NCBI RefSeq assembly: GCF_030413635.1
Contig: NZ_CP129235.1
Coordinates: forward strand, 1,364,001-1,428,000
DNA from: Planococcus shenhongbingii
GTDB taxonomy: Bacteria > Bacillota > Bacilli > Bacillales_A > Planococcaceae
Length of the DNA: 64,000 nt
Reading direction: 5' to 3'
Made by a program: the position numbers and the translations under genes. A model generated the notes under the pieces. The model saw only the letters and a list, made by a program, of their open reading frames with translations, was not told where the DNA came from and ran no database searches. This document shows, piece after piece, positions 1 through 64,000 of this stretch (position 1 is the first letter of the stretch; the number at the start of each line of letters is the position of its first letter).

Positions 1-2
1 GG

Positions 3-1751
3 ATCGGGAAATCGGAAGGGGCGGAACTTGAATTCCAGATAGATGGAAACAGCCATTCGTTCCGTGCCTTCACCACTCGCCCGGACACGATTTTTGGTGC
101 GACGTATGCGGTTTTGGCGCCGGAACATAAATTGGTGTCAGAAATAACAACTCCTGACCACAAAGAAGCGGTTGAAGCTTATATTGATGAAGTGAAGACG
201 AAAAGCGATTTGGAACGCACAGATTTGGCGAAATCGAAAAGCGGCGTCTTCACCGGTGCTTACGCTATTAATCCAGTAAGCGGTGAAAAAATGCCGGTCT
301 GGATTGCGGACTACGTGCTTGCGACTTATGGAACAGGCGCCATCATGGCGGTTCCAGCACATGACGAACGCGACTATGAATTCGCGAAGCAATTCGATTT
401 GCCGATTGTTGAAGTGGTTTCAGGAGGAGATATTTCAACTGAAGCTTATGCAGGGGACGGCGAATTGATCAACTCCGGCTTCTTGAATGGATTGAATAAA
501 AAAGAAGCGATTGAAAAAGCGATTGCCTGGCTTGAAGAGCACGGCGTTGGTGAGAAGAAAATTACGTACCGCCTTCGTGACTGGTTATTCAGCCGCCAGC
601 GTTATTGGGGCGAGCCAATTCCAATTATCCACTGGGAAGATGGCACAATGACACCTGTCGAAGATAAAGACTTGCCGTTGATGCTTCCAGTGACGACTGA
701 CATTAAACCAAGCGGCACAGGCGAATCACCGCTTGCCAATATTACGGAATGGGTCCATGTCGTCCATCCGGAAACAGGTATGAAAGGGCGCCGGGAAACC
801 AATACAATGCCGCAATGGGCAGGCAGCTGCTGGTACTACTTGCGCTATATCGATCCAACAAATGACGAAGTTTTGGCCGATCCGGAACTATTGAAGCACT
901 GGCTTCCGGTTGATGTCTATATCGGCGGGGCAGAACATGCCGTTCTGCATTTATTGTATGCGCGCTTCTGGCATAAAGTGCTTTACGATATCGGTGTGGT
1001 TTCCACGAAAGAGCCATTCCAAAAATTGTTCAACCAAGGCATGATTTTGGGTGAAGGCAACGAAAAAATGTCGAAATCCAAAGGCAATGTCGTCAATCCT
1101 GACCAGATCATCGAAAGCCACGGAGCGGACACACTTCGCCTTTATGAAATGTTCATGGGGCCGCTTGAAGCTTCCATCGCCTGGTCCACAAACGGCCTTG
1201 ACGGCGCTCGCCGTTTCCTTGACCGTGTTTGGCGCTTATTGATTGAAGAAGAGCAATTGAGCGGCAAAGTCGTTGCTGGAACTGGCGGCCAATTGGAAAA
1301 AGTTTATCACCAAACGGTTAAGAAAGTAACGGAAGATTTTGAAGGGCTTCGCTTCAATACCGCTATTTCTCAAATGATGGTATTCATTAACGAAGGCTAT
1401 AAAGCAGAGTCGATTCCAAAAGAATACGTAGAAGGCTTTGTAAAACTCTTGTCTCCGATTGCTCCTCACGTAGCTGAAGAGCTATGGGAGAAATTGGGCC
1501 ATACAGAATCGATCACGTATGCAGCTTGGCCACAATACGATGAGTCGAAAATGATTGACGACGAAATCGAAGTGGTTGTCCAAGTAAACGGCAAAGTCAG
1601 AACGAAACTTGTTATTGCCAAAGACTCAACGAAAGAACAATTGGAAGCAGCAGCGCTTGCGAACGATCAAATCGTAAAAGCGGCGGACGGCAAACAGATC
1701 CGTAAAGTGATCGCGATTCCAGGGAAATTGGTAAACGTCGTAATTGCGTAA
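3..1751 (+). CDS. leuS: Leucyl-tRNA synthetase, 3' part (5' end outside window)
   Basis: Charges tRNA-Leu with leucine in the cytosol. The reading frame is open from base 3, so the gene starts upstream of the window; 582 C-terminal residues are present. Visible parts are the end of the CP1 editing domain (the TTRPDT segment encoded near 75-95), the WYYLRY and [20 protein letters not shown] catalytic-core segments, the KMSKS loop encoded at 1065-1079, an anticodon-binding helical domain, and a C-terminal domain ending in a [12 protein letters not shown] segment. This is the bacterial LeuS architecture. A strong terminator follows the TAA stop. Identity is secure; only the N-terminal third is missing. 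Confidence 0.97.
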
Positions 1752-1768
1752 TAAAGAGAAATTTAAAG

Positions 1769-1810
1769 AGCCTGTCCGGACCAGCTTAGCGCTGGTGGAC
1801 AGGCTTTTTT
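1769..1810 (+). terminator. leuS rho-independent terminator
   Basis: Long GC-rich stem (AGCCTGTCC... paired with ...GGACAGGCT) followed by a run of six T, 18 bases after the leuS stop. Confidence 0.9.
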
Positions 1811-1871
1811 GTACTGGTGCAAGCAAAGGGGATCATGAACTCAAAATTGCGGCTGAATCCAAAAAATCATG

Positions 1872-1966
1872 CTGAACGCAGATAAACATTTTCTAACGCA
1901 GATAAATTGTCAGGAACGCAGATATAATTCCATGGGCGCAGATAAAATGAAATAAACGCAGATATA
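1872..1966. repeat. Five ACGCAGATA units phased at exactly 20 bp
   Basis: The core CGCAGATA begins at 1877, 1897, 1917, 1937 and 1957, so the period is exactly 20 bp. The bases between cores are AT-rich and not conserved. The array lies between the leuS terminator and the end of the convergent flavoprotein gene and encodes nothing obvious. The rest of 1811-2069 holds no gene that I can support. Confidence 0.85.
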
Positions 1967-2069
1967 TGGATTCATAAAGAATCAACGTTCAATCCGGCAT
2001 CCTTTTCCCAGCATTTCAGTCCTAATAGAAAAGCCGTCCACGTATAGGCGGACGGCAAGGAAAATATTA

Positions 2070-3335
2070 TTAAGAGGTATGGGCAAATGCAGCAGCACTT
2101 CTGCCTGCCACATTTCCAGTGACCAGTGCGGAAGTGATATTATAGCCCCCGGTGTAGCCGTGGATATCCAGGATTTCTCCACAGAAGTACAGGCCGGGCT
2201 TTTTGCGGGAAGCCATTGTTTTTGGTTCGATTTCTTTAATCGACACTCCGCCGCCAGTAACAAATGCTTTTTCAATCGGTTGCGTGCCTGTAACGAACAT
2301 TGAGAAACTTGTCAATTGCTGGGCAAATGCGCGCACTTTGTCGCTTGCAAGCTCCGCTCCGACTGCTTGCGGATCGATTCCTGCGCGTTCCATCAAAAAC
2401 AGCAGCCAGCGTTCCTGAGTGATGCTTTTCCAAACGTTTTTCACCGCTTTTTTCGGCTCGTCTTTCATCATTTTATGAAGCAATTGAAAGGCCGATTCGG
2501 CATTTTCTTCCGGCAGCGTATTGATGCGCATTTCCACAGGCTGGCCGCCGTTTTTCTTCATTTCTTTGACGACATACTGGCTGCAGCGGAGAACCGCCGG
2601 GCCACTTAAGCCGAAATGGGTGAACAGCATATCCATTTGATGTGTGATGAGTGTTTTTCCTTTTTTATTCAACACGGATACTGCCGCGTCGCGAAGAGCA
2701 AGACCTTGCAGTTCGCGGTTGATGATAAATGGCTCTTTCGATAATAACGGAACTTCAGTGGGGTATAAGTCGGTAACCGTATGGCCGGCTTTTTCCGCCC
2801 ATGGATACCCATCTCCAGTTGAGCCTGTTTGCGGTACCGCTTTTCCGCCAACTGCGACAACAATCGCTTTTGCTGTAAATTCTTCCCCGGAATGAAGGCG
2901 AACTCCTGTCACTTTTTCGTCAGTCATCAACAGCTTTTTTACAGGTGAATCCAATAAAACTTTAACGTTCAGCCGGTCCATTTCCTGGAACATGGCATCA
3001 GCCACGTCCTGTGCCCGGTTTGAAACCGGGAACATGCGACCATGGTCTTCTTCTTTAAGCGAGACACCCAAGCCTTCAAAAAAAGCGATGATGTCTTCGT
3101 TATTGAATACGGAAAACGGACTGTATAAAAATCGTCCATTGCCTGGAATGTTTTTGACAATTTCTTCAAGAGGCAAGCGATTGGTCACATTGCAGCGTCC
3201 GCCGCCTGAGATAACCAATTTTTTGCCCAGCTTTTTGCCTTTTTCAATCAATAAAACCTTTTGGCCTTCGGAAGCCGCAGCGACCGAAGCCATTAATCCT
3301 GAGGGACCCCCGCCGATAATTATAACGTCATACAT
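2070..3335 (-). CDS. NAD(P)/FAD-dependent oxidoreductase, HI0933/BaiN-like family
   Basis: A 421-residue flavoprotein. The N-terminal Rossmann dinucleotide fold reads [17 protein letters not shown] (GxGxxG). It is followed by [17 protein letters not shown], a signature of the HI0933-like/YtfP family, and near the C-terminus by [19 protein letters not shown], the second FAD contact. The physiological substrate of this family is mostly unknown. The frame stays open to about 3539, but that extension reads through an intergenic repeat, so the ATG at 3333-3335, directly before the Rossmann fold, is taken as the start. The SD is weak. The gene converges on leuS; the B. subtilis counterpart is probably ytfP. 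Confidence 0.88.
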
Positions 3336-3360
3336 AAAATAAGAACTCGCTTTCGTTTTT

Positions 3361-3486
3361 ATTAGTGTCCAGACTCCAGCGCCTAGCTCCTCGGTCATAA
3401 GCCAGCCCAGCTGTGCGGCAAAGAACGCCACTTCGCTGTTCTGTCTTATGCCTGCCGGAGCTGAACAGGCGCTTCCGCTTTTCTCA
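3361..3486 (-). repeat. Intergenic palindromic repeat R1, copy 1
   Basis: Read on the minus strand it starts AAAAGCGGAAGCGCC, passes GGCATAAGAC and GGCTTATGACC, and ends GGAGCTAGGCGCTGGAG. GCGCCT/AGGCGC and AGCTCC/GGAGCT are inverted, so the RNA could fold. Homologous copies lie at 6022-6135 and 8089-8262. It sits just upstream of the flavoprotein gene. Confidence 0.8.
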
Positions 3487-3643
3487 AGTATACACCATGC
3501 GAGAAAACTCGTTGAGTAATTTCTTTTATAGGTGTACACTATCGTGTAGATTGTTTTTTTATCCCGCTATAATATCAGTGTGTTAGAAGAAGTTTTCCAC
3601 GCTGATGAATGTTTTTTATTTTGAGAAAGTCAGGAAGTGTAAA

Positions 3644-5251
3644 ATGTCAACGCTAATTAAAGGAACTGCTATATTAACCTTGGGTTTGTTTTTATCAAAA
3701 ATCCTTGGAGTCATTTACGTCATCCCGTTTTACGACATGGTAGGGGAAGAAAATATCGGCCTTTACCAATATGCTTATATACCTTATAACTTGATGCTGT
3801 CGCTGGCAATTTCGGGAGCGCCGATCGCTTTTTCGAAATTTGTCGCGAAATACAATTCGCTCGGAGACTATGAAACCGGCAGGAGATTATTGAAATCCGG
3901 TTTGCTGACGATGATGATCACCGGCTTTGCTGCATTCCTCCTGTTGTATTTCTTTGCAGGTCCGCTTGCGGAAATTACCATCAATAAAAACGAAAAAGTC
4001 CATACCGTGCAGGACGTCAAAGAAGTGATTCAATGGGTAAGTTTTGCTTTGATCGTCGTGCCGTTCATGAGTTTGTTCCGCGGGTTCTTCCAAGGCTACA
4101 ATTTCATGATGCCAACAGCCGTATCCCAGCTGATTGAGCAAATCATCCGTATTGTGTTTCTGCTTGGAGGAGCCTACCTGGTTCTGAATGTCTTTGACGG
4201 CACTCCGGAAACCGCTGTTCAGATTGCAGTGCTGTCCGCATTTGTCGGGGCACTTGGCGGCGTTCTCGTTCTGTTCTATTATTGGAGAAAGAAAAAGCCG
4301 GAGTACAACGAACTGCGCGCTAAATCGGTTGAATCCTACGATGTGCGGCTGCGGGATATGTATAAAGAAATTGCCATCTATGCCGTACCTGTTGTTTTTT
4401 TAGGAATTGCCAATCCATTGTTCCAGTTTGTCGATATGCTGACGTTCAACAATGCGATGAGCACAACAGAAAATGCAGCCAGTTCAAGTATTTACTTGGG
4501 CATGCTGAACTTAACAACGCATAAACTGGTGATGATTCCGGTAATGCTTGCTACAGGTTTCTCGATGGCGCTAATTCCATTGATCACCAAATACTTTACG
4601 AATAAAGAATATAACTCGGTCAACCGGACTTTGGATCAAACGTTCCAGATTCTCTTATTTTTGACACTGCCGGCAGTTGTCGGAATGACGATGTTGTCTG
4701 ACGAACTTTACCATGTGTTTTATGAAATCAGTGCGCCGGGATCAGAAATTCTTTCACATTATTTGCCGGTGGCGATTTTGTTTGCCATGTTCCCGGTTAC
4801 CGCTTCGATTCTGCAAGGAATCAACCAGCAAAAATGGATCATTTTAAATTTACTGATCGGCTTATTATTAAAATTGGCATTGAACGTTCCGTTGATTGAG
4901 CGTTTTGAAACAGATGGGGCAATTGCTGCCACAATCATCGGTTATGTCGTGGCTATCGGCATGAACTTAGCTGTCATTAAAAAAACAATGGATTACCGGT
5001 CGAACATGGTTGTGCGGCGTTTATTCCTGATTGTTATATTGAATATAGTGATGGCAGCAGTGGTGTATTTTGTTTTGGCCGGAGTAGATTTGTTTATCGG
5101 CATGGATACGAAATTCCATTCGGTTGTACGCATTCTGATTGTCGGTGGAATTGGCGGAGCAGTTTATGGCTATATCAGTTTAAAAACGGGCATCGCCCAA
5201 AAACTGCTGGGAGAGCGTTTGACCAAATATACACGGAAATTCGGTTTCTAG
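3644..5251 (+). CDS. ytgP: Polysaccharide/lipid flippase of the MOP superfamily, YtgP-like
   Basis: A 535-residue polytopic membrane protein with about 14 predicted helices, starting MSTLIKGTAILTLGLFLSKI as in MviN/MurJ-like and PST flippases. In B. subtilis YtgP is a Wzx-like protein reported to complement E. coli MurJ, so export of lipid-linked cell-wall precursor is the likely role (family knowledge). The ATG at 3644 is preceded by AGGAAGTG; an in-frame ATG at 3605 lacks an SD and adds a non-hydrophobic leader. The next gene starts 9 bases after the stop, so the two are probably co-transcribed. A TATAAT at about 3570 may be the promoter. Confidence 0.88.
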   Translation: MSTLIKGTAILTLGLFLSKILGVIYVIPFYDMVGEENIGLYQYAYIPYNLMLSLAISGAPIAFSKFVAKYNSLGDYETGRRLLKSGLLTMMITGFAAFLLLYFFAGPLAEITINKNEKVHTVQDVKEVIQWVSFALIVVPFMSLFRGFFQGYNFMMPTAVSQLIEQIIRIVFLLGGAYLVLNVFDGTPETAVQIAVLSAFVGALGGVLVLFYYWRKKKPEYNELRAKSVESYDVRLRDMYKEIAIYAVPVVFLGIANPLFQFVDMLTFNNAMSTTENAASSSIYLGMLNLTTHKLVMIPVMLATGFSMALIPLITKYFTNKEYNSVNRTLDQTFQILLFLTLPAVVGMTMLSDELYHVFYEISAPGSEILSHYLPVAILFAMFPVTASILQGINQQKWIILNLLIGLLLKLALNVPLIERFETDGAIAATIIGYVVAIGMNLAVIKKTMDYRSNMVVRRLFLIVILNIVMAAVVYFVLAGVDLFIGMDTKFHSVVRILIVGGIGGAVYGYISLKTGIAQKLLGERLTKYTRKFGF

Positions 5252-5260
5252 GAGGGCATT

Positions 5261-5974
5261 ATGCGTTTAGATAAATTTTTATCGAATATGGGCTACGGTT
5301 CCCGAAAAGAAGTAAAAGTCCTGCTGAAATCAAAAGCTGTGGAAGTAAACGGGGAAGTGGTGCGTGATCCGAAAGTCCACGTGAATGAAACAGCGGATCT
5401 TGTCACAGTCAGCGGAGAAAAAGTTGAATACACGGAATTTATCTACTTGTTGATGAACAAACCACAAGGCGTGATTTCGGCGACAGAAGACAAGTACGAA
5501 GGGACGGTAATCGATTTGCTGGAGGAAGCAGAGCGGAATTTTGAGCCGTTTCCTGTCGGCCGGCTCGATAAAGATACGGAAGGCTTTTTGCTGCTGACAA
5601 ACGACGGCAAACTGGCGCATGAATTATTGTCCCCCAAAAAGCATGTCGATAAAAGATATTTCGCTGTGATAGATGGAAAGGTGACTGCTAAAGATGGAGC
5701 AGCTTTTGAACAGGGTGTTATGCTGGATGACGGTTATGTCACAAAGCCAGCACAGCTGAAGATCTTGAAGAGCGGAGAAAAATCCGAAATTGAATTGACC
5801 ATCACTGAAGGAAAGTTCCACCAGGTGAAACGGATGTTTCAGAGTGTTGGAAAAGAAGTGACTTATTTAAAAAGATTGTCCATGGGGCCGCTGGAATTAG
5901 ATCCGAAACTTAAACTCGGAGAATACCGCCATTTGGCTGAAGAGGAAATCGAATTATTAAAACAAAGAAAATGA
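5261..5974 (+). CDS. 16S rRNA pseudouridine synthase, RsuA family (YtzG-like)
   Basis: Isomerises a uridine of 16S rRNA, by homology U516 of the small subunit. The 237-residue protein has an N-terminal S4 RNA-binding domain (MRLDKFLSNMGYGSRKEVK, residues 1-60) and a RsuA/RluB-type catalytic domain with the GRLDKDTEGFLLLTNDG motif, whose Asp is the catalytic nucleophile in this family. EGKFHQVKRMF near residue 185 is also typical. An AGGAGGG SD precedes the ATG, 9 bases after the flippase stop. A terminator follows at once. Confidence 0.92.
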   Translation: MRLDKFLSNMGYGSRKEVKVLLKSKAVEVNGEVVRDPKVHVNETADLVTVSGEKVEYTEFIYLLMNKPQGVISATEDKYEGTVIDLLEEAERNFEPFPVGRLDKDTEGFLLLTNDGKLAHELLSPKKHVDKRYFAVIDGKVTAKDGAAFEQGVMLDDGYVTKPAQLKILKSGEKSEIELTITEGKFHQVKRMFQSVGKEVTYLKRLSMGPLELDPKLKLGEYRHLAEEEIELLKQRK

Positions 5975-6001
5975 CCGCATCTGTTGCGGTCATTTTCTTT
6001 G
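5968..6001 (+). terminator. Terminator of the ytgP-rsuA-type unit
   Basis: AAAATGACCGCA, a short loop, TGCGGTCATTTT, then CTTTG. The stem overlaps the stop codon of the pseudouridine synthase gene. Confidence 0.85.
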
Positions 6002-6021
6002 TTTAGGGAGCATCTTTGCAT

Positions 6022-6135
6022 TGTCTGAACTCCAGCGCCCAGGTTCTGGGGGATGTAAGCTTTCAGCTTTCTGACAAAAAGCGTCGTTTTGCTAAATCGT
6101 CTTATGCCGTCGAATCTAACGGGCGCTTGAGCTTA
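6022..6135 (-). repeat. Intergenic palindromic repeat R1, copy 2 (diverged)
   Basis: On the minus strand it contains GACGGCATAAGACGA and ends CTGGGCGCTGGAGTTCAG, matching the order of motifs in the copies at 3361 and 8089 but with more substitutions. It fills the space between the rsuA-type terminator and the 3' end of the ytzE-like gene. Confidence 0.65.
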
Positions 6136-6357
6136 TTACGATGTCATTTTGACCTTTTTATGCGTCGTTGTCCATTTGCCGCGAGTTGGGCTTTCTACCA
6201 AGTCGTTAAAGGCTAACACATTCAAATCTCTTTGAATGGTGCGAGGAGTGATGCCGAATTCATCGACTAAATCTTGCGTAGTTACAGTTCCGTTATCACG
6301 GATGTACTTATACATATCTTTAATTCGAATTAGCATGCGATCAGTTGTAGGTTTCAA
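6136..6357 (-). CDS. ytzE: Small DeoR-type helix-turn-helix regulator, YtzE-like
   Basis: A 73-residue protein that is essentially one winged helix: MLIRIKDMYKYIRDNG, then VTTQDLVDEFGITPRTIQRDLNVL as the HTH. There is no ligand-binding domain, as in B. subtilis YtzE. The target is unknown. The best start is a TTG (6355-6357) about 11 bases after AAGGAG; a GTG four codons upstream overlaps the SD itself and is less likely. Transcription is divergent from pepV, and the shared 300-base gap probably holds both promoters. Confidence 0.75.
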   Translation of the reverse strand: MKPTTDRMLIRIKDMYKYIRDNGTVTTQDLVDEFGITPRTIQRDLNVLAFNDLVESPTRGKWTTTHKKVKMTS

Positions 6358-6369
6358 TATTAGAACCAC

Positions 6370-6657
6370 TCCTTCATCTTTTTTCCAATAGGCAAAGACT
6401 AGCGGACGATAAGCTGAGGTATACTCAACGGTCTTGAAATAAAAGCCAATGACATCCCCTTTTTTTATAAAAATCTGTCAAATAGTATTATCTGACAATT
6501 TGATTATAGCGAAAAAACAATCTAAATTCTACAATTAACGATTATTTCATATAAAATTAACATTGCAGAGATATTATAATTTGTGTAAATTTGCTTCTAG
6601 TTCTTTAAATTTCTCGTAAAAGGTGTACAATAATTTTAACTAAAAGGGGAGTGAATT
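6370..6657. other. Divergent intergenic region ytzE/pepV
   Basis: AT-rich region with no gene. It contains the inverted repeat TGTCA-N12-TGACA (about 6476-6497), possible -10 boxes TATAAT (about 6575) and TACAAT (about 6624), and the pepV SD GGGGAG before 6658. I could not assign a convincing -35. Confidence 0.4.
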
Positions 6658-8043
6658 ATGGATTGGCAATTAGAAGCTGAAAAACGAAGAAATGAAATCA
6701 TCGAGGAATTGCAGCAATTAATCGCAATTCCAAGTATTTTAAGTGAAGAAAACACCCTGGAAGCCCCTTTTGGAACAGAAGTTAAACGAGCTTTAGAGTG
6801 GTTTATGGACAAAGGCGAAAAACGCGGCTATCAAGTGAAAAACGTAGCCAATATGGCAGCTCACCTGGAAACAGGAGAAGGCGAAGAATTGCTTGGAATT
6901 TTAGGCCATGTGGATGTAGTTCCAACAGGAACCGGCTGGACAAAAGATCCGTTCGGCGGAGAAATTGAAGGAAACAAATTGTATGGCCGTGGAGCAATCG
7001 ATGACAAAGGACCGACAATTGCGGCTTGGACAGCGTTGAATATGGTGAAAGAAGCAGGATTTGAATTTACGAAACGGGTACGTTTAATCATCGGTACGGA
7101 TGAAGAAAGCGGCTTTCGCTGCGTTGAGCGGTATTTTGAAACAGAAGAAATGCCGACAATGGCTTTTGCTCCAGATGCTGATTTCCCGATTATCAATGCG
7201 GAAAAAGGGATTGCATCACTTGTTTTTTCAAAAAAGACGTGGACAAAAAAAGATGCATTAATCACTTTCTCTTCCGGCAGCCGCACCAATATGGTACCGG
7301 ATTTAGCAGAAGCTGCAGTCATTGGGGATTTGAGCGAGTGGCAACAAGACTTTGAAGGTTTTTGCAGTAAACAAGGAGTTCAAGGTGAAATTGAAGCCGA
7401 TGATGGCAAGCTCCATTTAACCCTTCATGGCAAGTCGGCTCATGCAATGGAGCCGGATGACGGGGTGAATGCGGGTGTCCTGCTGGCGTTGTTTTTAAGA
7501 AACAAGTTGGACGGCGATGGCAAAGCATTCACCGGATTTGTCGCTGATCATTTTTATAACGATTCACGAGGCCGGCATCTTGGCCTTGATTTCACCGATA
7601 CGGTTTCCGGAGATACGACGTTTAACGCCGGAATTATTCATTTTGAACAAGATAAACGGGCGGCAGTAGAAGTCAGCATGAGGTATTCAATCAGTTATCC
7701 ATTTGAAGAAAAAATGGCAAATGTGAACCCGGATGATTTTGCTTTAGAAATCCGATCCAATTCCATTCCTCATTATGTAGATGGCAACGACCCATTCATC
7801 AAAACGCTTCAAAATGCTTATGAAAAACAAACTGGCAATACCGCAAACCTTCTAGCCATTGGCGGAGGAACTTATGCGCGGGTATTGCAAAAAGGTGTGG
7901 CATTCGGCATGCTGTTTCCAGGCGAGAAGGATGTTGCCCACCAAGCGGATGAATTTGTCGATATCGACAATCTAATAAAAGCCACAGCAATTTATGCTGA
8001 GGCAATCTATCAATTAGCTTGTAAGAAAAGCGGAGAAGCCTGA
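6658..8043 (+). CDS. pepV: Dipeptidase PepV, M20 metallopeptidase
   Basis: Cytosolic zinc dipeptidase that releases amino acids from dipeptides. The 461 residues carry the M20 hallmarks: LGHVDVVPTG (His84, Asp86), the bridging region RGAIDDKGP (Asp115/Asp116) and TDEESG (Glu149/Glu150), then a lid/dimerisation insert with HGKSAHAMEPDDG and a C-terminal GGTYARVL segment that resembles PepV rather than ArgE/DapE. A GGGGAG SD precedes the ATG. It is followed by an R1 repeat and then the D-amino-acid transaminase gene, the same order as in related genomes. Confidence 0.93.
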   Translation: MDWQLEAEKRRNEIIEELQQLIAIPSILSEENTLEAPFGTEVKRALEWFMDKGEKRGYQVKNVANMAAHLETGEGEELLGILGHVDVVPTGTGWTKDPFGGEIEGNKLYGRGAIDDKGPTIAAWTALNMVKEAGFEFTKRVRLIIGTDEESGFRCVERYFETEEMPTMAFAPDADFPIINAEKGIASLVFSKKTWTKKDALITFSSGSRTNMVPDLAEAAVIGDLSEWQQDFEGFCSKQGVQGEIEADDGKLHLTLHGKSAHAMEPDDGVNAGVLLALFLRNKLDGDGKAFTGFVADHFYNDSRGRHLGLDFTDTVSGDTTFNAGIIHFEQDKRAAVEVSMRYSISYPFEEKMANVNPDDFALEIRSNSIPHYVDGNDPFIKTLQNAYEKQTGNTANLLAIGGGTYARVLQKGVAFGMLFPGEKDVAHQADEFVDIDNLIKATAIYAEAIYQLACKKSGEA

Positions 8044-8088
8044 TCAATCTCGACAGGCTTAAGACAGAACACGCAGGAAATCCTGATT

Positions 8089-8262
8089 TCAGGAAAAGCG
8101 GAAACAGCCGTTTAAGTTCGGCAGGTATAAGACGGACTGCCGAAGCGGCGCTTTTGGCCGCACAGGTGGGACGGTTTATGACCCGAGAACTTGGCTGTTG
8201 AAGCTGGCCAAGTAGTGGGCTGACTTAAGACCCCGAGAGACTGGGCGTCAGAGCTAGCCAGT
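8089..8262 (+). repeat. Intergenic palindromic repeat R1, copy 3 (longest)
   Basis: Begins GGAAAAGCGGAAACAGCC, contains GGCAGGTATAAGACGGACTG, GGCGCTTTTGGCCGCACAG and GGTTTATGACCCGAGAACTTGGC. It then continues with a second, shorter half-unit (GGGCTGACTTAAGACCCCGAGAGACTGGGCGTCAGAGC written as separate motifs), so it may be one full and one truncated unit. It fills the pepV-dat gap, which otherwise holds only the dat SD. Confidence 0.75.
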
Positions 8263-8288
8263 AAAAAATGAGAAAAGAGGGATTAGAC

Positions 8289-9137
8289 ATGGATTGGATT
8301 TTGCATAATGGCGAATTTATTCGGGAAAATGAGTTGAACGTTTCTAAGGAAGACCGGGGGTACCAATTCGGAGATGGAATTTATGAAGTTATCCGGGTAT
8401 ATGAAGGCAATTTGTTCACCGCTGCAGAACATATCGACCGTTTTTACGAAAGCGCTGAGAAAATTAAAATTGTCATTCCGTTTACAAAAGATGTATTTCA
8501 CAAACAGATGTATGACTTAGTGGAAATGAACGAAATCGATAACGGGCAAGTATATGTGCAAGTGACTCGCGGAGACGCGATTAGACAGCACCATTTCCCG
8601 CAAGCGACATCGCCGGTGATTGTGGCTTATACGAAAAAAGTGGAGCGTCCTGTGGAAATGATGGAAGCAGGCGTTAAAGCGAAATTTATTGAAGATATTC
8701 GCTGGCTGCGCTGTGATATCAAGAGCTTGAACCTTCTGGGAAATGTTCTGGCAAAACAGGAAGCGCATGAAGCTGGCAGCTACGAAGCCATTCTGCACCG
8801 TGGAGAAGTTGTCACGGAAGGTTCTTCTTCAAATATGTACGGCTTAAAAAATGGCGTTATTTATACACATCCAGCAAGCAATTTGATTTTAAACGGCATT
8901 ACTAGAAGAGTGATTTTTAATCTCTGCAAAGAGCTGGGAATCACTGTCCAAGAAACTGCTTTTACTAAAACCGAGGCACTCGAAATGGATGAATTCTTCA
9001 TGTCATCGACAACAGCTGAAATCATGCCGATTATCCAAATTGATGGACAGGATATTGGAGATGGAGTTCCTGGTGAACTGACGCAAAAGCTTCAGCAAGC
9101 ATTCGAAGCCAACTTGAAGTTAACAGTAAAATCATAA
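8289..9137 (+). CDS. dat: D-amino-acid transaminase
   Basis: PLP enzyme of fold type IV that interconverts D-alanine and D-glutamate, supplying D-amino acids for peptidoglycan. The 282-residue sequence has EDRGYQFGDGIYEV near the N-terminus and WLRCDIKSLNLLG with Lys145, the PLP Schiff-base lysine at the same position as in the Bacillus sp. YM-1 enzyme. EAILHRGEVVTEGSSSN and MSSTTAEIMP complete the phosphate-binding and active site. The ATG at 8289 follows AAAGAGGG; an ATG seven codons upstream lacks an SD. A terminator follows. Confidence 0.94.
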   Translation: MDWILHNGEFIRENELNVSKEDRGYQFGDGIYEVIRVYEGNLFTAAEHIDRFYESAEKIKIVIPFTKDVFHKQMYDLVEMNEIDNGQVYVQVTRGDAIRQHHFPQATSPVIVAYTKKVERPVEMMEAGVKAKFIEDIRWLRCDIKSLNLLGNVLAKQEAHEAGSYEAILHRGEVVTEGSSSNMYGLKNGVIYTHPASNLILNGITRRVIFNLCKELGITVQETAFTKTEALEMDEFFMSSTTAEIMPIIQIDGQDIGDGVPGELTQKLQQAFEANLKLTVKS

Positions 9138-9148
9138 TTAGTGAATAA

Positions 9149-9180
9149 AGTGGTCGGCGAAAGCCGATCGCTATTTTTTT
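9149..9180 (+). terminator. dat terminator
   Basis: AGTGGTCGGC-GAAA-GCCGATCGCT stem with a GAAA tetraloop and a T7 tract; two G-U pairs. Confidence 0.9.
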
Positions 9181-9219
9181 GTAATGATTTGAATGGTAAA
9201 CTGAAGAAAGGTGATGATT

Positions 9220-9759
9220 ATGCAGGCACATTATTTTATTGGCGTTAAAATTCCTGAGCCAGTGGCAAAAGAGATGGACAAGGCGAGAAGAAGCTGGAAC
9301 TTAAAAAGCCATAAGCGGTACACCCATTGGTCGGATATGCATATTACGCTTCTTTTTATCGGCAACGATCCGCATAATGAGATTCAAGCAGCCGCGCAGG
9401 AATTGGCGAATATCAGCCACCCGCCATTTGAGCTAACGACAGGCAGCGTTAAGACGTTCGGAAATCCGGCTAAACCCCGCATCATTTACGCATCCGTAGG
9501 AGACAGTTCAGAGTTGGCAGATCTGCAAAGGAACGTCAAAGAGGCATTGCTTCGATTCAATCTGAGCCCAGATACAAAGGCATTTGTCCCGCATATCACT
9601 CTTGCTGGAAAATGGGCAGGAGGGCCGCCTTTAGAAATAGAAATGGAAATTGAGCCGATGACGTTCCAAGTAACAGAATTTTCCTTATTCCGGATTGAGC
9701 CTGGAAGCGTGCCCAAGTATATTCCAGAATTTACTTATCAATTGAGAAAAGGCGTGTAA
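9220..9759 (+). CDS. thpR: RNA 2',3'-cyclic phosphodiesterase ThpR (LigT/YtlP)
   Basis: Two-histidine phosphoesterase that opens 2',3'-cyclic phosphates at RNA ends. Both HxTx motifs are present: HITL at residues 41-44 and HITL at about 125-128, with the expected spacing in a 179-residue protein. AAAGGTGAT, a near-perfect SD, lies 5-6 bases before the ATG at 9220; GTG/ATG codons at 9211 and 9214 overlap that SD and are rejected. The lipid-kinase gene starts 20 bases downstream, so they likely form one unit with trmB. Confidence 0.9.
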   Translation: MQAHYFIGVKIPEPVAKEMDKARRSWNLKSHKRYTHWSDMHITLLFIGNDPHNEIQAAAQELANISHPPFELTTGSVKTFGNPAKPRIIYASVGDSSELADLQRNVKEALLRFNLSPDTKAFVPHITLAGKWAGGPPLEIEMEIEPMTFQVTEFSLFRIEPGSVPKYIPEFTYQLRKGV

Positions 9760-9779
9760 AGCGCTATAGGCGAGGTCAT

Positions 9780-10712
9780 ATGAAAATTGTATTCATTATT
9801 AATCCGGTGGCAGGCAATGGCAATGCGTTGAAAAAATGGAGCCATTTTAAAAATACAATAAGCTTTCCTTACGAAATGGTTTTAACCCATTTCCCTGGAG
9901 ATGCTACAAATCTAGTAAAGTCCATAAAAGAATCAGGTGAAAAGGCGCTGATCATCGGTTTTGGCGGGGATGGCACTTTACGTGAAATTATCGCCGGTGC
10001 TGCCGGAGCCGAGCAATTGATGATCGGTTCTATTGCTGCCGGTTCAGGGAATGACTTTGGCAGAGGGTTTTGCTCTTTTGAAGATGCTGTAGAAATTGAA
10101 AAATTTTTAAAGCAGCCAATCACTACAAAAGAAGATGTTGGCGAATTCCACAATGGAGAAACCTATCAATTTGTCAGCAGTTCAGGCATTGGTTTTGATG
10201 CGGAAATATCTTTTTTGGTCAATCGTTCAAACTTGAAAAAGTGGCTGAATAAAATCAATGCAGGGAAATTGGTTTATTTGTTGTACGTTATAAAAATGCT
10301 CGTCCGGCCTAAGAAATTCAGTTTGATAGTGGAGCACAATGGGCAAAAGCAGATATACGAAGATGTGTGGCTCGCTACCGTCAGCAATCAGCCGTATTTT
10401 GGTGGAGGCATGAAGATATCCCCAAACTCTAAAACAGATGACGGCTTATTGGAACTGACGGTGGTCCATCGTATTTCCCGCTTGAAACTGCTGCTGGTCT
10501 TTGGTACGGTTTTTACCGGAAGCCACACACGGTTTAAAGAAGTCATTCAAAAGAGCGGCGCTGAATTCAGACTAACCGTTGACGACTCCATCTTCCGCCA
10601 TGTTGATGGAGATTATGCGGGAGAAACACCGAAAGATGAAACGGTGTCGTATGCAGTAAGCAAGAAATATTGGTATGCCGTAAATATAAGAAAGAAAGAG
10701 GAAATTAAATGA
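9780..10712 (+). CDS. ytlR: Diacylglycerol/lipid kinase family protein, YtlR-like
   Basis: A 310-residue DAGK-catalytic-domain protein. [10 protein letters not shown] near the N-terminus and [12 protein letters not shown] with GGDGT at 62-66 form the ATP site; [14 protein letters not shown] follows, and the C-terminal half holds the beta-rich lipid-binding domain ([19 protein letters not shown]). It probably phosphorylates a membrane lipid such as diacylglycerol; the exact substrate cannot be read from sequence. Its last codons overlap trmB by ATGA, so translation is probably coupled. Confidence 0.87.
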
Positions 10713-11359
10713 GATCACGTTACAAACCATGGGCAGCAGATTTAATCGCAGACAACCCCGAGATTGTCATTTCGTCCCCAGAACAGCAAAAAGGCAAATG
10801 GAAAGAAGTTTTTGGCAACGATAAGCCGCTTCATATTGAAGTGGGAACCGGCAAAGGCCGTTTTATCATCGGTATGGCAAAAGCCAATCCGGACATCAAT
10901 TATATCGGCATTGAATTGTTTGATAGTGTGATCGTCAGTGCTCTTGAAGGGATTCTCGATGACGAAGAAGGAGTACCTAACTTGCGTCTATTGAGAGTAA
11001 ATGGAGCAGACTTACTGAATTTCTTTGAAAAAGGCGAAGTGCAGCGCATTTATTTGAACTTTTCAGATCCATGGCCAAAAACGCGTCATGAAAAGCGCCG
11101 TTTGACTTATAAGACATTTTTGGAACTATATGAATCGGTACTGCCGCCAAATGGCGAGATTCATTTTAAAACAGATAACCGAGGGCTCTTTGAATATTCG
11201 CTTGTCAGCATTTCGAAATATGGCATGTTATTGAAAGATGTTTCATTGGATCTTCATGCTAATGAACCGGAATGGAATATCATGACCGAGTACGAAGAAA
11301 AGTTTTCGAAAAAAGGCCAGCCGATTTACCGGCTTGAGGCGCAGTTCCAAGCAAATTGA
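10709..11359 (+). CDS. trmB: tRNA (guanine-N7-)-methyltransferase TrmB
   Basis: Makes m7G46 in tRNA using S-adenosylmethionine. The 216-residue class I methyltransferase shows the SAM-binding [10 protein letters not shown], the [10 protein letters not shown] motif, and the TrmB signature [19 protein letters not shown] (Asp and the KxRHxKRR stretch binding tRNA). [14 protein letters not shown] is also typical. It starts within the ytlR stop codon (4-base overlap). Confidence 0.96.
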
Positions 11360-11378
11360 TCATCGGGAGGAATTTGGG

Positions 11379-12233
11379 ATGGAGAAATTTCAGTTTCATG
11401 ATATGGCATTAACTTGGTTAGATGGGGGTACTACTTGGCTTGATGGAGGCACGATGTTTGGTGTGGTGCCGAAAGTTGTCTGGTCAAAAAGATATCCGGT
11501 GAACTCGGAAAATCAGATCGAGCTGCCGACACATCCAATTCTGGTGCAGTATGAAGGACACAATATCCTCATAGATAGCGGACTTGGAGAAGGCAAATTG
11601 ACTGACCGCCAAAAACGCAATCTAGGCGTGTCGTCTGAGTCGAAGCTTGAGGAGAACTTGGCGGAATTGGGACTTACGGCAAAAGATATCGATACTGTAC
11701 TGATGACGCATTTGCACGGAGACCATGCTGCAGGGTTGACAAAGCGCCAGGGAGAATCGTTTGTTTCGGCATTCCCCAATGCGAAAATACATGTTTCTGC
11801 GATAGAGTGGGATGAAATGCAGCATCCAAATATCCGTTCCCGCAACACTTACTGGAAAGAAAACTGGGAGCCGATTGCAGCACAAGTTGAAACTTTTGAA
11901 AGCGAAAAAACCTTGTTTGATGCGATCCAAATGATACATACCGGCGGACATTCCAATGGCCATAGCGTCATTAAACTGATGAGCAGCGGCGAAACCATTT
12001 TGCATATGGGCGATATTATGCCGACACATGCCCATCAAAATCCGCTTTGGGTGCTCGCGTATGATGATTACCCGATGGATTCGATCTATGCGAAAGAAAA
12101 GCTGATGAAAGAGGCGCTGGAAAACAGTTATTATTTCACCTTTTACCATGATGCCTATTACCGGGTTCTTAAATGGAGCCAGGATGGTAAAGAGATCGGT
12201 GAATCAGTAAAGTATCAGGAGAAAAAGATATAG
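11379..12233 (+). CDS. ytnP: Metallo-beta-lactamase-fold hydrolase, YtnP-like quorum-quenching lactonase
   Basis: A 284-residue MBL-fold enzyme with the zinc motif [10 protein letters not shown] (His111, His113, Asp115, His116) and a later [11 protein letters not shown]. subtilis YtnP is a lactonase implicated in quenching Streptomyces signals (family knowledge); the substrate here is unproven. The start at 11379 follows GGGAGG. Residues 12-25 read TWLDGGT twice, encoded by a near-exact 21-bp tandem repeat (about 11413-11454); this segment is TWLxGG...DGG in homologs, so it is probably sequence convergence rather than an insertion. It ends one base before the terminator. Confidence 0.87.
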
Positions 12234-12267
12234 AAAAAGGAGCCGATGACAAATCGGCTCCTTTTTT
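12233..12267 (+). terminator. ytnP terminator; left flank of repeat element A
   Basis: AAAAAGGAGCCGAT-GACA-AATCGGCTCCTTTTTT. A 35-base copy with a single mismatch recurs at 12728-12762, on the other side of the repeat element. The A and T tracts make it work in both directions. Confidence 0.93.
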
Positions 12268-12727
12268 CAGGCTGTCGAGAAACTCTCGGCAGCCTTTTCA
12301 CATTTCGCTCCAGGTGGGGCGCTTTCCGCGGACATGGCTTCAGCCGCTTCCTTTGCTCCTGCGATTACTCGTCGCAAATTGAAAAAACATTCGCTTTGCT
12401 CAGTCCAGGGTCTTCAGCTCATGTTATTTCCGCAGGAAGCGAACTGTGCAAAAGCACTTTTGCGCGGTTCGTTTGCGACGAAGCTAGCGCAGCGATGCAG
12501 GAGCACCTCTTTGCCCTTCGCCCACCTTCCGCTGCATTCAGCTCTCTATTGTCACTTTTAGAGATTCTCTGGAATAGGGAGCTGATTCGGAAAGCTCTCG
12601 AATGTTTGTACCTGCTCTCCAAATATGGAGCCAACCAGCGGAGACGCCCGCGGCAAGTGCAGCTGGTTGGCGGAATATCGGTTAAGGAAGGATCACTAAT
12701 AGAAACTTTAACTTCCTCAACAAGCTG
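12268..12727 (+). repeat. Repeat element A, bracketed by a duplicated terminator
   Basis: A 460-bp non-coding element. It begins CAGGCTGTCGAGAAACT and ends, read from the other strand, AGCTTGTTGAGGAAGTT, so the ends are imperfect inverted repeats. It contains TTTCGCTCCAGGTGGGGCG, GACGAAGCTAGCGCAGCGAT and CTGGAATAGGGAGCTGATTC modules. All are shared in the same order, inverted, with 37032-37538. The open frames in it are not supported as genes. Flanking direct repeats are copies of the host terminator. Confidence 0.85.
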
Positions 12728-12762
12728 GAAAAAGGAGCCGATGAAAAATCGGCTCCTTTTTT
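12728..12762 (-). terminator. ytzB-side terminator; right flank of repeat element A
   Basis: GGAGCCGAT-GAAA-AATCGGCTCC with A and T tracts on either side; differs from the copy at 12233-12267 only at the base equivalent to C12250. It is placed to stop transcription of the convergent minus-strand gene. Confidence 0.92.
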
Positions 12763-12784
12763 GCTTTTAGCAAGAAATATTTAA

Positions 12785-13099
12785 TTATACTTTGTTTACT
12801 TCAAGGACTGCTCCAGTATAAGCATCTGCAAGAAACTCGAATTGCTCGAGCTCGTCTTCGCGGTGCCGGGTGATTCCGCCTTTATAAACTTCTGTTGAAA
12901 CGGCATGCTGTTTGTACGGTTCGGTTTTCATGAAAATCCACGAGCCGTCGATCGGCCCTTCTTCTTTAAAGGCTGTTTTTACGCTTTTCAGTACATCGTC
13001 TGCGGGGTAAAGCTTCTCTTTTCGATCATAAACTTCTTTGATGATATAAGTCGCAGCCACACCTGTTGCAAATCCAATCAATAAATCACGATTTTTCAC
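12785..13099 (-). CDS. Small membrane-anchored protein, YtzB-like (PepSY-type)
   Basis: A 104-residue protein with an N-terminal hydrophobic segment (LLIGFATGVAATYIIKEVY) and a C-terminal part resembling a PepSY domain (AFKEEGPIDGSWIFMKTEPY... EQFEFLADAYTGAVLEV). GTG start with GGAGGG 6-7 bases upstream. It is divergent from the M42 peptidase gene, as ytzB is next to ytoP in B. subtilis; PepSY domains are often linked to peptidases, but no partner is shown here. Function unknown. Confidence 0.7.
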   Translation of the reverse strand: MKNRDLLIGFATGVAATYIIKEVYDRKEKLYPADDVLKSVKTAFKEEGPIDGSWIFMKTEPYKQHAVSTEVYKGGITRHREDELEQFEFLADAYTGAVLEVNKV

Positions 13100-13269
13100 A
13101 AAAATCCCTCCTATACTTGCTGAATAGATTGTACCATAAAAATTTATTTCACAGTACTAAAGTGAGGAAGCGGACTCTTTTCTTTCGATAATCGAAAGAG
13201 CAAGCTGGAAATTGACTGAAAAAAGCTCTAAACTTGAACTTAGCAATCCCTTTAGGAGGAATCTGACAG

Positions 13270-14343
13270 ATGAATAGTAATACAAGAAAGTTATTCAAAA
13301 CATTGACGGAGCTTCCGGGCGCCCCAGGAAATGAACACGCTGTAAGAAAATTCATGAGACAAGAACTTGAAAAGTATTCTGATGAATTGGTTCAAGATAA
13401 TTTAGGAAGTGTTTTTGGTGTCAAACATGGATCGCAAGACGGCCCAAGAATAATGGTTGCTGGACACATGGATGAAGTCGGGTTTATGGTCACGCAAATT
13501 ACCGATAACGGATTGATCCGTTTTCAGCCTTTAGGCGGCTGGTGGAATCAAGTGCTGCTGGCTACACGCGTTGAAATTATTGCCGGCGATAAAAAAATCC
13601 CGGGCGTTATCGGATCGATTCCGCCTCATCTTTTGAATGAAGAAATGCGCAAAAAGCCGATGGAGATCAAAAACATGCTCATAGACATCGGTGCAGACGA
13701 TAAAGAAGATGCGTTGTCATTCGGCATTCGGCCGGGCCAGCAAATTGTGCCTTTCAGCCCGTTCACACCTATGGCGAATGATAAAAAAATAATGGCCAAA
13801 GCTTGGGATAACCGATATGGCTGTGGTTTAGCCATTGAATTGCTGAAAGAACTTAAAGATGAAAAATTGCCGAATCAGTTATTTTCAGGAGCTACCGTCA
13901 TGGAAGAAGTAGGGCTGCGCGGAGCACAAACAGCAGCTAATCTGATTAAGCCTGATTTGTTTTTTGCGCTTGATGCGAGTCCGGCAAATGATGCGAATGG
14001 CGATAAAAATGAATTTGGGCAATTAGGCAAAGGGGCTTTGCTGAGAATCTTGGATAGAACGATGGTGACCCATCGCGGTATGCGCGAGTTTATCTTAGAC
14101 ACCGCAGAAACTAATGGCATCCCGTATCAATACTTCGTCTCACAAGGCGGAACAGACGCCGGACGGGTGCATACAGCAAATGACGGAATACCAAGTTCAG
14201 TAATTGGTATTTGCTCACGCTATATTCATACATCGGCATCTATTATCCATACAGATGACTATGCTGCAGCAAAAGAACTGCTGACAAAGCTCGTAAAAGC
14301 TGCAGATCGCTCAACTCTTGAAACGATTCGCCAAAATGCCTGA
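13270..14343 (+). CDS. ytoP: M42 family metallo-aminopeptidase, YtoP-like
   Basis: A 357-residue dinuclear zinc aminopeptidase of the tetrahedral M42 type. Visible metal and catalytic motifs are [33 protein letters not shown] and ALDASPAND, with a C-terminal [12 protein letters not shown]. These enzymes trim peptides in the cytosol. An AGGAGGAAT SD lies 8 bases before the ATG. The 170-base gap to the divergent ytzB-like gene holds both promoters. A short GCC-TTCG-GGC hairpin with T7 directly after the stop may be a weak terminator. Confidence 0.9.
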
Positions 14344-14449
14344 AAATATGCCTTCGGGCTCTTTTTTTTGAACAGCTAGAATAGCATTCTTTGAATCCGT
14401 AATATCCCAATAAAAATAAACATTATGTTGAGTGAAAGGAATAAATAAT

Positions 14450-14998
14450 ATGAAAAAAATCATGGCAGCTATAGCTTCTGGAAATCCTGCAAAAGTCAAT
14501 GCGGTGACCGCTGTATTTGAAAAATTTCAATTTGATTTTGAACTGGTAACCAAAGATGTAGACTCCGGTGTTTCAGCACAGCCGATTACTCTTGAAGAGA
14601 CTCGTTTAGGGGCAATCAACCGGTCAAAGGCCGCATTAACTGACTCTCTTGATGTAGCGATTGGATTGGAGGGAGGCGTCTACGAATTGGAAGGCGAAAT
14701 GTATTTATGCAATTGGGGAGCATTGGTAACTTCAGAAGGGAGGCTGTACACAGCAGCCGGCGCTCAAATCCCTTTGCCTGAAGAAATTGCCTTAAGATTG
14801 AGAGCAGGAAATGAATTGGGCCTGGTGATGGATGAATATGCTGATGAAATCGGAGTGCGCACTCATAAAGGGGCAATCGGTATTCTGACAGCCGAATACG
14901 TCAACCGAAATGAAATGTTTGAGCATATCGTCAGTTTATTGCTTGGCCAATATATACAAGGCAGCGATTCAGTTGCAAGTGCCCCTAAACATCTTTAA
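14450..14998 (+). CDS. DUF84 family protein, probable inosine/xanthosine triphosphatase
   Basis: A 182-residue protein starting MKKIMAAIASGNPAKVNAV, then VSAQPITLEETRLGAINRSK and DVAIGLEGGVYEL. This matches the YjjX/DUF84 family, house-cleaning NTPases that hydrolyse non-canonical ITP/XTP; the activity is inferred from the family. GAAAGGA precedes the ATG at 14450; a GTG six codons upstream overlaps that SD. It follows ytoP in the same orientation, possibly with its own promoter. Confidence 0.82.
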   Translation: MKKIMAAIASGNPAKVNAVTAVFEKFQFDFELVTKDVDSGVSAQPITLEETRLGAINRSKAALTDSLDVAIGLEGGVYELEGEMYLCNWGALVTSEGRLYTAAGAQIPLPEEIALRLRAGNELGLVMDEYADEIGVRTHKGAIGILTAEYVNRNEMFEHIVSLLLGQYIQGSDSVASAPKHL

Positions 14999-15031
14999 AA
15001 TAAGAAACAGTATAGGTAGGGAGGAATAAAT

Positions 15032-15547
15032 GTGCCTCGTAAAGGATTTATCATTCTTTTAATCTTATTATCTGCCGGGTTAAGCGGCTGCTTGGCATCT
15101 CCCGAAGAGAAAATTGCTAATGGGATGTCCAAAGCCACAGCAGTATTTGAAAATGAACCGGCCGAAACCAATGAAAAAGTGGACAATACAGAACTTTATG
15201 TTCCAAGAAGCTATACTATCGAAGAACCCTCTGATGACCAAAATATCGTCATCACCAAAGGAAGCGATTCATTCGTTTTATTTATCAATCCAAACGAGGC
15301 AAGCGACAGCACTTTATTCTACGACCTTCAAAAAGCGAACCCTGAACAGCAATGGGTGGCTGATAAAACATTTGAACAGAATGGCCGGTTTGGTTTTACA
15401 ACCGTAAGAGAAATTGCCGATGACCGATTTGAAGTTGTCGTCAGTGCAGGCGGAGTAAAAATGACGACCATCTCTGAAGGAAGTAAAATTGATCCTAATA
15501 TGGAATGGATGATGAAAACCGTCCGCTCTATTGACAATTCGAGATAG
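15032..15547 (+). CDS. Putative lipoprotein of unknown function
   Basis: A 171-residue protein with a positively charged N-terminus, a hydrophobic core and a lipobox LSGC with Cys20, so it should be lipid-anchored outside the membrane. The mature part is acidic and has no domain I recognise (SYTIEEPSDDQNIVITKGSD..., possibly a small beta-sandwich). It starts at GTG with GGTAGGGAGG upstream and ends 11 bases before the thioredoxin-like gene, so the two are probably co-transcribed. Function unknown. Confidence 0.75.
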   Translation: MPRKGFIILLILLSAGLSGCLASPEEKIANGMSKATAVFENEPAETNEKVDNTELYVPRSYTIEEPSDDQNIVITKGSDSFVLFINPNEASDSTLFYDLQKANPEQQWVADKTFEQNGRFGFTTVREIADDRFEVVVSAGGVKMTTISEGSKIDPNMEWMMKTVRSIDNSR

Positions 15548-15558
15548 GGGATAAACAA

Positions 15559-15876
15559 ATGAGAGATTTAACAAGCACGGAAGAATTTCATGAACTAGCA
15601 GCAAATAGTCCGGTTGTCTTTATGTTTACTGCTGGGTGGTGTCCGGATTGCCGGGTTATTGATCCAATTATGCCTGAAGTTGAATCCACCTTCAGCGACT
15701 ATACTTTTGTGTCAGTAAACCGGGATGCGTTCCTTGATCTATGCATTGAAAAAGACATTTATGGAATACCAAGTTTTCTGGCGTATGCAAATGGCAGCGA
15801 ATCGGGGCGTTTAGTCAGCAAAGACCGTAAAACACAAGAAGAGATTGAAGCTTTTTTATCCAATTTGTCTAAATAA
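15559..15876 (+). CDS. ytpP: Thioredoxin-like protein YtpP
   Basis: A 105-residue thioredoxin-fold protein with the active site WCPDC at about residues 28-32 and the cis-proline region YGIPSFLAY. It differs from TrxA (WCGPC) and resembles YtpP, a thiol-disulfide protein of the Bacillus redox network. SD AGGGGAT. A hairpin with partial T tract (about 15882-15921) separates it from ytpQ. Confidence 0.87.
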   Translation: MRDLTSTEEFHELAANSPVVFMFTAGWCPDCRVIDPIMPEVESTFSDYTFVSVNRDAFLDLCIEKDIYGIPSFLAYANGSESGRLVSKDRKTQEEIEAFLSNLSK

Positions 15877-15939
15877 CAAAATGACGGTTCGCCAAATTCT
15901 GGCAGAGCCGTTTATTTTTGAGAGAAGGGACACGTTTTT

Positions 15940-16755
15940 ATGAAACCGACCGAACTGGTAAATTTATTAAGAGAGCGTATGCCGAGCAAGCAATTGGAAT
16001 GGCGCTATGACCGGGAAAACAATATTTTAAACATTCAACATAAAGCAATCGGAAAAGGAATGACGCTTTCTTTGCCGCAAGTGATTAACCGCTATGAAGC
16101 AAAAGGCGATTCCGCGATTCAGGAAATCGTTTATACGATAACAGAGACTTTTGACGCCATGGAAAAAGAAGCCAAAGGTGAACTCAAATCATCCGAACAC
16201 ATTTATCCCATTATCCGTTCGACGTCTTTTCCAACAGAATCCAAAGAAGGACATAAATTCATCACTTCAGAGCATACAGCAGAAACACGAGTGTTTTATG
16301 CGTTGGATGCTGGGACTACCTATCGCTTAATTGATGAAAATATGTTAAATTCATTAAGTCTGACTGAAGAGCAGCTAAAGGAAATTGCAAAATTTCAAGT
16401 GAAGAAGCTGAAGACGGCTGTAAAAGAAGACCACGTCGCAGGCAATGTGTTTTACTTTTTAAACGAAAACGACGGGTACGATGCGACACGCATCTTGAAT
16501 GAAGCTTTCCTTAAAGAAATGAAATCTAAAATAACAGGTGATATGACAGTTTCGGTCCCCCATCAAGATGTCTTGATTATAGGGGATATACGCAACGAAA
16601 CCGGCTATGATGTGTTGGCCCAGATGGCCATGCATTTCTTCACAAACGGCAAAGTGCCCATTACTTCATTATCTTTCATTTACGAAAATGATGAATTAGA
16701 GCCGATTTTCATCCTGGCTAAAAACCGACAGCAGAAGGAGAACGATAAAAAATGA
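15940..16755 (+). CDS. ytpQ: DUF1444 family protein YtpQ
   Basis: A 271-residue cytosolic protein of the DUF1444/YtpQ family. It starts MKPTELVNLLRERMPSK and has VSVPHQDVLIIGDIRNETGYD near the C-terminus. No catalytic motif is evident and the function is unknown. The last codon overlaps the ytpR start by ATGA, so translation is probably coupled. Confidence 0.82.
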   Translation: MKPTELVNLLRERMPSKQLEWRYDRENNILNIQHKAIGKGMTLSLPQVINRYEAKGDSAIQEIVYTITETFDAMEKEAKGELKSSEHIYPIIRSTSFPTESKEGHKFITSEHTAETRVFYALDAGTTYRLIDENMLNSLSLTEEQLKEIAKFQVKKLKTAVKEDHVAGNVFYFLNENDGYDATRILNEAFLKEMKSKITGDMTVSVPHQDVLIIGDIRNETGYDVLAQMAMHFFTNGKVPITSLSFIYENDELEPIFILAKNRQQKENDKK

Positions 16756-17360
16756 ATGCATTCTACAACAAACAGGGAATAGGCGACGTCCTATTAGCAC
16801 AATTACAAACAGAAACACCGGAAAAAATCCATACGGAACAATTTGATGACATTACACTCATTAAAGACGAAAACGGCAATATTGCTGCGTTTAACTTATT
16901 CAACGCTTCCCAATATTTGGATCTGACAGAAGCGGCGACAGTAGAAGTGTCGGAAGAAATGGTTACGGCGTTGCAAAATGCGTTAGAGAAAAATGGAGTG
17001 GATCTAACTCTGGAAGTAGATCTTTCACCCAAATTTGTGGTGGGGTATGTAGAGTCGAAAGAAAAACACCCAAATGCAGACAAATTAAGTGTGTGTACAG
17101 TCTCTATTGGAACAGAAGTATTGCAGATTGTCTGTGGCGCTCCGAATGTTGAACAAGGGCAAAAAGTGGTAGTGGCAAAAGTTGGCGCGGTAATGCCATC
17201 TGGAATGGTTATTAAAGATGCGGAACTGCGCGGTGTTCCTTCAAGCGGCATGATTTGTTCAGCGAAAGAGCTGGCATTGCCTGATGCACCTCAAGAAAAA
17301 GGGATCCTCGTTTTGCCGGAAGATGCAGAAACGGGTTCTACATTTGAAGTAAAGGCGTGA
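16752..17360 (+). CDS. ytpR: tRNA-binding domain protein YtpR
   Basis: A 202-residue protein. The N-terminal 85 residues are a DUF4479-type domain; the C-terminal half is an EMAP/Arc1p-like OB-fold (VVGYVESKEKHPNADKLSVC, QIVCGAPNVEQGQKVVVAKVG, SSGMICSAKEL), the fold at the N-terminus of PheT. It probably binds tRNA or structured RNA. It starts inside the ytpQ stop codon and ends 6 bases before sftA. Confidence 0.88.
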   Translation: MNAFYNKQGIGDVLLAQLQTETPEKIHTEQFDDITLIKDENGNIAAFNLFNASQYLDLTEAATVEVSEEMVTALQNALEKNGVDLTLEVDLSPKFVVGYVESKEKHPNADKLSVCTVSIGTEVLQIVCGAPNVEQGQKVVVAKVGAVMPSGMVIKDAELRGVPSSGMICSAKELALPDAPQEKGILVLPEDAETGSTFEVKA

Positions 17361-17366
17361 CGCGGC

Positions 17367-20120
17367 ATGAGTTGGTTTAAAAATATATGGGACCGTTTAT
17401 TTTTCCAAGACACGGAAGAAGAAGTAAATGAAGTGGCCCAAGAGCAGGAAGCGGCACCGAAAGCCCCTTCTAAAAAATCACCATTTCGTTTTCCGGTTAT
17501 AACAGATGATGAAAAAAGCAAGTTTTTAAAACAGAACCCTCGCACAGGATTCTCCACAGAACCTTTGCAGCAGGAGAAAACAAAAGCCGAAGCTCTGAGA
17601 ACAGCACCATCAAAACGCAGACCGAGCAGTCCTGCATTAAATAAGAATCGCCGCTATGAACCGGCCGGTTCTTATGTACAAGACTATACGCCGCCAAACC
17701 CTGCACGGCCGGCAGCACAAGCATATGAAACACCAAGGACCGCAAGAAATGTGGAAAAAGCGCCAGTCCCATCCGTACCGAAAAAACCGGAAATCAAAAA
17801 TTATGAAGCGCCGAAACCGGTAAAGCCGGCAAAACCTCGGAGTCTTGACACGCAGCCAATAAAGAAAACCCGCAGCTTTGAACCAGGTCGGGTTCCTTCG
17901 CCAATTCATGGCTACAATGACAGCAAGCCAACTCCGACGATAAACGAGTTAGAGAAAAAAGAAATAAGATTCTATCCGAAAAAAATTCTGTCAACTTATG
18001 CCCAAGATGCTATTGATTTGAAAAGAATTAAGGCTTTAGGGCAAGCGCCGGATGCAACAGCAACTCCAGAAAGTCAAACAACTGCAACGCCTGACAAACA
18101 ACCGGCATTGCAAGCACAAGCTTCCCAAGAACCGCCGATGACTGAAGAGGCATCAATAGTTCAAGAACATCCGGTTATTGAAGAGACGCCAGCTGTGCAA
18201 GAGCAAACGATTGTGGAAGAGACATCAATAGTGCAAGAACATCCGGTTATTGAAGAACTGCCGGAAATCCAAAACATGGCAATCATTGAAGATAGACCGA
18301 TTGTTCAACCACAACCGGAAATTTCAGAACAGCTAGTGCCTGACGTTCCAATCATGGTAGAAGCTCAAGAAGTTAAAAAAGTATCTGCGCCTGCTGAAAT
18401 TGCTGCAATTGAAGTACAAGAAACAGCAGCCGAAAAACCAAACCCTCTGAAAAAAGCAACGAAACCAGAAGGGAAACGTGAGAAGACGGTACCATTCAAT
18501 GTACTGATGTTGAAATCAGACAAAGAGCGGCTTAAAAAGCCTCTTCCGCCGAAATCCCCTGGTTTGGAAAGCAAAAAAGAGGAAGTTGTAACAACTGAAG
18601 AAAAACCTCCTAAAAAAATCGATGTTAATACGCAATTAATGTCAGAAGTAATAGCATCTTCAAAACAAGAGGAATCGATAGAACCGGTTAAAGCAGTTAA
18701 AGAAGCAGTTCCATATAAACGTCCGGAAATTGGTGTTCTGCGCCCACCTGAAAATGATTTGATTGATGAAACATGGATGGAAGAGCAAGGAGAACGGCTT
18801 ATTGAAGCGTTGTCTCATTTCCAGATCCAAGCATCGATTTTAAGCATTGTGCAAGGTCCGGCAGTTACGCAATTTGAAGTGACGGTTGCACAAGGGGTGA
18901 AAGTCAGCAAAATCCGCAATTTAGCAGACGATTTGAAATTGGCTTTAGCAGCAAAAGATATACGCATTCAAGCGCCGATTCCGGGGAAAAGTTCGATTGG
19001 CATCGAAATACCTAATCGCAAATCCCGTCCTGTCCGAATTTCAGAAGTAATTGGCAGCCCTGTTTTCGAAAGTTCAGAATCGCCGCTTGAAGCAGCTTTG
19101 GGGCTCGACTTGACAGGGAAACCGGTTACGCTGGATTTGCGTAAAATGCCGCACGGTTTAATAGCAGGAGCTACTGGCTCTGGCAAAAGTGTATGCATCA
19201 ATTCAGTATTGATAAGTTTGCTCTATAAATCGTCTCCGCGCGATTTGAAATTATTGCTGATTGACCCTAAAATGGTGGAACTGGCGCCGTACAACCATAT
19301 CCCTCATTTGATCAGCCCTGTCATAACTGACGTCAAGGCAGCGACAGCTTCGCTTAAATGGGCAGTAGAAGAAATGGAACGGCGTTACAAGCTGTTCGCG
19401 CATGTCGGAGTACGGGATTTAAACCGCTACAATAAACTGGTTAAAGAAAAGGGCGATCATGCCCAGCATTTGCCTTATATTCTAATCATCATTGACGAGT
19501 TAGCCGATTTAATGATGATGTCGCCTTCTGATGTTGAAGACGCTATTTGCCGGATTGCCCAAAAGGCACGTGCATGCGGAATACATCTTGTAATTGCGAC
19601 ACAACGACCTTCAGTGGATGTGATTACCGGCCTTATCAAATCGAATATCCCGACGCGCATTGCTTTTTCAGTGTCTTCACAAGTCGACAGCCGGACGATT
19701 CTGGATACTCAAGGAGCGGAGAGGCTGCTTGGAAGAGGGGACATGCTGTATCTTGGAAATGGAATGTCCGCACCGGTCCGCCTTCAAGGCACGTTTGTTA
19801 CAGATGAAGAAATTGAAGAGGTTATTGCCCATGTCCGAAAACAAGGTGAACCAGAATATTTCTTTAAAGAAGAAGAACTGATTAAACGCAGTGATTCTCC
19901 TGATATGCAAGATGATTTATTTGAAGAAGCTTGCCGTTTTATCATTTCTCAAGGCAGCGCTTCTACTTCTCTGTTGCAGCGGAAGTTCCATATTGGTTAT
20001 AATCGGGCAGCAAGATTAATGGACATGATTGAGCAGCATGGCTTTATCTCTGAACAAAATGGCAGCAAGGCAAGAGCGGTTTTGATAACAGAAGAGGATA
20101 TGGCGGATGTTTTTCAGTAA
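17367..20120 (+). CDS. sftA: DNA translocase SftA (FtsK/SpoIIIE family)
   Basis: Soluble septum-associated DNA motor that clears chromosomal DNA from the closing septum. The 917 residues comprise a septal-targeting N-terminus without membrane helices, a long Pro/Glu-rich linker (about 90-440), the FtsK alpha/beta motor with Walker A GATGSGKS (601-608) and Walker B LIIIDELADLMM, and a C-terminal winged-helix gamma domain (ASTSLLQRKFHIGYNRAARL). Lack of N-terminal helices separates it from SpoIIIE. The linker holds a duplicated IVQEHPVIEE segment. It is the last gene of the ytpQ-ytpR-sftA unit. Confidence 0.93.
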   Translation: MSWFKNIWDRLFFQDTEEEVNEVAQEQEAAPKAPSKKSPFRFPVITDDEKSKFLKQNPRTGFSTEPLQQEKTKAEALRTAPSKRRPSSPALNKNRRYEPAGSYVQDYTPPNPARPAAQAYETPRTARNVEKAPVPSVPKKPEIKNYEAPKPVKPAKPRSLDTQPIKKTRSFEPGRVPSPIHGYNDSKPTPTINELEKKEIRFYPKKILSTYAQDAIDLKRIKALGQAPDATATPESQTTATPDKQPALQAQASQEPPMTEEASIVQEHPVIEETPAVQEQTIVEETSIVQEHPVIEELPEIQNMAIIEDRPIVQPQPEISEQLVPDVPIMVEAQEVKKVSAPAEIAAIEVQETAAEKPNPLKKATKPEGKREKTVPFNVLMLKSDKERLKKPLPPKSPGLESKKEEVVTTEEKPPKKIDVNTQLMSEVIASSKQEESIEPVKAVKEAVPYKRPEIGVLRPPENDLIDETWMEEQGERLIEALSHFQIQASILSIVQGPAVTQFEVTVAQGVKVSKIRNLADDLKLALAAKDIRIQAPIPGKSSIGIEIPNRKSRPVRISEVIGSPVFESSESPLEAALGLDLTGKPVTLDLRKMPHGLIAGATGSGKSVCINSVLISLLYKSSPRDLKLLLIDPKMVELAPYNHIPHLISPVITDVKAATASLKWAVEEMERRYKLFAHVGVRDLNRYNKLVKEKGDHAQHLPYILIIIDELADLMMMSPSDVEDAICRIAQKARACGIHLVIATQRPSVDVITGLIKSNIPTRIAFSVSSQVDSRTILDTQGAERLLGRGDMLYLGNGMSAPVRLQGTFVTDEEIEEVIAHVRKQGEPEYFFKEEELIKRSDSPDMQDDLFEEACRFIISQGSASTSLLQRKFHIGYNRAARLMDMIEQHGFISEQNGSKARAVLITEEDMADVFQ

Positions 20121-20182
20121 ATAATGCCCATGAAGCTATAAACAACAGGAAATATCGGTTATATCATCGGCTCCATAAAAGA

Positions 20183-20191
20183 TGGTATAAT
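20183..20191 (+). promoter_or_regulatory. Likely murC promoter, extended -10
   Basis: TGGTATAAT at 20183-20191 is an extended -10 for SigA. No good -35 is seen, as often with extended -10 promoters. It is about 85 bases before the murC ATG. Confidence 0.55.
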
Positions 20192-20276
20192 CGAGTGATT
20201 GCATTATGTGACCAGCTATAGATTTCGCTCGGCGATTCGTATAGACTAATTTTCAACTTCCACAGGAGGTTCATTT

Positions 20277-21590
20277 ATGACAGTTTTACATTTTACCGGA
20301 ATTAAAGGTTCTGGTATGAGCCCGCTTGCCCAAATCATGCATGATATGGGAGAGCAAGTGCAAGGTTCAGATATTGAAAAGTATTTCTTTACAGAAGATC
20401 GTCTGCATGAAAGAGGCATCACGATTCTGCCTTTCGACGAGAATAATATTCATGAAAACATGACAATCATCGCGGGAAATGCCTTTAACGATAATCATCC
20501 AGAGTTAGTAAAAGCACGGGAACTGGGAGCGACAATCATCCGCTACCATGAGTTCCTGGGTGACTTGATGAAGCAGTATGTATCAGTTGCGATTACCGGG
20601 GCACACGGGAAAACATCCACGACCGGTTTGATGGCGCATATACTTGATGGGTATAAACCGGTCTCTTATTTGATTGGGGATGGCACTGGATTCGGCAAAG
20701 CGAATTCCCATTTCTTTGTTGCCGAAGCATGCGAATATCGCCGTCATTTTTTAGCTTATCACCCAGATTACGCCATTATGACAAATATCGATTTCGATCA
20801 TCCTGATTATTTTGGAGGAATCGATGACGTCTTTAGAGCATTTGAAGAAATGGCGCAGCAAGTGAAAAAATGCATCATTGCTTGTGGAGATGACGAATAT
20901 CTGCAAAGAATCCAAGCGCCGGTTCCAGTGGTTTACTACGGATTTGGACCTGAAAATGATTTTCAGGCAACAAATGTGATTAAGACAACAACTGGTACTA
21001 CTTTTGATGTGGTTATCAGAAATGAATTTTTCCACACCTTTACGATTCCGATGTTTGGAGACCATGCGATATTGAATGCTTTGGCGGTTATTTCACTTTG
21101 CCATTATGAGAATATCCCAGCTGACATTATACAGCAGCAGTTTTCAGATTACAGCGGAGTAAAACGCCGGTTTACGCAAACGGAAGTAGGCGGCCATATT
21201 CTTATCGATGATTATGCCCATCATCCGACAGAAATCCGAGCCACGTTGCAATCGGCCCGCCAAAAGTTCCCGGACCGGGAATTGATTGCGATATTCCAGC
21301 CGCATACATTTTCACGCACGCAAACTTTCCTGCAGGAATTTGCAGACAGTTTAAGGGAAGCGGATCATGTCTACCTATGCGATATCTTTGGTTCAGCACG
21401 TGAAGCAGCAGGAGTTTTGACGATCCATGATCTCGAAGTGAAGATTGAAGGCAGCCACTTTCTGCAAATAGATAATATGGCTCCTTTGCTTTCACATGAC
21501 AAAGGCGTCTTTATATTTATGGGTGCAGGAGATGTCACTAAATTCCAAGAAGCATTCGAAAAATTAATCACTGCAGAAGAGACAGTTTGA
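20277..21590 (+). CDS. murC: UDP-N-acetylmuramate--L-alanine ligase
   Basis: Adds L-alanine to UDP-MurNAc in peptidoglycan precursor synthesis. The 437-residue protein has the N-terminal Rossmann-like [14 protein letters not shown], the Mur-ligase ATP loop [11 protein letters not shown] (106-116), and the central motifs [11 protein letters not shown] and [19 protein letters not shown] is 6-7 bases before the ATG. The stop codon lies inside the stem of its own terminator. Confidence 0.96.
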
Positions 21591-21617
21591 CTTTTAAGTC
21601 AAATTGTCTTTTTTTAT
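21581..21617 (+). terminator. murC terminator overlapping the stop codon
   Basis: AGACAGTTTGACTT-TT-AAGTCAAATTGTCT followed by T6. The last codons and TGA of murC form the left arm. Confidence 0.88.
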
Positions 21618-21661
21618 GAAGGAATTCCTATAGATTTGTTGAATTAATCTAAAGACCCAGT

Positions 21662-21687
21662 GTTTAGGTAGGCTAAGGGTAGGGTAG
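21662..21687 (+). promoter_or_regulatory. SigB-type promoter of ytxGHJ
   Basis: GTTTAG (21662-21667), 14-base spacer, GGGTAG (21682-21687), against the SigB consensus GTTTaa-N12-15-GGGtAt. It is 39 bases before the ytxG ATG. In B. subtilis the ytxGHJ operon is controlled by SigB and SigH, which agrees. Confidence 0.8.
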
Positions 21688-21726
21688 AAAAGATAGTATA
21701 ACAGTTTTGGAAAAGGAGGAAACAGC

Positions 21727-22218
21727 ATGGATTGGAAAATACTGCTTTACATAGCTGCAATTGTCGCGGCTATCGGATTTTTAATTTTATGCGTAGCATT
21801 GGCTATGACATTAAATTCCCTTAAAAACACATTAAAAGAAGTTTCAGGCACAGTATCCGGCCTGGAAAACCAATTACAGGGTGTGACGTTGGAAACAACA
21901 AACCTTCTGCATAAGACAAATGAATTAGCAGAAGACATCCAGGTGAAATCAGAGAAGTTGAATACGGTGGTTGACGCCGTCAGGGGTGTGGGCAATGCCG
22001 TCACAGACCTGAACTCTTCAGTTAGACGCATCACCACAACAGTTTCTTCACAAGTTGAAGAAAATGAAGATAAGATTGCCCAAGTTGTACAATGGGGCAA
22101 TGTTGTCATGGGAATCCGCGATAAATGGAAAGAACGCAAAATTTATGAAGCACGCGCTTCATCATCTTATGCACCAGTTCCTGGGCAAAAGCGCTTGCCG
22201 CATAACGATCAGTTTTAA
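21727..22218 (+). CDS. ytxG: DUF948 general stress protein YtxG
   Basis: A 163-residue protein with an N-terminal membrane helix (LLYIAAIVAAIGFLILCVAL) and a coiled-coil-forming region (residues 30-110) as in DUF948 proteins. First gene of a three-gene stress operon; function unknown. SD AAGGAGG; ytxH starts 30 bases after the stop. Confidence 0.88.
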   Translation: MDWKILLYIAAIVAAIGFLILCVALAMTLNSLKNTLKEVSGTVSGLENQLQGVTLETTNLLHKTNELAEDIQVKSEKLNTVVDAVRGVGNAVTDLNSSVRRITTTVSSQVEENEDKIAQVVQWGNVVMGIRDKWKERKIYEARASSSYAPVPGQKRLPHNDQF

Positions 22219-22248
22219 TTGACCAAAACAATAATGGAGGAATGTAAA

Positions 22249-23169
22249 ATGACACAAAACAATAACAATAATACTAATAACCAGCGTCCAGATTATAATG
22301 AATCGCAATACAATAAAAACTATTATTCTCCAAATCAGCAAAATACGAATCAGAATCCCAACCAAAATTCCAATCAAAACACTTATTACGCAAATGAAAG
22401 TGCTTTTAACCAAAGTGATTACGTGCCGCAGTCATACGGTATGGGCAACCGCTACGACGATCTATATGATTACGAAGAAGAAGCAGGCTCAAAAGATTTC
22501 ATTATTGGTGCATTAATCGGAGGCATCATCGGCGCAGCAACTGCTTTATTCCTGGCACCAAAATCAGGCAAAGAATTGCGTTCGGACTTGAATACGCATG
22601 CTGGCACGTTAAAAGAAAAAACTTCAAGCTATACAGATACAGCTAAAGAGAAATCCAGCGGCTTGACTCAGCAAGTGAAAGAACAGTCAACAAAAGTTGT
22701 TGATAAAGTGAAAAACCTTAAAGGCGGCCAGTCACCAATGGATGACGGCACAGCCTCTTCTGAAGGCGAAGAACAAATTGAAATGCTGGATACTGTTCAA
22801 AATTCAGTAGATCAAGCTGAATCAGCAGGCCATGAAGCATTCGCTTCGACTGCAAGTGCATTGAAAGAAGCTGTAGAAGAAGTTAAAGAAGAGAAAAAAG
22901 CAGAACAAAAAGGCAGCACAAGCTCTAGCACGAGCGGTTCTACAAGCACTACTGGAACTGCAGGCACGACTGGTTCAACAAGCACTACCGGCTCAACAGG
23001 AACGGGCAGCACAAGCACTTCTGGAACATCTGGAAGCACTGGCAGCTCAAACAAAAACAGCTCCAGCAATAACAGCTTCAACAAAAACAACAATAGTTCC
23101 AATAAATCAAATTCAAGCAGCAATAGCTCCAACAAGAACAGTTCTAGCAACAACAAATCAACGAAATAA
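22249..23169 (+). CDS. ytxH: YtxH domain stress protein with low-complexity tails
   Basis: A 306-residue protein, longer than B. subtilis YtxH (about 150). It has an Asn/Gln/Tyr-rich N-terminus (residues 1-70), a YtxH domain with a glycine-rich membrane helix (FIIGALIGGIIGAATALFLA) and the family motif PKSGKELR, an amphipathic helical region, and a 100-residue Ser/Thr/Gly then Ser/Asn/Lys tail with imperfect TGSTSTTGS repeats. The ATG at 22249 has TGGAGGAATG before it; the open frame from 22219 begins within the ytxG-ytxH gap. Function unknown. Confidence 0.85.
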   Translation: MTQNNNNNTNNQRPDYNESQYNKNYYSPNQQNTNQNPNQNSNQNTYYANESAFNQSDYVPQSYGMGNRYDDLYDYEEEAGSKDFIIGALIGGIIGAATALFLAPKSGKELRSDLNTHAGTLKEKTSSYTDTAKEKSSGLTQQVKEQSTKVVDKVKNLKGGQSPMDDGTASSEGEEQIEMLDTVQNSVDQAESAGHEAFASTASALKEAVEEVKEEKKAEQKGSTSSSTSGSTSTTGTAGTTGSTSTTGSTGTGSTSTSGTSGSTGSSNKNSSSNNSFNKNNNSSNKSNSSSNSSNKNSSSNNKSTK

Positions 23170-23185
23170 TCTAGGAGCGGGTTAA

Positions 23186-23515
23186 ATGGAAAATTTAGTG
23201 CGTGTACAAGATTTAGACAGTTTAAAACAGGCGACAGCTGGTACACAGCATTACTGGCTGTTCAAACATAGCAGTACGTGTCCAGTTTCAGCTGCAGCTT
23301 GGAATGAGTTCAACGAATATTGTTCTTTGCATCCCAATCAATTATTTTTATTCTTGGTAGTCCAGGAAGACCGGGAGTTATCGACAAATATTGAGGCGCT
23401 AACGCAAATCAAGCATGAATCGCCACAATTATTTCACTTTTCCAATCAAGTAGTTGATTGGCATGCATCGCATGGCAATATTACAAGTAAATCCATGCAG
23501 GAATTTATTGCATAA
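23186..23515 (+). CDS. ytxJ: Bacillithiol-system-associated redox protein YtxJ
   Basis: A 109-residue thioredoxin-like monothiol protein. KHSSTCPVSAAAWNEF places a single active-site-type cysteine where thioredoxins have CxxC; IKHESPQLFHF is the cis-Pro region. The YtxJ family is linked to bacillithiol redox control. Third gene of the SigB-type ytxGHJ operon; SD AGGAGCGG. Confidence 0.88.
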   Translation: MENLVRVQDLDSLKQATAGTQHYWLFKHSSTCPVSAAAWNEFNEYCSLHPNQLFLFLVVQEDRELSTNIEALTQIKHESPQLFHFSNQVVDWHASHGNITSKSMQEFIA

Positions 23516-23518
23516 CAA

Positions 23519-23549
23519 AGAGCCGAAGCCTTGTTGCTTCGGCTTTTTG
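23519..23549 (+). terminator. ytxGHJ terminator
   Basis: AGCCGAAGC-loop-GCTTCGGCT followed by TTTT, directly after ytxJ. Confidence 0.9.
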
Positions 23550-23554
23550 ATGTC

Positions 23555-23576
23555 TTTAACGCTTTAGTACGTTAAA
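23555..23576. promoter_or_regulatory. Inverted repeat upstream of aroA, candidate operator
   Basis: TTTAACG-N8-CGTTAAA, a perfect 7-bp inverted repeat. A third CGTTAAA follows in direct orientation at 23578-23584. It lies just upstream of the -35 region. Confidence 0.5.
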
Positions 23577-23593
23577 TCGTTAAAAGAAATTTC

Positions 23594-23622
23594 GTGACTT
23601 TACCGAATACTTTGCATATAAT
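23594..23622 (+). promoter_or_regulatory. aroA SigA promoter
   Basis: GTGACT (23594-23599), 17-base spacer, TATAAT (23617-23622). The -10 is perfect and the -35 matches 4 of 6. Confidence 0.7.
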
Positions 23623-23683
23623 AGTTCTAATGTGTTAACATTACTCACTAAGTAAGGTGATTTACGAAAGGGGAAGTAAAAGA

Positions 23684-24769
23684 ATGAGCCATTCAGAGTT
23701 AGAGCAGCTTAGAGAAAAAGTCGATGCAGTCAACCTGCAAATTCTTTCTCTTATCAACGAGAGAGCAACAGTCATCCAAGAAATCGGTAAGATCAAGGAG
23801 AAACAAGGTGTAAACCGTTACGATCCGTTACGTGAGCGCCATATGCTGAATTTGTTAAAAGAAAATAATAACGGGCCACTGGCACAAAAAACCGTTGATC
23901 ATATTTTTAAAGAAATCTTTAAATCAGCCCTTGATATGCAAGAAGAAGATCACCGCAAAGCACTTTTAGTATCACGTAAAAAGAAACCTGAAGATACTAT
24001 TATTACGATTAATGGGGAACAAATTGGTGAAGGTACGCCATCATTCATCTTTGGTCCTTGTGCAGTAGAATCCCAAGAACAAGTTTCTAAAGTCGCTGAA
24101 GCTATCGGAGCTAAAGGCCTTCGTTTAATCCGGGGCGGAGCATACAAACCACGTACATCTCCTTATGATTTCCAAGGATTGGGACTTGAAGGTTTAAAAA
24201 TGTTGAAAGCAGCTGCAGATCAATATAATTTAGCTGTTGTATCTGAAATTGTAACACCTCATCATTTGGAAGAAGCATTGCCATTCGTGGATGTAGTCCA
24301 AGTAGGTGCGCGCAATATGCAGAACTTCGAACTTCTGAAAGCAGTTGGCCAAATCAACAAACCTGTTTTGCTAAAACGAGGAATGTCAGCAACAATTGAT
24401 GAGTTCATCAATGCTGCCGAATACATCATTGCTTCCGGAAACGATCAGATTATTCTTTGTGAACGCGGCATTCGGACATATGAAAAAGCAACACGAAATA
24501 CGCTTGATATTTCAGCTGTTCCAATACTAAAACAAGAAACTCACCTTCCAGTATTTGTGGATGTAACTCATTCAACTGGACGCCGTGATTTATTGCTTCC
24601 AGCTGCTAAAGCGGCAATCGCAATCGGCGCTGATGGAGTTATGGCAGAAGTGCACCCAGATCCAGCCGTTGCTTTATCAGATGCTGCACAGCAAATGGAT
24701 TTAAACCAATTCGACGAATACTACGATGCTTTGATGAAATTCATGAAGCAATACGAATTGAAAATGTAA
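23684..24769 (+). CDS. aroA: Bifunctional chorismate mutase / DAHP synthase
   Basis: First enzyme of the shikimate pathway (phosphoenolpyruvate + erythrose-4-phosphate to DAHP) fused to a chorismate mutase. Residues 1-90 are an AroQ-type helical chorismate mutase ([33 protein letters not shown]), which gives feedback control by chorismate/prephenate in Bacillus; residues 95-361 are the type I-beta DAHP synthase barrel ([41 protein letters not shown]). ATG at 23684 follows AAAGGGG. The 361-residue length matches B. subtilis AroA (AroG). Confidence 0.95.
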
Positions 24770-24774
24770 TTGAT

Positions 24775-24800
24775 AAAAGCCGGGCAGCCCCCGGCTTTTT
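24775..24800 (+). terminator. aroA terminator
   Basis: AAAAGCCGGG-loop-CCCGGCTTTTT. Confidence 0.9.
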
Positions 24801-24867
24801 ATTTTTTGGGCTATAAGTTGAACTGAGAATTTTAGTACGGGAAAGTCTTTAAAACAGTTGTCAGGCC

Positions 24868-24930
24868 ATGCCTTTTCGACGAGCAGCGCACTTTCATGTT
24901 TCGAAGCTAGCGTAGCGATGCAGGTGCAAT
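24868..24930 (+). repeat. Solo copy of the element-B repeat module
   Basis: The stretch 24881-24923 (GAGCAGCGCACTTTCATGTT... through CGAAGCTAGCGTAGCGATGCAG) matches 37221-37263 inside element B with about four differences. It stands alone between aroA and ccpA. The rest of 24806-25125 shows a TTTTTGCC/GGCAAAAA hairpin (about 24943-24975) and no gene. Confidence 0.75.
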
Positions 24931-25125
24931 GCAGAAAAATAAGTTTTTGCCTTGCCCAAAGCGGTAGGCAAAAAAACATTTTTTAATTCAACTTTGCTGG
25001 GTTATTTTTTCAAGACGATTTTCATTTTAATGATGGATTTTGAGGCTATCAACCGATACTTTTATGAAAAGCGCAATAGTTTTGTAAAATGTCACCAGTA
25101 GAATCTAACATTGCCTTATTTTTAG

Positions 25126-25155
25126 TTGATAAGGTTAAACTTTTTATCGTATGAT
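25126..25155 (+). promoter_or_regulatory. ccpA promoter
   Basis: TTGATA (25126-25131), 18-base spacer, TATGAT (25150-25155). It overlaps the in-frame ATG at 25151, which argues for the downstream GTG start. Confidence 0.65.
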
Positions 25156-25183
25156 GAAAGATATAGGAAAGGAGGGCGCACCC

Positions 25184-26179
25184 GTGACCGTTACAATTTA
25201 TGATGTAGCAAGGGAAGCGAACGTTTCGATGGCTACGGTTTCTCGAGTAGTCAACGGCAACCAGAACGTAAAACCTGCTACAAGGAAAAAGGTATTAAAA
25301 GTAATAGAAGAGCTAGGTTATCGCCCTAATGCAGTAGCAAGAGGGCTGGCAAGCAAAAAGACCACCACGGTCGGCGTCATCATTCCGGATATTTCGAATA
25401 GCATGTATGCCGAACTTGCCCGTGGTATTGAAGATATTGCAACGATGTACCGTTATAATATCATTCTTTCGAATTCAGACCAAAAGCAGAACAAAGAACT
25501 TCAATTGCTTGAAACAATGCTCGGAAAACAAGTGGATGGCATCGTTTTCATGAGCGATGTAATCTCGAGTGAACTTCTTTATGAAATGGAACGATCACCG
25601 ACTCCGATCGTTCTGGCGGGATCTATTGATGAATCGAATAAGATTGCATCGGTAAATATCGATTATTATGGAGCGGCTTATGAAGCTGTGAAGAAATTGA
25701 TTGATAATGGCCATAAGAAAATCGCCTTTGTTTCGGGGCTTCTTAGCTCGAAAGTCAATAAGGATTATAAGTTAAAAGCTTATTTCCAGGCTTTACAAGA
25801 TGCAGGAATTGAGATTAACGAAGAACTTGTTGTTGAATGCAACAATTCCTATGATGAAGCAATTGAGGCTGTTGAAACCTTAAAACCTCTTGATCCTACA
25901 GCATATTTTGTCAGCAATGATGAAATGTCAATCGGCGTCATACATGCGGTAGAAGCTATCGGGAAAAAGATTCCAGAGGATGTCGAAATCATCAGTTATG
26001 AAAATTCCAAGTTAGCACGCATGGCTCGTCCTATGTTAACTTCGGTGGCACTTCCTCTGTATGATATCGGAGCCGTTTCCATGCGTCTATTGACAAAGTA
26101 CATGAATGCAGAAGAAATAGAAGAAAATCAAGTCATTCTTCCTTACCGTATTGAAGAACGGGAGTCTACTAAAAATTAA
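25184..26179 (+). CDS. ccpA: Catabolite control protein A
   Basis: LacI-family master regulator of carbon catabolite control; with Ser-phosphorylated HPr it binds cre sites. The 331-residue protein starts with the DNA-binding HTH and hinge ([20 protein letters not shown], residues 3-22; [20 protein letters not shown]) followed by the periplasmic-binding-like core. GTG start at 25184 with GGAAAGGAGG 8 bases before it; the longer frame would begin inside the promoter. One cre site of consensus type lies at 42524-42538 in this window. Confidence 0.94.
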
Positions 26180-26205
26180 GAATGGCCGAACTATGGGTCA
26201 AAATT

Positions 26206-26248
26206 AAAAAAGGAGCGTCCCCTGATTGGCAGGGAATGCTCCTTTTTT
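26206..26248. terminator. Bidirectional terminator between ccpA and acuC
   Basis: AAAAAAGGAGC-GTCCC...GGGAAT-GCTCCTTTTTT, with A tract and T tract on opposite sides, between convergent genes. Confidence 0.85.
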
Positions 26249-27425
26249 ATCCGTTCCGGATCATATACAAGGCTTTGTTCAGCATTTGATGGTTTTTATC
26301 GGTTATTTCTTCTTTTCGGGGAATGGCTTGATACATATTTACCGGATCTTCCCATGTTTCGATTAAAGGGACCGGCGACTCAGGCTGCCATTTGGACAGC
26401 CAATCCTCCGGCAACTTACCCGTGGGAAGAGGGAAATTGTTCATTTCCATCCATATAAGCGACCACGCTCGAGGCACAACCCGCCAAATATCATAGCCGC
26501 CGCCTCCAACTGCAATCCATCGGCCTTCACAGTACTCATGAGCCAGCTCATGGGCGATACGGGGGATTTCCCGGTAGATGTTCATCGTGCCGTACAAATG
26601 AGTCAGAGGGTCCAAATAATGCGCATCAGCGCCGTTCTGGGTTAAAATCACATCCGGCTTGAAAAATTCGATAATTTCCTTCATAGCAGTCCGGTAAATC
26701 TCCAGGAACGATTCATCTTCCGTAAAAGCGTCTATCGGAAAATTGAATGAGGTGCCGTAGCCTTGTCCACTGCCGCGCTCATTTATATTGCCGGTGCCCG
26801 GAAACAGATAACGTCCGGTTTCATGGATGGATACGGTGCAGACATCTGGATCATCATAAAAGCACCATTGCACACCATCACCGTGGTGTGCATCGGTATC
26901 AATATAAAGTACCCGGGCACCGTACTTTTTTTTCATATAGTTAATGGCAACCGAACTGTCATTATAAATGCAAAACCCAGAGGCCTTGCCGCGGAATCCA
27001 TGATGGAGGCCGCCGCCAAGGTTTAAAGCATGCTGCGCTTTGCCTTCCATGACATAATCGACCGCAGTCAGCGTCCCACCAACCAAGCGGGCGCTGGCTT
27101 CGTGCATATTCTCAAAGATGGGAGTGTCTTCTGTTCCGATGCCATAGCTTTCCCCAGCTTCCGGTGAAATTTCTCCACGGCTCGCTTGCTTCACAATTTC
27201 AATATAGCGCTGATCGTGGGCAAGCATCAATTCTTCATCGGTTGCGATGCGGGCAGGCACAATAAGTGCTTCTGGAAGCGCATTCATTTTCCGGAGCAGG
27301 TCGACGGTCAACACCAGTCTTTTTTGATTGAAAGGATGCGTATCAGAAAATTTATACCCCAGTTGATCTTCTGAATAGACGAATACAGCATGTTTTATTC
27401 GTTCATTTGTGGTGTGTTTGGCCAT
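26247..27425 (-). CDS. acuC: AcuC, class I-type protein deacetylase
   Basis: Histone-deacetylase-fold zinc enzyme that removes the acetyl group from acetyl-CoA synthetase (AcsA), restoring its activity (established in B. subtilis). The 392 residues contain LNLGGGLHHGFRGKASGFC, the zinc motif IDTDAHHGDGVQ, VSIHETGRYLFPGTG and ILTQNGADAHYLDPL. The ATG at 27423-27425 overlaps the acuB end by 31 bases, with GAAGG about 11 bases upstream; no better in-frame start exists. Last gene of acuA-acuB-acuC. Confidence 0.93.
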   Translation of the reverse strand: MAKHTTNERIKHAVFVYSEDQLGYKFSDTHPFNQKRLVLTVDLLRKMNALPEALIVPARIATDEELMLAHDQRYIEIVKQASRGEISPEAGESYGIGTEDTPIFENMHEASARLVGGTLTAVDYVMEGKAQHALNLGGGLHHGFRGKASGFCIYNDSSVAINYMKKKYGARVLYIDTDAHHGDGVQWCFYDDPDVCTVSIHETGRYLFPGTGNINERGSGQGYGTSFNFPIDAFTEDESFLEIYRTAMKEIIEFFKPDVILTQNGADAHYLDPLTHLYGTMNIYREIPRIAHELAHEYCEGRWIAVGGGGYDIWRVVPRAWSLIWMEMNNFPLPTGKLPEDWLSKWQPESPVPLIETWEDPVNMYQAIPRKEEITDKNHQMLNKALYMIRNG

Positions 27426-28039
27426 AAGACATCAAAACCTTCTTTTTGTAAGTCATTAATAATGGCTAACGGATTCATGGTTTGAACACGGAAGACCAAA
27501 ATTTTGTTGGCGCTGCTTTTTTTGTCGGGGTAGACAAGCACACTCAATACATTGACTTGATGATTGTAAAAGACCTTGGACACTTCATATAAAATGCCTG
27601 CCCGATTAGGGACGCGGACTTCAATATGAGAACCTGGCTGATGGGCACCTGTCAATTCGATATATTTGTACAATAAATCCGTCTCGGTGAGAAACCCTAC
27701 CAGCTTGTCTTGGCTTACAACTGGCAGGCATCCGATTTTATGTTCATAGAAAATCAAAGCAGTTTCTTCCACAAAATCCAATGGATGAGCAGTTATCGGG
27801 TTTTTAGCCATAATTTCAGATACTTTTTTCTCATAAGCATTGATTTTAGGGGAAACTGAGAATCTGGAAGGCAAGGCATCTTTCAAATCCCGTTCAGTCA
27901 CCACTCCAATAACTTTTTCATTTTCTAAAACAGGTGCATGGCGAATCCGCTTTTCGTTAAAAAGATCAACGACATCCTGAACTGTTTGGTTAGGGTCCAG
28001 CGAGTAAACTTCCGTTTTCATAATTTCTTCAATAAGCAT
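27395..28039 (-). CDS. acuB: AcuB, CBS-ACT domain protein
   Basis: A 214-residue protein with two CBS domains (MLIEEIMKTEVYSLDPNQTV; IMAKNPITAHPLDFVEETA) and a C-terminal ACT domain (HIEVRVPNRAGILYEVSKVF). It is part of the acetoin/acetate utilisation locus; its exact role is unclear, probably nucleotide sensing. The ATG at 28039 is preceded by AGGGGTG; a TTG one codon earlier is less likely. It overlaps acuC. Confidence 0.92.
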   Translation of the reverse strand: MLIEEIMKTEVYSLDPNQTVQDVVDLFNEKRIRHAPVLENEKVIGVVTERDLKDALPSRFSVSPKINAYEKKVSEIMAKNPITAHPLDFVEETALIFYEHKIGCLPVVSQDKLVGFLTETDLLYKYIELTGAHQPGSHIEVRVPNRAGILYEVSKVFYNHQVNVLSVLVYPDKKSSANKILVFRVQTMNPLAIINDLQKEGFDVLWPNTPQMNE

Positions 28040-28060
28040 CAAAACACCCCTTTATTTGAT

Positions 28061-28693
28061 TCAATACATATAGCGGTTCATAAAGCGAAGCTGGTCGAAC
28101 TTTTGCACGGACTCAGGATCGACGCGATTGCCTATACGGGCCATCAAACAATTGGCAGGATGGGAACTGATTTCGGGATCATCGGTGGCATAATACTCCA
28201 GCCCGCCCGCTTGCATCATTTTCTCCATTATTTTTCGGTACTCCCAGACGTTCAAACCAGTGCCCTTCAAATCCCAGTGCCAATAATATTCCGTAGTGAT
28301 CACGATGAAATCTTCAAACGTGTCATCCATCATGGATACTTTCAGCAGGGATTTGCCGACACCGCTGCCGCGAAACTTGGGAATGACTTCGATTGCTCCG
28401 AGTTCTATAAGATTTTCCATTTTTCCTTCCGACCATCTTTCAAGAGGATCGGGGTATAGGAAAGTGACGTAACCAACGATCATGTTTTGATCACGGGCAA
28501 TTAAAATCCGTCCTTCCGGCAAATCAGCAATTTCAACGATGGCTTTATGCTGCTGGGACGGCTGGCGAAAAGCCACAAGGTCTTCATGAAATTCAAGCGC
28601 TTTTAATTCATTCGATGGAATGGGCCCTTCAATGACAATCGGACCGTGTTTTGTTTTTAACTCCATGGCATTATAAGTCTTCTTATGTTCCAT
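28061..28693 (-). CDS. acuA: AcuA, protein acetyltransferase for AcsA
   Basis: GNAT enzyme that acetylates and inactivates AcsA (established in B. subtilis). The 210 residues, the same length as B. subtilis AcuA, include the acetyl-CoA-binding IPKFRGSGVGKSLLKVSM. Start ATG at 28693 with GGCGGTG 6-7 bases upstream; an upstream ATG at 28717 lies in the leader. First gene of the acu operon, divergent from acsA. Confidence 0.93.
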   Translation of the reverse strand: MEHKKTYNAMELKTKHGPIVIEGPIPSNELKALEFHEDLVAFRQPSQQHKAIVEIADLPEGRILIARDQNMIVGYVTFLYPDPLERWSEGKMENLIELGAIEVIPKFRGSGVGKSLLKVSMMDDTFEDFIVITTEYYWHWDLKGTGLNVWEYRKIMEKMMQAGGLEYYATDDPEISSHPANCLMARIGNRVDPESVQKFDQLRFMNRYMY

Positions 28694-28725
28694 ACTTTCA
28701 CCGCCTATTGGGTACAATTAGGTAT

Positions 28726-28755
28726 ATTATACATGAAAAGGAATTATAGTACCAA
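28726..28755 (-). promoter_or_regulatory. acuABC promoter
   Basis: On the minus strand TTGGTA (28750-28755), 18-base spacer, TATAAT (28726-28731), about 33 bases upstream of acuA. Confidence 0.65.
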
Positions 28756-28860
28756 AATTCATTTGAAAAAGTGGGCATTTTCTAAAAAGTTAAAATTGTT
28801 CGCATTCAATTGTCAGAATGTTGTAGAATGAAAGAGAATCAATGCGAAAGGATGATTGGG

Positions 28861-30579
28861 ATGAAAGTGGAAACTATACCAGCAACACAAGGGGAGCATC
28901 ACCTACATAATTATGAAGAAGTGGCTTCAGCATTTGATTGGGCTGAAGTGGAGAAGGAATTCAGTTGGCATCAGACGGGCAAAGTGAATATGGCCTATGA
29001 AGCGATTGACCGCCACGCTGAATCCGATCGCAAAAACAAAGTGGCTCTTTACTATAAAGACCAGAACAGACATGAAGCCTACACGTTTTATGAAATGAAG
29101 CGGATGACAAACCGGGCCGCTAATTTATTGAAAGTGCATTCGGACTTGGAAAAAGGAGATCGTATGTTCATTTTTATGCCGCGTTCACCTGAGTTATATT
29201 TTGCGATGTTCGGCGCTTTAAAAATGGGGCTGATTGTCGGGCCATTGTTTGAAGCGTTCATGGAAGGCGCAATTTATGACCGTTTGGATGACAGTGACGC
29301 AAAGGCAATCATTACAACGCCGGAATTGCTTCCGCGTGTGCCATATGACCGCCTGCCGAATTTGAAGACGATTTTCCTGGTCGGGGAAAACATCGAAGAA
29401 GACAGCCAAACAGTGGATTTCCTGAAGCACCTTAACGGATCTTCCGACAAGTTTGAGATAGAGTGGCTGGATAAAGAAGACGGGCTTGTGCTGCATTATA
29501 CATCTGGGTCCACGGGCAAACCAAAAGGCGTTTTGCATGCCCAGTATGCAATGGTCCAGCAATATCAGACTGCGAAATGGGTACTGGATTTGAAAGAACA
29601 GGACATATACTGGTGCACAGCAGACCCAGGCTGGGTGACGGGAACAGCTTACGGAGTATTTGCACCATGGCTGACGGGAACTACTACGCTTATTTTAGGC
29701 GGACGTTTCTCGCCGGAAGGCTGGTATAAAGCAATCGAAGATTTTGGTGTAACGGTCTGGTACAGTGCGCCAACCGCTTTCCGTATGCTGATGGGCGCCG
29801 GTGACGCCTTGGTGAAAGAATTCGATTTGTCTACATTGCGCCATGTATTATCAGTCGGAGAACCATTGAATCCGGAAGTGGTGCGATGGGGTGTTCAAGT
29901 ATTTGATAAACGAATCCATGATACATGGTGGATGACTGAAACAGGAGCTCAAACCATCTGTAATTACCCGTCCATGGCCATTAAGCCGGGATCGATGGGG
30001 AAACCGGTTCCAGGCATTAAAGTAGCCATTGTAGATGATCAAGGGAATGAGCTGCCTCCAAATCAAATGGGGAACTTAGCAATTGAAAAAGGATGGCCAT
30101 CCATGATGCGCCAAATCTGGAATAACCCTGCAAAATACGAATCATATTTCTTAAAAGACCAATGGTATGTATCGGGTGATTCGGCATATATGGATGAGGA
30201 AGGGTATTTCTGGTTCCAGGGCCGGGTGGATGATGTCATCATGACGTCAGGCGAGCGCGTAGGCCCATTTGAAGTGGAAAGCAAATTGCTTGAGCATCCG
30301 GCTGTTGCGGAAGCAGGGGTCATCGGGAAACCGGATCCGGTGCGAGGGGAAATCATCAAGGCTTTTGTCGCATTGAATGAAGGCTATGAGCCATCTGAGG
30401 AGTTAACCCAGGATATTCAGCAATTCGTTAAAAAAGGGCTTGCTGCACATGCGGCGCCAAAAGAAATCGAATTTAAAGACAAGCTGCCAAAAACACGCAG
30501 CGGAAAAATTATGCGCCGCGTCTTGAAAGCGTGGGAATTAGATTTGCCGACAGGTGATTTATCGACTATGGAAGATTAA
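28861..30579 (+). CDS. acsA: Acetyl-CoA synthetase AcsA
   Basis: Activates acetate to acetyl-CoA through acetyl-AMP. The 572-residue ANL-superfamily enzyme carries the P-loop YTSGSTGKPKGVLH, WWMTETGAQTICNYP, YVSGDSAY and the C-terminal LPKTRSGKIMRR, in which Lys549 is the acetylation target of AcuA, at the same number as in B. subtilis. The ATG at 28861 follows GAAAGGATGATTGGG. Divergent from acuABC, so the enzyme and its modifiers are a single locus. No consensus cre was found in the shared gap. Confidence 0.95.
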   Translation: MKVETIPATQGEHHLHNYEEVASAFDWAEVEKEFSWHQTGKVNMAYEAIDRHAESDRKNKVALYYKDQNRHEAYTFYEMKRMTNRAANLLKVHSDLEKGDRMFIFMPRSPELYFAMFGALKMGLIVGPLFEAFMEGAIYDRLDDSDAKAIITTPELLPRVPYDRLPNLKTIFLVGENIEEDSQTVDFLKHLNGSSDKFEIEWLDKEDGLVLHYTSGSTGKPKGVLHAQYAMVQQYQTAKWVLDLKEQDIYWCTADPGWVTGTAYGVFAPWLTGTTTLILGGRFSPEGWYKAIEDFGVTVWYSAPTAFRMLMGAGDALVKEFDLSTLRHVLSVGEPLNPEVVRWGVQVFDKRIHDTWWMTETGAQTICNYPSMAIKPGSMGKPVPGIKVAIVDDQGNELPPNQMGNLAIEKGWPSMMRQIWNNPAKYESYFLKDQWYVSGDSAYMDEEGYFWFQGRVDDVIMTSGERVGPFEVESKLLEHPAVAEAGVIGKPDPVRGEIIKAFVALNEGYEPSEELTQDIQQFVKKGLAAHAAPKEIEFKDKLPKTRSGKIMRRVLKAWELDLPTGDLSTMED

Positions 30580-30590
30580 TAAGCTAATTG

Positions 30591-30629
30591 AAAAGTCCTC
30601 AGCTGAGAATTCAGCTGAGGACTTTTTTT
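30591..30629. terminator. Bidirectional terminator between acsA and the PBP gene
   Basis: AAAAGTCCTCAGCTGA-GAAT-TCAGCTGAGGACTTTTTTT, a perfect 14-bp-plus stem. Confidence 0.93.
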
Positions 30630-30652
30630 GTGGATCGAGTTGTTGCATGTGC

Positions 30653-33637
30653 TTACGGTTCTGTAGGTTCTTCTGGTTCCGTTGGTTCTGCAGGTTCTGC
30701 AGGTTCGTCTGCTGGATCTTCAGGCTCTTCGGGTTCCGTCGGTTCTTCCGGCGTTTCCGTCGGTTCCTCAGGCTCCGCTGGTTCTTCCGGCGTTTCTTCA
30801 GGTTCGTCTGCCGGTGGAGTATCAGGTTTTTCTTTTTCCGTATCTTTTTCTTTTTCCTTTTTCGGAGCAGGCTTTGGCTTCGCTTCTGCGACACTTACCG
30901 TATTGGATGCCGAAGATTGCTTGCCGGTTATATCAACCGCGACGACATAATAGCTGCCGGATCCCGGAACTTTGAATGAATTTCTGCGGGATTCGGAAAT
31001 GGAAGCCAATGATCCGCCGCCGCTTCTATAGACGCGGTACCCAACAATGTCACTGGAAGGAGAATCGCTCCATGTGATGGTTGTGCCACTAATGCTGGCG
31101 CTGACGCTTGCTGGGGCGACTCCGTCATGTTTCAATGAAGCTCCGGAAACAACTTTAGAAAATCTTGAATCTCCAGGAAACAGCTTGCTGGCATCTCCGC
31201 CGAACGGTGCAAGCATCCGGTCGATAAAGGCTTGCGACACGCCTGAACCGCCGCTCGTTACAAATTCTCTTGGTGTGCTGTCAAGTGCTAAATAACGGCT
31301 GCCGTCAACAGTTGTATAAGAACCTGATGTTAAGCTGTCGTCCGCTTTCTTTGGCACCATGACATTTTTATTGAACAAATCAGATGCTACAAGGCTGCCT
31401 GACGAACAGCCTCCACCCGGCGCAAGTCCGGAAATGCTGCAGAATGAACGGGTCACGACACCTTCTGGAGCTTTGAATGTTTCTTTTGTCCCGATCAAGT
31501 CAGGATTTGTTTCGTATGCCGTGTTCATCAAGCTGGCCCATAGCTGATTGGCGCGGGTAGAGGGCTGGATATTGGTATTTCTGAAATTATCAAGTGAATA
31601 TTTTTCTTGATCATAACCAAGCCAAACACTCATCGTCACATTCGGATTGTAGCCGACTAACCAGACATCTCTTGTTTCCTGAGTTGTACCGGTCTTGCCG
31701 GCAAAATCAGCTTCAAATTCCAGTAATCCATTCGCGCGGTTTGCGGTACCTCTGTCTGTTTCAAATACATCGCGGAGCATATCTGTCACAATATAAGCAG
31801 TTTGAGGTGTGTAAACTTCTTTTTCTTCCGCTTTATGTTCATACAGCACATTGCCGTCCGCATCTTCAATTCGTTGAATCATAAATGGTTCTATTTTTTT
31901 GCCGCCATTGGCAAGTGTGGCATAACCGCTTGTCAGTTCTTCAACTGAACCTTCAATACCGCCTCCGAGAGCAGCAGAAGCATTGTAATTTTCACTTTCA
32001 ACTACTTTCGAGAAGCCTGCATTGATCAAATAGTTGATCGGCATTTTCTCTTTAATCTGGCCATACAAGCGAAGGGCAGGCAAGTTCTGTGACTGCGCCA
32101 AGGCATCGCGCGCTGGCATAATGCCTTGTTCGCTGGTCGGGATGAAGTTAGCCGGTTCCCATGCTTTTCCGTTGTCATTTACTTTAAATTTCACGTCGAC
32201 AACCGGACTGCCGGCTCCGATTGCGCCAAATTCAATAGCTGGTCCGTAAACCAGCAAAGGCTTAACCGTAGAACCGATTGAACGATAGGCTTGTGTAGCA
32301 TGGTTCAACTTTTCTATATCATGGTCACGTCCGCCGACAAAGCTTAAGATCCGGCCGGTTTTGTTTTCAATCGTCATACTGCCGACCTGGACCGGAAGTT
32401 CTTTCATTTCTTCTTCGCCTTCTTTATTGACCGATGCTACTGTAAGGGTAGTTCCATACTTATTATATGCATTTTTCGCTTTTTCTTGTGCGTCGTACAT
32501 TTCTTTGTTAATGGTTGAGTGAATCCGGTAACCGTTTGAACGGACAGCCCGGTCAGCCAGAATAGCATACTCTTCGTATAGCTTATCATTTTCTTTTAGA
32601 GATGCCGGATCGATGCCGTCTTTTTCAGCAAGCACATCCATTATGAGGCGCGACGCCCGTTTTTCCAATTCAACAGTGATATACGGATATTTTTCATAGG
32701 AACGCTGTTCGTCTGTACGGAAATCTTTTACGATATCGTAAGCAAGTGCCTGGTTATATTCGTCTTCCGTGATATAGCCAGTTTCTTTCATTCGGAACAG
32801 AACGGTTTTCATCCGGTCAATTCCCGGCTGCAATCCTTCGGGCTCTTTCAAATCCCCGGTTGAAGAATAAGGTGTATAGCGGAAAGGAGCTTTTGGAATT
32901 CCGGCAATAAATGCCGCTTGAGGCAGGTTCAGTTCACTTGCCGGAACGTTGAAAATGCCATTGGCTGCTGTTTCAATTCCGGCAATATTTGCTCCGGAAG
33001 AATTTCGGCCGTAAGGAATGATATTCAGATAAGCTTCCATGATTTCGTCTTTTGTCATGAATTTCTCAAGCCGCATGGCAAGCAGAATTTCTTTTGCTTT
33101 CCGTTCGTAGGAAACTTCATTCGTTAAAATCTGGTTTTTAATAAGCTGCTGGGTCAATGTAGAGCCGCCTGTTTGGCTATCCGAGTTTGATACATCTTGG
33201 AACAGTCCGCGAAGAATGGCTTTTGGCACAATTCCATCATGTTCCAGAAAATACTCGTCTTCTGTAGCAAGAACGGCGTCAAGCGCTTTTTTTGAAACCT
33301 TATCCAGCTGGGTTTCTTTCCGTTCCAAGTCGGTGCGGATTTTTCCGATATAAACATCATTATCGAAAAACATCTCGGACGTTTCTTCATAGCTGTAGAT
33401 TTCACCGCGCATTTCATCAGGGGTCCGAAGTTTTTCTTCGTCCACCAAAGATGCGAAATATCCGGCTCCTACTGAAGCGGCAAAAACCCCGCCGGCTACC
33501 AGTATAATGGCCAGCAAAAGGGCCAAGTTCCAAAAGACGCCAGTGGTGATGCTTAGCCTTTTATACCACTTTGCGGAGGTCCATCTATTTAAAGTTTCTT
33601 CAGTTTGCCTGAGAACGTTTTTTATCTTTTCTTGCAC
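30653..33637 (-). CDS. Class A penicillin-binding protein (PBP1A family) with FN3 and acidic tail
   Basis: Bifunctional peptidoglycan glycosyltransferase/transpeptidase, anchored by one N-terminal helix (about residues 33-55). The GT51 domain has ATEDEYFLEHDG (catalytic Glu126) and GGSTLTQQL (157-165); the transpeptidase has STVK (Ser456), SQN (516-518) and KTGT (648-651). A fibronectin-III-like domain (about 815-905) and a Pro/Glu-rich low-complexity tail of about 80 residues follow, probably spanning or contacting the wall. The GTG at 33635-33637 has AGGAGGAGG before it; the longer frame lacks an SD. 994 residues. Confidence 0.9.
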   Translation of the reverse strand: MQEKIKNVLRQTEETLNRWTSAKWYKRLSITTGVFWNLALLLAIILVAGGVFAASVGAGYFASLVDEEKLRTPDEMRGEIYSYEETSEMFFDNDVYIGKIRTDLERKETQLDKVSKKALDAVLATEDEYFLEHDGIVPKAILRGLFQDVSNSDSQTGGSTLTQQLIKNQILTNEVSYERKAKEILLAMRLEKFMTKDEIMEAYLNIIPYGRNSSGANIAGIETAANGIFNVPASELNLPQAAFIAGIPKAPFRYTPYSSTGDLKEPEGLQPGIDRMKTVLFRMKETGYITEDEYNQALAYDIVKDFRTDEQRSYEKYPYITVELEKRASRLIMDVLAEKDGIDPASLKENDKLYEEYAILADRAVRSNGYRIHSTINKEMYDAQEKAKNAYNKYGTTLTVASVNKEGEEEMKELPVQVGSMTIENKTGRILSFVGGRDHDIEKLNHATQAYRSIGSTVKPLLVYGPAIEFGAIGAGSPVVDVKFKVNDNGKAWEPANFIPTSEQGIMPARDALAQSQNLPALRLYGQIKEKMPINYLINAGFSKVVESENYNASAALGGGIEGSVEELTSGYATLANGGKKIEPFMIQRIEDADGNVLYEHKAEEKEVYTPQTAYIVTDMLRDVFETDRGTANRANGLLEFEADFAGKTGTTQETRDVWLVGYNPNVTMSVWLGYDQEKYSLDNFRNTNIQPSTRANQLWASLMNTAYETNPDLIGTKETFKAPEGVVTRSFCSISGLAPGGGCSSGSLVASDLFNKNVMVPKKADDSLTSGSYTTVDGSRYLALDSTPREFVTSGGSGVSQAFIDRMLAPFGGDASKLFPGDSRFSKVVSGASLKHDGVAPASVSASISGTTITWSDSPSSDIVGYRVYRSGGGSLASISESRRNSFKVPGSGSYYVVAVDITGKQSSASNTVSVAEAKPKPAPKKEKEKDTEKEKPDTPPADEPEETPEEPAEPEEPTETPEEPTEPEEPEDPADEPAEPAEPTEPEEPTEP

Positions 33638-33699
33638 TGTAATCCTCCTCCTAAATCTGGCTTTATTATAGCATATTCTCTTTATTGCAACGAAAAAGA

Positions 33700-33727
33700 T
33701 TGACAATGTGTGAGATTAAAGTAAACT
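33700..33727 (+). promoter_or_regulatory. tyrS promoter
   Basis: TTGACA (33700-33705), 16-base spacer, TAAACT (33722-33727), directly upstream of the T-box leader. Confidence 0.7.
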
Positions 33728-33744
33728 AACTAATATATTTTCAT

Positions 33745-35304
<1,560 letters not shown>

Positions 35305-35321
35305 AACTTAATGGAGATAGT

Positions 35322-35351
35322 AAAAAGCCGGGATTTTTCCCGGCTTTTTTT
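35322..35351. terminator. Terminator between tyrS and the 35.3-kb minus-strand gene
   Basis: AAAAAGCCGGG-ATTTTT-CCCGGCTTTTTTT; A/T tracts on both sides serve both convergent genes. Confidence 0.92.
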
Positions 35352-35784
35352 AATTCACTTTTATAGGAAAAGCAAAACTTCGGCTGCTTTGTTCCCAGCT
35401 GGCATAAAAATGATAGACATAGATGCCGGGTTCGCTTGGTGCGGTGATTCTGCCTTTTTCAAATAAAGCTTCAGCGGTTTCTGTTTCGCTAGTCCAAACT
35501 TCAATAGATAAGCTTTCCGATAAAGGTTCTTTGGTGAATGACAAAGTGATTTTCGACTGAGCATCGACTTCTGCCAAGGCTTTCTGATGTCCTTGTTCCC
35601 ATGGAGAAGCGTAGCCCATGTCGACGCATTCGGATTTTAAGAAGCTGTCCCAGCAGTAAGATCCAGCGGTTGCCTGTATATTTCTGGTGCCGATTTTGAC
35701 AGCTGGAAATGGAGGTGAAGCAAAATAAGTAAAGCCGGTGACTAATAAAACTAAAGTAATGAGGATTGAAAAGTTCCTGATAAT
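35350..35784 (-). CDS. Hypothetical exported protein, probable AUU start
   Basis: The frame encodes about 144 residues: a hydrophobic N-terminal segment (NFSILITLVLLVTGFTYFAS), a segment with TAGSYCWDSFLKSECVDMGY, and a C-terminal beta-rich part (KITLSFTKEPLSESLSIEVW; YVYHFYASWEQSSRSFAFPI). From the in-frame TAA just upstream there is no ATG, GTG or TTG until Met at 35619, which would remove the membrane segment. TAAGGAGGG lies 7 bases before an ATT at 35782-35784, so ATT is the likeliest start. Loss of the start codon (pseudogene) is the alternative. I do not recognise the family. Confidence 0.6.
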   Translation of the reverse strand: MIRNFSILITLVLLVTGFTYFASPPFPAVKIGTRNIQATAGSYCWDSFLKSECVDMGYASPWEQGHQKALAEVDAQSKITLSFTKEPLSESLSIEVWTSETETAEALFEKGRITAPSEPGIYVYHFYASWEQSSRSFAFPIKVN

Positions 35785-36017
35785 GGGAATCCCTCCTTAA
35801 GTCTTTCAGAAGTAGACTGGAATGAACAGGAAAAGTTACAGCAATCTGTATGAAGCGGCTGTCTCATGACAGTCATTTAACATGAGCATTAATTCGGGGA
35901 ACCTTTCTGGCTGATAGATTAAAGTCATCGACAGAAGCTCTAAAGATACAACAATGTCGTGCCGGTAACATTCGTATTACATCTGTTTTAAATATAGCAC
36001 GGAGTCATGCCTGCCAT

Positions 36018-36042
36018 GTTTAAAAGAAAGACCTCAGGGTAT
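36018..36042 (+). promoter_or_regulatory. SigB promoter of the YflT-like stress gene
   Basis: GTTTAA (36018-36023), 13-base spacer, GGGTAT (36037-36042): both hexamers match the SigB consensus exactly. 54 bases before the ATG. The rest of 35785-36017 shows no gene. Confidence 0.88.
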
Positions 36043-36095
36043 TTTGAAGTTGTAGGATAGCTTTGAGTCACCAAAAACTGAGGAGGCGTTACGGA

Positions 36096-36980
36096 ATGTC
36101 AAAAGTAGTTGGTTCTTACCATTCTGAAAATGAAGCAATCAGTGCGATTGAAGATCTTAAAAGAAAAGGGTATCGTTCTGAAGATATCTCAGTTCTCAGC
36201 AAAGACAAAAAAGAAATCGATAATGTAACAGGAGAAACCGGCACCCATGCAGGAGAAGGCGCGGCAACAGGAGCAGTAACGGGAGGTGCGCTTGGCGGCC
36301 TTGGCGGAGTCCTTGCTGGAATCGGAGCCTTGGCTATACCTGGCATTGGCCCGATCGTAGCGGCAGGCCCAATTGTGGCCGGGTTAACTGGAGCGGCAGC
36401 GGGCGCTGGCGTCGGCGGTCTTGCTGGTGGTTTGATCGGCATGGGGATTCCGGAAGATGAGGCGCAGGAATACGAAACCCAGTTTAATGAAGGCCGGATT
36501 TTAGTTTTAGTGGATGATAACAGCAGCGCAATTCTTGACCACAATGATCGTGATGCGTTCATTAGCGGCAGTGACTCGCGAACCGGCGTCACGCGTGAAA
36601 CATATATTAGCGACCAAACCGATACTAGATTAGAAAGAGATTCAATTATAAATAATGATCGCGATTCACGTCTTGGAAATGACCGGGACTCCTTTACCAG
36701 CACAAGCGGAAGAGATGCAGATATAGGCTCGACCAAAGATGCATTTACAAGTGACTCAGATTCTGGGATTACCCGCGAAACGTATACCAGTGATCGAGAT
36801 GCAGATACCGGACTGATCAGAGACAGCACTGCGTTAAATCATAATCAGGATCCATTGATCGGCAGTGAGCGCAGCACCACAACAAGAGGCGATAAAAGCT
36901 CACCATTAGGCAGTGACAGTAATGCCGATCTAGAAGATGATTTAGGCGGACCGAATAAAAGAGGTCAGGCAGGATTGTAA
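36096..36980 (+). CDS. General stress protein with YflT (GSP17M-like) domain
   Basis: A 294-residue protein. The N-terminal domain (VVGSYHSENEAISAIEDLKR, GYRSEDISVLSKD) is the heat-induced-stress YflT fold; a glycine/alanine-rich hydrophobic core follows (about 55-130; GGLGGVLAGIGALAIPGIGP). The C-terminal 130 residues are a hydrophilic Asp/Ser/Thr/Arg-rich repeat region (TRETYTSDRDAD-type units), possibly disordered. ATG at 36096 follows GAGGAGG. A perfect SigB promoter places it in the general stress regulon. Molecular role unknown. Confidence 0.85.
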   Translation: MSKVVGSYHSENEAISAIEDLKRKGYRSEDISVLSKDKKEIDNVTGETGTHAGEGAATGAVTGGALGGLGGVLAGIGALAIPGIGPIVAAGPIVAGLTGAAAGAGVGGLAGGLIGMGIPEDEAQEYETQFNEGRILVLVDDNSSAILDHNDRDAFISGSDSRTGVTRETYISDQTDTRLERDSIINNDRDSRLGNDRDSFTSTSGRDADIGSTKDAFTSDSDSGITRETYTSDRDADTGLIRDSTALNHNQDPLIGSERSTTTRGDKSSPLGSDSNADLEDDLGGPNKRGQAGL

Positions 36981-36997
36981 TTTAAAATATAGAAGAT

Positions 36998-37031
36998 AAA
37001 ATGCGCAGCCCGATACTTGGGCTGCGCATTT
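36998..37031 (+). terminator. Stress-gene terminator; left flank of repeat element B
   Basis: AAAATGCGCAGCCC-GATACTT-GGGCTGCGCATTT. A second version with identical outer stem lies at 37539-37571 beyond the repeat element. Confidence 0.9.
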
Positions 37032-37538
37032 AGCTTGTTGAGAAAATTGAAATTTGTATTAGGTATCATCCCTTAACCGATATTCCGCCAACCAGCTGCG
37101 AAGCCATTGGCCGAAGCTACTTCGGACGATGGCTTTGCGACGAGCTTGCGCAGGAGCACATGTTTTGTGGCCGAGGTTTGTGAGGCCACGTCTTTGCGAT
37201 GAAGCAGCGAAACGATGCAGGAGCAGCGCACTTTCATGTCTCGAAGCTAACGAAGCGATGCAGAGACAGTACGGTTTTCGCCGCTGTTTGGCTTCATATC
37301 TAGAAAGCGGGTACAAACAATAGAGAGCTTCCGAATCTGCTCCCTATTCCAGAGAAACTCTAAAGGTGTCAAACGGAAGCTGAATGCAGCGGAAGGCGGC
37401 GACTCCTGTGGGAAAAGTGTGAGTCCTGAGACCCCGCAGGGAGCGGCAGCGAGCGAGGAGGCTTAGGGCCACACCCCACGGAAAGCGTCCGCCCTGGAGC
37501 GAAATGAAAGAAGAGAATAAGAGTTTCTCGACAGCCTG
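37032..37538 (-). repeat. Repeat element B, bracketed by a duplicated terminator
   Basis: A 507-bp non-coding element, the inverted homolog of 12268-12727. Its left end AGCTTGTTGAGAAAATT and its right end, CAGGCTGTCGAGAAACT on the minus strand, match the two ends of element A. TTAACCGATATTCCGCCAAC, CCCTATTCCAGAG and CTGAATGCAGCGGAAGG modules are shared. Internally it carries extra GCGACGAGC/AGCGATGCAGGAGCA units. No supported gene. Confidence 0.85.
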
Positions 37539-37571
37539 AATGCGCAGCCCGGTACCCGGGCTGCGCATTTT
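37539..37571 (-). terminator. Terminator of the cobalamin-binding gene; right flank of element B
   Basis: AATGCGCAGCCCGG-TA-CCCGGGCTGCGCATTTT, with the same outer stem as 36998-37031 but a longer stem and different loop. Confidence 0.88.
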
Positions 37572-37602
37572 ATATGGAGTTGAAAGGTGCCAAATCATTT
37601 TT

Positions 37603-38409
37603 CTATGCTTGCTTTTCAAGTATGAACTTCGGCAATTCCATGTCTTCGAACAATTCAGGATGAATTAGTTTGCCTAGACGGATTGCTCCTTCAATCAGCC
37701 GCGGAGAAGGGCGGCAATACAGCTCTTCTTTCATGATATGGATTTCTTCATAAGCGTTCATCGAATTCCAACCGGGCCTTTTCCGGACTAACTCTGGTTT
37801 TACTTTAGATGTCATAATGCCAACCCAGGCAAGAAGGATGTAATCGGGGTTCCGTTGCAATACATCTTCCCAGTCGGTTTGGAAGTTAGCCGATGGAACG
37901 TCATCAAACACATTGCGGGCCCCAGTAATCTCACTGATTTCGGTCAGCCAATTGACGCTGCCAGGCGTGAAAACGGGTTTCGGCCACCATTCCCAATAAA
38001 GTGATGGGCGGTTTTTGGCCAGTGACGAGCGGTTTTTGATTTCCCCGATGATTGAAAGAAATTCAGCGTGTACGGGTTGAGCGTCGATTCCGCATGCATT
38101 GCCTACAGCCAGCATGTCATGGCCGATTTCAGAGAGCGATTGTGGATTCAAGACCAAATGAGGAATTTTCCGTCGAACCAGCTCGTCTACGTTTTTTTCC
38201 ATCCCCGGCACACTGAGTGAGGCAAGCACCAGATCCGGCTTTAATGCTTCCAGCTCATCCATCCGAATAGACAAATCAGGTCCAAGCCTCGGCAGACTTG
38301 TCACGTGATTCGGCCAGTCAGAATAATCGTCGATCCCCACCAGTAAATGTTCCGCGCCAATGAAAGCAAGGACCTCAGTATTGCTGGGACAAATTGAAAT
38401 GATTCTCAT
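37603..38409 (-). CDS. Cobalamin-binding (BtuF-like) protein without signal peptide
   Basis: A 268-residue helical-backbone metal-receptor fold: MRIISICPSNTEVLAFIGAE, LVGIDDYSDWP, LEALKPDLVLASLSVPG and WLTEISEITGARNVFDDV. These match BtuF/FhuD-type binding proteins, but the protein starts directly at the first beta strand with no signal peptide or lipobox, so it is probably cytosolic, and no transporter genes adjoin it. The ATG at 38409 has GGAGGTG before it; the longer open frame (to 38499) lacks an SD. Corrinoid binding is inferred. Confidence 0.75.
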   Translation of the reverse strand: MRIISICPSNTEVLAFIGAEHLLVGIDDYSDWPNHVTSLPRLGPDLSIRMDELEALKPDLVLASLSVPGMEKNVDELVRRKIPHLVLNPQSLSEIGHDMLAVGNACGIDAQPVHAEFLSIIGEIKNRSSLAKNRPSLYWEWWPKPVFTPGSVNWLTEISEITGARNVFDDVPSANFQTDWEDVLQRNPDYILLAWVGIMTSKVKPELVRKRPGWNSMNAYEEIHIMKEELYCRPSPRLIEGAIRLGKLIHPELFEDMELPKFILEKQA

Positions 38410-38641
38410 GAGTTGCACCTCCGCTTTTTTACAGTTTACCATAGCGGGATTTAGAACCAAAATAGACAAGGCTTTAACATTTCTGTTAAATTGGAACATA
38501 TTGAAATAGTTGTTATGAAAGAATGCATGAGAGTGAACAATGTATTATCATTGTTAAAAGTATAACTTATCGGCAGACTGCAAAAGATCTTGGAAAGTTA
38601 AAATTCTGGATGAACGTGTGGGCTGAAGCAGGAGGAAAAGA

Positions 38642-39487
38642 ATGTTGAAAAATCAGGAGTTATATGAATATTTACGTAGACGCACTTGGGAAATGACGGA
38701 GTATTGGTATGAAACGCTGGATAAAAACAAGGGGGGAGTTTATAGCACGAACAACCCTGATGAAATCGAAAATCTTAAACGCCAAAATCATGATTTTCAT
38801 GTGCGGTTTTGTTCAATGTTTTCAAAAGAGCAAGATGATTTTTTTAAGGATTTTCAGGAATGGATTGAGGAAATCGCAACAGATGACGCTCATTTAGCAA
38901 CACCAATCGTCGTCGTCATTGAAGAATTTTTCCGCACACAGCAGCAATACCTTGAAATTATTGCGGAATATGCCTCCCGTCACAAAGAACAAGTCAGTTT
39001 CGATGAGTTGAACCAATGGAATCTTGGAGTGGTCCGAGCCATCGGCAAAGTGATCCTGGAATTTACTTCTCAGAATGCGAAAGTGGCACAAGAACGGCTG
39101 CAAGCTCAACAGCAAATGATTGTTGAAATGAGTGCACCTGTTATTTTATTGACAAAAAGTTCCGGTTTTCTTCCTCTTGTAGGAGAAATCACTACACACC
39201 GTGCACAGATCATTTTTGAGAAAACGTTGAAACAATGTTCGAAACACAATCTTGAAAGATTGGTGATTGATTTGTCAGGTGTGCCGATTATCGACACGAT
39301 GGTTGCCCAGCAAGTTTTCCAGCTGATCAGCGGTTTGAACATCATCGGAGTGAAAGCGGCATTATCCGGCATAAGCCCAGTGATTGCCCAGACCGCTGTG
39401 CATTTAGGCATTAAGTTTACAGATATTGAAGTGTATAATTCGTTGGCTCAGGCGTTGAAAGTGAATCAAAATGAACTTGTTAAATAA
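38642..39487 (+). CDS. RsbR-type stressosome co-antagonist
   Basis: A 281-residue protein with an N-terminal helical globin-like sensor (residues 1-150) and a C-terminal STAS domain (about 165-275) that starts VEMSAPVILLTKSSGFLPLV and contains VIDLSGVPIIDTMVAQQV. Candidate RsbT phosphorylation sites are Thr185 (in GEITT) and Thr219 (in IDT). Such paralogs form the stressosome that controls SigB. It is not beside rsb genes here, as is usual for RsbRB/RC/RD paralogs. SD AGGAGG. A terminator lies 155 bases downstream. Confidence 0.87.
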   Translation: MLKNQELYEYLRRRTWEMTEYWYETLDKNKGGVYSTNNPDEIENLKRQNHDFHVRFCSMFSKEQDDFFKDFQEWIEEIATDDAHLATPIVVVIEEFFRTQQQYLEIIAEYASRHKEQVSFDELNQWNLGVVRAIGKVILEFTSQNAKVAQERLQAQQQMIVEMSAPVILLTKSSGFLPLVGEITTHRAQIIFEKTLKQCSKHNLERLVIDLSGVPIIDTMVAQQVFQLISGLNIIGVKAALSGISPVIAQTAVHLGIKFTDIEVYNSLAQALKVNQNELVK

Positions 39488-39510
39488 TGTAATGAGAGAG
39501 AAGGGTTGAA

Positions 39511-39560
39511 GAAAGTGCTCCAACGCATTTTCATGTTTCGAAGTTAGCGAAGCAATACAG
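39511..39560 (+). repeat. Degenerate solo copy of the element-B module
   Basis: GTGCTCCAACGCATTTTCATG and TTTCGAAGTTAGCGAAGCAAT match the modules at 24881 and 37221 with more changes. Confidence 0.55.
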
Positions 39561-39641
39561 AAGCAGGGGGACGTTTTCTGCGTGAGACATCCCAAACCTG
39601 CAGACCGCAGTTTTCCACTTCTATCAATCATCTCGAATATC

Positions 39642-39678
39642 AAAACCTCCTAAACGATTGAATCGTTTAGGAGGTTTT
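39642..39678 (+). terminator. Perfect hairpin downstream of the RsbR-like gene
   Basis: AAAACCTCCTAAACGAT-TGA-ATCGTTTAGGAGGTTTT, a 17-bp perfect stem with a short T tract; symmetric, so it can act on either strand. The stretch 39679-39911 that follows shows no gene I can support. Confidence 0.75.
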
Positions 39679-39911
39679 GCAGGTTAATCGTAGAAAACAA
39701 AAACATTGTAGGACAGTCAAAACTTTTTTGTTCATCTAACAGAATATTATGATTCAAGATTCCTGAAAAGCATAGGTTTGGATTATCGGTATTATGTGCT
39801 TTAAGTTTATGGCCTAGTGCAGGAGTTTGGCGGGATAAGCAATACTGAAGCCACAAAAGAATGTAAGTCTTTATAGTCAGGAGGTCTGTCACTTTTTGAA
39901 AGAAAATCATA

Positions 39912-39944
39912 TGAAAAGCCACCTGAATGTATATTAGGTGGCTT
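39912..39944 (-). terminator. Terminator of the minus-strand phosphoesterase gene
   Basis: On the minus strand AAGCCACCT-loop-AGGTGGCTT followed by TT and C; 35 bases after the gene's stop. Confidence 0.75.
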
Positions 39945-39978
39945 AACTAATGATATTTTCTATATGCAATTAATAAAG

Positions 39979-41079
39979 TTATTGAATCCCAAAGTCCTCA
40001 GCGAAAAGCATTTTTGTGTCAACGAGTACATCTTCTGCATTTTCATCTAGGTTGAATACCCGTGCACCGCGCAGCCTGTCGTTTTCTTCGCCCCCAAGGC
40101 CATAGCTTCCAAATCCAGTACTTCCTGCGTAGCCCAATTTGATTCCGTAATAGTCCCCAACAAATGTGTTGATGTGGTCATGACCAGAGAAGACGCCTTT
40201 CACATCGCCTCTTTCCAGCATAGCTGCAAACATACCGCTGTTAAAAGGACCTGTGCATACACATTCGTTCTTTTCACCTACGATATTATGTTTTTCTACT
40301 GCTTTCTGATGGCTTTCTTCTGTTCTGTCGGATGGACTTGCATACCACATGTTTTCGAATTCAGGCAGTGGAATATGCATGAATGCCAGTGATGGAACTT
40401 TATGTCCAGTTGTTTGCTCCAGTTTTTTTGACGTTTCAGAGTACCACTCAACTTGATCGTGGCGGAGCCAATCCCATGTTTGGTAACCATCAAAATTCTG
40501 TCCTGCAACTTCGTCTGGAGCATATCTGCCGCTATCAAATAGCCAGATGTTAAAGGCTGGATCTGTATTCTTGGAGTTATTGATAACCAGGTTTGTATTG
40601 CCAGTTCCAGTAACATCCTTAGGTCCCGGCTTGTTTACATTGTGTTCATAAGACATATAAATTTCGAGCATGTCCGTTTCATCCAAACCGGTCTTAGGTG
40701 TATGGTCTTCATCATGATTACCAAAAGTAACTGCCCATTGGATGCCTCTATCTTCCATCGGCTGTGCAATGGTGTCCAAGGCTTGTTTCACTTCTTCAGC
40801 AGTATCAATCTCAGCAGTAAGCATGTCACCATTTAATATGGCTATATCCGGGTTTTGATCATCAAGCACCGTGTTCATCAATTCGATCGTGCGGGAATCG
40901 ACATCTTCGTCGTCCTGGATATCGTTAAATTGTACAATCTTATACTTGCCATCAGAGTTAAATTGCAATTTTTCATTCTCATTGCCCTTTCCTTGAACGG
41001 AGAAAGTGGTGAAGTTGGTAGTAACTAAAATTACCGCACATACAATGATGATTATTCCGGTTAATGATTTTAATTTCAT
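39979..41079 (-). CDS. Secreted calcineurin-like metallophosphoesterase
   Basis: A 366-residue protein with an N-terminal signal/anchor segment (GIIIIVCAVILVTTNFTTF) and a metallophosphoesterase domain: IVQFNDIQDDED (first metal ligand region), ILNGDML, TFGNHDEDH, MHIPLPEF and FSGHDHIN. This is the Dcr2/purple-acid-phosphatase-like family; the substrate is unknown. ATG at 41079 is preceded by AAAGGAGTG. It stands alone between terminators. Confidence 0.85.
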   Translation of the reverse strand: MKLKSLTGIIIIVCAVILVTTNFTTFSVQGKGNENEKLQFNSDGKYKIVQFNDIQDDEDVDSRTIELMNTVLDDQNPDIAILNGDMLTAEIDTAEEVKQALDTIAQPMEDRGIQWAVTFGNHDEDHTPKTGLDETDMLEIYMSYEHNVNKPGPKDVTGTGNTNLVINNSKNTDPAFNIWLFDSGRYAPDEVAGQNFDGYQTWDWLRHDQVEWYSETSKKLEQTTGHKVPSLAFMHIPLPEFENMWYASPSDRTEESHQKAVEKHNIVGEKNECVCTGPFNSGMFAAMLERGDVKGVFSGHDHINTFVGDYYGIKLGYAGSTGFGSYGLGGEENDRLRGARVFNLDENAEDVLVDTKMLFAEDFGIQ

Positions 41080-41334
41080 AAAATACACTCCTTTTCTAAG
41101 ATGTAGTTAAACTATAAGACATAAGTATTAAACCTATGTTAATTTACTATATTGTCTTTGTGAATAAAGGCAGTATATCCAGTTTACAGATTTTAAAATT
41201 AAAAAAAGAGCGGAAGAAGAGGGAGTTATATTGTAAGCTGCCCAACAGTGTGAGTGATCCTAAACTGAACAAATACTTGAAATCCAAAAACCACAGATAT
41301 AGACGGGAAGATAATACGGCATGAGGGTAAGATT

Positions 41335-41436
41335 GTGAGCATTGATTTGAAGTCCCGAATACTCACATATGAAGATCCGTTTAAGCAGCGACACTTAATT
41401 ATCGATGAAATGGTATCAGTAAATATGATTAATTAG
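41335..41436 (+). pseudogene. Small ORF, possible C-terminal remnant of a YolD-like protein
   Basis: 33 codons from a GTG with GAGGGT 6-7 bases upstream: it reads KSRILTYEDPFKQRHLIIDE and ends MVSVNMIN. The frame is open upstream to about 41290 (DGKIIRHEGKIVSIDLKSR). The pattern (G-I-V-x-I-D...I-D-E-x-V-x-V/I) recalls the C-terminus of YolD-like proteins. A good terminator follows at once, which suggests the locus is or was transcribed. The rest of 41080-41633 has no supported gene. Weak call. Confidence 0.3.
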
Positions 41437-41475
41437 AAAAAACGCCTGACCTGATGAAAGGTTTGGCGTTTTTTT
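41437..41475 (+). terminator. Terminator after the small ORF
   Basis: AAAAAACGCCTGACCT-loop-AGGTTTGGCGTTTTTTT; it belongs to no other plus-strand gene nearby. Confidence 0.8.
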
Positions 41476-41560
41476 GTATGATGAGCGCCTGTCCACTTAT
41501 TATTTGCCCCCCCAAAAAAGAACGATCTAGTCCGATGTATTACGAAAAGTAGGTAAATAG

Positions 41561-41605
41561 AAAAAACCCTGAAAGTCCTTGATTTAACAAGGTTTTCAGG
41601 GTTTT
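41561..41605 (-). terminator. rpsD terminator
   Basis: Minus strand AAAACCCTGAA...TTCAGGGTTTTTT, 30 bases after the rpsD stop. Confidence 0.88.
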
Positions 41606-41633
41606 AAATACTATTGTTTACTAAGCACTTTTA

Positions 41634-42236
41634 TTAACGTGAGTAGTACTCAACGATCAACTGTTCGCTGATTTCAGCAGACAATTCGCTGCGCTCTGGG
41701 TAGCGTACAAAAGTACCTACTTTAGTGTCAGCATCGATTGATACATATTCAGGTACAAAGTTGCTTACTTCGATTGCTTCGTTTACTATATCAAGGTTGT
41801 TTGATTTTTCACGGAAAGCGATTGTTTGTCCTGGTTTTACGCTGAATGACGGAATGTCAACGCGTTTGCCATCAACAAGAATGTGTCCGTGGTTTACCAA
41901 TTGACGAGCTTGGCGGCGAGTGCGCGCAAGACCTAAACGATAAACAACGTTATCAAGGCGAGCTTCAAGCAAGATCATGAAGTTTTCACCGTGTTTACCT
42001 GGCATTTTGCCGGCTTTGTTGAATAAAGTTTTGAATTGGCGTTCGTTAACCCCAAACATGAAACGAAGTTTTTGTTTTTCTTGAAGTTGCAAACCGTACT
42101 CAGAAACTTTTCTGCGTTGGTTAGCACCGTGTTGACCTGGTGCGTAAGGGCGTTTTTCTAATTCTTTACCTGTTCCGCTAAGAGATACTCCTAGACGACG
42201 GGACAGTTTCCATGCTGGACCTGTATAACGAGACAT
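41634..42236 (-). CDS. rpsD: 30S ribosomal protein S4
   Basis: Primary 16S rRNA-binding protein, nucleates 30S assembly. 200 residues starting [20 protein letters not shown], with the S4 fold [20 protein letters not shown] and [14 protein letters not shown]. No zinc-binding cysteines are present. ATG at 42234-42236 with GGAGGAG upstream. A leader of about 170 bases precedes it, and S4 is known to repress its own leader in B. subtilis. Confidence 0.97.
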
Positions 42237-42415
42237 ATATGTCTCCTCCTCTGTTTTTGGTTTTTGAAGTAAAATAAAAACCAGATGCATTCATGCTGTA
42301 AGCCATTTTATATTCTTGTACCTTCGCCCTGCAGCCATGAGTTACGCGATACACCTACTGTAGAGGAATAAAATGGACGGACACGCACATACAACTGCTG
42401 CGATTATTTTACACA
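42237..42415 (-). promoter_or_regulatory. rpsD 5' leader, probable S4 autoregulatory site
   Basis: About 170 transcribed bases with several GC-containing stems, located as in the S4-repressed rpsD leader of B. subtilis. Structure not computed; assignment rests on position and family knowledge. Confidence 0.5.
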
Positions 42416-42421
42416 AACTAT

Positions 42422-42451
42422 AGTATAACCGGATAGCCAATCAAAAGTCAA
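42422..42451 (-). promoter_or_regulatory. rpsD promoter
   Basis: Minus strand TTGACT (42446-42451), 18-base spacer, TATACT (42422-42427). Confidence 0.75.
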
Positions 42452-42523
42452 TAGTTATACCCAGCTTCAAGAAAAGGCAGCTTTCCTTTTTTTACTATTC
42501 AAGGTAAAATGAAATTAGATGGA

Positions 42524-42538
42524 ATGTAAGCGCTTTCT
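42524..42538 (+). promoter_or_regulatory. cre site (CcpA operator) upstream of the methionine gamma-lyase gene
   Basis: ATGTAAGCGCTTTCT fits WTGNAANCGNWNNCW and the stricter TGWAARCGYTWNCW at every position. It lies 24 bases before the ATG, where CcpA binding would repress. Confidence 0.8.
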
Positions 42539-42562
42539 ATTTTGGCTAAGGGGTGTATAACT

Positions 42563-43771
42563 ATGGATGAAAAAACGATTAATTTGGAGACGGCAGTAAT
42601 TCATAAGGGGTATAAAAGTTCACTTCATCATGACAGCTTAGCGACTCCGCTTTATCAGACTTCGACATTTTCGTTTGCGACTGCGGAAGAAGGGGAAGAC
42701 CGTTTTGCCGGAACCTGTGAAGGCAATATTTATTCCCGCTTAGGAAATCCGACAGTCCGTGTATTGGAAGAACGCATGTCAGAAATTGAATACGGGGAAG
42801 GGGCACTTGCATTTGGCTCGGGGATGGCATCTGTCAGCGCGATATTGATTCACCTGACAAAAGCCGGAGACCACGTTCTTTGTTCTCGGGGGATTTACGG
42901 CTGTACCTTTGGACTTCTGGAAATGATGGAAGAGAAATATGGCATTACCCATAATTTGGTTGCCATGACTACTGAACAGGAAATTGAACAGGCATTGCGT
43001 CCAGAAACCGTATGCATTTATGTTGAAACTCCGATCAATCCGACGATGGAAATTGTGGATCTGGAAGCGGTCTGTGCAGTGGCTGCAAGGCGCGGCCTGC
43101 GTGTAGTAGTTGATAATACATTCAGCTCCCCTTATTTGCAGAATCCTTTGCAGATAGGCGCGGATTTTGTTTTGCACAGCGCTACTAAATATCTGAACGG
43201 CCATGGGGATGTGGTTGGCGGAATATTGGTCGGCAAAGATGCAGAAGAAATGCAGCGGATTCGAATGAGCGTCCAGAAAGATGTCGGAGGGATTATGTCA
43301 CCATTTGATGCCTGGCTTTTGCTTCGCGGTATGAAAACTCTCCATGTCCGGATGGATCGGCACATTTCAAATACAAAGAAAGTGCTGGAGTTCTTGAAAC
43401 AAGAACCGCTGGTGAAAAAGATTTATTATCCATTTGATGAAGACCATCCACAAGTGGAAATTGCAAAACGCCAGATGCGCGACGGCGGAGGGCTAATTTC
43501 ATTTGAAATTGAAGGCGGCAAAAAAGAAGCACAGGCGTTTATGAACGCTTTATCGCTGATTAAGATTGCCGTCAGTCTGGGGGATGCTGAAACACTTATC
43601 CAGCATCCCGCTTCAATGACCCATGCTGTGGTTCCGCAAAAAAGCAGGGAAGCGATGGGAATTACAGAATCGCTGATGCGTTTATCGGTCGGTCTTGAAC
43701 ATATAGATGATTTGACGGCAGACTTGGCAGAAGCGTTTAAAACGGTAAAAGCGAAATTGCAAAAAGCATAA
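42563..43771 (+). CDS. mgl: Methionine gamma-lyase-type PLP enzyme
   Basis: A 402-residue Cys/Met-metabolism PLP enzyme. PLP lysine Lys209 is in HSATKYLNGHGDVVGG; YSRLGNPTVRVLEE binds phosphate; IYGCTFGLLE places Cys114 at the position that is Cys116 in Pseudomonas methionine gamma-lyase and differs in cystathionine lyases. It would split methionine to methanethiol, 2-oxobutyrate and ammonia. ATG at 42563 follows AAGGGGTG. A cre site suggests glucose repression. Cystathionine/homocysteine lyase activity is the alternative. Confidence 0.82.
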   Translation: MDEKTINLETAVIHKGYKSSLHHDSLATPLYQTSTFSFATAEEGEDRFAGTCEGNIYSRLGNPTVRVLEERMSEIEYGEGALAFGSGMASVSAILIHLTKAGDHVLCSRGIYGCTFGLLEMMEEKYGITHNLVAMTTEQEIEQALRPETVCIYVETPINPTMEIVDLEAVCAVAARRGLRVVVDNTFSSPYLQNPLQIGADFVLHSATKYLNGHGDVVGGILVGKDAEEMQRIRMSVQKDVGGIMSPFDAWLLLRGMKTLHVRMDRHISNTKKVLEFLKQEPLVKKIYYPFDEDHPQVEIAKRQMRDGGGLISFEIEGGKKEAQAFMNALSLIKIAVSLGDAETLIQHPASMTHAVVPQKSREAMGITESLMRLSVGLEHIDDLTADLAEAFKTVKAKLQKA

Positions 43772-43772
43772 C

Positions 43773-43819
43773 AAAACGCCCGGACTTCTCAAATAGAAGT
43801 CCGGGCGTTTTCATTTTTT
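43773..43819. terminator. Terminator between mgl and ytsP
   Basis: AAAACGCCCGGACTTCT-CAAAT-AGAAGTCCGGGCGTTTT, perfect 17-bp stem between convergent genes. Confidence 0.93.
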
Positions 43820-44298
43820 CAAAGATGCTTCAATAATACGGTTGTAAACAGTTCCAGGCCTTCTTGGTCTTCTTTCGTAAAGCGGCTGAGTTCCGGGCTA
43901 TCGATATCAAGAACACCAATCACTTCACCGTCTTTAATCAATGGAATGACAATTTCGGACTGAGAAGCTGCGTCACAGGCAATATGTCCAGGAAAAGCAT
44001 GGACATCTTCAATGAGCATGGTTTTCTTTTCAGAAACCGCAGTTCCGCAAACCCCTTTGCCTACCTGGATCCGGACACATGCCGGAAGACCCTGGAATGG
44101 ACCGAGTACAAGTTCGCCATCTTCCATTAAATAAAAACCGACCCAATTGATCCGTTCTAAAAATTGGTTCAACAATGCGGAAGCGTTGCTTAAATTAGCG
44201 ATGGTATTAGTTTCACCTTCCAACAGAGCATCTAACTGCTTTCCAAGCAGCGTGTATTGTTCTATGCTTGTACCGCTGTAACTTGTTTGAGTGAACAT
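43819..44298 (-). CDS. ytsP: Free methionine-(R)-sulfoxide reductase, GAF domain (YtsP)
   Basis: Reduces free Met-(R)-sulfoxide to methionine. A 159-residue single GAF domain with the fRMsr cysteines Cys74 and Cys84 (GLPACVRIQVGKGVCGTAV) and Cys108 (PGHIACDAASQSEIVIPL). ATG at 44298 has TGAGG upstream. It converges on methionine gamma-lyase, a chance or functional pairing around methionine. Conserved next to hisK and rpsD in Bacillus. Confidence 0.92.
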   Translation of the reverse strand: MFTQTSYSGTSIEQYTLLGKQLDALLEGETNTIANLSNASALLNQFLERINWVGFYLMEDGELVLGPFQGLPACVRIQVGKGVCGTAVSEKKTMLIEDVHAFPGHIACDAASQSEIVIPLIKDGEVIGVLDIDSPELSRFTKEDQEGLELFTTVLLKHL

Positions 44299-44376
44299 GA
44301 TAGGCCTCATTTCGTATTATGATTGGCATGGACAAGAATTCCATGCCTTGAAGATTATATCGGTATTGGTGCTTTT

Positions 44377-45168
44377 TTAATTATAAAGTTTGTCGTAATG
44401 CTTATGCAAGCCATTGACGCTATGGGCATCTGAACCGAACACCAGCGGAATACGAAGAGATTCGGCAACAGGGATGAAGTTTGCCGGCGGATAAGATTCC
44501 AGGCAATCCGGCTTGGAATAGCCGGCGCCATTCAAGTCCATTTCATAGCCGGCTTTAGCGATTTTTTCAAGGACGCCATGTATGCGGCGGGAATCATCGA
44601 TTTTTTCCCCATGAGCCAGCTGGAATTTATGGACGAGCGTCGGATGGCCGATTCTTTTTGGTTTAAACTGGCCAAGATTAGCTGCAATCGAAGCTTCTAC
44701 AGTATCGTAGTATAGATCGTAGACGTTTTGAACCGAGCCGGCTTTTTGAGCAAGCTGCATAAAAACTTCACTGCTGTAATCCATGCAAAGATACTCATCG
44801 TTTACTCTAAGGAAATGAACGGATAAAATAGAATCATCGAGAGAGGATCCGTATTCTTCAAGGAAAGAACGGGTTTCTGATTCATGGCCAATGATATAAT
44901 CCACTTCCAATCCGACTCGAATGAGAATATCCTGTTTGTATGCATCTTTTGCTTGTCGTATGGCGTCCAAATAAGGGAGCATATTCTCCAAAGTCATCCC
45001 GCTGTCTTTTTCAGGAGTCGGATCCATGAAAGAAGAGGGGAGGGGAGCGTGTTCGGTAAAGGAAATATCACCAAAACCGGATTCAATCGCTTTTTCTATG
45101 TAGGCATTCAGCTTGTCTTTAGTGCCATGAGGACAAAAAGGAGTGTGGATATGTCCATCTCTTTTCAT
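44377..45168 (-). CDS. hisK: Histidinol-phosphatase, PHP family
   Basis: Dephosphorylates histidinol phosphate in histidine synthesis. The 263-residue PHP-domain protein starts MKRDGHIHTPFCPHGTKD (metal ligands His6, His8, His13) and has DISFTEHAPLPS, RVGLEVDYIIGHE, LSVHFLRVN and IPLVFGSDAHSV. It is the HisJ/HisK type found unlinked to his operons in Bacillus (YtvP). No clear terminator before ytsP. Confidence 0.9.
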   Translation of the reverse strand: MKRDGHIHTPFCPHGTKDKLNAYIEKAIESGFGDISFTEHAPLPSSFMDPTPEKDSGMTLENMLPYLDAIRQAKDAYKQDILIRVGLEVDYIIGHESETRSFLEEYGSSLDDSILSVHFLRVNDEYLCMDYSSEVFMQLAQKAGSVQNVYDLYYDTVEASIAANLGQFKPKRIGHPTLVHKFQLAHGEKIDDSRRIHGVLEKIAKAGYEMDLNGAGYSKPDCLESYPPANFIPVAESLRIPLVFGSDAHSVNGLHKHYDKLYN

Positions 45169-45323
45169 AAAAACACCAGCTTTCTTTCAAAGTTTGAAAA
45201 TATTTCTTTCATTTATTCTATTTTCACGAACAAAAGAGTAGAATACATGTTAAAATAGTAGAATCATGTAAAACATTTATATAGAATAGGAAATGTGATT
45301 TTGAACAGGGGGCTATATGACTT

Positions 45324-47027
45324 ATGATGAAGTATATCATCATTGCGGTCATCATTCTATTAGCGGTAATTATCGTCGGCTTTTTGTTTCGCAAGAAGCA
45401 TAACGCGGAAATTGAACGCTTGGAACAATTAAAACTGCAAATACAAAACAAACCGATACTCGAAGAATTGACAAAAGTAAAACAATTGAACATGAACGGC
45501 CAGACCGAAGAAATGTTCGAGCGCTGGCGTGACATATGGACGGAAATTATGGATGTACATATTCCGAAAATTGATGCTTCCCTCTTTGATGCAGAAGATG
45601 CGATTGACCGCTTCAGATTCGGAAAAGCTTCAAAGATTGAAAATGACGTCGAAGTCCGCATCGATGATGTCGACCGGCAGATGAATGAAATCTTAAGTGA
45701 ACTTGAAGAATTAATCGGCAGTGAAGAAAAAAACCGCAGCGAAATGGATATGATGAGAGACCATTACCGCCTGGCACGGAAAAACTTATTGGCTCATCAG
45801 CATTCGTATGGAGCGGCGGCTGTTCCTCTTGAAAAAAGACTGGAATCGTTCTCACCGCTATTTGCCGAATACGATCAATTGACTGAGCAAGGAAATTATT
45901 TGAAAGCTCGTGAAATTGTTATGGGCTTAGCAGATGAAGGAGATTATGTTTTCTCTTTGATCGATGACATTCCGCCGCTGTTAACGGACATCCACTCGAA
46001 AATACCGTCTTATATCAATGAACTGCGCAATGGAATCCGCGAAATGGAAAGCCAGTCTTATTATTTGAACCACTTGGAATTGACGGACCAATTAGATGAC
46101 ATGGAGCAAGAGCTGGTTGTGATGAAACAGAATATTGCGGAACTGAATGTCGCGGAGACAAAAGAAAAAGCCGAAGCGATGAAAGAGCGCATTGATTCGT
46201 TTTACGAACTGCTTGAAAAAGAAGTTAAAGCAAAGCATTATGTGGATCAGCATAAAGCAGAAACATCGCGCCATCTGGAACTGATTACACGTGATACTCG
46301 TGATATGTATGATGAGTGCGTAGTGGTCCAGCAAAGTTATAAAATTCCGGACAGCGATGCAGCGATTCCTAAAGCATGTCTGCAAACTTTGGAAGATTTG
46401 CAGCAGCGATTCGATTTACTTAAATCCCGTTCTGAAGAAAAACATGCTGCATATTCCAGTCTCGAAGAAGAACTGTTAATCATCCAGGAAGAGCTGGCAA
46501 AAATCGATGTCATTCAGCATGACTTCACAAGCTCGCTGAAGAGCCTGCGAATTGATGAAATTGAAGCCCGCACTAGAGTGGAAGACTTGAAGCGCCAATT
46601 GCAGGAAACTGACAGAATGCTGTATAAAGCCAATGTACCAGGCATTCCAGAAGAAATGGATGTCCGGCTTGAAGAAGCGGAAGAGCATTTATTTGTTGCC
46701 ATGCAAGGCTTGCAAGAAGTTCCATTAAATATGAATTTAGTTGATAATTACTTAGTGAAAGCTGAGAAAAGCATTGAAGACGTAGAAGAAAAAGCAAAAG
46801 AAATGATTGAAAACGTGCTGCTGATTGAACGCATCATCCAATACGGCAACCGCTACCGAAAAACGAATCCACAGATGCATGCCAAGTTGATGGAAGCAGA
46901 AGAATCGTTCAGACAGCTCCGGTATACGAAAGCATTAGACGAGGCAGCTACAGCAGTCGAAAGCTTTGAACCAGGTTCAATGAAACGGATTGAGGTACTG
47001 GTTAAAGAAGAGGCGTGGCGAGTTTAA
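45324..47027 (+). CDS. ezrA: Septation ring formation regulator EzrA
   Basis: Membrane-anchored inhibitor of FtsZ ring assembly at non-septal sites and part of the divisome. 567 residues: an N-terminal helix (YIIIAVIILLAVIIVGFLF, about 3-22), cytoplasmic orientation, then continuous spectrin-like helical/coiled-coil repeats. B. subtilis EzrA is 562 residues. Starts ATG 45324 or ATG 45327 are both possible; AGGGGGC lies about 10 bases upstream. Confidence 0.94.
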   Translation: MMKYIIIAVIILLAVIIVGFLFRKKHNAEIERLEQLKLQIQNKPILEELTKVKQLNMNGQTEEMFERWRDIWTEIMDVHIPKIDASLFDAEDAIDRFRFGKASKIENDVEVRIDDVDRQMNEILSELEELIGSEEKNRSEMDMMRDHYRLARKNLLAHQHSYGAAAVPLEKRLESFSPLFAEYDQLTEQGNYLKAREIVMGLADEGDYVFSLIDDIPPLLTDIHSKIPSYINELRNGIREMESQSYYLNHLELTDQLDDMEQELVVMKQNIAELNVAETKEKAEAMKERIDSFYELLEKEVKAKHYVDQHKAETSRHLELITRDTRDMYDECVVVQQSYKIPDSDAAIPKACLQTLEDLQQRFDLLKSRSEEKHAAYSSLEEELLIIQEELAKIDVIQHDFTSSLKSLRIDEIEARTRVEDLKRQLQETDRMLYKANVPGIPEEMDVRLEEAEEHLFVAMQGLQEVPLNMNLVDNYLVKAEKSIEDVEEKAKEMIENVLLIERIIQYGNRYRKTNPQMHAKLMEAEESFRQLRYTKALDEAATAVESFEPGSMKRIEVLVKEEAWRV

Positions 47028-47036
47028 AAACAAAAA

Positions 47037-47074
47037 GAAAACCACCAGCTCCCGTGCTGGTGGTTTTCTTTTCG
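47037..47074 (+). terminator. ezrA terminator
   Basis: GAAAACCACCAGC-TCCCGT-GCTGGTGGTTTTC then TTTT, ending just before the nifZ SD. Confidence 0.85.
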
Positions 47075-47086
47075 GAGGTGGAGAAA

Positions 47087-48181
47087 ATGATTTACTTGGA
47101 CAATAGCGCAACAACCAAACCTAGAAAAGAAGTGCTCGAAACTTTTATTACAGTAAACGAGCAATATTATGCGAATCCTGCCTCCATTCACCGGATGGGA
47201 AACGAAGCTGAGGATTTATTGGAAGGGGCGCGTGCCCAAATCAAGCAATTATTAAAGATGGAACACGCCGTCTTTACATCTGGAGGGACCGAATCGAATA
47301 ATTTAGCATTGTTCGGTGTTGCTAAAGCTTACCAGCACCGGGGAAAACACATCATAACAGCAGTCACCGAGCATCCATCTGTGCTGAAAAGCTTAGAAGC
47401 TCTTGAACAGCAAGGGTTTGATATCACGCGTTTGCCGGTCGATCGTTCAGGTGCCATTGATTTGAATGAGTTGAATAACGCACTCAGACAAGATACGATT
47501 CTTGTAAGCTTGATGCATGTCAACAATGAAATCGGTACAGTCCATCCAATTGCAGAAATCAAAAAGCTTCTGAAAGGGTCTTGGGCTTTATTCCATGTAG
47601 ATGCCGTCCAAAGCATTGGGAAAGTTAAACTTCTTGCTGATTCCATGCCGGACTTATTGAGCATCTCAGGCCATAAAATCCATGGACTGAAAGGCAGTGG
47701 GGTTTTGGCGTATAACCAAGTGGAATTAGAGGCAATTCTCCACGGCGGTGGGCAGGAGTTCGGTTTGCGAAGCGGGACAGTAGCCGTGCCGCAAGCGGCA
47801 GCGCTAGCAAAGGCATTACGCCTGGCAGAACCAAAGCCTGACTATGCAGAATGGAATAAAGACCTTCGCACATTTTTCAAAGGATTTAATGGGGTTAAAA
47901 TTATCAGTCCGGAAACAGCGGCTCCACATATATTAGCGATTGCACTGAAAGGCTTGAAAGGTGAGATTTTGGTAACAGGGCTTCAACAGGAATCGGTCAT
48001 TGTCTCCACATCCAGTGCCTGCTCATCCAAAAGCAAAGAAATCAGCCATGTGATTGAAGCAATCGGTGTCCCCCGTGAATTTAAAGAAGGGGTCATTCGC
48101 ATCAGCTTTGGAGCGTTTACCACCGCGCAGGATATAGCGGAATTGAAAAAAGCATTCGAGCGGGTTTACCGTTTAGTTTAA
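47087..48181 (+). CDS. nifZ: Cysteine desulfurase (NifZ, partner of ThiI)
   Basis: PLP enzyme that takes sulfur from cysteine for tRNA 4-thiouridine. 364 residues; YLDNSATTKPRKEV near the N-terminus, PLP lysine Lys197 in SGHKIHGLKGSG, and the persulfide cysteine Cys312 in STSSACSSKSKE. ATG at 47087 with GGAGGTGGAG. thiI begins 34 bases downstream; the nifZ-thiI pair in B. subtilis acts in s4U formation. Confidence 0.94.
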   Translation: MIYLDNSATTKPRKEVLETFITVNEQYYANPASIHRMGNEAEDLLEGARAQIKQLLKMEHAVFTSGGTESNNLALFGVAKAYQHRGKHIITAVTEHPSVLKSLEALEQQGFDITRLPVDRSGAIDLNELNNALRQDTILVSLMHVNNEIGTVHPIAEIKKLLKGSWALFHVDAVQSIGKVKLLADSMPDLLSISGHKIHGLKGSGVLAYNQVELEAILHGGGQEFGLRSGTVAVPQAAALAKALRLAEPKPDYAEWNKDLRTFFKGFNGVKIISPETAAPHILAIALKGLKGEILVTGLQQESVIVSTSSACSSKSKEISHVIEAIGVPREFKEGVIRISFGAFTTAQDIAELKKAFERVYRLV

Positions 48182-48215
48182 TAAATTTACAGGGAAATAA
48201 AGGAGTTTAAACAGC

Positions 48216-49418
48216 ATGAAAACAAACCAAGTCCTTGTCCGTTACGGGGAACTATCAACCAAAGGAAAAAACCGCAGCTCGTTTATCGGACGGCTGCGGG
48301 ATAACGTCCGCCAGACGTTTTCTGACTTAGAAAGCATCCGGATCAAAGCAGAGCGCGACCGCATGTTTATCTATTCAGATGAGGAAAAGGATATGGAGAA
48401 AGTGTTGGAAAGATTGCCACTGGTTTTCGGCATCCAATCATTCAGCCCGGTAACCCAGTCAGAATTGACGTTTGATGCGATGAAGCAAGCAGCGATTGCA
48501 GTGGTCAGTAAAGTGGACCGACAAAACAAAAGCTTTAAAGTATCAGTGAAACGGCCGAATAAAGCTTTTCCATATGAGAAACCTGAAATTACGCAGGCAA
48601 TCGGTTCACATGTACTTCGCAGCTTTCCGGAATTGACTGTCCAAATGAAGCATCCGGATGTTGAACTGAAAGTGGAGATTCGTGAAGAAGCGGCATATAT
48701 GATGGCAGAAGTGATTCCAGGCGCTGGCGGTTTGCCGGTGGGGGCGGGCGGAAAAGCGCTCTTAATGCTGTCCGGTGGCATCGACAGCCCAGTTGCCGGC
48801 TATCATATGCTGAAACGGGGGGTAAGGCTGGAGTTGATCCATTTCTTCAGCCCTCCATTCACCAATGACCGGGCAAAAGAAAAAGTGTTGGATTTAGCGG
48901 ATAAGTTGAGCCAGTTTGGTTCTTCGGTCAATCTGCATATTATTCCGTTTACGAAACTGCAGCAGGAAGTGCACAAACAAGTGCCGGATAATATCACGAT
49001 GACGTCGACGCGGCGGATGATGATGCGCGTCGCGGACTTGGTGCTTGCAGAAACAAAATGCCAGGCAATCATTACAGGAGAGAGCCTCGGGCAAGTAGCC
49101 AGCCAAACCTTAGAGTCGCTGCATGCCATCAATGCAGTAACGAATACGCCAGTGCTGCGGCCGTTGATCGCGATGGACAAGCTGGATATCATTGAAACGG
49201 CACAGCAAATCGGTACTTATGAGATTTCCATTCGTCCCTTTGAAGATTGCTGCACGATTTTCACGCCGTCTAGTCCGAAAACGAAGCCGAAGCTTGAGAA
49301 AGTGGAATATTACGAAAAATTTGTATCATTTGATGATCTGATTCAAGAAGCGGTGCAAGAACGAGAAACCATCAAATTTCCGAGGGTGCAGGAAGCGAAG
49401 TTCGAGGGCTTGCTATAA
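48216..49418 (+). CDS. thiI: tRNA 4-thiouridine synthase ThiI
   Basis: Adenylates U8 of tRNA and inserts sulfur. 400 residues: N-terminal ferredoxin-like region, THUMP domain (about 60-165), and PP-loop ATPase with LMLSGGIDSPVAGYHMLKRG; TGESLGQVASQTLESL follows. It lacks the rhodanese domain of E. coli ThiI, as in other Bacilli, so NifZ probably donates sulfur directly. Confidence 0.95.
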   Translation: MKTNQVLVRYGELSTKGKNRSSFIGRLRDNVRQTFSDLESIRIKAERDRMFIYSDEEKDMEKVLERLPLVFGIQSFSPVTQSELTFDAMKQAAIAVVSKVDRQNKSFKVSVKRPNKAFPYEKPEITQAIGSHVLRSFPELTVQMKHPDVELKVEIREEAAYMMAEVIPGAGGLPVGAGGKALLMLSGGIDSPVAGYHMLKRGVRLELIHFFSPPFTNDRAKEKVLDLADKLSQFGSSVNLHIIPFTKLQQEVHKQVPDNITMTSTRRMMMRVADLVLAETKCQAIITGESLGQVASQTLESLHAINAVTNTPVLRPLIAMDKLDIIETAQQIGTYEISIRPFEDCCTIFTPSSPKTKPKLEKVEYYEKFVSFDDLIQEAVQERETIKFPRVQEAKFEGLL

Positions 49419-49427
49419 AACAACGAT

Positions 49428-49480
49428 AAAAACAGCTATGAGTAAAAGCCGAATTTTACTCATAGCTGTTTTTTCTTTTT
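49428..49480 (+). terminator. nifZ-thiI terminator
   Basis: AAAACAGCTATGAGTAAAA-GCCGAA-TTTTACTCATAGCTGTTTT and a T-rich tail; 19-bp perfect stem. Confidence 0.93.
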
Positions 49481-49491
49481 TTATAATGATT

Positions 49492-49519
49492 TTGAATAAT
49501 TAAAATCTTCCTGTATAAT
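49492..49519 (+). promoter_or_regulatory. mbcS promoter
   Basis: TTGAAT (49492-49497), 16-base spacer, TATAAT (49514-49519). Confidence 0.7.
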
Positions 49520-49561
49520 AATAGAAGTATAAAGTCATTCACTCATACAGGGGGATATATA

Positions 49562-51136
49562 ATGAATCGTGAAGAATTGCTGGCACCGGAAAGTTATAAT
49601 TTAGTCGAAGAAATTGAGAAATTTGCTACAGGCGACGGCAAATTAGCGATTATTTGGGAAAATGACAAAGAAGACTCCCAGCAAGTTACATACGATGAAC
49701 TGATTCTCCGTGCCAATAAGGCAGCGAACAGTTTTGAAAAAGCAGGTTTGAAAAAAGGAGATATCGTCCTCGTGATGGTGCCGCGCTTGATTGAAGCGTA
49801 TGTAGCCTATATCGGCGCCTTGAAAGCAGGCTTGGTTGTAATTCCAAGTTCGGAAATGCTGCGGGCAAAAGACATCTCCTACCGTTTAAACCACAGTAAC
49901 GCAAAAGCGGTCATTGCGTATGAGCCGTTTATGGATCAATTCAATGAAGTGGAAGAAATGAAAAATGTCATTAAATTCGTTATCGGCCATTCCGATCAGT
50001 CATGGGTTTCGTTGACAGAAGCAATGGAATCAGCTTCTGACGTTTATCAAGCTGCAGACACGAGAAATGACGATATGGCGTTTTTATCTTACACGTCAGG
50101 AACGACAGGGAACCCTAAAGGCGCAGTGCATAGCCATGGCTGGGCTTATGCACATTTGCGGACTTCTGCAGAGCATTGGCTCGGTGCAAAAGAAGGCGAT
50201 TTGGTCTGGGCGACAGCCAGCCCTGGATGGCAGAAATGGATTTGGAGCCCATTCCTTGCTACTTTGGGCAGCGGAGCAACCGGATTTGTTTATAATGGCA
50301 AATTCGATCCGGAAGTTTATCTGCAGATTCTGGAACGCCGCGGAATCAATGTATTATGCTGTACACCAACCGAGTACCGCTTGATGGCGAAACAGAAAAA
50401 CCTTTCATCATTCGACTTAAAGGCTTTGCACAGTGCAGTTTCCGCCGGTGAACCGTTGAATGCGGAAGTGATCAACGTGTTTAAAGAAAACTTCGGCCTT
50501 GAAGTCCGAGACGGCTATGGCCAGACAGAAAATACCTTGCTTGTCGGCGTTATGAAAGGGATGGAAATCCGCATCGGTTCAATGGGGAAACCGACGCCGG
50601 GCAACCGGGTGGAAATCATTGATGAATTCGGTAAGCCTGCGCAAGCCGGCGAAGTGGGAGACATTGCTGTCCATGTGAATACACCTGCATTGTTCAAAGG
50701 ATATTTCAAAGACGACGAACGCACAAAAATGCAGTTCCGTGGTGAATACTATGTGACGGGAGACAAGGCATCGAAAGACGATGACGGTTATTTCTGGTTT
50801 GAAGGAAGAGGCGACGACATCATCATTTCCTCCGGCTATACAATCGGACCGTTCGAAGTGGAAGATGCACTCGTCAAACATCCGGCTGTCCAGGAATGTG
50901 CAGTAATCGGAGCGCCTGACGAAATCCGCGGAACGATCGTTAAAGCATTTGTCGTTTTGGTTCCAGGCAACGAGCCTTCCGAAGACCTCGTCAAAAACTT
51001 GCAGGATCATGTGAAAGAACTGACAGCTCCTTATAAGTATCCGAGGGCGATCGAGTTTGTAGAGGAATTGCCAAAAACCGCATCAGGAAAAATTCGGCGC
51101 GTCGAATTGCGCCAAAAAGAACAAGCGAAAAAGTAA
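49562..51136 (+). CDS. mbcS: Acyl-CoA synthetase MbcS (YtcI-like)
   Basis: ANL-superfamily ligase of 524 residues, related to medium/branched-chain acyl-CoA synthetases. Motifs: SYTSGTTGNPKGAVHSH, DGYGQTENTLLV, YYVTGDKASKDDDGYFWFEGRGDD and the C-terminal LPKTASGKIRRVELR with the catalytic lysine, possibly also an acetylation site. In Bacillus MbcS makes precursors of branched-chain fatty acids from exogenous acids. GGGGGAT SD. Confidence 0.86.
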   Translation: MNREELLAPESYNLVEEIEKFATGDGKLAIIWENDKEDSQQVTYDELILRANKAANSFEKAGLKKGDIVLVMVPRLIEAYVAYIGALKAGLVVIPSSEMLRAKDISYRLNHSNAKAVIAYEPFMDQFNEVEEMKNVIKFVIGHSDQSWVSLTEAMESASDVYQAADTRNDDMAFLSYTSGTTGNPKGAVHSHGWAYAHLRTSAEHWLGAKEGDLVWATASPGWQKWIWSPFLATLGSGATGFVYNGKFDPEVYLQILERRGINVLCCTPTEYRLMAKQKNLSSFDLKALHSAVSAGEPLNAEVINVFKENFGLEVRDGYGQTENTLLVGVMKGMEIRIGSMGKPTPGNRVEIIDEFGKPAQAGEVGDIAVHVNTPALFKGYFKDDERTKMQFRGEYYVTGDKASKDDDGYFWFEGRGDDIIISSGYTIGPFEVEDALVKHPAVQECAVIGAPDEIRGTIVKAFVVLVPGNEPSEDLVKNLQDHVKELTAPYKYPRAIEFVEELPKTASGKIRRVELRQKEQAKK

Positions 51137-51175
51137 GAGCGGAAGTTTTATTAAAATAAGCAGAAGTATGGGGAT

Positions 51176-51300
51176 TGATATTCCATTTCACTCCAGGTGG
51201 GTGCTTTTCATGGAATACCCATTAAATGGCCGAGAGTGCAAGGCTATTCAGCAATCTCAACGAAAAGCAAAAGCGGCTGGTGCAAACTGGCTGCTTTTTT
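51176..51300 (+). repeat. Partial copy of the 'CTCCAGGTGGG' repeat with terminator
   Basis: TTCCATTTCACTCCAGGTGG resembles the start of element A. The downstream part ends in AAAAGCGGCTGGT-GCAA-ACTGGCTGCTTTTTT (51271-51301), a 13-bp stem with G-U pairs that can terminate mbcS. Confidence 0.6.
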
Positions 51301-51306
51301 CAATTG

Positions 51307-51335
51307 TTTACTTTAGAATAAGACGGGCATATAAT
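51307..51335 (+). promoter_or_regulatory. rarD promoter
   Basis: TTTACT (51307-51312), 17-base spacer, TATAAT (51330-51335). Confidence 0.6.
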
Positions 51336-51388
51336 AGTTCTATTATTTCGAGAAACAAAATAAAAGGAAGAATGGTGAGAAAAGCGAG

Positions 51389-52306
51389 ATGGCAGCAGAA
51401 AAAAAAGGCATACTATATACGATTTTAACTTACGCCATTTGGGGAATATTACCTCTTTACTGGAAACAAGTCGACCACGTACCAAGTGACGAAATACTGA
51501 CGTCCCGCATCCTATGGGCTTTTGTTTTGACAGTCTTATTTATCATTGTGATAAATGGCGGAAAACAATTGATTGCTGACTTGAAGAGTTTATGGCAATC
51601 CAAAAAAACTTTCTTTACATTAATGCTGGCATCTTATTTGATAACCGCCAATTGGTTTTTGTATATTTTTGCCGTTACAAACGACCGGATTGTTGAAACG
51701 AGCATGGGCTATTACATCAATCCGCTTGTTTCGATGCTGCTGGGTGTTTTCTTTTTAAAGGAAAAATTATCACCGGCTATTAAAGTCGCTTTTGTGCTTG
51801 CGGCAATTGGTGTCAGCATCTTGGCGATCTCGTATGGTACGCTGCCATGGCTGGCTTTCGGGATGGCTTTAAGTTTTGCGTTCTACGGCTTGATCAAAAA
51901 GACCATCAAATTGGATGCGCTGCGGGGACTGGCACTTGAAACTTTGTTTGTGCTGCCGCTTGCGATTATCTACTATATTTATCTGTTTTCCACCAGCCAG
52001 GCTTCTTTCCTGAACGAAGGAGCTTCGACAGATATTCTGCTTATCATCAGCGGTGCCGCTACAGCGCTTCCTTTGGTTTTATTTGCAACAGGGGCTCCTC
52101 TTATTCCCATGTATATGATCGGATTTTTGCAATACATCGCACCGACGTTGATGCTCCTTTTGGGCGTATTGGTTTACGGTGAATCCTTCAATCGAATCAG
52201 CGCAATTTCATTTTCATTCATTTGGGTAGCGTTGATCATATTTACGACCTCAAAAGTTTTGGAAGCAAGAGGCATTAAAAAAGAGAAGTTGAATGCGCAG
52301 CATTGA
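51389..52306 (+). CDS. rarD: RarD-type EamA family transporter
   Basis: A 305-residue permease with about ten helices of the drug/metabolite transporter superfamily. The start GILYTILTYAIWGILPLYWK is the RarD signature. Substrate unknown. The SD before the ATG (AAAAGCGAG) is weak. Followed by sppA on the same strand after 76 bases. Confidence 0.87.
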   Translation: MAAEKKGILYTILTYAIWGILPLYWKQVDHVPSDEILTSRILWAFVLTVLFIIVINGGKQLIADLKSLWQSKKTFFTLMLASYLITANWFLYIFAVTNDRIVETSMGYYINPLVSMLLGVFFLKEKLSPAIKVAFVLAAIGVSILAISYGTLPWLAFGMALSFAFYGLIKKTIKLDALRGLALETLFVLPLAIIYYIYLFSTSQASFLNEGASTDILLIISGAATALPLVLFATGAPLIPMYMIGFLQYIAPTLMLLLGVLVYGESFNRISAISFSFIWVALIIFTTSKVLEARGIKKEKLNAQH

Positions 52307-52382
52307 TTCATCCGAGGTAAAATGAAACATTTGTACAAGATAGCCGTATAATAAAGAGAGAAAAAAGGAGGTCAAATGATAA

Positions 52383-53396
52383 ATGAATACGAAGAGATGG
52401 ATAGCATTGGTTGTAGCAGCGGCTATACTGGGGATTTCGTTGGTCATCAACTCAGCATTTGCGATTTTCCAAAGCACACTAGGCACAGGCGTTGACGATT
52501 TGCTGGCTACGGCACAAACAGATGTTTCAGAAGAAGTGATTGAAGACGGCGATTTTAATAAGCGGATTGCGGTTTTGAATGTGGAAGGAACCATCCAGGA
52601 TACCGGCGAAGCTTCTGCGCTGCTCGGACAGACCGGATATAACCACGGCTTGTTCATGGAACAATTAGAGCAAGTGAAAAATGACGATACGGTAAAAGCT
52701 GTCATGCTGAAAGTCAATTCGCCGGGCGGCGGAGTAGTCGAATCAGCGGAAATCCACGATAAAATTACAGAAATTCAGGAAGAAACAAAAAAACCTTTCT
52801 ATGTCTCAATGGGCGCCACTGCAGCTTCCGGCGGCTACTACATTTCAGCCCCGGCGGACAAAATTTTTGTGAACCGTGAAACAATGACGGGTTCTCTTGG
52901 TGTCATTATGCAAACGGTCAATTATGGGAAATTGGCAGAAAAATATGGAGTGGAATTTGTAACCATCAAATCGGGGCCATTCAAGGATATCGGAAATCCG
53001 ACGCGTGAAATGACTGCGGATGAGCAAGCCATTCTCCAGGAAATGCTGAATGATTCCTACGAATCGTTTGTTGACGTAATCGCCGAAGGGCGGGATATGT
53101 CCGAGGAACAGGTTAAAAAGCTTGCTGATGGACGCATCATGAACGGCAGACAGGCAGTCGACGCGAAGCTGGCAGATGACTTCGGCTTCGAAGAAGATGT
53201 GCTGGCAGCGCTTCGCACAGACTTCAATTTGGAAGATGCTCAAGTCTTTGAATATGGAGCATCTCAAGGGCTTGGGTCACTGTTTTCAATGAAGCTTAAT
53301 TCATTGTTTGGCAAAGACCTGGAATCGCAAATGATCACTAAATTGCTAACCGAAAATAGCTCGCCGCGTATGATGTATTTGTATGGTGAAAAATAA
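52383..53396 (+). CDS. sppA: Signal peptide peptidase SppA
   Basis: Membrane serine protease that degrades cleaved signal peptides. 337 residues; an N-terminal anchor (WIALVVAAAILGISLVINS), the nucleophile Ser149 in GATAASGGYYIS and the general base Lys201 in KSGPFKDIGN, matching the Ser/Lys dyad of B. subtilis SppA. AAGGAGGTC SD. yteJ starts 9 bases after the stop, so they form one unit, possibly with tpx. Confidence 0.95.
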   Translation: MNTKRWIALVVAAAILGISLVINSAFAIFQSTLGTGVDDLLATAQTDVSEEVIEDGDFNKRIAVLNVEGTIQDTGEASALLGQTGYNHGLFMEQLEQVKNDDTVKAVMLKVNSPGGGVVESAEIHDKITEIQEETKKPFYVSMGATAASGGYYISAPADKIFVNRETMTGSLGVIMQTVNYGKLAEKYGVEFVTIKSGPFKDIGNPTREMTADEQAILQEMLNDSYESFVDVIAEGRDMSEEQVKKLADGRIMNGRQAVDAKLADDFGFEEDVLAALRTDFNLEDAQVFEYGASQGLGSLFSMKLNSLFGKDLESQMITKLLTENSSPRMMYLYGEK

Positions 53397-53405
53397 GGAG
53401 GGGCG

Positions 53406-53990
53406 ATGACAATGACAAATCATATGGATAATGAAACTCATTCTGTGGAAAATGTGCAGAACAATCGCCCTGTTGAACCGAATTATAAAGAAGTGATGTT
53501 TTATGAACGCAAGCCTGCTGGCTTTTGGGTGCGGTTCTGGGCATACTTGATCGATCTTCTGCTCATTGCTTCCGTTACTTCGATTTTAATTAAACCGATA
53601 TTTTTATTGATCGGATTAGAAACATCCAGCAATACATGGTACGCCCCATACGCCATTATTTCCGCTGTCGTTTTCTATGCCTATTTCGTGCTGATGACGA
53701 AGTTTTTTGAACAGACAGTAGGCAAAATGATTTTAGGGCTGCGTGTCGTTTCTTTAAAAGAAGAAAAGCTGTCATGGGGGACGTTGTTGTTCCGTGAATG
53801 GATAGGCCGTTTTATATCTGCCACCATCTGGCCTTTGTACTGGATTGTCGGGTTTACAAAATTAAAACAAGGAATCCATGACTTTGTAGCAGATACTACT
53901 GTCATCCATGAAGAGACATACCGCAAGCGAATTCTGTTTGAGAAAAAACGTTCTGAAGGGTCTGAGTTGCAAGAGGCCGAAACGTTCTAG
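53406..53990 (+). CDS. yteJ: RDD family membrane protein YteJ
   Basis: 194 residues with the RDD motif FWVRFWAYLIDLLLIA, two or three further helices and KMILGLRVVSL. In B. subtilis YteJ works with SppA against lantibiotics, fitting the adjacent gene. SD AAGGAGGGG close to ATG 53406; ATG 53412 is an alternative. Confidence 0.88.
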   Translation: MTMTNHMDNETHSVENVQNNRPVEPNYKEVMFYERKPAGFWVRFWAYLIDLLLIASVTSILIKPIFLLIGLETSSNTWYAPYAIISAVVFYAYFVLMTKFFEQTVGKMILGLRVVSLKEEKLSWGTLLFREWIGRFISATIWPLYWIVGFTKLKQGIHDFVADTTVIHEETYRKRILFEKKRSEGSELQEAETF

Positions 53991-54025
53991 TAAGATAAGG
54001 GTATGTTGAAAGGGAGGCGTTATTA

Positions 54026-54532
54026 TTGGTACAAATTACGTTCAAGCAAAATCCTGTGACTTTACCAGGCAAAGAAGTGAAAGTGGGAGATCAGGCTCCA
54101 GGATTCAAAGTTCTGGCAAATGATTTAAGCCCGGTTACATTGCAGGATACGACAGGGAAAGTTCGTTTAATCAGCGTAGTTCCTTCGCTTGATACCGGTG
54201 TTTGTTCGCTGCAGTCGAAACGTTTTGACCAAGAAGCGGCATCACTTGGCGATAACGTGGAAGTATTGACGATTTCAGCTGATCTTCCATTTGCTCAGAA
54301 ACGCTGGTCTGAAGAGAACGGCACGAATGGCATTACTCTTTTGTCTGACCACCGGGATCTGTCTTTTGGTGAAGAATACGGTGTTGCCATGGAGGAGCTT
54401 CGTTTATTGGCACGTTCGATTTTTGTCATCGATGAAAATGATAAAGTCGCATACGTGGAATATGTCTCTGAAGGCACTGATCATCCGGATTACGATAAAG
54501 CAATTGAAGCCGTGAAGGCATTAACAAACTAA
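54026..54532 (+). CDS. tpx: Thiol peroxidase Tpx lacking the resolving cysteine
   Basis: Peroxiredoxin-family enzyme, 168 residues. The peroxidatic site PSLDTGVCSLQSKRF has Cys60. The resolving cysteine, position 95 in E. coli and in the RWCG motif of B. subtilis Tpx, is Ser95 here (QKRWSEENG), and Cys60 is the only cysteine in the protein. It would have to be a 1-Cys enzyme recycled by an external thiol such as bacillithiol. Start is TTG at 54026 with AGGGAGG upstream. Confidence 0.92.
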   Translation: MVQITFKQNPVTLPGKEVKVGDQAPGFKVLANDLSPVTLQDTTGKVRLISVVPSLDTGVCSLQSKRFDQEAASLGDNVEVLTISADLPFAQKRWSEENGTNGITLLSDHRDLSFGEEYGVAMEELRLLARSIFVIDENDKVAYVEYVSEGTDHPDYDKAIEAVKALTN

Positions 54533-54537
54533 TACAA

Positions 54538-54570
54538 GAAACCCACTCCTGCTGAGTGGGTTTCCTTATT
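54538..54570 (+). terminator. tpx terminator
   Basis: GAAACCCACTC-CTGCT-GAGTGGGTTTC; short T tract. Confidence 0.85.
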
Positions 54571-54585
54571 GAGGACGGATTATAG

Positions 54586-55509
54586 ATGAATTCAGCAATG
54601 GAAAAGATTTTTAATTTTATTGATCAGCATGCGACAGAAATGCAGAAAGAGCAGGATCTGCCGTATCTGGAAAGTTTACTGGAAACAACTGAGACATGGC
54701 TGGATGGGCATATCCAGCCTTCGGAACAAGCGGGCAAAGAAGATGTCCGGAAAGCAATCCAGCTGGCTGTATTAAAAGGGATGAAGGAGCATGTACAGCC
54801 GCATCACCAGATGACGCCGGATGCACTTGGCCTTTTAGTGGGTTATTTAGTGGAGCTTTTTGTGAAAGAGAAAGAGTTCACGCTGCTCGATCCAGCGCTT
54901 GGCACAGGAAATCTGCTGTTGACGGTGATGAATTACTTGGATGGCCGCATTACCGGAGCAGGTGTTGAAATTGATGATATGCTGATCCGGTTGGCAGCTT
55001 CAACGGCGGATTTGGTCGAACAGCCGGTCACTTTTTACCGCCAGGATGCCTTGCAGCCTTTATTGATTGATCCTGTGGATGCAGTAGTCGCTGACTTGCC
55101 GGTTGGTTATTATCCGGATGAAGAAATAGCGGCAACTTATGAATTGAAGGCAGAAGAAGGCTTGTCGTATGCGCATCACTTATTTATTGAACAAGCATTG
55201 AAGCATACAGTGGACGGTGGCTATCTGTTTTTGGTCATTCCAAAAGCCTTATTTGAATCGCCCCAGGCCGGCCAGCTGCATACTTTCTTAAAAAAGACGG
55301 CTTACATTCAGTCGGTTATGGAGCTGCCTGACAGCTTATTCAAGAATTCAGCTTTTGCTAAAGGCATTCTGATTTTGCAGAAGAAAAAAGAAGGCATTAA
55401 AGCGCCGAAGGAAGTCCTGTTGGCACGTGTACCGAGCATGTCGAATGCCAATTCAATGGCTAAATTCTTTTCGCAAGTCAGCCAGTGGTTCAAAGAAAAT
55501 AAACAGTAA
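54586..55509 (+). CDS. ytxK: Class I SAM-dependent methyltransferase YtxK
   Basis: 307 residues related to N6-adenine DNA methyltransferases of type I systems: LLDPALGTGNLLLTVM binds SAM; the DPPY-like motif is VADLPVGYY, which departs from NPPY/DPPY. No specificity or restriction gene is near, so a DNA target is doubtful; substrate unknown. Conserved next to tpx in Bacillus. SD GAGGACGG. Confidence 0.85.
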   Translation: MNSAMEKIFNFIDQHATEMQKEQDLPYLESLLETTETWLDGHIQPSEQAGKEDVRKAIQLAVLKGMKEHVQPHHQMTPDALGLLVGYLVELFVKEKEFTLLDPALGTGNLLLTVMNYLDGRITGAGVEIDDMLIRLAASTADLVEQPVTFYRQDALQPLLIDPVDAVVADLPVGYYPDEEIAATYELKAEEGLSYAHHLFIEQALKHTVDGGYLFLVIPKALFESPQAGQLHTFLKKTAYIQSVMELPDSLFKNSAFAKGILILQKKKEGIKAPKEVLLARVPSMSNANSMAKFFSQVSQWFKENKQ

Positions 55510-55587
55510 ATATGGAACATATTGTGTTATAATGGAAGTCATTAATACATCCGTGATTGATAGTCTTAAAAGAAAAGAGGGATGGAC

Positions 55588-55773
55588 ATGACGGAAACAA
55601 ATGAAACTCCTAAAAAAGTAAGTTTGCAGGAAGCGGTTAAACGCCAGTTGGAAGCAAAGAAAAACCAGGCTTCGAACAACAAAGGCGGCAGTGGCGCTTC
55701 ACTGGAAACAAAAAAGATGAAGAGCCAGCAAACCAAAAAAGTGAATAATACACGGCGGAAAATGGGCGTGTAA
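55588..55773 (+). CDS. Small basic hypothetical protein
   Basis: 61 residues, Lys/Asn/Gln-rich and probably disordered (VSLQEAVKRQLEAKKNQASN... TKKVNNTRRKMGV). ATG 55588 has AAAGAGGG about 7 bases before it; the ATG at 55582 abuts the SD. A strong terminator follows, supporting a real transcript. Family not recognised. Confidence 0.65.
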   Translation: MTETNETPKKVSLQEAVKRQLEAKKNQASNNKGGSGASLETKKMKSQQTKKVNNTRRKMGV

Positions 55774-55778
55774 TGAGG

Positions 55779-55806
55779 AACCCGGCATTTGGATGCCGGG
55801 TTTTTT
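55779..55806 (+). terminator. Terminator after the small basic protein gene
   Basis: AACCCGGCAT-TTGG-ATGCCGGGTT then T6. Confidence 0.92.
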
Positions 55807-55902
55807 CTATTGAGTGGAACAGTTGCTGAAGGAACTTCAATCGACATGCAGGTGAAAAATCCAGTATGATGGAATTCAATACAACAAAAGGGGAAATGAG
55901 AA

Positions 55903-56517
55903 ATGACCACAATCGGATTTGTTAGACATGGCATAACAGATTGGAACATGCAGCGGATTGCGCAAGGCAGTTCGGACATTCCGTTAAACGAAACCGGCAG
56001 AGAGCAAGCGCGTGCTATTGCAGAGCGGCTGGCACAAGAAGAACCTTGGGATGCCATCATATCCAGTGATTTGATCCGCGCCAGGGAAACGGCGGAAATC
56101 ATTGCTGAGAAACTGGGGATGTCGGTCAGCCGGATTGAACCTCTCATCCGTGAACTGTCTGGCGGCCAGATTGAAGGGTCCACAGAAGAAGAACGCATTC
56201 AAAAATGGGGTGTGGACTGGCGGACATTGGATCTTGGCATGGAGAAGAAGGAAGAAGGCGCTAAAAGAGGACGGGAAGCCATTGAGGCAGCTTTAGCAAA
56301 ATATCCGGGCAAACGAGTTTTAATGGTCAGCCACGGTGCTTTGATTGGCACTACATTGAAAAGCCTTTTGCCTGAACGTTTCACTAAAACAAATCTACAT
56401 AATACATCGATTACGATTTTGGAGAATATTGAAAGCAAATGGGAATGCACGCTTTATAACTGCACGAAGCATTTGCCTGAAATGGTTCAGGAAGAAGTTG
56501 CTGGAAAAAGGAAATGA
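55903..56517 (+). CDS. Histidine phosphatase family protein (PhoE/GpmB-like)
   Basis: 204 residues of the phosphoglycerate-mutase-like superfamily: catalytic GFVRHGITDWN (RHG), ISSDLIRARETAEI, and the second histidine in MVSHGALIGTTL. Likely a broad phosphatase; substrate unknown. AAAGGGG SD. Confidence 0.88.
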   Translation: MTTIGFVRHGITDWNMQRIAQGSSDIPLNETGREQARAIAERLAQEEPWDAIISSDLIRARETAEIIAEKLGMSVSRIEPLIRELSGGQIEGSTEEERIQKWGVDWRTLDLGMEKKEEGAKRGREAIEAALAKYPGKRVLMVSHGALIGTTLKSLLPERFTKTNLHNTSITILENIESKWECTLYNCTKHLPEMVQEEVAGKRK

Positions 56518-56527
56518 AAGTCAGACA

Positions 56528-56561
56528 AGAGATGCCTGGAGATTGAGGCATCTCTTTTTTT
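56528..56561 (+). terminator. Histidine phosphatase gene terminator
   Basis: AGAGATGCC-loop-GGCATCTCT followed by T7. Confidence 0.9.
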
Positions 56562-56626
56562 GCCTTTTTTAAAAATTCATTATGTTTTTTGAAATGTTTG
56601 TTTAATTCATCGCTGATTCCTTTATA

Positions 56627-57003
56627 ATGGAAATACTTATTAAGGAAGTGAGCAAAAACAGATTTTTTGGGGGAGCAGAAGCTAATTATACTTATGGACC
56701 TTTTGGCGTATTTACGCTGCTGCGCACGGTATTCTATACGCTTGTCATCTTCCCATTGGTTTTATTCCTGGCGATTCTTATTCTGGCATTTAGAAACAAA
56801 TTTCTAAATCATTTTGCGGTTGTCTCTTTATCGGCACTCACTGTATGGCTGGCAGTGCAGCTTATGTATTACCATGGAATTCTTGTGGATGAGCTTGGGT
56901 TAGAGGGGATCCTGTTGAGACTTACCTGTTTCTCGCCATTCTCGCTCTTGGATTCATCAATCCGGTTGTCTATTTCTATATGCAAAAGGAGTGTAAATCA
57001 TGA
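56627..57003 (+). pseudogene. Small membrane protein gene with a one-base frameshift
   Basis: Frame 1 from 56627 (ATG) or 56648 (GTG) encodes two hydrophobic segments (VFYTLVIFPLVLFLAILILA; VVSLSALTVWLAVQLMYY). At 56909-56912 (GGGG) the sensible frame changes: one extra G would join LVDELGLEGD to PVETYLFLAILALGFINPVV and end YFYMQKECKS at a TGA overlapping the next ATG by four bases. The uncorrected frame gives a serine/leucine-rich tail and a 17-base overlap. Either a mutation, sequencing error or frameshifting. No family recognised; the start is uncertain. Confidence 0.65.
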
Positions 57004-57881
57004 TGGAAAACCGTGACGGAGCAAAAAAAAATTTAGAGCTTGTGCAGAAAAACCTGAAGGCCGACTGTGGAAATTGTTTCGCTCTCTGCTGTGCGGGTCT
57101 TTGTTTTACAGCATCTGCTGATTTTGCTTTTGATAAAGCGGCCGGTGTGCCTTGTCCAAATCTGCAATCCGATTTCCGCTGCGGTATTCATGAGGATCTC
57201 CGTCGGAGCGGTTTTAAAGGATGCACGGTGTTCGACTGCTACGGGTCCGGCCAAAAGGTCTCACAGGTGACGTTCAAGGGAAAAGATTGGCGGAAAGATC
57301 CCGGTGCGGCGAAAGAGATGTTTGCGGTGTTTCCGGTAATGACCCAGCTGCATGAAATGCTATGGTATTTAGCGGATGCGATGAAACAAGAAACAGCTAA
57401 GCAAATTTATAATGAACTGGAAGAAATGATGCAAAAAACAGAACGGCTGACTTTATTGGAAGTGCCGGAACTAATGGCTTTGGATATCCCCATCCATCGT
57501 GCTCAAGTCAACGATTTGCTGGTGAAAGCCAGTGAACTGGCCAGAGCCGATGTTTTAAAACGAAACAAAGGACGGAAAAGCAAAAAACTAACCCAGCGGA
57601 ATGCAGATATGATGGGAGCAGAATTAAAAGGAGCCGACTTGAAGGGCGTCGATTTTAGAGGAGCTTATTTCATAGCGGGGAACTTGCGTCAAGCGGACTT
57701 GAGGACGGCAGATTTAATCGGTGCTGATTTCCGGGATGCCGACATCAGCGGAGCCGATTTGTCCACAAGTCTTTTCCTGACACAGGTTCAGGCAAACGCG
57801 GCCATCGGAGATTGCCATACGAAATTGCCGGAAGCGATCTCGCGGCCAGACCATTGGGCAAAGAAGCCGAGAATTTTTTAA
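57000..57881 (+). CDS. Pentapeptide-repeat protein with N-terminal Cys-rich region
   Basis: 293 residues. Residues 20-85 hold about nine cysteines (DCGNCFALCCAGLCF, VPCPNLQSDFRCGIH, GCTVFDCYG), which could bind zinc or a cluster; a helical linker follows; residues 205-255 are pentapeptide repeats (AELKGADLKGVDFRGAYF, LRQADLRTADLIGADFRDAD) that should form a right-handed quadrilateral beta-helix. The function is not predictable; some relatives bind gyrase. AAAGGAG SD, coupled to the frameshifted gene upstream. Confidence 0.8.
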   Translation: MMENRDGAKKNLELVQKNLKADCGNCFALCCAGLCFTASADFAFDKAAGVPCPNLQSDFRCGIHEDLRRSGFKGCTVFDCYGSGQKVSQVTFKGKDWRKDPGAAKEMFAVFPVMTQLHEMLWYLADAMKQETAKQIYNELEEMMQKTERLTLLEVPELMALDIPIHRAQVNDLLVKASELARADVLKRNKGRKSKKLTQRNADMMGAELKGADLKGVDFRGAYFIAGNLRQADLRTADLIGADFRDADISGADLSTSLFLTQVQANAAIGDCHTKLPEAISRPDHWAKKPRIF

Positions 57882-57914
57882 CGGATCTATAAATTATTGA
57901 AAGCAGGAGAAGCC

Positions 57915-58706
57915 ATGTTGCCCCAGGAACTCGCAGTCCAGAAGATTTGTGCAAGTTTAAAAACCGATCCATTCGTACGGGCGGTTTATCTAAAAGGATC
58001 AATGGGCAGGAATGAACACGATGAGCATTCCGACGTTGATCTTTATTGTCTCGTTGACGAAGAAAATGAAAAACATTTTATGGATAATCGGTTGCACCAT
58101 TTACAGGCATACCGGCCGGTTATATTCAAAGACGATATTTTCATCATTGCTCCTCAAATCATCGCAGTCTTCGACAATCTTTTGCATATCGATTTGTTTA
58201 CGGTAACTCCAGAGAAGTTTACGGAAAAAGATTATTTCAAGGTGCTATATGATCCTGATAACGTAATGGAAAGATTTGTGGCTACACAGAGCCTGGAATT
58301 GGATGAAAGTGAATTCCGGGATGATGTAATCGATGTAGCATGGTTCCTGTTCCAGTATCAAAAAGCGGCAGCCAGAGGTAATGGTATCTGGGCCGTGAAG
58401 ATGCTGTCGAGCGTCATGGACCATTTGGCGAGGGTGCTGCTTTATAAATATGCTCCAGAGCGTGCACGTTTAGGGTTGAAGGCGATCAGCAAGGCGCTGC
58501 CGGCTGTGGTTTTATTGAAAACAGAAAATATATTCAATCAGATGACCGCAAGCCGGCATGCAGAAGCAGCCTCGCAAATCAGCAAGCTAGTGGAAGAGGA
58601 AATTGAATGGATTCTTGCCCGAGTCGCGGAAAGAGACCAGATAGAAACATTGCTCAGAAAAATGGTGGAAATCCATACGCGCCAAGAAACAAAAAGAAGC
58701 TTATAA
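57915..58706 (+). CDS. Nucleotidyltransferase-domain protein
   Basis: 263 residues with the pol-beta-type motif LKGSMGRNEHDEHSDVDLYCL (GSxGR...SDVDL, residues about 32-50), like aminoglycoside and minimal nucleotidyltransferases, and a helical C-terminal region. The substrate is unknown. ATG 57915 has AGGAG before it; an upstream TTG at 57897 is rejected. It follows the pentapeptide gene by 33 bases. Confidence 0.8.
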   Translation: MLPQELAVQKICASLKTDPFVRAVYLKGSMGRNEHDEHSDVDLYCLVDEENEKHFMDNRLHHLQAYRPVIFKDDIFIIAPQIIAVFDNLLHIDLFTVTPEKFTEKDYFKVLYDPDNVMERFVATQSLELDESEFRDDVIDVAWFLFQYQKAAARGNGIWAVKMLSSVMDHLARVLLYKYAPERARLGLKAISKALPAVVLLKTENIFNQMTASRHAEAASQISKLVEEEIEWILARVAERDQIETLLRKMVEIHTRQETKRSL

Positions 58707-58765
58707 CAGAATGAGAATCTTTAAGTTTACAATATACTTATTATGGCGAAGCAGGATGTGGCAAA

Positions 58766-59317
58766 ATGGAAATAAAACTTGAGCAATTGACTGGTGCTGA
58801 CTCAGAAGCGCTGTTTGAGTTTGAAATGAAGAATAGGAGTTTTTTTGAAGAAAGAATTCCTAGCCGTGGAGACGAATATTATCAGCGGGATGTATTTGAG
58901 CGAAATCATCAAATTTTACTAAAAGAACATTCGGCAGGGGATTCTGTCTTTTATTTAATAAAAAATGGGGAAGGTTCTATCCTGGGGCGTCTCAATCTGG
59001 CGGATATCGATCAAACAAACCAAAGCGGATATTTGGGGTATCGAGTGGGACAATCATTCGTCGGCCATGGAATTGCCAGCCGGGCTGTAAAAATTCTTCT
59101 TCAATCAGCCGATGATATAAACATTCAGCAGATAGAAGCGAAAACTACAACCAACAATAAAGCCTCTCAAAAAGTATTGAAGAAAAATGGATTCAAGCAA
59201 ATAGAAATTATGGATGAAGAAATTATTTTAAACGGTGAGCAAGTGAAATTTGTTTATTATATATGGCGTAAATGGAATAAGCACAACCATAAAAACAGTT
59301 CAGGTTTTTTCGACTGA
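58766..59317 (+). CDS. GNAT acetyltransferase, RimJ/RimL type
   Basis: 183 residues; acetyl-CoA motif GYRVGQSFVGHGIASRAV and TTNNKASQKVLKKNGF near the C-terminus. Substrate unknown. The last 12 codons encode the left arm of a 22-bp hairpin (59282-59335), so the protein's tail (KHNHKNSSGFFD) is dictated by it. Confidence 0.82.
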   Translation: MEIKLEQLTGADSEALFEFEMKNRSFFEERIPSRGDEYYQRDVFERNHQILLKEHSAGDSVFYLIKNGEGSILGRLNLADIDQTNQSGYLGYRVGQSFVGHGIASRAVKILLQSADDINIQQIEAKTTTNNKASQKVLKKNGFKQIEIMDEEIILNGEQVKFVYYIWRKWNKHNHKNSSGFFD

Positions 59318-59335
59318 ACTGTTTTTATGGTTGTG
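59282..59335. repeat. 22-bp perfect inverted repeat spanning the GNAT stop codon
   Basis: CACAACCATAAAAACAGTTCAG and its exact reverse complement, separated by 10 bases rich in T. There is no T tract after the right arm, so it is not a typical terminator on the plus strand, although the T6 in the loop may matter. Confidence 0.8.
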
Positions 59336-59367
59336 TCCAGCAAATTATAGAAATTGTTCAAGTGGAA

Positions 59368-59832
59368 TCAAATGATTTCAAACAGCTCTGTATAAATGTT
59401 TAGGAAATGCGCTTCCAATTGTTGTTCCAATTTACCGCCTAAAGCATAATAGTCTCTGTCCGCTTTTTCCACCAATTCATAAAATGCCTGTTCATCCATT
59501 TCACCATTCTCCAAAGCCCTAAACAAGCGCCACAGCTCTTCGCCGTATTTCTTTATAATCTGTCCATAGTCGTCAGCACCGATTTTCTCCAAAGCAACTG
59601 ACAAATCATTCAGATAAAGAGTGATTCCAACCTCCTCAATGTACTCCTGAACCCAGTTGAACAAGATTTCATGGCCACCGCTTTCGAGTTCGGAATAGTA
59701 CTGGAAAGCTAGAAAACTTTCGTTTATTAAAGGATTATTCGTAGGAAAATCATGGCTGCTGATTTCGAAAATGACCGCGTTCCAAATATCTGCAGAGTCC
59801 TTCAACTCCGTTTTCTTCATTGTCGGTTTCAT
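59368..59832 (-). CDS. DMP19/DUF4375-like protein
   Basis: 154 residues; LAFQYYSELESGGHEILFNW and the helical remainder fit the DMP19-like DUF4375 family, seen often near immunity genes but of unknown function. ATG at 59832 with AGGAG 8 bases upstream. No adjacent toxin is seen. Confidence 0.7.
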   Translation of the reverse strand: MKPTMKKTELKDSADIWNAVIFEISSHDFPTNNPLINESFLAFQYYSELESGGHEILFNWVQEYIEEVGITLYLNDLSVALEKIGADDYGQIIKKYGEELWRLFRALENGEMDEQAFYELVEKADRDYYALGGKLEQQLEAHFLNIYTELFEII

Positions 59833-59868
59833 GAAATCGCTCCTATCTTGGATTAAGAGAATGAAAAA

Positions 59869-59994
59869 CTATAAAGGCAGTTCGTAATGGAGATATATTG
59901 AGTCTGGCATATAGCCATTTCTTTCATACCGTCTTTGAGCAGCTGCATTATCATTCGCAGTGCTCAGACTAAAAATATTTTTATCCTGCAATAG
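59869..59994 (-). pseudogene. C-terminal remnant of a GNAT acetyltransferase
   Basis: The minus strand reads YCRIKNIFSLSTANDNAAAQ then RRYERNGYMPDSIYLHYELPL and stop. This is the typical C-terminal alpha4-beta7 part of a GNAT, but an in-frame TAA lies about 20 bases further upstream and the N-terminal two thirds are absent. The fragment overlaps the last 14 bases of the SgrR-like gene in another frame. Confidence 0.7.
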
Positions 59995-61639
59995 TTGGCC
60001 GGACCCAAAGTTTAGAAAAGTCCACATATCCAAAATGGCTGATGTTGATATTCATCAAGTCAGCGGAAAAAGGAATTTGCCGTTTTTCATAATAGAGGGG
60101 GATCAGAATAGATGAATCCATCAATGCTTTTTCAACTTTTAAATTTAATGAAAGCCATTCTTCAAAGGGACTATGTACATACTTTTCTAACAAATGGCTT
60201 AAATTTTCATCTGTATTGATCATCTTCACCAGAGGGGAATTTCCGTTTTTAAGAAAATGGTAAAAAGAGAAATTTTGATTCATTTCAAATACTTCCCCAC
60301 GGATGAAAAGGTCTGCCTGCTGGTCTATTCCATTATCAAACAACATTTCTTCAAATGGCAAATGTTGAATTTCGATCGGAATCCCTTCTTTTTCAAAGGC
60401 AGCTTGAATCCATGCGGTAGCTTTTTCCAAGTAATCCGTTGTTTTGATGATAAGCGGTTTCGTGAAAATAGGTCGTTTAACTTCCTCGACTTGATAATGC
60501 TGATTTTGTCCAATCAGCATGCTTTGGTGATTAGGCAAAGCCCGAGGGTTATATTGGACGATTTCATGCCGGTATTTTGCAATGATCCAGTGGAGATAAT
60601 CACGCACTTCTTTTCGTCGGATATCTGAATTCCGAAAGGCGTTCATGATGACCACCCCAACACCTGAGTCGCTTTCCACCATAAACGTTTTTTCCGTATC
60701 CGGTTGTGTCGCTGAGCGGTAGACAAAGTCGAAATCGCTCGGAACTTGGACGAATTCAACCCGATCCAATAAAGGGCGTTCACCAAAAAAATCCTTAAAA
60801 GCATGTAAAACTGTTTTGAAATCATGGCTGTTGTCAGCGTAAAAACTGCCGGTTCCAATCAACTGTCCTTGACTTTCTTTATAAATGCTTGAGTTCATCA
60901 AGCCCAGCATTTGGAGGCAATAACTGCAGCCTGAGGGAAAATCAAAATCGATCACTAAAGGACCAACTGCTTGGATCTTTTCAACCGGTTCCCATAATTC
61001 TTTGTAGTGGACATGGGTACGCAGTCGATTCAAACACTCCGCCACATCTTCAGCCGTCAGAAAAGAATCATCATGGAACTTCACATCTTTTTTCAAATAC
61101 ATTCTCAACCTGGTTGCCGACACATCCCAGCTATGGGCAAGTTCAGGCAAAACCTTGCCTGCTGCATCAACAGCCACAAGCCGATTGAAGATAGTGGCGA
61201 CGACATTAGCGCTTTGAATATCGGCCGCTTCCAAAGGATGCATCGTTGTAACTGCATATTTTCTCGGAATGATTAATTTGTCGACATCACTGGTATGTTG
61301 GAAAAAACCGAATTTCGATCGAAATTTATTGATGAGGCGAGTTTTGCTGTCGATTGACCAATCGTACATTAAATACTTGCTGCTTGTTTCAACTGCTTCT
61401 TGTTCAATAATTTCCATCAGCTGTTTCTCATAAATTTCTTCCACATTTTTCAGCCACTGCAGTTCAGAAGAGTTGCCTCTTCCACGTCCGGAAATGTAGT
61501 TAAACCAGCCTTCCGCTGCCCACTTTCGGATATAACGAGTGGCTTGTTTGGCGCTTAAATCGAGGACCTCAACAATTTTCTCTTTTTTTATTTCACCAGA
61601 AGGGACTGCTTGCCAAAGCGCCAATAAATTCTTTTCCAC
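59981..61639 (-). CDS. SgrR-type regulator with solute-binding domain
   Basis: 552 residues: an N-terminal winged HTH (KIVEVLDLSAKQATRYIRKW and AAEGWFNYISGRGRGNSSEL) and a family-5 extracellular-solute-binding-like domain (MHPLEAADIQSANVVATIFN, LPELAHSW, FHDDSFLTAEDVAECL). Such proteins sense small ligands in the cytosol. GTG at 61639 with AGGAG 8 bases upstream. Divergent from an MFS transporter gene, its likely target. Confidence 0.83.
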   Translation of the reverse strand: MEKNLLALWQAVPSGEIKKEKIVEVLDLSAKQATRYIRKWAAEGWFNYISGRGRGNSSELQWLKNVEEIYEKQLMEIIEQEAVETSSKYLMYDWSIDSKTRLINKFRSKFGFFQHTSDVDKLIIPRKYAVTTMHPLEAADIQSANVVATIFNRLVAVDAAGKVLPELAHSWDVSATRLRMYLKKDVKFHDDSFLTAEDVAECLNRLRTHVHYKELWEPVEKIQAVGPLVIDFDFPSGCSYCLQMLGLMNSSIYKESQGQLIGTGSFYADNSHDFKTVLHAFKDFFGERPLLDRVEFVQVPSDFDFVYRSATQPDTEKTFMVESDSGVGVVIMNAFRNSDIRRKEVRDYLHWIIAKYRHEIVQYNPRALPNHQSMLIGQNQHYQVEEVKRPIFTKPLIIKTTDYLEKATAWIQAAFEKEGIPIEIQHLPFEEMLFDNGIDQQADLFIRGEVFEMNQNFSFYHFLKNGNSPLVKMINTDENLSHLLEKYVHSPFEEWLSLNLKVEKALMDSSILIPLYYEKRQIPFSADLMNINISHFGYVDFSKLWVRPTIAG

Positions 61640-61737
61640 TTCACCATCTCCTAAAAAGTAGACATATATTCTAAAAATGTCCATTTTTCAATTTATTCGT
61701 CTAGTTTAATATACATAAGACAAAGGAGGTTGACAAC
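61640..61737. promoter_or_regulatory. Divergent regulatory region of the sgrR-like and MFS genes
   Basis: 98 bases holding GACAT-N11-ATGTC (about 61662-61682), a candidate operator, and TTCAAT-N17-TATACA (61687-61715) as a possible MFS promoter. The SD AAAGGAGG of the MFS gene follows. Confidence 0.4.
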
Positions 61738-62991
61738 ATGAGCTGGAAAGACTATCCACAAAATATTAAAGTCCGCCTAATTACATCTTTTTTCAACCGG
61801 GCAGTAGGCTCAGCAGTTATGCCGTTTATGGCCTTGTTCTTTGCGCTGGAGATGAGCAAAGTCTGGGCTGGGTTGTTTTTAGTCGGCACCGTCATCATCA
61901 GCTTTTTTATCAACTTGATTGGCGGCTATATTTCTGACCGCTTTCCTCGCAAAGGAGTTGTCGTATGGACATCGTTGATGAGTGCTTTGGCATTTCTGAC
62001 GATGACCATCAGCTTAGTGCCGAGCGAGAACCTCATATGGCTTTTTGCGGCTTCCTATATCGGTTTCATCATTTCAAGCAGTCTCGGGAGGCCGGCGATG
62101 CATGCCATCATTATCGACTCGACTACCCCTGAAAATCGGAAAGCGGTTTATACGATTGAATACTGGCTAACGAATTTATCGATGGCGATCGGCGCAGCGC
62201 TTGGCGGGTTATTATACGTCAATCATCAAATTGAATTATTTGTGCTGCTGACCGTCACATCCATCTGTTTGCCGCTTGCTTATCACCTTTGGTTGATTGA
62301 TGAACAAAAAAGCGTGCTGAAAAAACAGCATGCCAATGTGTTAGTAGATGTCTTCCAAAATTACAAAGTGGCATTTCAGGATTTGCCTTTTGTCAAAGTA
62401 GTGGTTGGATCGATGTTTATCTTCGCTGCGGAATTCTCGTTAAACAGCTATATCGGGGTGCGGCTCGCGGAAACTTTTGAAACTGTAAGTGTCGGGAATT
62501 TCGATATTGCGGGCGTCCGAATGCTGAGTATCCTCAATATCCAAAACATGCTGTTTGTTGTCTGCTTTACATTCCTGATCAGCAAAATCACAGACCGTTT
62601 TAAAAATCGCAAAGTGTTGCTGGTAGGGCTGATTGTTTATAGCATTGGCTATATCACGGTCACTTCAGCGGACAGCTGGTACATCCTGATTCTTTTTAAC
62701 GTTATCGCCACTCTTGGAGAGCTGATTTATTCACCGGTGCGGAATACTGAAGTGGCAAATATGATTCCGGCTGACAAGCGGGGCTCCTATTCTGCCTTCT
62801 CCAATCTTTCATTCAGTGGAGCCGACCTGATCGCACGCTCCACAATTGTTATTGGCGCATATCTAGTTCCCACAATGATGTCCGTCTATATCGGCATTAT
62901 TTTGATGATTGGCACTTTCCTTGTTTATACCGGTTTGTTTATCAGAGGGACAAGTACGAAAAGTACGGAAACAACTGAAGCAGTTCTATAA
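61738..62991 (+). CDS. MFS transporter (probable efflux)
   Basis: 417 residues and 12 predicted helices; the MFS loop 2-3 motif GGYISDRFPRKG is clear. The sequence resembles multidrug or sugar efflux proteins of the YttB/SetA group. Divergent SgrR-type regulator suggests induction by a small solute. A hairpin (CTCCGCTCAT...ATGAGTGGAG, about 62997-63034) ends the transcript. Confidence 0.86.
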   Translation: MSWKDYPQNIKVRLITSFFNRAVGSAVMPFMALFFALEMSKVWAGLFLVGTVIISFFINLIGGYISDRFPRKGVVVWTSLMSALAFLTMTISLVPSENLIWLFAASYIGFIISSSLGRPAMHAIIIDSTTPENRKAVYTIEYWLTNLSMAIGAALGGLLYVNHQIELFVLLTVTSICLPLAYHLWLIDEQKSVLKKQHANVLVDVFQNYKVAFQDLPFVKVVVGSMFIFAAEFSLNSYIGVRLAETFETVSVGNFDIAGVRMLSILNIQNMLFVVCFTFLISKITDRFKNRKVLLVGLIVYSIGYITVTSADSWYILILFNVIATLGELIYSPVRNTEVANMIPADKRGSYSAFSNLSFSGADLIARSTIVIGAYLVPTMMSVYIGIILMIGTFLVYTGLFIRGTSTKSTETTEAVL

Positions 62992-62996
62992 ATTTT

Positions 62997-63036
62997 CTCC
63001 GCTCATGCATCCCATATGAGTGGAGGATTTTTATAT
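62997..63036 (+). terminator. MFS gene terminator
   Basis: CTCCGCTCAT-loop-ATGAGTGGAG then GATTTTTAT; one G-U pair. Confidence 0.75.
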
Positions 63037-63184
63037 TTGGCATTAGAGCGGAATGTTAACGGAACATTCTAATAGTTCTATCGGTAACTGGAATTTTTAG
63101 GTACAATTAAAGAAGAGAGCCGATGGGAGAAATGCATGTATTGATATTGGAAGCCAATAAAAAAACTGAACTAAAGGAGCAATT

Positions 63185-63742
63185 ATGAAATTAATTTTAT
63201 TATTCGGACCTCAAGCAACCGGAAAAATGACAATAGGAAAAGAACTTGAAAAAATAACAGGACTTAAACTATTTCATAATCATATGACCATTGAATTGCT
63301 GCATCCCTTTTTTGGATTCAGTTCTGAGATGTGGCGTCTGTCGAATCTATTTCGAGCAGAAATATTCAAAGCGTTATCTAAAAGCGAAATAAATGGTATC
63401 ATTTTCACTTATGTATGGGCATTTGACATGGAAGAAGACTGGAATTTCGTTCGAAAAACATGTGAGATTTTCGAGTCGAATGGCAATGAAGTTTATTTTG
63501 TCGAGTTGGAAGCGGAAACAGAAATACGAATTGAGCGCAATAAATCGGCCAGCAGGCTTAAAGAAAAGCCAACCAAACGAAATATTGAAGAATCAGAACG
63601 GGAATTACTGGATTCTATGAAGAAATACCGGCTAAATTCGCTGGAAGGCGAAATTGAATATGAGAATTATATCCGGATTGATAATTCCAACCTGCAACCC
63701 GATAAAGTAGCTCATCTAATCAAGGAGAAATTTTCTTTTTGA
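63185..63742 (+). CDS. P-loop kinase-like protein
   Basis: 185 residues with Walker A LLFGPQATGKMTIGKEL and a shikimate/nucleotide-kinase-like layout; HNHMTIELLHPFF and SASRLKEKPTKRNIEESE are typical of a family of uncharacterised AAA/shikimate-kinase-like proteins. Substrate unknown. TAAAGGAGC SD. Base composition is more AT-rich than its neighbours, which may mean recent acquisition. Confidence 0.75.
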   Translation: MKLILLFGPQATGKMTIGKELEKITGLKLFHNHMTIELLHPFFGFSSEMWRLSNLFRAEIFKALSKSEINGIIFTYVWAFDMEEDWNFVRKTCEIFESNGNEVYFVELEAETEIRIERNKSASRLKEKPTKRNIEESERELLDSMKKYRLNSLEGEIEYENYIRIDNSNLQPDKVAHLIKEKFSF

Positions 63743-63820
63743 CCACTATAAATAACGAAAAAGACCAATTGATATCATACAGCTCAATTAATTAATCTGC
63801 TTTCGGAGGAGGTAAGTGCA

Positions 63821-64000
63821 GTGTTGATCCAAAACGAAAAAATGATGATCCGGAAATTGCAGGAAGCGGACAAAGAAATGATGGTGAAATGGCTGACCGA
63901 CCCGGAAGTACTGAAATACTACGAAGGGCGGGACAATCCCCATGACTTGGAAAAAGTAGACCGGCATTTTTATCGACAGGAAGATGAGACGACCAGGTGC
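63821..64000 (+). CDS. GNAT acetyltransferase, AAC(6')-like, 5' part
   Basis: 60 codons remain open to the window edge: MMIRKLQEADKEMMVKWLTD, PEVLKYYEGRDNPHDLEKVD, RHFYRQEDETTRC. This is the N-terminus of the AAC(6')-type GNAT family. GTG at 63821 with GGAGGAGG eight bases upstream. The acetyl-CoA site lies beyond the window, so the substrate cannot be judged. Confidence 0.75.
   Translation, partial: MLIQNEKMMIRKLQEADKEMMVKWLTDPEVLKYYEGRDNPHDLEKVDRHFYRQEDETTRC

Follow-up and report, generated by a model that had tools for sequence, protein, structure and literature searches.

A probable IS1182-family MITE lies between two copies of a duplicated terminator hairpin in Planococcus shenhongbingii

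The locus described here raises the question of how a short repeat element came to lie between two nearly identical terminator hairpins. It is part of a window of 64,000 nucleotides, the whole stretch of DNA that was analysed, from Planococcus shenhongbingii (contig NZ_CP129235.1, positions 1,364,001 to 1,428,000). Element B (37032..37538, plus strand; 507 bp) occupies the space between two convergent ORFs, one ending before the left hairpin (36063..36980, plus strand) and the other before the right hairpin (37603..38499, minus strand). The hairpins (37000..37031 and 37539..37570, both plus strand) are direct repeats identical at 29 of 32 positions and have in common a 12-bp outer stem, AATGCGCAGCCC/GGGCTGCGCATT. 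Each folds to a 14-bp stem with a TAC loop, at -23.9 kcal/mol for the left copy and -27.4 kcal/mol for the right (RNA parameters). The three differences between them amount to one two-sided change from A-T to G-C and one one-sided change from G.T to G-C, and pairing is kept in both cases. A sequence-only reading of the window had described the copies as differing in loop and inner stem, GATACTT versus GGTACC; the differences inside the stem are real, but the letters on the right are GGTACCC and the loop is the same in both.

That reading also regarded B as an inverted homolog of a second element in the window, with the same ends, set between convergent genes and bracketed by hairpins that match each other and differ from those around its homolog. 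All of these points were borne out. The homolog, element A, lies on the opposite strand at 12268..12727, and the terminator hairpins on its two sides (12233..12267 and 12728..12762, both plus strand) are identical at 34 of 35 positions (row L042) and differ from the hairpin around B. The left terminal inverted repeat of B, AGCTTGTTGAGAAA (37032..37045, plus strand), has T for the leading C of the consensus left end, CAGCTTGTTGAGAAA; the right terminal inverted repeat is TTTCTCGACAGCCTG (37524..37538, plus strand). Inside B we found only short mechanical ORFs of at most 91 aa, and a transposase gene is absent from it. Rfam at gathering cut-offs gave zero matches over the whole window. Pieces of ~40 bp from an internal module of B (B 190-233) also occur at 24881-24923 and 39521-39561 of the window, outside A and B, and the module matches, inverted, within other element copies.

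A search of the single 3.98 Mb contig with B as the query returned 124 matching pieces, which were grouped by eye into ~40 loci. The right end was found at 36 places in the genome, 13 of them beyond the 40 loci, giving 53 loci for a flank test; 17 were dropped with an end unrecognised, and 36 copies with both ends were left. Against 1260 mismatched left/right pairs, the likeness of left and right flank lay above the 99th percentile in 25 of these 36 copies and above the maximum in 19. In B, A and 23 other copies the direct repeat is the target stem-loop, and the hairpin sequence, as read from the flanks, varies between loci. The earlier argument that two such cases make coincidence unlikely is thus upheld across the genome, and the outcome named as fatal to it, that most copies have unrelated flanks, did not occur. 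Eleven copies fell below the 99th percentile, for example those at 459862 and 507240, which have good ends without a matching left hairpin. Two copies that pass, at 3929873 (L002) and 3449080 (L005), have half a hairpin on the left side. There the left flank consists only of the second arm and T-tract of the right-hand hairpin, as if repair across the hairpin had been incomplete. These half hairpins and the failing copies indicate that decay or faulty repair occurs too.

Relatives that lack the element at the same position provide the corresponding empty sites. At the B locus, in all three genomes that were aligned out of more found with the locus (G004, G007 and G013), the same two gene ends enclose one hairpin. 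For the A locus twelve genomes were searched, of which eight were aligned, three more were read by eye and G012 was left out. A single hairpin is present in seven of the eight aligned genomes (G002, G007, G013, G017, G024, G034 and G037), and five of these seven have a stem like the AAAAGGAGCC...GGCTCCTTTTT of the source genome. By eye, the eighth, G004 (L199), has a different insert of ~400 bp in this terminator, a hairpin standing on each side of it, so that terminators are re-used targets. Of the three genomes not aligned, one hairpin, a different one, was seen in G001, and two unlike hairpins in each of G030 and G032. The third locus, 1436811, has a single hairpin in G007, the one genome aligned; G004, G012, G013 and G024 were left unaligned there, G004 and G013 carrying other repeat material. 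Because the aligned relatives have a single hairpin at three loci, the double hairpin around the element is a target-site duplication. Taken together with the flank statistics, the single hairpins agree with the sequence-only reading that one mobile element sits in two different terminators, each duplicated; a double terminator in element-free relatives, which that reading had set against itself, was not seen in the aligned genomes.

In the source genome no IS1182 transposase was detected with PF05598 (E <= 0.001) or NF033551, and the MITE copies are for that reason probably stranded, the partner having been lost from this genome. The IS1182 loci that scored best in the family and in the genus did not reveal the partner when searched for matching ends; it was located by overlaying the places of transposases on the places of the ends within the genus. 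The partner elements are 1532 bp long in G022 and 1660 bp long in both G036 and G001 (L175, L176 and L177). The unequal ends of the MITE, CAGCTTGTTGAGAAA and CAGGCTGTCGAGAAA, recur exactly in the elements of G022 and G036, and the G001 element has the exact right end and a diverged left end. Furthermore, the last 154 bp of B (B 354-507; 37385..37538, plus strand) are shared with the transposase-proximal end of the IS, with 77% identity over 155 columns to positions 1-148 of IS_G036. The IS of G022 is flanked by a duplicated hairpin (32/32), as is a relative from Bacillus testis (33/33); the G001 element lies between two copies of one hairpin, and G036:C1 between two different hairpins. In the genus-wide search for the ends, 10 of 30 loci had an end pair, two of the ten being G000 copies already counted, and 7 of the 10 had a repeat of at least 15 bp.

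The partner transposase contains the domains DUF772 (PF05598, 1.9e-27) and DDE_Tnp_1_6 (PF13751, 6.4e-30). Against the IS1182 model NF033551, orfA scored 204.5 bits (3.1e-60) and orfB 238.1 bits (1.9e-70); the cut-off of 270 bits is set for the whole protein, and each half alone falls under it. We conclude that the partner belongs to the IS1182 family and that B itself encodes no transposase. B is short, multi-copy and bounded by terminal inverted repeats, and its 15-bp ends and tail match transposase-carrying IS1182 elements in other genomes of the same genus, as is expected of a MITE. Members of the IS1182 family have one transposase ORF in ISfinder, and the Planococcus partner departs from this rule. 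In all three Planococcus copies its transposase is encoded by two ORFs with a -1 frame overlap at A AAA AAG. L236 and L312, the Bacillus testis and Brevibacillus plasmid relatives, have a like -1 overlap, and other relatives have a single transposase ORF. Taken over the five elements, the split transposase and its A AAA AAG overlap suggest programmed frameshifting.

Direct repeats of IS1182 elements range from 0 to 60 bp in ISfinder. We collected 61 transposase-carrying loci with CAG ends, of which 58 had an end pair (L086, L124 and L288 were dropped for want of one). Direct repeats of at least 15 bp were found in 52 of the 58, and 49 of these 52 were perfect; none of 3306 mismatched flank pairs reached 15 bp. 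Repeat length ranged from 20 to 52 bp with a median of 27 (n=51, L264 being excluded as offset). It followed hairpin length with r = 0.955, part of which arises because the repeat itself is a palindrome and hairpin length was measured on the flank ending at the junction; the two lengths were exactly equal in 41 of the 51. Pairing between the two outermost bases of the repeat was possible in 45, and in 42 the palindrome extended at least one pair past the repeat, which is centred on the hairpin and does not always end at the last possible pair. Not all copies represent independent lineages, since genomes and lineages are shared among them, but each is in its own target.

Among the six of the 58 without a repeat, L087, L256 and L263 have a complete hairpin on each side, the two hairpins being different, and the script's choice of end is doubtful for L090, L103 and L258. 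The different hairpins flanking L087, L256, L263 and the G036 element (L176) fit the outcome of recombination between two copies. Plasmids and named genomes gave 11 additional loci, among them all eight plasmid records obtained and the annotated ISBspe1; these cover Bacillaceae, Paenibacillaceae, alphaproteobacteria and gammaproteobacteria, thus both Bacillota and Pseudomonadota. An exact hairpin duplication of 18-28 bp was present in 10 of the 11, and L241 has similar hairpins only. In one set of 17 loci the ends were read in nine.

The outcome differs in two sister clades. Among elements with GGCTGGGACA ends, whose limits are less sure because the adjoining GA/TC may belong to the inverted repeat, none of 16 loci had hairpin-long repeats (11 of 27 had been dropped without an end pair). 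At the position of one such element, L303, five relatives carry a terminator hairpin, and the same feet, AAAAAGA/TCTTTTT, recur in four of the five; for a second such element, L301, a hairpin is at the site in one of four relatives and the other three are uninformative (relatives L336-L340 and L350). From these two insertions the GGCTGGGACA-end clade appears to replace the terminator stem-loop. Among elements with GAGGSCACTGAAAAA ends (L319-L334 and L119), 15 of 17 loci had an end pair (L322 and L330 did not), and 14 of these 15 insertions gave repeats of 6-10 bp. In 11 of the 15 the repeat is the hairpin loop, with the arms split to either side, a count that carries no mismatched-pair control and was made by script in nine (stem of at least 5 bp) and by eye in L324 and L334. 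The pattern is not present in L326, L327 and L328, all from G122, or in L331.

A transposase tree was built from 66 rows, reduced from 91 by removal of identical ones; L087, L234, L236 and L312 had been dropped as having no ORF of 380 aa. In it each type has a clade of its own, with 41 rows and support of 98/94 for the CAG-end elements, 14 rows and 100/100 for those with GGCTGGGACA ends, and 100/100 for the three rows with loop duplication; the main groups are separated by long branches, for which the tool gave a warning. The split Planococcus transposase and IS1272 stand outside this tree; ISBspe1 (L311), a relative of the partner, is inside the CAG-end clade.

Several described systems resemble the one found here in part. 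IS1272/TnSha1 of staphylococci is placed in the IS1182 family in PMC4923244, and in the passages of PMC5678879 and PMC4923244 that describe it IS1272 targets stem-loops or terminators without sequence preference, inserts at or in the hairpin, and deletes or replaces the stem-loop without target duplication. By this published description IS1272 is like the B/A element in family and in its hairpin or terminator target and unlike it in outcome: IS1272 replaces the stem-loop, whereas the B/A element keeps and duplicates it, with two hairpins where the empty sites have one. Figure 13 of PMC5678879 draws three pathways, of which b, duplication of the whole hairpin, is given there as a possibility only, the authors having observed replacement. 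ISBspe1, as annotated in NC_013792.1, has the ends CAGGCTGTTGAGAAA and CAGATTGTTGAGAAA and a duplicated 20-bp hairpin, and shows 52% identity to the Planococcus orfB; it differs in that one uninterrupted transposase gene is annotated. The IS1182-derived ISMac2 MITEs of Methanosarcina are likewise short, non-autonomous and present in many copies, but on one reading of the table columns in PMC3852290 they have direct repeats of 4 or 0 bp, which do not reach hairpin length. An extragenic palindrome is also the target of ISPpu9; as portrayed in PMC8450116 that target is a repetitive REP, whereas here the targets are unrelated terminator hairpins and are duplicated. The phrase 'duplication of the terminator' in PMC8880864 refers, where it occurs, to strain construction and is unrelated.

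Among the matches listed in a search of full-text literature, only the IS1272 papers, PMC5678879 and PMC4923244, bear directly on the question; subscription reviews and ISfinder lie beyond that scope and may know hairpin-long repeats. 

We consider it very probable that B is a non-autonomous MITE of an IS1182-family IS that inserts at a terminator hairpin, the whole hairpin being duplicated by means of a transposase supplied in trans and gap repair. The partner transposase would act in trans on B, would recognise the hairpin either as an extruded cruciform or in single-stranded form, and would join the 3' ends of the element at the two 5' feet of the stem-loop, at the base of the rho-independent terminator hairpin. 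These feet would lie close together at a four-way junction, a geometry that would explain how one enzyme type gives repeats varying from 20 to 35 bp; host gap repair would then copy the whole hairpin and leave the element between two direct copies. It is from this geometry, with folding by RNA energies, that attack on a cruciform is proposed.

That B simply landed between two hairpins of a pre-existing double terminator, such as the two different hairpins seen by eye at the A locus of G030 and G032 might suggest, is highly improbable: the aligned relatives have one hairpin at B, at A (with the exception of G004) and at the third locus, and the repeats of the transposase-carrying copies are nearly always perfect and specific to the locus. 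The changes between the two B hairpins keep pairing, one of them on both sides, as correction of a palindrome or re-copying could give, and this lends something to the idea that the element brings or builds its own terminators or that one side is re-copied from the other by gene conversion. Against it, the hairpins are locus-specific and the stem at A is already present in five of seven element-free relatives. Moreover, in 18 hairpin pairs of the source genome two-sided events that keep pairing make up only 4 of 35, the script counting the remainder as 7 one-sided with pairing kept, 6 that break it and 18 unpaired. We judge this explanation very unlikely, if slightly less so than the former. 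Either gradual divergence with some selection to keep the stem or correction of the palindrome would fit this spectrum of changes. The sequence-only reading had left open whether the B copies diverged or were re-copied with error; later divergence is the simpler account, given how often the repeat is perfect in transposase-carrying copies, and re-copying is possible as well.

REP/RAYT and IS110/IS1111 elements associate with palindromes, which speaks for a single-strand HUH/Y1, REP-like or IS110-type insertion beside the hairpin. An IS1111 in a palindrome is also mentioned in a passage of PMC10969869. Yet the inverted-repeat ends of B are identical to those of a DDE IS1182 element with DUF772 and DDE_Tnp_1_6 domains; the earlier advice to look for an enzyme with matching ends led to a transposase, but of another type than the Y1/RAYT or IS110 proposed. 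The target is also duplicated on both sides, which is not usual for HUH/Y1 and IS110 routes, and of all the alternatives this one appears the least credible. A different substrate with the same outcome deserves more weight, namely a hairpin that is transiently single-stranded, for example on a lagging-strand template, in place of an extruded cruciform. The terminator stems are short, mostly 10-16 bp, and short cruciforms cost much energy to extrude; joining on both strands in a way that flanks the hairpin is nevertheless easier to draw on a cruciform, and we regard the single-stranded substrate as a tentative alternative, possible but on the doubtful side.

Returning to duplication of the whole hairpin by a structure-reading transposase, the family as a whole allows a wider statement. 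Target duplications of DDE transposons normally have a near-constant length for each enzyme; here DNA shape, rather than a fixed distance, seems to dictate how much of the target is copied. We lean, with modest confidence, towards the view that IS1182 transposases read DNA shape and that sister clades join at three points of the cruciform, so that the length of the duplication would depend on target secondary structure rather than on how far apart two active sites lie on B-form DNA. Joining at the 5' feet would duplicate the whole stem-loop, as in the CAG-end clade and the MITE; joining at the loop would duplicate only the loop, of ~8 bp, and split the arms, as in the GAGGSCACTGAAAAA-end clade; joining at the 3' feet would replace the stem-loop, as in the GGCTGGGACA-end clade and in IS1272 as published. 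These three outcomes correspond to the three pathways drawn in Figure 13 of PMC5678879, and their occurrence in three clades of one family makes that geometric model directly testable. A repeat length that varies with the stem-loop points to recognition of DNA secondary structure by the transposase, and the natural copies form a large data set on which structure recognition can be tested. Copying of the terminator may also be a means by which mobile DNA multiplies quietly: the gene on either side could keep an end signal, and this might account for the tens of copies.
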